From positions 296 through 22,820 of the IMG/VR virus record IMGVR_UViG_3300003203_000004: a stretch of 22,525 nt of DNA; one strand, given 5' to 3'. The notes under the pieces are model-generated. The model ran no database searches, was not told where the DNA came from, and saw only the letters and a list, made by a program, of their open reading frames with translations. This document shows positions 1 to 22,525 of this stretch, piece by piece. How positions within the stretch are numbered: position 1 is the first letter of the stretch; the number at the start of each line of letters is the position of its first letter. The position numbers and the translations under genes are program-made. The DNA is from a virus.

Positions 1-687
1 GTCGGACTGTGGGAAGAGGACGAACGCGAAGGTGTGCGCGGCTACCAGTTCCACGACTGGGCCGAGTACCAGCGCCAGAGGGCTGCGTTCGAGGACGACA
101 AGCGCAAGGCGCGGGAACGCATGGCGCGCCGACGTTCGCCGAATGTTCGTGCGAACAGAACTGTGGACAACTCTGTGGATCACCCCGGTTCTGAATCACC
201 GCAGAGTCACCGCAGACTCATCGCAGACTCACAGGCGAATCACCGCGTGATCGAAAACAAGCCTGTGGATAACTCCACTAGCAGCGGCAACGGCTCTGTG
301 TTCGCCCGAACAGAACACGTTGGTACGAATCGTGTTCACCCCCCATCCTCACCCTCACCCTCACCCTCACCCAGTGGTTACGCAGGGCAGGGGGGTTCGG
401 CTGCCGTAGGCGCGAGCGAACCCCCACCCCCACGCTGCCCCCAACACCTCAACGACGACGCGCCCGGCCCATGCGGCAAGTGCGCCGACGCGCGCCGCGC
501 CAACCAGCGCTGGCACGCCGACCAGGAAGCCCGCCGCCTCGAGCTGGCGGCCGCGCTTGACGCTGCCCGCCTCGACCCCCGCCAGCGATGCGAGCACGGC
601 ACCGACGGCGGCCGCTACGTCCGGCCCGACACGGGCACCTCGCCGTGCGCGCTGTGCCGCGCCGAGTCCACACGGGACACCGCATGA
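1..687 (+). CDS. Phage replication protein, C-terminal part (5' end outside window)
   Basis: The frame is open from base 1, so the true start lies upstream. The first visible residues (GLWEEDEREGVRGYQFHDW, then AEYQRQRAAFEDDKRKARERMARRR) match the junction seen in actinophage replication initiator-like proteins, where a winged-helix region ending in a 'LW...GY.FHDWxEYQ' stretch leads into a basic segment. A low-complexity Ser/Pro/Asn linker follows (about residues 45-135, including four Ser-Pro units), then two Cys/His clusters: CPQH with a later CGKC, and CEHG with a later CALC, plausibly zinc-binding. The stop overlaps the next ATG by four bases. Family knowledge suggests origin recognition or helicase loading; the DNA-binding domain itself is outside the window, so the role is inferred. 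The linker DNA has iteron-like repeats. Confidence 0.6.
   Translation, partial: VGLWEEDEREGVRGYQFHDWAEYQRQRAAFEDDKRKARERMARRRSPNVRANRTVDNSVDHPGSESPQSHRRLIADSQANHRVIENKPVDNSTSSGNGSVFARTEHVGTNRVHPPSSPSPSPSPSGYAGQGGSAAVGASEPPPPRCPQHLNDDAPGPCGKCADARRANQRWHADQEARRLELAAALDAARLDPRQRCEHGTDGGRYVRPDTGTSPCALCRAESTRDTA
134..316. other. Candidate replication origin inside the replication gene
   Basis: This stretch holds an unusual density of repeats. Three nonamers lie in one orientation: TGTGGACAA (162-170; reverse complement TTGTCCACA, the actinobacterial DnaA-box form), TGTGGATCA (174-182) and TGTGGATAA (264-272; reverse complement TTATCCACA, the classical DnaA box). Between them are three tandem 11-bp repeats (200-232). 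A 17-bp element GTTCG-NN-CGAACAGAAC occurs at 145-161 and 300-316, with a related GTTCGCCGAA at 134-143. The local sequence looks richer in A/T than the flanks. Lambda-type phages keep iterons inside the initiator gene, so this is a reasoned origin candidate; no function is shown by sequence alone. Confidence 0.5.
200..232 (+). repeat. Three tandem 11-bp repeats (iteron-like)
   Basis: CGCAGAGTCAC (200-210), CGCAGACTCAT (211-221) and CGCAGACTCAC (222-232) sit head to tail with one or two mismatches. The unit is 11 bp, about one helical turn, and not a multiple of three, so the repeat is not explained by a protein repeat even though it lies inside a coding region. Confidence 0.7.
348..372 (+). 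repeat. Short tandem CTCACC hexamer repeat
   Basis: About four copies of a CTCACC hexamer encode alternating Ser-Pro in the linker of the replication protein. The period is a multiple of three and in frame, so it is most simply a flexible protein linker. Confidence 0.75.
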
Positions 688-1094
688 CCCGCCGCGAGAA
701 GAGCCTCGACAAGCCCGTCGTCAACCTGCCCCCGGCGCACTGCCCGTACAAGCCCGGCGACTGGGTCCGCGTCCACGGCATCTGGAACCCGCACTCACCC
801 ACCCGCCGATGGGGCTGGCGCGGCTTCGTCCTCGGCCACGTGGGCGGCACGATCCTCACCGGACTCACCGACGACGGGTTCGAATGGTGGGAGGAGTGGG
901 GAGGCCTCGAACCCGACAGGCCGCGGCCGCGCGGTGTGTTCGACGTCTGCACCTGCTGCCCAAGGGCGGTCCTCGACGACCAGCCGGCCCTGTTCCAGGT
1001 CACCACCGGACCGTCACCCATCCGGCGCGGCGACCAGGTGTGGTGGCGCCAGCAGTACGGCCTACCGACCGCCGACCTGTTCGGACCGGACTGA
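684..1094 (+). CDS. Hypothetical phage protein, 136 aa
   Basis: The ATG overlaps the preceding stop as ATGA, the pattern used throughout this early cluster, which fixes the start against longer in-frame options upstream. The protein starts MTRREKSLDK. It has a tryptophan-rich beta-looking core (PYKPGDWVRVHGIW, then GWRGFVLGHVGG and GFEWWEEWGG) suggesting a small SH3-like barrel, followed by a CTCC cluster and a second GDQVWWRQQYG stretch. The function is unknown. Neighbours are replication and recombination genes, so an early accessory DNA-metabolism or host-takeover role is possible but unsupported. Confidence 0.7.
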   Translation: MTRREKSLDKPVVNLPPAHCPYKPGDWVRVHGIWNPHSPTRRWGWRGFVLGHVGGTILTGLTDDGFEWWEEWGGLEPDRPRPRGVFDVCTCCPRAVLDDQPALFQVTTGPSPIRRGDQVWWRQQYGLPTADLFGPD

Positions 1095-1324
1095 TGAGCC
1101 GCCGCCCCAAGCACCGCGGCGCGCGGATCCCCGGCCTGTTCGGCTTCAACGACGGCAAGCCCACCGAGCAGCTCGACGAGATACCCGACAACCCCCGGCT
1201 CCGCCCCTGCACCTGGTGCCACGCCGACATCGGCGAACCCTGCACCCGCCGCAGCCGCAACGGCACCCGCATCCCCATCCACGGCTACCACGACACCCGC
1301 AAGAGTCCACAGGAGACACCATGA
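1094..1324 (+). CDS. Small phage zinc-finger protein, 76 aa
   Basis: It starts at an ATGA overlap with the previous stop and ends in another ATGA overlap. The C-terminal half carries C-T-W-C, then GEPC, then an IHGYHDTR tail. This Cys-x2-Cys ... Gly-x-Pro-Cys ... His ... His-x2-Arg layout is typical of short zinc-finger proteins common in actinophage early regions, many of which are presumed nucleic-acid binders. The N-terminal half is basic then Gly/Phe-rich. Exact role is unknown. Confidence 0.7.
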   Translation: MSRRPKHRGARIPGLFGFNDGKPTEQLDEIPDNPRLRPCTWCHADIGEPCTRRSRNGTRIPIHGYHDTRKSPQETP

Positions 1325-1557
1325 CCGGACCAGAGCACTACCGCGAAGCCGAGGAACTTCTCGACTCCGCACGCGACAACTTCAACGAGGGCGACGAACA
1401 GCGCGCCATGTACCTCGCCGCGCTGGCGCAGGTGCATGCCACGCTCGCGCACACCGCCGCCACCGCACTCGGCAACTGCAACGACATGCAGGTCGTCGAC
1501 ACCCGCGCCTGGCACGCCATCGCCAGCGAAGCCGCGACCGAGACGACGCCGCGATGA
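1321..1557 (+). CDS. Small helical phage protein, 78 aa
   Basis: It begins MTGPEHYREAEELL and is predicted to be almost all helical, with a tetratricopeptide-like pattern of small and acidic residues (AEELLDSARDNFNEGDEQ, then AMYLAALAQVHATLAHTAATAL). Proteins beginning MTGPEHYR are very common and uncharacterised in actinophages and actinobacterial mobile elements. Both ends use 4-base overlaps, so it is translationally coupled to its neighbours. No function is assigned. Confidence 0.7.
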   Translation: MTGPEHYREAEELLDSARDNFNEGDEQRAMYLAALAQVHATLAHTAATALGNCNDMQVVDTRAWHAIASEAATETTPR

Positions 1558-1784
1558 GCCCCATCCGCGTGACCGTCGCTGATGACATCGCCCTCGCCAT
1601 CGCCACCCTCGACAGCGCCACCGCAACCGCCTACAACGCCCTCCGCGACCTCGGCCTCACCCCCGAAGCCACCAAAGACGCCCTCACCGTCCACGTCTCC
1701 GACACGCTCACGGCCTGCCAGGCCAACCGCGAAGAGCTGCCCGCCGACGAGGACGACGACACCGGAGGAGTCCGCACCCGATGA
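1554..1784 (+). CDS. Hypothetical small acidic protein, 76 aa
   Basis: The ATG overlaps the previous stop and the TGA overlaps the rusA start. The sequence is helical in character, with an Ala/Thr-rich middle and an acidic tail (ADEDDDTGG). I recognise no family. Its place directly before rusA, in the same coupled run, suggests early expression. Confidence 0.6.
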   Translation: MSPIRVTVADDIALAIATLDSATATAYNALRDLGLTPEATKDALTVHVSDTLTACQANREELPADEDDDTGGVRTR

Positions 1785-2347
1785 CCACACAGGACCCCAC
1801 CCAGTCGTACCTGTGCCTGCTCGACGAGAGCAACGACACGGAGGCCTTCGCCGCCCTACCCGAGTGCATCGCCTGCGACGGCACCGGAAAGGACGCCCCC
1901 GCCGACTTCTGGGCCCCAGCCGCTCCACCGCTGATCGTGTACGTCGCCGGCCGCCCCGCCCCGCAAGGCAGCAAACGCGGCTTCGTCAACAAGACCACCG
2001 GCAAGGTCGCCATGGTCGAGATGTCCAAGAGGGTCAGGCCCTGGCGCGAAGACGTCCGCCAGGCCCTCCTCGAGGACGGCCGCGCCCGCGTCCACTTCGC
2101 CGGCGCCGTCCGCATCCAGCTCGAGTTCGTCATGCCGCGGCCCAAGGGCATGCCCAAGACCAGGGCCACGCCGCCCCACACCAAGCAGCCCGACGTCGAC
2201 AAGCTCGCCAGATCAACACTCGACGCCATCACCTCCGCCGGTGTCCTCGTCGACGACCGTCACGTCGTCGCCCTCCACGCCACCAAACGCACCGCCGAAC
2301 TCACCGAGCAGCCCGGCTGCCGCATCACCATCCGGGACGCACCATGA
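1781..2347 (+). CDS. rusA: RusA-type Holliday-junction resolvase, 188 aa
   Basis: RusA enzymes cut four-way DNA junctions as Mg-dependent dimers and in phages resolve replication or recombination intermediates before packaging. Family marks visible here are the N-terminal beta strand with a GRPAPQGSKR turn (residues 58-66), a basic 'MPRPKGMPKTRA' strand-loop, the metal-binding core QPDVDKLARSTLDAI (Asp138, Asp140, Lys141, Asp148) and the GVLVDDRHV segment (Asp158, Asp159). The first 50 residues are an extra N-terminal extension with a single CxxC (PECIACDGTG) not needed by standard RusA, which is usually about 120-140 aa. The ATGA overlap supports the early start, though initiation further in cannot be excluded. 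Confidence 0.88.
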   Translation: MTTQDPTQSYLCLLDESNDTEAFAALPECIACDGTGKDAPADFWAPAAPPLIVYVAGRPAPQGSKRGFVNKTTGKVAMVEMSKRVRPWREDVRQALLEDGRARVHFAGAVRIQLEFVMPRPKGMPKTRATPPHTKQPDVDKLARSTLDAITSAGVLVDDRHVVALHATKRTAELTEQPGCRITIRDAP

Positions 2348-2499
2348 GCTACGACCCAAACGACCGAGCCTGCCCGAAAAGGCAATGTCGCGGATGGACA
2401 CCGCACAACCGGGTCCGCCACTTCACCCCGGCATGGCTCGCCGAGGCGTACTGGACCATCAGGCTCACGCTGCGGAGCTGGAGGTCAAACCGACCATGA
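2344..2499 (+). CDS. Hypothetical basic protein, 51 aa
   Basis: This very short gene uses ATGA overlaps at both ends. The product begins MSYDPNDRACPKRQCRGW and is rich in Arg and Trp, with CPKRQC as a possible half metal site and an amphipathic, aromatic second half (PAWLAEAYWTIRLTLRSW). Similar tiny 'CPK.QCRGWTPHNRVRH' proteins occur in actinophages without known function. Confidence 0.6.
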   Translation: MSYDPNDRACPKRQCRGWTPHNRVRHFTPAWLAEAYWTIRLTLRSWRSNRP

Positions 2500-2687
2500 C
2501 CGATCTCGACCAGCTGCTCGCACACATCGACACCACCATCGACGAGTGCGACGCCAGCACACTCCCGGCCCTGCCGGCCGAGCCCGTTGACGAGCAGCCG
2601 TCAGAACTGATCGCCGCACCACCCAACGCACCAATCGAGCACCGATCACGCCTGATCAGATGGCTCCTCGGCGGAGCTCCACCGTGA
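2496..2687 (+). CDS. Hypothetical small protein, 63 aa
   Basis: ATGA overlap at the start and GTGA overlap at the end embed it in the coupled early cluster. The N-terminal third (MTDLDQLLAHIDTTIDECDA) is a likely amphipathic helix; the rest is Pro/Glu-rich and ends in a short basic-hydrophobic tail (RLIRWLLGGAPP). No recognised family. Confidence 0.55.
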   Translation: MTDLDQLLAHIDTTIDECDASTLPALPAEPVDEQPSELIAAPPNAPIEHRSRLIRWLLGGAPP

Positions 2688-3004
2688 GCAAGGCTTGGTC
2701 CAACGGCAGCACCCGACGATGGCGCACCTCCCGCGCCACCATCCTCGACCGCGACGGCCACCGCTGCCGCATGGGCGACCCCACTCACCCCATCGGCAAG
2801 ACCCAACCCCGCAGCACGAAGTGCGAATGGGCCGACACCCACACCGGACCACGCAGACCACTCCACGTCCACCACACCCAAGGCCGAGCCACCACCGGCG
2901 ACGACCCCCGCTACATGGTCACCAGCTGCGGCCCCTGCAACCTCGCCGCCGGCGACCCCACCACCCAGCCCGACCCAGCACCCACACCCCGAACCAGGTG
3001 GTGA
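2684..3004 (+). CDS. HNH endonuclease, 106 aa
   Basis: The protein begins SKAWSNGSTRRWRTSRATILDRDGHRCRM, the usual N-terminus of phage HNH nucleases. The zinc/HNH core follows: Cys28 and Cys47, the HVHHTQG strand (His61-His64), then CGPCNLAAGD with Cys82, Cys85 and Asn86. The first Cys pair is spread over 19 residues rather than a tight CxxC, which is unusual. GTG 2684 overlaps the previous stop (GTGA) and is preferred to an ATG eight codons upstream. In many HK97-like cos phages an HNH protein next to the terminase genes is needed for cos cleavage and packaging; its position 1.3 kb before terL fits that role, which is inferred. Confidence 0.85.
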   Translation: MSKAWSNGSTRRWRTSRATILDRDGHRCRMGDPTHPIGKTQPRSTKCEWADTHTGPRRPLHVHHTQGRATTGDDPRYMVTSCGPCNLAAGDPTTQPDPAPTPRTRW

Positions 3005-3006
3005 CC

Positions 3007-3261
3007 ATGCAAGACCCCATGCCTAACACCCAGCACGGCTACCCGCCACACCTGGCCACCGAGATCAGGCACCTGCTCGACCGCGGCGAACGGTACGTCC
3101 TCGTGCCCACACCAGTCGGCAACCGAGCCCTCACCGTGCACACCATGGGCATGCCACCACGCGGCGTGCCCTGGACAGGCCAGCCCTACGGCTACACCTG
3201 GCCCGTCGCGTACGACGACGAAGGCAGCTGGGTCGCAGGCGACACAATCGCAACGCCCTGA
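3007..3261 (+). CDS. Hypothetical phage protein, 84 aa
   Basis: ATG 3007 has an AGGTGG ribosome site five bases upstream; an in-frame GTG at 3001 that overlaps the HNH stop is an alternative two codons longer. The sequence reads as a small beta-rich protein: a helical start (PPHLATEIRHLLDRGERY), a VLVPTPVGNRALTVHTMG hairpin and an aromatic GYTWPVAYDDEGSW stretch. It is the last gene of the early coupled cluster. Function is unknown. Confidence 0.65.
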   Translation: MQDPMPNTQHGYPPHLATEIRHLLDRGERYVLVPTPVGNRALTVHTMGMPPRGVPWTGQPYGYTWPVAYDDEGSWVAGDTIATP

Positions 3262-3403
3262 CCAGCGGAAACGTCCGTCCACACAGTACAACCCCCTGAC
3301 CTGCGTTTTTTCCCAACCTCAGTTGCCCCGGACACCCACGTCCCTGTGTCCTCTCTCTCCCCGCGAGTTGGCGCGCGTTCACCGAAAAGGCAGGATCGAC
3401 CCC
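3262..3403. other. Intergenic gap, candidate cos region
   Basis: This 142-bp gap is the first non-coding stretch after a run of overlapping genes and separates the early cluster from the packaging region. It contains CCCCCTGACCTGCG followed by a six-T tract (3305-3310 area), then CCCAACCTCAGTTGCCCCGG, and a pyrimidine-rich segment before the next gene. No stable stem precedes the T tract. The location between an HNH gene and terminase fits a cos site in HK97-like phages, but no cleavage signal can be proved by eye. Confidence 0.3.
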
Positions 3404-3553
3404 ATGAGGTACTGGATCGTGGTCACGATGTGCCGGCTGCTGCGGCACCCGGCCCGACGGACGGAGTACGCGGGGGGCACAGCGTGGACCAGGTGCCCGT
3501 GCGGCTACATCGAGATCTCCGATCGTGCGTTCAACTCGGAGCGGCGACCATGA
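3404..3553 (+). CDS. Hypothetical small Cys protein, 49 aa
   Basis: ATG 3404 follows a purine-rich AGGCAGGA stretch about seven bases upstream and is preferred over an upstream in-frame ATG at 3323 in the gap. The product has a hydrophobic start (MRYWIVVTMCRLL) and a CPCG turn, resembling the tiny zinc-ribbon-like proteins often found before actinophage terminase genes. The stop overlaps the next ATG by four bases. Confidence 0.55.
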   Translation: MRYWIVVTMCRLLRHPARRTEYAGGTAWTRCPCGYIEISDRAFNSERRP

Positions 3554-3818
3554 CCAACGCTGGCGAAGGGTTCCTGCACCACCTGAGGGCCAACCCGACC
3601 CTGCTGGACCCGGCCCCGATCGACCAGGACGAGTGGGCAGCGGCCATGGATCGCAGGATCCGGGACGAGGTGCACTCGTGCCTGAGGTGCGGCGAGCGTG
3701 CCAGGGTGGCCCTCATCGCCGAGGCGCCCGACCGTCCTGGTTCCTGGATCTCTGCCACGGCTGCCGCCACTGGTTGGCTGAGCAGATGGCCGACGCGGCA
3801 GAGGAGTGGCGGCCGTGA
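3550..3818 (+). pseudogene. Zinc-ribbon protein gene interrupted by a -1 frameshift
   Basis: From ATG 3550 the frame reads a 60-residue protein ending in HSCLRCGERARVALIAEAP, the first CxxC half of a small zinc ribbon. The matching second half, WFLDLCHGCRHWLAEQMADAAEEWRP, is present immediately downstream but one base back, ending at TGA 3816-3818, which overlaps the next gene's GTG. The switch falls around 3725-3745, near a CCC run. Without it the first frame runs on into unrelated sequence to 4188, through the next gene and the palindromes. A single-base deletion or a sequencing error is the simplest reading; no canonical slippery heptamer is visible, so programmed frameshifting is less likely. 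Confidence 0.7.
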
Positions 3819-4006
3819 GCGGTCCGATCGCCGAGCTGCTCGACGCCGTCCGTCAGGCAGACGACTTCAAGCAGCAGCAGCTCGCCGTGTCGTGGCCGGA
3901 GCTAGCGGCGGCGGTCGCCGGCGTGATCGAGGGCATGACCGATCAGGACGCGCCGCGGTGCTGGTGGCCCGGCGAGGATGGCACCTCGACTATGGTCGAG
4001 GTCTGA
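3815..4006 (+). CDS. Hypothetical small protein, 63 aa
   Basis: GTG 3815 overlaps the stop of the second half of the preceding frameshifted gene, which itself supports that frame being the real one. An in-frame ATG at 3806 is the alternative. The product is mainly helical (PIAELLDAVRQADDFKQQQLAVSWPELAAAVAGVIEGM) with a CWWPGEDGTSTMVEV tail. The first 20-bp palindrome overlaps its last codons. No recognised family. Confidence 0.6.
   Translation: MSGPIAELLDAVRQADDFKQQQLAVSWPELAAAVAGVIEGMTDQDAPRCWWPGEDGTSTMVEV
3983..4002. promoter_or_regulatory. 20-bp palindromic operator, site 1
   Basis: ACCTCGACTATGGTCGAGGT is a perfect inverted repeat with 8-bp arms and a 4-bp centre. It sits at the end of the preceding small gene, 25 bp (start to start) before a second copy, upstream of the terminase genes. 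Such a symmetric 20-bp element suggests a dimeric DNA-binding regulator. Confidence 0.65.
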
Positions 4007-4007
4007 A

Positions 4008-4027
4008 ACCTCCAGCATGGTCGAGGT
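4008..4027. promoter_or_regulatory. 20-bp palindromic operator, site 2
   Basis: ACCTCCAGCATGGTCGAGGT shares 17 of 20 positions with site 1 and keeps the full right arm. It ends seven bases before a likely -10 element for the small terminase gene, so a bound protein would contact or block RNA polymerase. Confidence 0.65.
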
Positions 4028-4033
4028 GCGTGC

Positions 4034-4046
4034 GATACTCGCGCTG
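4034..4046 (+). promoter_or_regulatory. Probable promoter -10 with leaderless start for terS
   Basis: TGCGATACT (4031-4039) is an extended -10 of the TGN-form with hexamer GATACT at 4034-4039. The terS GTG begins seven bases after it, the spacing at which transcription would start on or next to the start codon; no ribosome site precedes that GTG. This matches the leaderless arrangement common in actinobacteria. The -35 region is weak and lies within operator site 2. Confidence 0.5.
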
Positions 4047-4414
4047 TGGCAAGTGCTTCGCCCCGTCGGCCGCTCTCGGTGCTCAACGCGCTAACGCGGG
4101 CACTGAAGCACGTCCAGACCGGACCGGAGCACGCCCCGACCGTCGCACTGGCCAAGCGATACGCCGCGGCGCTCGACGAAGACCCTGACCGGCTGGCCCG
4201 TCTCGGCCGCCCGTTCCTCGCCGTGCTCGTCGAGCTGCGCATGACGCCGAAGGCTCGCGCCGGCGTGCTGATCGGCGACCCGCTCGACGACGACCCCGGC
4301 GCGCCGCTCCCGCAGGAAGGGGGTGGCAACGGTGACGGCAACGGCCGAGACGAGGTCGCCCAGCAACGAGCGCGACGTGATCGTCGGCAGCACCACACCG
4401 CGGCTATGGACTAA
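4046..4414 (+). CDS. terS: Terminase small subunit, 122 aa
   Basis: The small subunit binds phage DNA at the packaging site and hands it to the large subunit. The visible pattern, a helical 'LNALTRALKHV', then 'VALAKRYAAALDEDPD', then 'LGRPFLAVLVELRMTPKARAGV', matches the actinophage-type TerS family, and the gene directly precedes terL as expected. The start is GTG, with no ribosome site but a -10 element just upstream, suggesting a leaderless message. The last 30 residues are Gly/Asp then Arg/His-rich and overlap the terL start by about 80 bases, a larger overlap than elsewhere in the window. Confidence 0.75.
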   Translation: MASASPRRPLSVLNALTRALKHVQTGPEHAPTVALAKRYAAALDEDPDRLARLGRPFLAVLVELRMTPKARAGVLIGDPLDDDPGAPLPQEGGGNGDGNGRDEVAQQRARRDRRQHHTAAMD

Positions 4415-6008
4415 GCCGCTCGTCACCGGGCCGCCTGGCCCGTGCGGGTGCGGGTGCGCGCTCACCGAGGAAACCAGCTACGGGTTCGACGTCGTGCGGT
4501 TCGCGGCCCGGACGCTGCGGACCCCGCTCGACCCGTGGCAGCGGTGGGTGGCCATCCACGGCGGCGAGCTGTTGCCGGACGGCCGGCCGCGGTTCCGGCG
4601 GCTGCTGATCCTCGTGGCCCGGCAGAACGGGAAGACGCACCTGCTGGTCGTGCTCACCCTGTGGTGGATGTTCGTCGAGTGCGTGGCCATGGTCCTCGGC
4701 ACCAGCACGAAGCTTGAATACGCCGCCGAGTCGTGGCGCAAGGCTTGCAAGCTCGCGCGCCGCTCTCCGGACCTGGCCAAGGAGATCAGCCACCGCCGTG
4801 CGATCCGCAGGGCCAACGGCGAACAGGAGCTGTGGCGGGCCGACGAGGACGAGCTGGCGCTCGAAGAGGGGTCGCGGTACAAGATCGCGGCCAGCAATGA
4901 GGAGGGTGGGCGGTCGCTGACCGTCGACCGCCTGGTGCTCGACGAGCTGCGCCACCACTACGACTACAGCGCCTACGACGCGTCGGTGCCTACGACGAAC
5001 GCCGTGCCGCACGCGCAGGTGTGGGCCATCTCGAACGCCGGGTCCGCGCGGTCGGTGGTGCTCAACTCGCTGCGGGCCGACGCGCTCGCGTTCATCACCA
5101 CCGGTGAGGGCGACGAGCGGCTCGGCCTGTTCGAGTACTCGGCGCCGGACGGCTCATCGCCGACGGACCCGCGCGCGCTGGCCATGGCCAACCCGAACCT
5201 GAACCACCCGTCGGGGCGCAACCCGCTCGACGCGCTGATTGGCGAGGCCATCACCGCGATGCGCGAGGGCGGCACGAAGCTGCAGGGCTTCAAGACCGAG
5301 GCCATGTGCATGTCGGTGAAGACGATGGACCCGGCTGTCACTCCCGAGTCGTGGAAGCGGTGCGAGGACGTCGGCGACCTGGAGGCGCTGCGGGATCGGG
5401 TCGTGCTGTTCGTGGACATCTCGCTGGACGGGCAGCATGCGTCGCTCGTCGCTGGCGCGGTGATCCCGGCCGAGCTGGACGAGCGTGGGGTGGTGCCGCC
5501 GGCGCCGGCCGAGTTGGGCGAGGACGAGGAGCCGCTGCTGCTGCCGGCCGAGCGGGTCCGGATCGACGTCGTGAAGGCGTGGTCCGGTCCGGACTGCACT
5601 ATCCAGCTCCGGCGCGAGCTGCGGAGCGAGGTTGTGAGGGTGCGGCCGCGGGCGCTGGGCTGGTTCCCGAACGGGCCGGCTGCCGAGATCGCGACCGAGC
5701 TGGCCGCCGACGAGGAAGCCGCGTGGCCGCCGGCGGGGGTCGAGATCGTCGAGGTCCGCAAGGATCTGGCCGCGGTGTGCATGGGGTTCGCCGGTCAGGC
5801 CAAGGCGGGCCAGATCGCGCAGCCCAACGACCCGATGATCAATGCTCACGTGCTCGGTGCTGAGAAGTCGTACCGGGGTTCGACGTGGGTGTTCGTCCGT
5901 AAGGGCGCCGGGCACTGCGATGGCGCGTACGCGGCCGCCGGCGTCGTTCACCTGGCGCGCACGTTGCCGCCGCCACCGAAGCCGTTGCCCCGTTCGAAGG
6001 TCATCTAG
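4332..6008 (+). CDS. terL: Terminase large subunit, 558 aa
   Basis: TerL is the ATP-driven motor and nuclease that packages DNA into the prohead. Residue VARQNGKT (about 95-102) is the HK97-group Walker A, RLVLDE (200-205) the Walker B with catalytic Glu, and GTSTKLEYA the downstream coupling segment. The C-terminal RNase-H-like nuclease begins with VVLFVDISLDGQHASLVAG and ends with an acidic HCDGAYAAAGVVHLA helix. The N-terminal CGCGCALTEETSYGFDVVRFA block is typical of this family in actinophages. GTG 4332 has AGGAAGGGG about nine bases upstream; GTG 4323 in the same frame would place it too close. Length is normal for the family. Confidence 0.93.
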   Translation: MTATAETRSPSNERDVIVGSTTPRLWTKPLVTGPPGPCGCGCALTEETSYGFDVVRFAARTLRTPLDPWQRWVAIHGGELLPDGRPRFRRLLILVARQNGKTHLLVVLTLWWMFVECVAMVLGTSTKLEYAAESWRKACKLARRSPDLAKEISHRRAIRRANGEQELWRADEDELALEEGSRYKIAASNEEGGRSLTVDRLVLDELRHHYDYSAYDASVPTTNAVPHAQVWAISNAGSARSVVLNSLRADALAFITTGEGDERLGLFEYSAPDGSSPTDPRALAMANPNLNHPSGRNPLDALIGEAITAMREGGTKLQGFKTEAMCMSVKTMDPAVTPESWKRCEDVGDLEALRDRVVLFVDISLDGQHASLVAGAVIPAELDERGVVPPAPAELGEDEEPLLLPAERVRIDVVKAWSGPDCTIQLRRELRSEVVRVRPRALGWFPNGPAAEIATELAADEEAAWPPAGVEIVEVRKDLAAVCMGFAGQAKAGQIAQPNDPMINAHVLGAEKSYRGSTWVFVRKGAGHCDGAYAAAGVVHLARTLPPPPKPLPRSKVI

Positions 6009-6017
6009 GAGGAGATC

Positions 6018-6245
6018 GTGAGGAACATCGAGCACCGTCACCCCGGCACGCAGGCGATCGCCCGCTACTTCGCGTACGACCACCTGCCGGCCGGCCCGCT
6101 GCGGTCGACGAGCGCGCGTTGCGAGGAGCTGGCCGACGCGATGATCACCGCGCTGCCCGACGGCCCGGAGCTGACCGCCGGGCTGCGCAAGCTCCTCGAG
6201 GCGAAGGACTGCTTCGTGCGCGCGGCCCTGGAGGTGTCCAAGTGA
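6018..6245 (+). CDS. Small helical protein, possible Acb2/Tad1-hairpin (anti-CBASS) family, 75 aa
   Basis: GTG 6018 follows TAGGAGGAG with good spacing. The product reads HRHPGTQAIARYF, then CEELADAMITALPDGPE, then LRKLLEAKDCFVRAAL. The pattern 'C..LA..I...LPDGPE.T.AL.KLLEAKD..VRA' is widespread in phages and, from memory, belongs to the family that includes the helical Acb2 cyclic-nucleotide sponges (C..LA..I...PDS.E...AL..LE). Those proteins block CBASS defence by sequestering the signal nucleotide. Position between terL and portal would give late expression, odd for an anti-defence gene but also seen for small cargo genes. The annotation rests on motif similarity only. Confidence 0.5.
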   Translation: MRNIEHRHPGTQAIARYFAYDHLPAGPLRSTSARCEELADAMITALPDGPELTAGLRKLLEAKDCFVRAALEVSK

Positions 6246-6415
6246 TCGGGAAGCTGCTGAAGCGGATCCCCGCCAAGGCTCGCGCCACCGCCGGGCAGCT
6301 GCTCGGCGCGGCCGCAATCGTCGTCGGTGTCGGGTTGCTCGCCGGCGGCGCCTGGGCCGTGATCGCCGCCGGCGCCGCGGCGATGGTGTTCGGCGTCGCG
6401 GCCGAGGTGGACTGA
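6242..6415 (+). CDS. Small membrane protein, 57 aa
   Basis: GTG 6242 overlaps the previous stop (GTGA). After a basic start (IGKLLKRIPAKARATAG) comes one long hydrophobic Gly/Ala-rich span, about residues 19-52 (LLGAAAIVVGVGLLAGGAWAVIAAGAAAMVFGVA), probably two close membrane helices forming a hairpin. Similar small membrane proteins occur just before the portal gene in actinophages. Function is unknown. Confidence 0.65.
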   Translation: MIGKLLKRIPAKARATAGQLLGAAAIVVGVGLLAGGAWAVIAAGAAAMVFGVAAEVD

Positions 6416-6416
6416 A

Positions 6417-7664
6417 GTGGGCCTCGGCGCGCTGGTGCGCTCAACACCGCCGGCCGCGGCGCCGGCGCACACGCGCGCCATCACCGAGTTCGCGATCATC
6501 GACGGCGTCGCGGTCGACGGGTCCGGCGAGATCGGTGCCCGCTACCGCGGCGGCATGTCGATCCCCGGCGCCTGGCGTGCGTCGATCCTGATCTCCGATC
6601 TCCTCGGATCGGTGCCGTGGGATGCGTACCGGCAGCTCGGCGACCGGCCAATCGAGAAGATCATGCCGACGCCGCCGTTGCTCGAGCAGCCATCGCCGCC
6701 GGATACCCGGATGACCACGATCAGCTCCCTGGCGCTGGATCTGCTGTGGAACGGGAACGCGGTCGAGATCATCGCCGCCCGGTCGCCGTCCGGCTGGCCA
6801 ACCGCAACCCTGCCCGTGCCGGCCGAGCTGTGCGGCGTCCGCCGGGTCACCAAGGCCGCGTACTCGCCGCTGCCGGTCGGAACGGTCGAGTACAGCATCG
6901 GCGGCCTCAGCTTTGCGCCGTGGGAGGTCATCCACACCAAGGGCCCGTGCGCCCCGGGTGCGCTCAAGGGCATGGGTGTGCTTGAGCATCACATGACCGG
7001 CGGCGCGCTTGGCCTGGCGCGTGAGCAGATGCGGCAGGCGTCGAACCTCGCGAACCACGGCGTGCCGACCGGCTACCTGCAGGCCGAGAACCCGGACACC
7101 ACCGACGACGAGCTGAAGGACATGAAGGCCGCGTGGCTGCGCAACCAGCGCGACCGCACCATCGCGGCCCTGAACGCGACCACGAAGTTCGTGCCGCTGT
7201 CCTGGAATCCCGAGCAGATGCAGCTCGTCGAGGCCCGCCGCTACACGCTCACCGACCTGGAGCTGATCTTCGGACTGCCGGTCGGATGGCTCGGCGGCAT
7301 GAACAGCGCCCGGCAGTACAGCAACATCGAGCAGGACGCGGTGAACCTGCTGAAGTTCACGCTCGGCGGGCACCTGGCCCGGTTCGAGCAGACCCGCTCG
7401 AACGCGTTCCCACGCGGCACCACCGTCAGCGCCAACCTCGACGCGATCCTCCGCGCCGACACGCTGACCCGCTACCAGGCCTACGCGATCGCGTTGGCGC
7501 AGAAGTTCAAGACGGTCAACGAGGTCCGCGGCCTGGAGAAGGACCCGCCAGTGCCGTGGGGCGACGAACCGTCCGGCCCGGCTGCACCGTCCGGGACGAC
7601 TGCAGAAGCCACCAGCAACGAGACCGGCGATGGACAGGAAGGTGAGCAGGATGACCAGGCGTAG
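6417..7664 (+). CDS. Portal protein, HK97 family, 415 aa
   Basis: The portal forms the dodecameric ring at one capsid vertex through which TerL pumps DNA and to which connectors attach. Family features are the NGNAVEIIAARSPSGWP strand-turn, the APWEVIHTKG segment, GVLEHHMTGGALGLAREQMRQASNLANHG stem helix, and the LTDLELIFGLPVGWLGG...QYSNIEQDAVNLLKFTLGGHLARFEQ clip/crown region. The GTG start lies one base after the preceding TGA. Length fits the family. The C-terminal 30 residues are an acidic, disordered tail. Confidence 0.9.
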   Translation: MGLGALVRSTPPAAAPAHTRAITEFAIIDGVAVDGSGEIGARYRGGMSIPGAWRASILISDLLGSVPWDAYRQLGDRPIEKIMPTPPLLEQPSPPDTRMTTISSLALDLLWNGNAVEIIAARSPSGWPTATLPVPAELCGVRRVTKAAYSPLPVGTVEYSIGGLSFAPWEVIHTKGPCAPGALKGMGVLEHHMTGGALGLAREQMRQASNLANHGVPTGYLQAENPDTTDDELKDMKAAWLRNQRDRTIAALNATTKFVPLSWNPEQMQLVEARRYTLTDLELIFGLPVGWLGGMNSARQYSNIEQDAVNLLKFTLGGHLARFEQTRSNAFPRGTTVSANLDAILRADTLTRYQAYAIALAQKFKTVNEVRGLEKDPPVPWGDEPSGPAAPSGTTAEATSNETGDGQEGEQDDQA

Positions 7665-8118
7665 CCCGGAGCAGGTGCACGACGAGGACGGCCACGCCGA
7701 GTTCGTGGCGTCGTGCAAGCGATGCCAGACCGAGGCCGAGGCGGACCAGAACGCCGAGGAGGCCCGCGCCGAGCTGGCCGCCGACGGTGACATCCCGGAC
7801 GAGGCCGACACCGTCGTCGGCGACCAGGACGCCGACGAGGTCACGGCAGCCGAGGACCGCACGGTCCTGGGCACGGTCGAGACCTTCGACGGTGAGCAGG
7901 TCACCGAAGGTCCGCTGCCGGACGCTGACCCAGCCGGCTACCCAGACGACGCCGAGGAACTTCCCGTTCAGCGCGTCCGCCGAGCGCTCACAACGGACGG
8001 CCGGCCGAAGTGCTACATCGAGGACTGCCCGCTCCCCGAGTTCATGGAAGACGCGGGTCTGTGCGGCGGCCACTGGTCGAACCGGCCCGACCTGAGGAAG
8101 GCGGCCCGCAATGGCTGA
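7651..8118 (+). CDS. Acidic zinc-motif protein of the head operon, 155 aa
   Basis: ATG 7651 with AGGAAGGTGAG upstream is preferred to an in-frame ATG at 7630. The protein has an N-terminal CKRC, a long acidic, Asp/Glu-rich and probably disordered middle, and a C-terminal cluster CYIEDCPLPEFMEDAGLCGGHW that could bind zinc (Cys, Cys, Cys, His). It lies between portal and protease, where scaffolding or minor head proteins are encoded, and overlaps both. I recognise no named family. Confidence 0.65.
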   Translation: MTRRSPEQVHDEDGHAEFVASCKRCQTEAEADQNAEEARAELAADGDIPDEADTVVGDQDADEVTAAEDRTVLGTVETFDGEQVTEGPLPDADPAGYPDDAEELPVQRVRRALTTDGRPKCYIEDCPLPEFMEDAGLCGGHWSNRPDLRKAARNG

Positions 8119-8737
8119 CCACTACCGCACGTTCACTCCGGACCTGGAGGTCCGGTCTAAGGGAGACGGTCGAACGATCGTCGGTATCGCCGTCCCATGG
8201 GGAAAGCCGACCTACATCGGCCCCGGCCTGACCGAGCAGTTCCGATCCGGTGCGTTCAACGAGCAGCTGGGCCCCGTCCTTCCCGGTGGCGTGCTGCGCT
8301 CGGCCAACCGGGTGTTCGTCGCCCGGGAACACATGGTGCTCGGCGGTGAGCTGATCGGCCGAGCCTCACTGCTCCGCAACGACGCCGCGGGTCTCTACGC
8401 CGAACTGCGTGTGTCCCGCACCGAGCGCGGTGACGAGACCCTGGAGCTGGTGAAGGACGGCGCGCTCACCGACCTCAGCATCATGTTCCGGGAGAAGACG
8501 AACTCGCGGCTGCCCGGCGGCATCACCGAGCGGGTCACCGCCGACCTCGTTGAAGTCGCCGTTGTCCTGCAGGGCGCGTACGGCGACCAGGCGCTCGTGG
8601 CCGCGGTCCGGGCTGCCGGCGCCCCATACGCCGGCGTTCAGCCGCCGGCCGGAACCCCCCGGCTCGACGAGGCCCGCCGGCTGCTGGCAGACCTCCCGAA
8701 GTTCGGCGGCAACGCGAATCGCAATACCTCTACCTAA
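8111..8737 (+). CDS. Prohead protease, HK97 family (S78), 208 aa
   Basis: This serine protease cleaves the capsid's delta domain and itself during prohead maturation. The family hallmarks are visible: GIAVPWGKPTYIG (residues 25-37), the catalytic His in AREHM (His74), the LTDLSIMF strand with the nucleophile Ser123, and the ADLVEVAVVLQGAYG strand (Glu148 region). The ATG overlaps the previous gene by eight bases. The third 20-bp palindrome runs across its stop codon. Size is normal. Confidence 0.88.
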   Translation: MADHYRTFTPDLEVRSKGDGRTIVGIAVPWGKPTYIGPGLTEQFRSGAFNEQLGPVLPGGVLRSANRVFVAREHMVLGGELIGRASLLRNDAAGLYAELRVSRTERGDETLELVKDGALTDLSIMFREKTNSRLPGGITERVTADLVEVAVVLQGAYGDQALVAAVRAAGAPYAGVQPPAGTPRLDEARRLLADLPKFGGNANRNTST

Positions 8738-8745
8738 GTCGAGGT
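8726..8745. promoter_or_regulatory. 20-bp palindromic operator, site 3
   Basis: ACCTCTACCTAAGTCGAGGT has the same length and outer arms (ACCTC ... GTCGAGGT) as sites 1 and 2 about 4.7 kb away, with a divergent centre. It overlaps the protease stop codon (TAA 8735-8737) and abuts a TATAGT hexamer, so it probably controls a promoter reading into the capsid gene. Confidence 0.55.
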
Positions 8746-8750
8746 ATAGT
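8745..8750 (+). promoter_or_regulatory. Putative -10 element for the capsid transcript
   Basis: TATAGT is one base from TATAAT and conspicuous in GC-rich DNA. It directly overlaps the last base of the palindrome at site 3. No good -35 hexamer is seen 16-19 bp upstream, so activity may need an activator or reflect an extended form. Confidence 0.4.
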
Positions 8751-8779
8751 CCGCGAGTAGAGGACACCGGCCACCCCGC

Positions 8780-8830
8780 ATGACCGTCGGCACGGCACCC
8801 CCGCCCCGCGAGGGGCGGGCCATCCCGTAG
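8780..8830 (+). CDS. Possible 16-residue leader peptide before the capsid gene
   Basis: ATG 8780 to TAG 8828-8830 encodes MTVGTAPPPREGRAIP. It lies in the 158-bp leader between the protease and capsid genes, and its middle is formed by a perfect hairpin. A ribosome translating it would melt that hairpin. No clear ribosome site is visible, so translation is speculative. Confidence 0.3.
   Translation: MTVGTAPPPREGRAIP
8800..8819 (+). promoter_or_regulatory. Perfect 8-bp GC hairpin in the capsid leader
   Basis: CCCGCCCC (8800-8807), loop GCGA, GGGGCGGG (8812-8819). No T tract follows. It could be a weak terminator that trims read-through from upstream genes, an mRNA-stabilising 5' structure for the highly expressed capsid message, or an attenuator linked to the leader ORF. 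Confidence 0.6.
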
Positions 8831-8895
8831 CCACTGCAAGGTCACGGCCACCCCGGTCAGTCGATCCCGAATCCACTGACCACAAGGGGCCCGTG

Positions 8896-10230
8896 ATGCA
8901 CCCGTACCTTGAGGCACTGCAGGGCAAGTACGACACGCTGGCCGCGTCCGTCGAGGCGCTGCAGACCCGCGCTGTCGACGAGAACCGCGACCTCACCGAC
9001 GTCGAGCTCCGCTCCATCACGGAGCAGGGCGAGCAGATGAAGACGCTGGCCATCCAGATCGAGGGCCTGGCCGACATCGAGACCCGCAGCGCGGCGGTCG
9101 CCGACGCCGCCGCGAAGATCACCGCCGCGACCACTCGCGATGGCGGCGCCGGCGGTAGCGACGACGGCCAGGCCACCGGCGGTGACCAGACCCGGTCGAC
9201 CCGACTGGGCACGACCACCAAGGACCGCGACCCCGGCCACTACACCCGGTCCTCACAGCACTCGTTCTTCGGTGACCTGTACCGGTCGCGCGTGTTCGGC
9301 GACGAGCTGGCCGGCCGCCGGCTCGTCGAGCACACCCGCGCCCTGGACACCGGCACCGAGGGCGTCGGCACGGTCGCCCCACACTGGATGACCGAGGAGT
9401 TCGAGACCCTGGCCCGGCAGGGCCGGTCGCTGGCCAACGCGGTGCGGAACATCCCGCTCGGCGACGACCCGCGCCCGATGACCCTGCCGAAGCAGACCGC
9501 CGGCACCGACGCCGTGGTGGCCGAGCAGGCCGCCGAGAACGACCCAGTCGGCGGCGCGGACGCGTGGGACTCCGACGTCGACGTGGTCGCGCCGAAGCCG
9601 ACCGCCGGCAAGCAGATCGTGTCGCGGCAGATGATCGACATGTCGTCGCCGGCGATCGACCAGCTGATCTACGGCGACCTGATGTCGGTGTACAACCTGA
9701 AGGTCGAGAAGAAGGTCGGTGCCGCGGTGGTCGCGGCCGCCGGCGCCGCGATCACGACGTTCGCGAACGAGGCCGCGTTCGCCACGGACGCCGACGCGAT
9801 CGACGCGGTGATCGACACGAGCACCGCGGTCCGCAACGCACGCAAGCTCGGCGCGAACGTCGTCGCGATGACCGTGAACCGGTGGGGCAAGTTCAAGAAG
9901 CTGAAGGACGCCCAGAACCGGCCGCTCATCCCGGTCAGCACCTACGGCCCCCAGAACGTCAACGGCATCGGCTCGGTGAACGTCGACGGCGTGATCGAGG
10001 ACCTGGCGGCGGTCGCCACCGACGGCATCGGAGACGGTGCGACCTACCCGGAGTCCGTGGTGGTGCTGCGGTCGACGGACACGCTGCTGTTCGAGTCGAA
10101 CCTGCTGCGGTTCCGGTTCGAGGAGCAGGCCGGTCCGGAGTCCATCGTGCTGGGCATCTGGGGCTACACGGCGGTGATCGTGCGGCAGGCCGGCAAGTCG
10201 GTCAAGCGCTTCGTCGTCACCGCGGCCTGA
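8896..10230 (+). CDS. Major capsid protein, HK97 fold, 444 aa
   Basis: This is the shell subunit. Residues about 1-80 form a charged coiled coil (YLEALQGKYDTLAASVEALQ onward), the delta/scaffolding domain removed by the protease; a Gly/Asp/Thr-rich stretch (81-112) is the probable cleavage zone. The HK97 core follows: FETLARQGRSLANAVRNIPL, the E-loop region rich in Asp, SRQMIDMSSPAIDQLIYGDL spine helix, and a VIVRQAGKSVKRFVVTAA end. ATG 8896 has AAGGGG six bases upstream and is preferred to GTG 8893. Its own leader and promoter-like elements suggest strong separate expression. Confidence 0.93.
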   Translation: MHPYLEALQGKYDTLAASVEALQTRAVDENRDLTDVELRSITEQGEQMKTLAIQIEGLADIETRSAAVADAAAKITAATTRDGGAGGSDDGQATGGDQTRSTRLGTTTKDRDPGHYTRSSQHSFFGDLYRSRVFGDELAGRRLVEHTRALDTGTEGVGTVAPHWMTEEFETLARQGRSLANAVRNIPLGDDPRPMTLPKQTAGTDAVVAEQAAENDPVGGADAWDSDVDVVAPKPTAGKQIVSRQMIDMSSPAIDQLIYGDLMSVYNLKVEKKVGAAVVAAAGAAITTFANEAAFATDADAIDAVIDTSTAVRNARKLGANVVAMTVNRWGKFKKLKDAQNRPLIPVSTYGPQNVNGIGSVNVDGVIEDLAAVATDGIGDGATYPESVVVLRSTDTLLFESNLLRFRFEEQAGPESIVLGIWGYTAVIVRQAGKSVKRFVVTAA

Positions 10231-10242
10231 GGGAGTCTGGCT

Positions 10243-10521
10243 ATGGCTTCCTCATGGCGATCAGTGCTCACGCGCAAGCTCGGAGTGCGCGAGGGCACGA
10301 ACGCGCGCATGGGTGTCGCGACCCTGGTCGCCGGCACCGTGACAGTGGCGAACACAGCGGTGACGGCAAACTCGCGGATCTTCCTCACCGCGCAGACATC
10401 CGGCGCCGCGCCGGGTGCTCTGCGCGTGTCCGCGCGGGTCGCCGGCACGTCGTTCACCGTCACCAGCTCGTCTGGCACGGACACCTCGCAGTTCGCGTAC
10501 CTCATCGTCGAGCCGGGGTGA
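10243..10521 (+). CDS. Small beta-rich structural protein, 92 aa
   Basis: ATG 10243 follows GAGGGAG. After a basic 20-residue start the sequence is a run of alternating Thr/Val/Ser strands (VATLVAGTVTVANTAVTANSRIFLTAQTS and later GTSFTVTSSSGTDTSQFAYLIV), a beta-sandwich pattern. Directly after the capsid gene it is a good candidate for a capsid decoration or head-fibre protein, as similar proteins are in actinophage virions; that role is inferred. Confidence 0.6.
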   Translation: MASSWRSVLTRKLGVREGTNARMGVATLVAGTVTVANTAVTANSRIFLTAQTSGAAPGALRVSARVAGTSFTVTSSSGTDTSQFAYLIVEPG

Positions 10522-10874
10522 TCGAAGTGGACTGGCCGCCGGACCTGCAGGTGCTGAAGGACGACCAGGGCATCACCGACACGCGGGACGACACGAAGTT
10601 GGACCTGGTCCTCGATGCTGCCGTGGCCTTCGTCGAGCGGGTCCGGCGGTCGTCGTTCAACTTCACGGCGGATCCGCTCTCGGAGCTGCCCGAGCCGACG
10701 GCGGATCTGGTGCTCGGCACGGTTCGGCTCGCCTACCGGTGGCACACCCGGCGCCGTAGCCCGGACGCGCTGGTCACCATGGCCGATCTGGGCGCTTCCC
10801 GCATCCCCAGCTTCGACCCAGACATCGACCGCATGCTCGGCATCGGCCGGTTCGCCCGCATGGGGTTCGCGTGA
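10518..10874 (+). CDS. Head-tail connector (gp6-like), 118 aa
   Basis: GTG 10518 overlaps the previous stop. The helical protein starts with DWPPDLQVLKDDQGI and continues with DTKLDLVLDAAVAFVERVRR, the standard N-terminal helices of the HK97 gp6/SPP1 gp15 type connector that docks on the portal, then 'ADLVLGTVRLAYRWHTRRRSPDAL' and a C-terminal FDPDIDRMLGIGRF. Order and length agree with the family. Confidence 0.8.
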   Translation: MIEVDWPPDLQVLKDDQGITDTRDDTKLDLVLDAAVAFVERVRRSSFNFTADPLSELPEPTADLVLGTVRLAYRWHTRRRSPDALVTMADLGASRIPSFDPDIDRMLGIGRFARMGFA

Positions 10875-11248
10875 GCACCCCGGAGCCGAGCCCGATGCAG
10901 GTCGCAGCGGAGGCCCTGGAGGCCGCTCTGGCTACCGTCGAGGGTCTCCGGGTGGCTCGGCTCGGCGCGACCGCTCCGGACCCGCCAGCGGCGATTGTGG
11001 GGCCACCGCAGCTGACGTTCGAGTCCTTCTGCGTCGGTCCGACAGAGGCCCGGTTCGTGGTGTGGGTCGCGGTGCCCGCCGACGACCGGGCGATGGAGCG
11101 GCTGTGGGAGCTGGTGCCGCTCGCGGCAGCTGCGATCAACACCGTCACCGATGCCAGCGTGACAAGCGCCGACCCGGCCGTGTTCGAGGACGGAGGGCTG
11201 GACTTGCCGGCCTACACGCTTCTGGTCCCCGTAACCCTTTCCTCGTAA
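10871..11248 (+). CDS. Tail terminator-like protein, 125 aa
   Basis: GTG 10871 overlaps the connector stop. The arrangement is an N-terminal helix (QVAAEALEAALATVEGLRV), a 'PPAAIVGPPQLTFES' strand pair, then a central FVVWVAVPADDRAMERLWELVPLAAAAIN and a final LPAYTLLVPVTLSS strand. This alpha/beta layout is that of phage tail-completion proteins (lambda gpU-like) that cap the tail tube. A separate head-closure protein is not seen between it and the connector, so this gene could also serve as a neck protein. Moderately sure. Confidence 0.6.
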   Translation: MSTPEPSPMQVAAEALEAALATVEGLRVARLGATAPDPPAAIVGPPQLTFESFCVGPTEARFVVWVAVPADDRAMERLWELVPLAAAAINTVTDASVTSADPAVFEDGGLDLPAYTLLVPVTLSS

Positions 11249-11253
11249 GGAAA
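11238..11253 (+). promoter_or_regulatory. Hairpin holding the ribosome site of the tail-tube gene
   Basis: TTTCCT (11238-11243), loop CGTA, AGGAAA (11248-11253). The right arm contains the AAGGAAAA ribosome site for ATG 11259, and the upstream gene's TAA (11246-11248) lies across loop and stem, so ribosomes ending there would open it. Confidence 0.45.
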
Positions 11254-11258
11254 AGATC

Positions 11259-11675
11259 ATGACTGCTCACAACCGGCAGCTGAAGCTCATCGAGTTCACG
11301 CTCGACGACATCAACTTCGAGTGCCAGGTCGTCTCCTGGACGGTGGACCCCGCCATCCCCGACGCGAGCCGGGTGGAGACGTTCTGCCCGGACGGCGTGG
11401 CGCTGGAGGAGGGCACGGCCGAGCCCACCCTGCAGTTCACGTTCCTGGCCGACTGGCGGGCCAACGGCATCTCCGACTTCCTCACCGCCCACTCCGGTGA
11501 GGACGCGGACTTCGTCCTGGACCACCACCCGGACATCCCCGCCGAGCACGTGCGCTGGACCGGCACCGTGCGGCTGAAGGCGCCATCGGTCGGTGGCGAG
11601 AAGAACGCCGGCGAGCGCACGGAGATCACGCTCCAGTGCCTCACGCAGCCGGTCTACACGAGGGTAGGTGCGTAA
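11259..11675 (+). CDS. Major tail-tube protein candidate, 138 aa
   Basis: Between the tail terminator and the tail assembly chaperones is where siphoviruses encode the tube protein. The sequence is beta-rich: LKLIEFTLDDINFECQVVSWTVDP, 'EPTLQFTFLADWRANGISDFL', 'VRWTGTVRLKAPSVGGEKNAGERTEITLQCLT'. This is a shortened form of the tube fold (many are 150-250 aa). The ribosome site AAGGAAAA lies in a small hairpin. The gene has its own start rather than a 4-base overlap, consistent with high expression. Confidence 0.65.
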   Translation: MTAHNRQLKLIEFTLDDINFECQVVSWTVDPAIPDASRVETFCPDGVALEEGTAEPTLQFTFLADWRANGISDFLTAHSGEDADFVLDHHPDIPAEHVRWTGTVRLKAPSVGGEKNAGERTEITLQCLTQPVYTRVGA

Positions 11676-11678
11676 CAC

Positions 11679-12020
11679 ATGGCCAGGGCGTCACAGACCA
11701 CACAGCAGCCGGTCGGCTACAAGCTCACGCCGACCCTCACCCAGCCGACGGTGGACGGGGACATCGTCGACACCGGCGACGTGCGGCTGTTCGTGACCAA
11801 CGGGTCCGGCGGCTCGATCAACGTCACCGTGCAGGCCACCGCCACCGTCGAAGGTCTGGACGTCGGCGACCTCGTCGTCCCGGTCACGGCCGGGCAGACC
11901 GCACTCATCGGGCCCCTGCCCAAGACCGTGTTCGGGCAGCTCTCGGGCACGGACAAGGGCCGCGCCTACGTCGACTACTCGGCGCAGACCAGCGTCACCC
12001 GCGCCGTGGTCAGGGGGTAA
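11679..12020 (+). CDS. Beta-rich structural protein near tail tube, 113 aa
   Basis: ATG 11679 lies three bases past the previous stop, after GAGGGTAGGTG. The Thr/Val-rich strands (GDVRLFVTNGSGGSINVTVQATATVEGL, 'VVPVTAGQTALIGPLPKTVFGQ', 'RAYVDYSAQTSVTRAVVR') resemble small immunoglobulin-like phage decoration proteins. It may decorate the tail tube or the head. It resembles the 92-aa beta-rich protein after the capsid gene in style only. Confidence 0.55.
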   Translation: MARASQTTQQPVGYKLTPTLTQPTVDGDIVDTGDVRLFVTNGSGGSINVTVQATATVEGLDVGDLVVPVTAGQTALIGPLPKTVFGQLSGTDKGRAYVDYSAQTSVTRAVVRG

Positions 12021-12025
12021 CGCTG

Positions 12026-12307
12026 GTGTTCACGTTCACTCTCACCGACGAGGCCGGCGAGGCCACCGAGGTGAAGGCCGACTCGCGTGACGTGTTGGTG
12101 TGGGAGAAGACCTCCCGCTCGAACGAGCGGTACGTCGAGCTGCTCACCGAGTTGAGCATGACCAAGCTCTACCGGCTCGCGCACATCGCCGCGAAACGGG
12201 AGGGCGTGTTCACCGGCAAGCTCGCCGACTTCGAGACCACCTACGTGCTGTCCATCGAGACCGAGGAAGCGGTCCCTACGAAAGCGGAAGCCTCCAACGA
12301 GAAGTGA
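12026..12307 (+). CDS. Tail assembly chaperone, first ORF, 93 aa
   Basis: GTG 12026 follows CAGGGGGTAA. The product starts with a beta hairpin (FTFTLTDEAGEATEVKADSRDVLVWEK) and continues with helices 'YVELLTELSMTKLYRLAHIAAKREG' and 'FETTYVLSIETEE'. Its position between tail tube and tape measure, with a second overlapping ORF in the -1 frame, is that of lambda G/GT-type chaperones that coat the tape measure during tail assembly. Length and helical content fit. Confidence 0.65.
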   Translation: MFTFTLTDEAGEATEVKADSRDVLVWEKTSRSNERYVELLTELSMTKLYRLAHIAAKREGVFTGKLADFETTYVLSIETEEAVPTKAEASNEK

Positions 12308-12468
12308 TCACCCTCGCGGTGATCACGGGGATTTCCGCCGAGCAGTGGGGCCGTGAAGGTGCGCGAGCGATCGCGACCGCCTGGGACGTCTTGGAAGAGG
12401 CCCACAAGTCCAGGCAGGCCAACCAGGCGGGCCGGTCCTCATCGGACGGTCCGCAGTACAGCGGCTGA
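12304..12468 (+). CDS. Tail assembly chaperone, second ORF, 54 aa (frameshift or coupled restart)
   Basis: The -1 frame holds VITLAVITGISAEQWGREGARAIATAWDVLEEAH, typical of the T part of G/GT chaperones. In most siphoviruses it is made by -1 ribosomal slippage in the upstream ORF. Here a GTG overlaps the upstream TGA (GTGA), and near the overlap no X-XXY-YYZ heptamer is visible, so a coupled restart is an alternative. The C-terminal tail is disordered and Ser/Gln-rich. Confidence 0.6.
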   Translation: MITLAVITGISAEQWGREGARAIATAWDVLEEAHKSRQANQAGRSSSDGPQYSG

Positions 12469-12487
12469 CAACAGGAGGTGGGTGCGA

Positions 12488-12979
12488 GTGGCGAAGCAGG
12501 CCTTGACGGTCAAGCTGAGCGCCTCGGGTGTGCGGCCAGTGCTGGCCGCGTTCCGGCACCTGCCGAAGGACGCGAACACCGAGCTGCGTGCCGCGTCGCT
12601 GCGGATCGCGGACATCCTGGCCACCTCAGCAAAGGACGCCTCCCACATCGACGGCCAGGCCGCGGCGGTGGGCAAGACGGTGAAGGCGGTCCGGGATCGG
12701 GTGCCGGTGGTGCAGGCCGGCGGCGCGCGGCGGGTCACCTCGACCGGGGCTCGCGCGTACGAGCTGCTGTTCGGGTCGGAGTTCGGCATGAGCCGCAGGT
12801 CCGGTTGGTACGCCGCGGCGCGGTACCGCGACTCGACCGGCCGGCAGTACGCCTCTGGGCATCGCGGCACCAGTGGACGGTGGTTCTTCCCCAGCGTCGA
12901 GCGGGAGCTGCCCGCCGTGCTGCGGCAGTGGGAGCGGGCGGCGGACGCGATCCTGCGTCGGTTCGAGCAGGGGGGCTGA
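12488..12979 (+). CDS. HK97-gp10-like tail/neck protein, 163 aa
   Basis: GTG 12488 has a strong AGGAGG about eight bases upstream; GTG 12482 in frame would be too close. The N-terminal 'LPKDANTELRAASLRIADILATSAK' helix, a basic middle with VPVVQAGGARRVTSTG, 'AYELLFGSEFGMSRRSGWYAAARY', then 'SGRWFFPSVERELPAVLRQWERAADAILRRF' match the HK97 gp10 / minor capsid-tail joining family. Such genes usually precede the tail tube; here it lies after the chaperones and just before the tape measure, which is unusual and could mean a tail-side role. Confidence 0.6.
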   Translation: MAKQALTVKLSASGVRPVLAAFRHLPKDANTELRAASLRIADILATSAKDASHIDGQAAAVGKTVKAVRDRVPVVQAGGARRVTSTGARAYELLFGSEFGMSRRSGWYAAARYRDSTGRQYASGHRGTSGRWFFPSVERELPAVLRQWERAADAILRRFEQGG

Positions 12980-12982
12980 CTG

Positions 12983-15586
12983 GTGGCCGCCGAGCGCACC
13001 ATCCGCATCAAGGTCGACGGCGACGGTAAGGGCCTGATCGTCACGGTCCGCACCGTCGAACGGGAGATCGAGCGGGTGGGCAAGAAGGTTGACGAGGCGA
13101 ACCGCCGGTTCGGCGCGGCGGTGCGCGGCGCGGCGAAGTTCGCGGCCGCCGCGGCAACGTTGTCCTCGTCGACCAGCGGTCTCGCCGGGTTGGGGTCGAC
13201 GCTCGCGACCGCGACCGGTGCCCTGGTCGGGTTGCCGGCGCTCGCCGGCGCCGGCGCGGCGGCGCTGGGCACGCTGAAGCTCGGTGCGAGCGGCGCGGAG
13301 CGGGCGCTCAAGGGCCTCGACGACACGCTGATCCCGCTCCGGGCGCAGGTCTCTGGGGTGTTCGAAGCGGGTCTGGCGCCTGCGGTCGCCTCGATCAACC
13401 GCGTGATTCCGAAGACGGCGGCCGGGTTCTCCCGGATCGCGCAGGAGATGGCCGGTGTCGCCGTGGCTGCGGCCGACACGCTCGCGCTCCCGCAGAACAC
13501 GAGGGACCTCAACGGATTGCTGGACCAGACCGCCGGGCTCATGTCCGGTGTCCGGCGGTCCGCTGGTCCGCTGACGCAGGCGTTCGTGGACGTCGTGGCG
13601 GTGGGGTCGGAGGGGTTCGGCAGCATCGGTGACCGGATCGCCGCGGCCAGCCAGCGGTTCGCCGGGTTCATCGCCGCCGCCCGCGAGTCCGGGCAGCTGC
13701 GTGCCTTCCTCGACAACGGGATCGACGCGCTGCAGCAGATGTGGCAGACGCTCAAGGACATCGGCGCGATCGTCCGCGGCGTGTTCTCCGGGATCTCCGA
13801 GGGCGCCGGTGGGGTCGGTGCGAGTTTCCAGCCGGCGATCCGCGCCATGCGCGAGTTCGTCGAGTCCACGCGGGGGCAGGAGTTCCTGCGGCGGATCGGG
13901 GCCGCGCTCGCCGAGATCGGCGACGCTGTCGGTGGGGTGCTCGCCGCCGGGCTGCACGCTGTCGCCCCGCTCGTGGGTCCGCTCGCGCAGACCTTCGCCA
14001 TGCTCGCCTCGACCGCCTCGGGGATCTTGGTGCCGGCGCTGACCGTCCTGGGGCCCATCCTCGAGGTGATCGGCAACTTCATGGCCGAGAACGAGGGTCT
14101 GGTCCGGGTGCTGGCGTCCGTCCTCGGCGGCCTGGCCGTCGCGTACCTCTCGGTGCAGGGCGCGATCAAGCTGGTCAACACCACGACCGAGCTGTGGAAC
14201 ACCCTGTCCGGCGTGGCCGCGAACAAGGTGATCGGGCTGGGCACCGCGTTCGCCGGGATGAGCACCGCGGCCCGCGTCGCGTCCCTGTCCATGGGCGCGA
14301 TCGGTGTCGTCGCATCGCTGATCGGCGCGGCGCTGTCGCTGTTCAGCGGCCAGTCCGCCGAGGCCGAGCAGCAGCAACAGGCGTTCGCGGCCGCGTCGAA
14401 GAGCGTGGCCAAGGTCCTCGCCGAGGAGAACGCCGCACTCAACCAGCGCACCCGCACCGCCGCGGCCGCCGCTCTCGAAGAGGCCGGCCTGCTGCGGGCA
14501 GCCGAGGACCACAAGATCGCCACGCGCGACCTGACCGACGCCTACCTCGGTGACAACGAGGCCCGGAAGCGGGTCAACGCCACCATCCAGGAGCAGATCG
14601 ACCACCTCAACAGGTTGCAGGACGCGGCGCTCGCCGAGGGCGACGCCAACCGAGGCGCTGACCTGCAGTCCGAAATCGAGGGTCTGGAGGAACTGAAGAC
14701 CCAGATCGACGGGGCGATCGGCACTCGGGAGACCGAGTCGGACGCCATCGAGAGGCAGCGCCGGGCGACCGAGGAGTCCACCTCCGCCACAGAGGATGCG
14801 ACGTCCGCGCTTCAGGCGCAGATCGCTGCGATGGAAGAGCTGATCAACAAGCAGCGGGAAGCCGCCGGCGTCGTGCTGAACCAGCGAGAGGCCGAGCGCA
14901 ACCTGCTGGACACTTTCGCGCAGGCGGACGAAGCCCTCGCCAACAACGGCAAGACCCTCGACGTGAACACGCAGAAGGGCCGGGACAACCAGGCCGCCCT
15001 GGACGCCATCGTCAGCAAGACGTTCGACGTGATCGATTCCCAGGCCAAGAACGGGGCCAGCAATCTCCAGTTGCAGGCGACGATGGACGCGTCGCGGAAG
15101 AAGTTCATCGAGGTCGCCACCCAGATGGGCCTCACGACGCCGCAGGCGGAAGCACTCGCCGACCAGCTCGGGTTGATCCCCGGGGTCTACACCGCCACCG
15201 TCCGAGCGGACACCAGCGGTGCGCGCAACGAGTTGAACGGCTTCGCCGGGCTGCTGCAGTCCATCTTCGGGCGCACCTACACGGTGGCCGCCAACGTCGT
15301 CACCTCGGTCGCCAACACCGTCGGTCGCCGGGCGGTCGGTGGCCCGGTCCTCCCGGGACGTGACTACCTGGTCGGTGAACGCGGCATCGAGATCCTCCGC
15401 ATGTCCGGGGCCGGCGGCGGCACGGTCATCCCGAACCACCAGACCGAGCGGATGCTGGGTGGCGACACGATCGTCTACGTCACGATCGACGGCCAGCAGC
15501 TGCAGGGCCGCATCGACGCCACCGTGCGAGAGAACAACCGCGCGATGAAGCGGGCCGCCAGCTCCGGCACTGGGGGCGCGCGATGA
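12983..15586 (+). CDS. Tape measure protein, 867 aa
   Basis: This is the longest protein in the window and sets tail length. It starts with a beta hairpin (RTIRIKVDGDGKGLIVTVRTVE) and amphipathic helix, then Ala/Gly-rich hydrophobic segments (about residues 48-110), 'IRAMREFVESTRGQEFLRRIG' helices, and further hydrophobic helices (about 340-455). A long charged coiled-coil region follows (about 460-660). The C-terminus holds the conserved tape-measure tail GGPVLPGRDYLVGERGIEIL followed by a MSGAGGGTVIPN segment. Using the usual 0.15 nm per residue, the tail would be about 130 nm, an inference. No peptidase or muralytic motif was seen. GTG 12983 starts three bases after the previous stop. Confidence 0.9.
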   Translation: MAAERTIRIKVDGDGKGLIVTVRTVEREIERVGKKVDEANRRFGAAVRGAAKFAAAAATLSSSTSGLAGLGSTLATATGALVGLPALAGAGAAALGTLKLGASGAERALKGLDDTLIPLRAQVSGVFEAGLAPAVASINRVIPKTAAGFSRIAQEMAGVAVAAADTLALPQNTRDLNGLLDQTAGLMSGVRRSAGPLTQAFVDVVAVGSEGFGSIGDRIAAASQRFAGFIAAARESGQLRAFLDNGIDALQQMWQTLKDIGAIVRGVFSGISEGAGGVGASFQPAIRAMREFVESTRGQEFLRRIGAALAEIGDAVGGVLAAGLHAVAPLVGPLAQTFAMLASTASGILVPALTVLGPILEVIGNFMAENEGLVRVLASVLGGLAVAYLSVQGAIKLVNTTTELWNTLSGVAANKVIGLGTAFAGMSTAARVASLSMGAIGVVASLIGAALSLFSGQSAEAEQQQQAFAAASKSVAKVLAEENAALNQRTRTAAAAALEEAGLLRAAEDHKIATRDLTDAYLGDNEARKRVNATIQEQIDHLNRLQDAALAEGDANRGADLQSEIEGLEELKTQIDGAIGTRETESDAIERQRRATEESTSATEDATSALQAQIAAMEELINKQREAAGVVLNQREAERNLLDTFAQADEALANNGKTLDVNTQKGRDNQAALDAIVSKTFDVIDSQAKNGASNLQLQATMDASRKKFIEVATQMGLTTPQAEALADQLGLIPGVYTATVRADTSGARNELNGFAGLLQSIFGRTYTVAANVVTSVANTVGRRAVGGPVLPGRDYLVGERGIEILRMSGAGGGTVIPNHQTERMLGGDTIVYVTIDGQQLQGRIDATVRENNRAMKRAASSGTGGAR

Positions 15587-16980
15587 CGGTCACCCTCACC
15601 TACGACGCAACCTTGTCCCGCGTGCGGGTCGACGCGAGCGGGCTGCCGACCGACTCGCCGGTGTTGGTCGAGCGGTCCACCAACCAGATCACCTGGACGA
15701 CCGTGCGGGGCGGCGTCGACGTCACGGTCACGGCCGGCGCCATGTCCACGGTGGACGACTACGAGTTCGTGCCCGACGTCCCCAACTACTACCGGGTGAC
15801 CTACCCGGCCGCGATGTCCTTTGTGAATGCCGGCACGGCGGCGCACGCGGTCAACGCCAGCGTGTCCCCCGGTGTGCCGGCCGCTATCGCCGCCGGCGAC
15901 GTACTGCTCATGCTCGCGGCGATCCGCAACTCCGGCGCCGGCGCACCCGCTACGCCGGCGGGCTGGTCCAAGCTCGTCGACGCCGGGAACATGTGCCTGT
16001 TCGGCAAGGTCGCCGGCAGCTCGGAGTCCGCGCCCACCGTGACGTTCACCGGCGGCGTCGCCAACGCCGACACCTCCGCGCAGATCGCCGCGTTCCGCGG
16101 CGTCAACCTGGCCCCGCTCGCGACCGCCAACCAGCTCAACGTCTCGGCGCAGGACATCGCCGCGCCGGCGGTGACCCTCGCCGCGGAGGTCGACCACGCG
16201 CTCGCCGTGTGGCTGGGCTGGAAGCAGGACGACTGGACCAGCGTCGCCCCGGTCGTCGACGGCATCGAGATCGGCGAACCTGACACCACCACCGGCGACG
16301 ACCAGGGCATCGTCTGGGACTACCGGCTGGTCACCACCTTCGCGTTCACAGCGACCGCGGTCCGGACGTTCGTGGTGACCGGGGGCGCGGCCGCGATCAG
16401 CCGAGGCGCGGCCGCCGTGTTCTCCACGACCTACCTCAAGCAGTCGAACAACATCACCCCGGTGCTGGACACGGTGTGGCTGAAGAACATCGCCCGCCCG
16501 TTCCTCAACCGACCGGTCACCGTCACCGACTGGTCGGACATCGAACGCCCCTCGAGGAACGGCGTGTTCGACGTCATCGCACGCACCCTGCCGATCGCCG
16601 TCACCGACCTGCGATCGTCGCGACGCTACGACCTCGTCCTCACCACCGACACCGTCGACGAGGCCGACGAGCTGGACCTGTGCCTGGCGTCCGGCGACCC
16701 GATCCTGCTGCACGTCCCTTCGGACTGCCCGATCCCCGGCATGTACGCGGTCGTCGGCAACGTCACCATCTCCCGCCGCGAACCACGATCGACCCGCCGG
16801 TACCTGAACCTGCCGCTGATCGAGTGCGCGGCCCCGACCCCGGAGATCGTCGGCGCGACCAACACGTGGGCCGCGGTGATCGCCAGCTACGCGACGTGGG
16901 CCGACCTGATCGCCGCGAACCCGACGTGGCAGGACGTGCTCGACGGCATCGCGGACCCCGGCGACGTGGTGGTGGACTGA
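15583..16980 (+). CDS. Distal tail / minor tail protein with inserted domain, 465 aa
   Basis: The ATG overlaps the tape-measure stop. Residues 1-75 form a fibronectin-like strand set ending in YYRVTY, and residues 290-415 (NNITPVLDTVWLKNIARPFLNRPVTV onward) continue the distal-tail-protein pattern. Between them, about 77-285, sits an apparent inserted beta-rich domain with GDVLLMLAAIRNSGAGAPATPAGW and HALAVWLGWKQDDW, of the kind found in phage adhesins. The C-terminus has three TW repeats (NTWAAVIASY, ATWADLIAAN, PTWQDVLDGI; residues 428-456). Likely role: hub-to-tube joint with a possible sugar-binding insertion. Confidence 0.7.
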   Translation: MTVTLTYDATLSRVRVDASGLPTDSPVLVERSTNQITWTTVRGGVDVTVTAGAMSTVDDYEFVPDVPNYYRVTYPAAMSFVNAGTAAHAVNASVSPGVPAAIAAGDVLLMLAAIRNSGAGAPATPAGWSKLVDAGNMCLFGKVAGSSESAPTVTFTGGVANADTSAQIAAFRGVNLAPLATANQLNVSAQDIAAPAVTLAAEVDHALAVWLGWKQDDWTSVAPVVDGIEIGEPDTTTGDDQGIVWDYRLVTTFAFTATAVRTFVVTGGAAAISRGAAAVFSTTYLKQSNNITPVLDTVWLKNIARPFLNRPVTVTDWSDIERPSRNGVFDVIARTLPIAVTDLRSSRRYDLVLTTDTVDEADELDLCLASGDPILLHVPSDCPIPGMYAVVGNVTISRREPRSTRRYLNLPLIECAAPTPEIVGATNTWAAVIASYATWADLIAANPTWQDVLDGIADPGDVVVD

Positions 16981-18101
16981 TGCGCCCCGTCTCCGACGCG
17001 TTCCTCCGGGCCCTGTCCGGCAGCCACCGCATGATCGCCCGCGCCCGCGTCGTCACCACCTTCCCCACCGGCGTCGACCCGCCCGGCACCGTCGTCGACA
17101 TCGAGAGCGGCGACGTCCGATTCGACGCCTCGGCGAAGATCCGCGGCGACCTCGACGTGTCGCTGCCCGGCGACTACTGGCCGACCAGCCCGGACGACCT
17201 CGTCACCCCATACGGCAACGAGCTGTTCATCGAGCGCGGCATCGTGCTCGGCGGAGGCCGGCGCGAGTGGGTGTCCCAGGGCTACTACCGGATCGAGTCG
17301 GTCGAGCAGGACGACGCCTCCGGCGGTCTGGTGCGGGTGACCGGCAAGGACCGCATGGCCGGCATCATCGACGCCCGCCTCGAGGCGCCGATCCAGTTCC
17401 TGCCGGGCACCAGCGTGGCCGACGTGTTCGACACCCTGGTGCGCGACGTCTACCCGACCGCGACCATCGAATACGACTTCGACGCCGACGCGGTCAGCTT
17501 CCCCGGCAACCACCTCGCCGAGCAGGACCGGTGGGGGTTCCTCGACGACATCGTCCGCGCCCTCGGCAAGACATGGTTCTGGGACTACCGCGGCGTGCTG
17601 GTCGTCAAAGACGCACCAGCGCTGTCCACGGCCGCGTGGACGGTCTCCTCGGGTGAGGGTGGGGTTCTGGTCGCGATGGGCCGCGAGCGGTCCCGTGAGG
17701 GCGTATACAACGCGGTCGTCGCCCAGGGCGAAGCACCCGGCGACGAGGAGCCCGTCCGGGCCGTCGCGCGCGACACGTCGCTCGCCAGCCCCACCCGGTG
17801 GGGCGGGCCGTTCGGGAAGGTGCCTCGCTACTTCAGCTCGGGGTTCATCGTCACCACGCCGCAGGCCGGCAACGCTGCCGCATCGATCCTGGCCCGTTCG
17901 CTAGGGCTGCCGTACCGGGTCGACTTCCAGACCGTGCCGAACCCGGCGCTCGAACCGCTCGACCCCGTCGACATCACGCTGCGGGACCGGACCGAGCGAC
18001 ACGTGATCGACGAACTGACCATCCCGCTCACCGCCGACCGGGCACTCACCGCGACCACCAAGGACATGACCGACGTGTCGATCGAAGTGGAGGGCGTATG
18101 A
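16980..18101 (+). CDS. Baseplate hub-like tail protein (DUF5047 type), 373 aa
   Basis: The ATG overlaps the preceding TGA by one base (TGATG). The start, PVSDAFLRALSGSHRMIARARVVT, then 'TVVDIESGDVRFDASAKIRGDLDV', then 'PYGNELFIERGIVLGGG' and 'WVSQGYYRIESV', is the typical DUF5047 pattern of actinophage tail proteins. Later segments (YNAVVAQGEAPGDEEPVRAVA, 'PLDPVDITLRDRTERHVIDELTIPLTADRALTA') match the hub/tail-associated fold. It is probably the central tail-tip hub next to the Dit-like protein. No lytic domain is visible. Confidence 0.75.
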   Translation: MRPVSDAFLRALSGSHRMIARARVVTTFPTGVDPPGTVVDIESGDVRFDASAKIRGDLDVSLPGDYWPTSPDDLVTPYGNELFIERGIVLGGGRREWVSQGYYRIESVEQDDASGGLVRVTGKDRMAGIIDARLEAPIQFLPGTSVADVFDTLVRDVYPTATIEYDFDADAVSFPGNHLAEQDRWGFLDDIVRALGKTWFWDYRGVLVVKDAPALSTAAWTVSSGEGGVLVAMGRERSREGVYNAVVAQGEAPGDEEPVRAVARDTSLASPTRWGGPFGKVPRYFSSGFIVTTPQAGNAAASILARSLGLPYRVDFQTVPNPALEPLDPVDITLRDRTERHVIDELTIPLTADRALTATTKDMTDVSIEVEGV

Positions 18102-18751
18102 ACGCCGACGACCTCTCCGCGATGCTCGCGTCCACGCCGGCCGCCGACACCAGCCTGCCGGACTTCGGGTGGCACCAAGGTCTGGTGCTGGTGTGGAACT
18201 CGACCAACAACACCAACAAGATCCGGGTGGCCGGCAGCGACCTCGACAACCTCCCCGTGCTCACCTCGGCCGGCTCGGTGTCCCTGCAGCCCGGCACGAT
18301 CGTGGGAATCCTCCGGTACCGCACCAGCTACTTCGTGCTCGGTCGGATCGTGGCGCCCGGCTCCGGGCTGGTGCAGCCGCAGACACCGATCCTGCTGTAC
18401 CCGCAGTTCATCTCGAACGGCGCCGCCGGCACGATCGGCCAGGCTCGGGTGAACTCCGGTGTGCTGGCCACCTGGGAAGGGCGTGTCCGTCCAAACGCGC
18501 CGTACGTCGAAGTGGACGGAGTCTGGGGCAACCTCTCCGGCTCCGGTTCGACCACCTACCAGATCAAGCTCGGCGGCACCAAGGTCGGCGAGTGGATCTC
18601 CACCACGCTGGAGGTCAACCGTAAAGGTCCCTTCGACGTGCGCGACTACATCGGACAGGACTGGCTGAAGATCGAGCTCGCGATCGTCGCCAGCACAGGC
18701 ACCGGCGAGAAGGCCATTCAGCCTCTCGGCGCGTATTTCCGGCAGGGATAG
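18098..18751 (+). CDS. Minor tail / baseplate protein, 217 aa
   Basis: ATGA overlap with the hub gene. The N-terminal part (GLVLVWNSTNNTNKIRVAGSDLDNLPVLT, 'VSLQPGTIVGILRYRTSYFVLGRIVAPG') reads as a small OB-like barrel, often seen as a baseplate accessory of actinophages. The C-terminal 120 residues are another beta domain (GTIGQARVNSGVLATWEGRVRP, 'YIGQDWLKIELAIV'). Position indicates a tail-tip or fibre-base part. Exact job unknown. Confidence 0.65.
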   Translation: MNADDLSAMLASTPAADTSLPDFGWHQGLVLVWNSTNNTNKIRVAGSDLDNLPVLTSAGSVSLQPGTIVGILRYRTSYFVLGRIVAPGSGLVQPQTPILLYPQFISNGAAGTIGQARVNSGVLATWEGRVRPNAPYVEVDGVWGNLSGSGSTTYQIKLGGTKVGEWISTTLEVNRKGPFDVRDYIGQDWLKIELAIVASTGTGEKAIQPLGAYFRQG

Positions 18752-18762
18752 GAGAAACACCC

Positions 18763-19470
18763 ATGGCGACCACCCCGGTCTACGCGTTCCCCTACCCGGG
18801 CGTAGGTGACCAGCCGCACGGCCCCAACCAGCTACAGGCCATGGCCCTCGCGGTCGAGGCCCAGCTGGTGCGGATCGACGGCAGCGCGGTGCTCTCCGTG
18901 GCCAGCCTCGGTGCGGTCACGTCGCCGTTCACCAACCAGGTCGTGTTCAACACCACCGACGGCTGCGCCTACAAGTGGAACGGGTCGGCGTGGGTGCTGT
19001 TCCATCCCGGTGAGACGTGGATCTACAAGGCCGCCACCGAGTCCGTCACGAACAGCACGACGATGCAGAACGACGACGCGTTCGCGTTCGGTGTCGCGGT
19101 CAACTCCGCGTACGCCATGGAGTCGTGTGTGTTCTACGACGGTCCCGGGGATCCCGCCGGTGGCCTGAAGATGGGGTTCACCGGCCCCACCGGTGCGTCG
19201 TTGCTGTTCGCGAACTTCGGTGTCAACGGGGCCGGCGGCTCTGGTTCCCTGACCGACTACAACGTGGTCGGCGAGGGCCTGGCGGCCGGCAGTCCTCGTG
19301 GTGTCGGAACGAACACCGCCGGGTTCCCCATGAGCTGCCGTCCCGCCGGGACGCTGGTCACCGCAGGCACTGCGGGAACTCTGCAGTACCAGTGGGCCCA
19401 GCGAGCGGCCAACGCCACCGCGGTGCGTGTGCTGAGCGGGTCGTGGATGAAACTCACCAAGATCGCCTGA
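18763..19470 (+). CDS. Tail fibre / receptor-binding protein candidate, 235 aa
   Basis: ATG 18763 follows AGGAG. The N-terminus TTPVYAFPYPGVGDQPHGPNQLQAMALAVEAQLVRIDG is the common attachment module of actinophage fibre proteins (YAFPYP..D.P...Q.MALAVEA). A short KWNGSAWVLFHPGETW linker leads to a Gly/Thr/Ser-rich beta domain (about residues 90-235) with no recognised enzymatic motif. As the last tail gene it is the best receptor-binding candidate in the window; specificity cannot be read from sequence. Confidence 0.65.
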   Translation: MATTPVYAFPYPGVGDQPHGPNQLQAMALAVEAQLVRIDGSAVLSVASLGAVTSPFTNQVVFNTTDGCAYKWNGSAWVLFHPGETWIYKAATESVTNSTTMQNDDAFAFGVAVNSAYAMESCVFYDGPGDPAGGLKMGFTGPTGASLLFANFGVNGAGGSGSLTDYNVVGEGLAAGSPRGVGTNTAGFPMSCRPAGTLVTAGTAGTLQYQWAQRAANATAVRVLSGSWMKLTKIA

Positions 19471-19487
19471 CGAGGAGGATGGACACG

Positions 19488-19715
19488 ATGATCTGCAACG
19501 CCGCACACCCCGCCCTCAAGGGCGTTCGCTGCGGCCGTGAGCCCGGCCCGAATGCGCGCGCCGAAGACATCTATCGAACAGGCGAGTTCGGCGAAATCCT
19601 GCTGGATGAGGACGGCGCCCCCCAGATCGAGACACCGGGCCGGGACGTCCACGTGCACTCCGGCAAGAGCGCCGACGGTGGGACCCACCGGTGGGAAGAC
19701 GCGCCGTCGGCGTGA
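19488..19715 (+). CDS. Small zinc-motif protein, 75 aa
   Basis: Of two in-frame ATGs, 19488 is chosen because GAGGAGG (19472-19478) is nine bases upstream; the ATG at 19479 would touch it. The product starts MICNAAHPALKGVRCGRE and ends with DVHVHSGKSADGGTHRWED. Cys, His, Cys and a later HxH could bind zinc, as in small proteins common after actinophage tail genes. Function unknown. Confidence 0.65.
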   Translation: MICNAAHPALKGVRCGREPGPNARAEDIYRTGEFGEILLDEDGAPQIETPGRDVHVHSGKSADGGTHRWEDAPSA

Positions 19716-19730
19716 TCAGAGGAGGTGTAG

Positions 19731-19967
19731 GTGGGTGACCTTTTCATCGGTCTCGCAGCGCTGGTCACTGCACTGTCGTCTGCGTTCGCACTCGTCTGGA
19801 CGACGGTCCGGAGTGGACGTAAGCCGGAGCAGGTCGCGAAGAGCGCGGCCGAGGAGTCTGCGGCCGCGGTGGTCGAGGCGCTCGCCGACGGCCAGCTCAC
19901 CCCGGACGAGGTCGAGCAGATCCGCCAGGTACTCGGCAAGCAGCGGGAAGGCGGGCAGTCCTCGTGA
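19731..19967 (+). CDS. One-TM small membrane protein of lysis cassette, 78 aa
   Basis: GTG 19731 follows GGAGGTGTAG. Residues 3-24 (DLFIGLAALVTALSSAFALVWTTV) are a membrane helix with almost nothing outside, followed by a basic patch (RSGRKPEQ) and a cytoplasmic helix with an acidic Glu/Asp-rich end (LADGQLTPDEVEQIRQVLGKQ). This fits a holin-like or antiholin-like lysis partner; overlap with the collagen-like gene (GTGA) supports cotranslation. Identity as holin is inferred. Confidence 0.6.
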   Translation: MGDLFIGLAALVTALSSAFALVWTTVRSGRKPEQVAKSAAEESAAAVVEALADGQLTPDEVEQIRQVLGKQREGGQSS

Positions 19968-20611
19968 CGAAGGATGAGCGGGTGGCCGCCCTGACCGAGG
20001 CTGCCGCGACCCATGCTGTCGAACGACATGACCCGCACGCCGCCCGCCGGCGCCGTGCCGCGCTCGCCGCCGCGGTGTTCCTGGCGGCGAGCCTGCTGGG
20101 CGGGGGTACATGGGTCGCGTTGCGGCTGGCCGAGTTGCAGGGGCAGGCCGACAGCAACGCCGTGATCGCGCAGCGGCTGGCGAATCAGGTCGAGCAGCTC
20201 GGCGCCGACCCGGTCGTCGCCCCGCCAGCCGCTGGCGCGCAGGGTGCCGACGGCCGGGACGGCGTGGATGGCGTGGACGGCAAGGACGGCCGCGATGGCC
20301 GTGACGGGAAGGACGGCGTCGACGGGACGACCCCGCCGTGCATGACCCAACCGGCACAGTGCCGCGGCGCTGATGGACACGACGGCACGGACGGCGCGCC
20401 TGGAAAAGACGGCGCCGACGGGCAGGACGGCAAGGACGGGGTCGACGGCAAGGACGGAGCGCCGCCGGCCGGCTGGACGTGGGTCGACGGCGATGGCCAA
20501 CCCCAGTCGTGCACGCGGGACGGCGGAACGGACACCGCGCCGCACTACGCATGCACCACCGAGCCGCCACCCGAGACCGTGCCCGGCAGTCCACTCCGGA
20601 TCGGAGAGTGA
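19964..20611 (+). CDS. Membrane-anchored collagen-like protein, 215 aa
   Basis: GTG 19964 overlaps the preceding stop. A basic N-terminus (HAARRRRAAL) precedes one membrane helix, residues 32-53, then a short coiled-coil-like stretch (LAELQGQADSNAVIAQRLANQVEQLG). Two collagen-type Gly-X-Y blocks follow (91-121 and 135-165), very rich in Asp-Gly and Lys-Asp-Gly, separated by a Cys-containing spacer (Cys126, Cys133). The Thr/Pro-rich tail has two more Cys (183, 197). Predicted topology puts the collagen stalk outside the membrane. Its setting between a one-TM protein and the endolysin suggests a lysis-linked role such as a trimeric envelope-spanning stalk. That is inference. Confidence 0.75.
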   Translation: MTKDERVAALTEAAATHAVERHDPHAARRRRAALAAAVFLAASLLGGGTWVALRLAELQGQADSNAVIAQRLANQVEQLGADPVVAPPAAGAQGADGRDGVDGVDGKDGRDGRDGKDGVDGTTPPCMTQPAQCRGADGHDGTDGAPGKDGADGQDGKDGVDGKDGAPPAGWTWVDGDGQPQSCTRDGGTDTAPHYACTTEPPPETVPGSPLRIGE

Positions 20612-21591
20612 TGATGCAGCTGACCATTACGTTCGGCCTCGACATCTCGCACCACCAGGACCTCGGGCTGGACCTGGCGCAATGTCGGCGCGAGGGCATC
20701 GAGTTCGTGTTCGTCAAGAGCAGCGAGGGCGCGTCCTTCGTGGACCCGGAGTTCACGGCGAACCTGCGCGAGGCGCGCGACGCCGGGCTGCTGGTCGGGG
20801 CGTACCACTACGTCCGGTCCAACGCTTCGGCCGCCGCGCAGGTCGACAACGTGCGCCGGGTCGTACCGCGGGACGTGCCGGTCATCCCGGACGTCGAGGC
20901 GAACTCCGGCGGCATCGGTTTGGTGCGCGAGTTCGTCGACCGGCTCCGCGCCGCCGGCTACCGAGTGCCGCTGACCTACCTGCCGCGCTGGTACTGGCAG
21001 CAGCTCGGATCGCCGTCGCTGGCCGGCCTGCCGCCGCTGTGGTCGTCCCGCTACCCCGACAACGTCGTCGGCTCCCTCGCCGACGAGTTCGCCGACGTGC
21101 CCGCTCACTACTGGAACGGCTACGGCGGCCTCGACGTCGCCGTCCTGCAGTTCACCAGCTCGGTCCGCATCGCCGGCCACCAACCCATCGACGCCAACGC
21201 GTTCCGCGGCTCGCGTGACGAGCTGGCCGCGCTGCTCGGCTACACCGCCAAGGAGGAACCGATGAAGGACCTGATCCTGGCCCTGGAGAAGGACGGCCCG
21301 CGCGTCTACGTCGGCGACGGCCTGACCCGCCGCCACGTCGAAGACGAGCGCGAGCTGGAGGGTCTGAAGTACTGGATCGCCCAGAAGGGCGGCGACCCCA
21401 CCGTGCAGCAGGGCTTCGAAGACCTCCGGGTCCTCGGCGTCGACGTCGACGAGCTGGGCGCCGTGCCGGCGCCAGTCGAGCTGACCGACGCCCAGCTCGA
21501 GGTCCTGGCCGACAAGGTCACCAACCGACTCGCCGACCGTCTGACCGCGCTGCGGTTCGTTGCCAACCCCGAGGAGACCCCGAATGTCTGA
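20611..21591 (+). CDS. Endolysin, GH25 muramidase, 326 aa
   Basis: GH25 enzymes cut the glycan backbone of peptidoglycan. Residues 9-14 (GLDISH) hold the first conserved Asp, then FVFVKSSEGASFVDPEF, AGLLVGAYHYVR, the catalytic Asp/Glu pair in IPDVEANSG (Asp94, Glu96), YWNGYGGLDVAVLQFTS and PIDANAFRG. Residues about 218-326 are a separate, acidic, partly helical domain, probably cell-wall binding, with the actinophage pattern RVYVGDGLTRRHVEDERELEGLKYW. GGAGAG lies just upstream; ATG 20611 overlaps the previous stop, while ATG 20614 is also possible. There is no signal peptide, so release needs a holin. A strong internal ribosome site precedes Met218. Confidence 0.88.
   Translation: MMQLTITFGLDISHHQDLGLDLAQCRREGIEFVFVKSSEGASFVDPEFTANLREARDAGLLVGAYHYVRSNASAAAQVDNVRRVVPRDVPVIPDVEANSGGIGLVREFVDRLRAAGYRVPLTYLPRWYWQQLGSPSLAGLPPLWSSRYPDNVVGSLADEFADVPAHYWNGYGGLDVAVLQFTSSVRIAGHQPIDANAFRGSRDELAALLGYTAKEEPMKDLILALEKDGPRVYVGDGLTRRHVEDERELEGLKYWIAQKGGDPTVQQGFEDLRVLGVDVDELGAVPAPVELTDAQLEVLADKVTNRLADRLTALRFVANPEETPNV
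21250..21264 (+). promoter_or_regulatory. Strong internal ribosome site and in-frame ATG within the endolysin
   Basis: AAGGAGGA ends about four bases before ATG 21262, which is in frame with the endolysin (Met218). It would make a separate 109-aa C-terminal domain. This is the best Shine-Dalgarno match in the gene, better than the one at the annotated start. Confidence 0.55.
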
Positions 21592-21856
21592 CCGTCTCAC
21601 CGCCTGGCTGCGCACCATCGTCCCCACCCTGTGGTCCGCGGTCATCGCCTGGCTCGTCGCCCGCGGCCTGCCCGCACCGGTCACTGACGCGCTCGCCGGG
21701 CTCGGCGACACGCTCATCGTCCCGGCCGTGCTCGCCGCCGTGTACGCGCTGCTGCGGTGGGCCGAGCCGCGGCTCCCGGCGTGGCTGGCTCGGCTGCTGC
21801 TCGGCTCCGCGCGGCCACCGGTGTACCGCGGGCACGCCCCGGCGCGCACTCCCTGA
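21584..21856 (+). CDS. Holin-like two-TM protein, 90 aa
   Basis: ATG 21584 overlaps the end of the endolysin and follows GAGGAG. The sequence reads RLTAWLRTIVPTLWSAVIAWLVARG (TM1 about 8-30), a short loop, then GDTLIVPAVLAAVYALLRWAEPRLP (TM2 about 42-62), and a Pro/Arg-rich tail. Two TM helices with a basic end are the class II holin pattern and this type is common after actinophage endolysins. The window's other candidate is the one-TM protein before the collagen-like gene. It is the last rightward gene before the terminator. Confidence 0.72.
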   Translation: MSDRLTAWLRTIVPTLWSAVIAWLVARGLPAPVTDALAGLGDTLIVPAVLAAVYALLRWAEPRLPAWLARLLLGSARPPVYRGHAPARTP

Positions 21857-21886
21857 CCCGCCGGCACTCCCCGCCGACGCGAGAAT

Positions 21887-21917
21887 CCCCCCACGTCCCC
21901 TCGTCGGACGTGGGGGG
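21887..21917 (+). terminator. Intrinsic terminator of the late operon
   Basis: CCCCCCACGTCC (21887-21898) and GGACGTGGGGGG (21906-21917) form a perfect 12-bp stem with a 7-base loop, followed by GGCCCTTTCGCG with only three T. It ends the rightward unit 30 bases after the last stop and could also stop leftward transcription coming from the opposing small genes. Confidence 0.8.
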
Positions 21918-21950
21918 GCCCTTTCGCGTTGCCCACCAGGAAGCTAGTGG

Positions 21951-22055
21951 CTACTCATCGTCGTCGGTCTCCTGGCCCTCGTCGTCGGAGTCCTGGGTGC
22001 CGCCGCTAGCAGGGCCCCCTAGTTCGTGGTCGTCGTCTCTCCACGTGCGCCCCAT
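21951..22055 (-). CDS. Tiny acidic protein, 34 aa, leftward
   Basis: On the minus strand ATG (22055-22053) is preceded by GAGGAGG with a 6-base spacer, an excellent ribosome site. The product begins MGRTWRDDDHELGGPASGG and ends with a very acidic Asp/Glu-rich tail (DSDDEGQETDDDE). It is the last gene of a leftward run, facing the late-operon terminator. The charge pattern recalls DNA-mimic or antirestriction-like proteins, but a 34-aa length and no family match make that only a speculation. Too short for normal gene calls. Confidence 0.5.
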   Translation of the reverse strand: MGRTWRDDDHELGGPASGGTQDSDDEGQETDDDE

Positions 22056-22074
22056 GGTTTGCCTCCTCGTCCGC

Positions 22075-22221
22075 TCATCGCCGCACCCGAACCGGTTGGG
22101 GGCCGGAGACGGCGGGCGGCTCCTGATACCGCACGCCCCCGACCCCCGCCAGGCGCATCCGGCGCCCGGCCATCGACCCTGTGACAGGGGCCGACGTCAT
22201 GGTGACCTCGTCGATGTTCAA
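22075..22221 (-). CDS. Small basic protein, 48 aa, leftward, TTG start
   Basis: The TTG (22221-22219) overlaps the upstream stop by four bases (TTGA) and has GGAGG seven bases upstream, which supports this rare start. The protein reads NIDEVTMTSAPVTGSMAGRR, a Gly/Val-rich middle (MRLAGVGGVRYQEPP) and a basic end (PQPVRVRR). No recognised family. An alternate 19-codon ORF (ATG 22078) overlaps its stop in another frame and is weaker. Confidence 0.45.
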   Translation of the reverse strand: MNIDEVTMTSAPVTGSMAGRRMRLAGVGGVRYQEPPAVSGPQPVRVRR

Positions 22222-22391
22222 CTGGACGCCTCCGACGGCCGACCGCTCCCGTCCTCCATGATCGGATTCTGGAAGTCCTCACGGTCCCGGCCGCGAGGAC
22301 ACGTGTGCGCGGTGCCCTCGGTCACGAAGGCCTGGCACGCCGGGCAGCGGCTGCGGATCCCGTCCGACGGGACATGACGACGAGCGCCCAT
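22218..22391 (-). CDS. Small zinc-ribbon protein, 57 aa, leftward
   Basis: From ATG 22391 the minus strand encodes MGARRHVPSDGIRSRCPACQ, then AFVTEGTAHTCPRGRDREDF and an acidic-polar tail. CPAC, then HTC after 11 residues (Cys16, Cys19, His29, Cys31), is a plausible zinc ribbon. The frame is open further upstream without a good start, so the true N-terminus may be longer (in-frame GTG 22394). It leads the three-gene leftward run and is missed by usual length cut-offs. A regulatory nucleic-acid-binding role is conceivable. Confidence 0.55.
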   Translation of the reverse strand: MGARRHVPSDGIRSRCPACQAFVTEGTAHTCPRGRDREDFQNPIMEDGSGRPSEASS

Positions 22392-22525
22392 CACCTGTGG
22401 GCCCCGGCGAGCGCGGGGTCCCGGGTGGTGTCCGGCGCCCCCACCGTTCGGGGGGTACCGCTGAGGGCGCCGGAGTGTGGGGCCTCGGTGGGCGCGGGAC
22501 CATGGGGGTAAGGCGCGCCCACCGA
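22392..22525. other. Gene-poor end rich in inverted repeats
   Basis: No convincing coding sequence was seen here. TCCGGCGCCC (22431-22440) pairs with GGGCGCCGGA (22465-22474) across a 24-base spacer, and TCGGTGGGCGCG (22485-22496) pairs with CGCGCCCACCGA (22514-22525) across 17 bases, the latter reaching the very end of the window. They could be terminators of a further gene, or control elements upstream of the leftward genes. Confidence 0.5.

Follow-up and report, generated by a model that had tools for sequence, protein, structure and literature searches.

SoxR-type palindromic boxes at predicted late promoters of actinophages

Introduction

For most actinophages, the means by which late genes are turned on are, to our knowledge, poorly known. 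The question takes a concrete form in a 22,525-nucleotide stretch of viral DNA (the window), whose 22.8-kb IMG/VR record covers part of the late region of an actinophage. An earlier note on this DNA had described three 20-bp palindromes in front of the packaging and capsid genes and proposed that one regulator coordinates two late promoters through them. What kind of site are these palindromes, what would bind them, and would the bound protein turn the late genes on or off?

Three palindromes at two predicted late promoters

An exact motif scan for ACCTC-N10-GAGGT finds three copies in the window, with starts at 3983, 4008 and 8726 (S1, S2 and S3; Table 1), all at the places where the earlier note had put them. 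Its observation that the palindrome occurs nowhere else also held, since neither the window nor its whole 22,820-base source record contains a further exact copy. S1 had been called perfect, which is true of its 8-bp arms (ACCTCGAC/GTCGAGGT) but not of its central TATG, which is not self-complementary. Matching arm pairs number eight of eight in S1, seven of eight in S3 and six of eight in S2. S1 and S2 stand in tandem with a period of 25 bp directly 5′ of terS, and S3 overlaps the last codons and the stop of the head maturation protease gene and abuts the -10-like TATAGT.

Table 1. Boxes, predicted promoter elements and genes around the three palindromes of the window
Feature	Position	Strand	Description
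S1	3983..4002	.	ACCTCGACTATGGTCGAGGT; SoxR-type box, the distal one at the terS promoter; centred near -53.5 relative to the predicted start
S2	4008..4027	.	ACCTCCAGCATGGTCGAGGT; SoxR-type box, the proximal one at the terS promoter; centred near -28.5
Extended -10 of the terS promoter (predicted)	4031..4039	+	TGCGATACT; TGNGATACT conserved in the window, L064 and L086
terS, small terminase subunit	4046..4414	+	weak Pfam Terminase_6 match, E 1e-4, under the curated cut-off
terL, large terminase subunit	4323..6008	+	PHROG 9, E 5e-69
Head maturation protease	8111..8737	+	PHROG 80, E 6e-17
S3	8726..8745	.	ACCTCTACCTAAGTCGAGGT; single SoxR-type box of the capsid promoter; centre about -21.5
-10 of the capsid promoter (predicted)	8745..8750	+	TATAGT, 16 bp downstream of the S3 ACC; from sequence and geometry
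Capsid-gene leader (predicted)	8757..8892	+	CACCCC repeats
Major capsid protein gene	8893..10230	+	PHROG 2263, E 2e-31

The promoters that had been placed beside the sites are recognizable as predicted -10 elements, GATACT (4034-4039) before terS and TATAGT before the capsid leader. The former directly follows a TGC, and because the GTG start of terS lies only 6 nt past it, the terS transcript is possibly leaderless. At the capsid gene, six relatives carry a -10-like element at the position matching that of the window, together with a CACCCC-rich leader. The closest capsid relatives keep this element and the leader and have no S3-like box; S3 was therefore gained by, or lost from, a pre-existing capsid promoter.

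Dinucleotide-preserving shuffles of the window yield 0.025 copies of ACCTCN10GAGGT on average, and none of 400 contained at least three. Pairs of palindromes sharing any one arm and lying 20-30 bp apart arise at a mean of 0.01 per shuffle. Copy number by itself is unremarkable for GC-rich arms: in about half of the shuffles, some arm reaches three copies. What makes the sites significant is the particular ACCTC/GAGGT arm, the tandem layout, the shared core and the conservation, and not copy number.

The same boxes in other phages

Among 2.9 million viral contigs, only two convincing matches were obtained with tandem and promoter-linked patterns: L064 (IMGVR_UViG_3300020061_000063) and L086 (IMGVR_UViG_2770939579_000001), the latter a prophage contig with an integrase and an XRE repressor. 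L064 contains a 57-bp island that aligns at 84% to window positions 3983-4039, lies directly 5′ of terS and comprises both boxes, the CTGAA/CTGAT linker and GTGCGATACT. In L086 the paired boxes have a period of 26 bp and are followed by GTGGGATACT, directly before a terS of the window's family (56% identity over 62 aa between the two TerS proteins). The terS Pfam families of the window and L064 differ (Terminase_6 and Terminase_7, with weak matches in both), and the pair is kept as an island ahead of terminases from two different families. Pair and linker are conserved in L064 and L086, with a period of 25 or 26 bp across these actinophages, and the -10 motif of Table 1 is retained 22-23 bp past the ACC of the box in all three.

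A final viral scan with a generalised motif matched ten contigs, one of which is L231 (IMGVR_UViG_2509276014_000002; 32 kb), a phage that carries an integrase and an antirepressor. It has two consensus boxes, at the terL-portal junction and at the junction of protease and capsid genes, and its capsid protein gave no match to the PHROG found for the capsid in the window. The presence of boxes at two of its late junctions supports independently the association of box and late promoter. The expectation that the sites would be conserved in relatives was thus borne out for the tandem pair and, in L231, for the boxes, but not for S3 among the closest capsid relatives. Ten further relatives, with sequences fetched whole or nearly whole, are also devoid of the boxes, and no useful near-identical DNA was found in cultured phages.

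Other matches were set aside. The generalised viral pattern falls in coding DNA in L027, L229 and L232 and in low-GC intergenic DNA in L230 and L233, and a promoter-linked match (L141) lies in the coding DNA of an AT-rich phage and is attributed to chance. GAGGT-GTGCGATACT alone occurs in 44 contigs, mostly by chance. Across the phylum, the promoter-linked pattern gave one weak match among 397 genomes, and the lone tandem match in GTDB species genomes (L067, Streptomyces alanosinicus) has another core, has no phage context and is treated as chance or unrelated. The generalised pattern also matches L049. In L234 the motif sits within the end of an HNH gene with terS immediately after, an ambiguous case.

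Likeness to SoxR boxes of actinomycetes

A comparison of the phage consensus with 148 actinomycete genomes returned many ACCTCAAC-N4-GTTGAGGT sites, some adjoining genes with a SoxR signature; a search for the SoxR family (TIGR01950) was positive in 72 of the 148. A box of this form lies about 30-110 bp upstream of soxR in 15 of 30 loci examined, and one such soxR-promoter box, ACCTCAACTATGGTCGAGGT (L215), differs from S1 by a single base. A matrix made of 15 boxes beside actinomycete soxR genes ranks S1 (29.1), S3 (26.7) and S2 (22.1) first to third in the window, followed by a site at 9.2 and against a maximum of 11.5 over 100 shuffles; it is partly circular, in that 13 of its boxes were gathered by means of a SoxR-like consensus, itself similar to the phage motif, and 2 with phage-derived patterns. 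Its top two sites in each of L064, L086 and L231 are the late-promoter boxes. From this ranking and the one-base difference between S1 and a soxR-promoter box, the window sites are, as judged from their sequence, SoxR-type (MerR-family) boxes, which agrees with the earlier suggestion of a regulator of the type that binds ACCTC/GAGGT arms and with the mention there of a MerR-like gene.

SoxR boxes of actinomycetes and proteobacteria have the same 20-bp palindrome, ACCTC-n-AC-YWWR-GT-n-GAGGT, a form also seen in the gel-shift-verified Stenotrophomonas box ACCTCAACTGCAGTTGAGGT (PMC4411124). The window sites share its ACCTC/GAGGT arms, AC/GT at positions 7-8 and 13-14, and YWWR core, with departures at positions 7-8 in S2 and in the proximal box of L064. 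All seven cores of the window, L064 and L086 fit YWWR, each with a chance probability of 0.022. A at position 6 and T at position 15 characterize about 90% of host boxes and both boxes of L231; A is rare at position 6 of the half-sites in the window, L064 and L086.

A strict phage pattern that disallows the common host base at position 6 occurs at six sites in 395 actinomycete genomes, and its reversed control at none, so the motif is not common background in genomes of actinomycetes. All six sites have TTGACC and a SoxR-type spacing and promoter context. Two are divergent soxR promoters whose boxes have G or T at position 6 and share their arms with S1 (L169) and S3 (L224). Others precede an ABC transporter gene (L225) and a quinone-oxidoreductase-like gene (L228), classes known in the S. 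coelicolor SoxR regulon (PMC4146615). By sequence, then, the operator module is real and conserved, is of SoxR type and is found at late promoters of four phages.

Promoter geometry

Measured from the ACC of its box, the predicted -10 is 23 bp away at terS in the window, 22 bp in L064 and 23 bp in L086; the distance is 16 bp at the window's capsid promoter, 17 bp at the L231 portal promoter and 22 bp at the L231 capsid promoter. All six phage promoters have spacings of 16-17 or 22-23 bp and none has 19-20 bp, and TTGACC is absent in all 14 orientations of the phage sites. Activation by MerR-family proteins requires 19-20 bp (PMC9909328, PMC5045206), and host SoxR promoters combine this spacing with TTGACC. 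The geometry of the phage promoters is unlike that of known SoxR-activated promoters, and spacing and missing TTGACC together lead us to reject classical MerR/SoxR activation. A bound protein should for the same reasons repress rather than activate. Altered spacing reportedly turns SoxR into a repressor, as the title of a study by Hidalgo and Demple (1997) has it. SoxR is a repressor where its site falls outside the activator position (PMC4411124, PMC9909328), which, with the spacing and the missing TTGACC, makes occlusion of the promoter the best reading.

An autorepression site of SoxR has this arrangement, the box lying over the promoter off the activator position and the protein repressing in both redox forms (PMC4411124). 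Such autorepression is known at soxR's own promoter and not at phage genes. Beyond the lack of a TTGACC -35 and of the 19-20-bp spacing, the phage sites differ from SoxR boxes in mostly not having A at position 6, in serving packaging, portal and capsid genes, and in being tandem at terS. The literature searched did not connect SoxR with the late genes of phages.

Proposed regulation

The interpretation we favour, with a probability of roughly 45%, is that the boxes are SoxR/MerR-type operators that repress late promoters, host SoxR being the most likely ligand. The common motif supports the idea that one regulator would serve both late promoters. The SoxR cysteine motif occurs in no protein encoded by the window, L064, L086 or L231, and no candidate binding protein is encoded within the window; host SoxR is the leading candidate because the four box-carrying records have no soxR gene. 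A different MerR-type protein may be the ligand instead, given the rarity of A at position 6 in the window, L064 and L086.

Under repression by host SoxR, the boxes would cover the -35 region of both late promoters, as a probably cooperative tandem pair at terS and as a single box at the capsid gene, and a bound SoxR-like dimer would most likely occlude the promoter. In the lysogen and at early stages of infection, late genes would be silent; they would come on once the few SoxR dimers are titrated by replicating phage DNA or repression is relieved by another signal. SoxR binds DNA in both redox states, so that relief of pure repression calls for a different explanation. That the promoters are active, that a protein binds the boxes and represses, that this protein is host SoxR, and the way in which repression is lifted are steps that we infer. 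More tentatively, different temperate actinophages might repeatedly have put SoxR boxes in non-activating positions on packaging, portal and capsid promoters, whereby the host's sensor of redox state and antibiotics would repress virion assembly until relieved by replication-driven titration or a redox change.

Alternative explanations

A strong rival, if a somewhat doubtful one, is a phage-encoded early repressor, MerR-like or of another helix-turn-helix type, that has SoxR-like specificity, binds the boxes and shuts the late promoters. Its strength comes from position 6, at which three of the four phages depart from host SoxR boxes, and from the window and L064 being fragments without an early region, in which such a gene could be missed. 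The L086 prophage encodes an XRE repressor, an HTH_17 excisionase-like protein, a WhiB protein and an orphan with a helix-turn-helix-like end, and the L231 phage encodes a 62-residue excisionase-like, MerR-like protein, the sole MerR_1 scorer in the four records. The excisionase-like type is, however, the only candidate in common, and such proteins are common among temperate phages generally. Both L231 boxes, moreover, match the host SoxR consensus. The orphan is a candidate regulator, but its region is present in just one of the operator-bearing records and it could therefore not be linked to the boxes.

With a spacing of about 24-25 bp, tandem sites are reminiscent of lambda operators. Lambda operators and the stoperators of Cluster A phages (PMC9283540) likewise recur as a single motif at more than one promoter of a phage. 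Stoperators are short, lack symmetry and occur in many copies across the genome (PMC9283540), whereas the motif described here is palindromic and occurs three times in 22.8 kb, always at one of two promoters. In contrast to dispersed repressor operators, the boxes are host-type palindromes at late promoters only. The two near-complete phages, those of L086 and L231, have no box in the vicinity of their repressor genes, contrary to what an autoregulated immunity repressor would lead one to expect, and immunity operators are not supported in these two phages.

An activator that recruits RNA polymerase to late promoters lacking a -35 is an unlikely explanation. The sites of P2 Ogr, for example, consist of a single dyad motif that several late promoters of the phage share. 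The same is true of the sites of the Mu late activator C (PMC4461284). A -35 is indeed not recognizable at any of the promoters, and in the three terS pairs the centre of the distal box falls between about -52.5 and -54.5 relative to the predicted start. A contact-dependent activator usually requires a fixed position, and Mu C and P2 Ogr, which are phage-encoded, act from rather fixed ones. The boxes described here, by contrast, vary in position: box-to--10 distances differ by half a helical turn among promoters (16-17 versus 22-23 bp), and even the distal boxes shift by 2 bp. At the capsid promoter a box near -55 is missing, and relatives have the capsid -10 without any box.

That the palindromes are chance repeats, or RNA hairpins of a terminator or processing site with no DNA-binding protein involved, is highly improbable: GC-rich palindromes are frequent in the window and an RNA stem could form from S1 and the L231 capsid box, but three copies against 0.025 argue against chance, uncompensated arm mismatches in S2, S3 and the L064 and L086 boxes led to the rejection of an RNA stem, no T-run follows the palindromes, and arms and core obey a consensus common to host promoters. 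The palindromes look like a DNA operator.

Implications

If host SoxR controls the packaging and capsid promoters, virion production would respond directly to the redox-active antibiotics that soil actinomycetes make. The motif is also a means of locating late promoters in uncultured actinophages. A host-type regulator may set the timing of virus particle building in this soil phage.

Sequence features around the boxes and the late genes

A TGCGAT or TGGGAT hexamer flanks the box on one side, at a distance of 19-20 bp, at S2 (the terS-proximal member of the window's tandem SoxR-type pair) and at the proximal boxes of the viral contig L064 and the prophage contig L086. It is likewise found 19-20 bp from S3, the box at the predicted capsid promoter, on the reverse strand. 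The SoxR-like box of L234, a viral contig matched by the generalised box pattern, falls within the end of an HNH gene and may be a coding coincidence.

Several of these phages share a conserved GGACATCCRCGCCCTTATGTCCTCTCTCTCCCC-like element upstream of terS, which could be a cos site; none was seen in the window. Both L064 and L086 carry a single open reading frame that apparently combines portal, head protease and major capsid protein, and PHROG matches to all three functions were found along these long frames.

Among the genes of L086's prophage are one for a WhiB-like factor, which was not found in ten operator-less relatives, and one for a cysteine-rich orphan protein whose C-terminus resembles a helix-turn-helix. 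Neither Pfam and PHROG nor phage sequences gave a match to this orphan protein, and it too was not found in those ten relatives, except for a weak partial match in one.

Coordinates of the features discussed
Feature	Source	Position	Remarks
TGCGAT/TGGGAT	window	8720-8725; 4031-4036	
TGCGAT/TGGGAT	L064, L086		terS promoters
Portal/protease/capsid frame	L064	1277-4453	minus; 1058 aa
Portal/protease/capsid frame	L086	6414-9569	1051 aa
SoxR-like box	L234	7912-7931	inside HNH gene end, immediately upstream of terS
GGACATCCRCGCCCTTATGTCCTCTCTCTCCCC-like element	L071	4450-4800	
GGACATCCRCGCCCTTATGTCCTCTCTCTCCCC-like element	L073	4050-4400	
GGACATCCRCGCCCTTATGTCCTCTCTCTCCCC-like element	L082	4250-4640	
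GGACATCCRCGCCCTTATGTCCTCTCTCTCCCC-like element	L086	4440-4475	
GGACATCCRCGCCCTTATGTCCTCTCTCTCCCC-like element	L234	about 7780-7830	minus
CACCCC-type leader	window	8757-8892	
CACCCC-type leader	L068, L072, L075, L081, L087, L088		before capsid gene
Orphan cysteine-rich protein	L138 (L086's prophage)	6933-7529	
WhiB-like factor	L138 (L086's prophage)	7924-8379	

Upstream of the capsid gene, the window and six relatives have a long leader with CACCCC-type repeat units. Within the window's leader lies a possible 16-residue peptide (ATG at 8781, MTVGTAPPPREGRAIP). This repeat-bearing leader may be a cis-acting RNA element.
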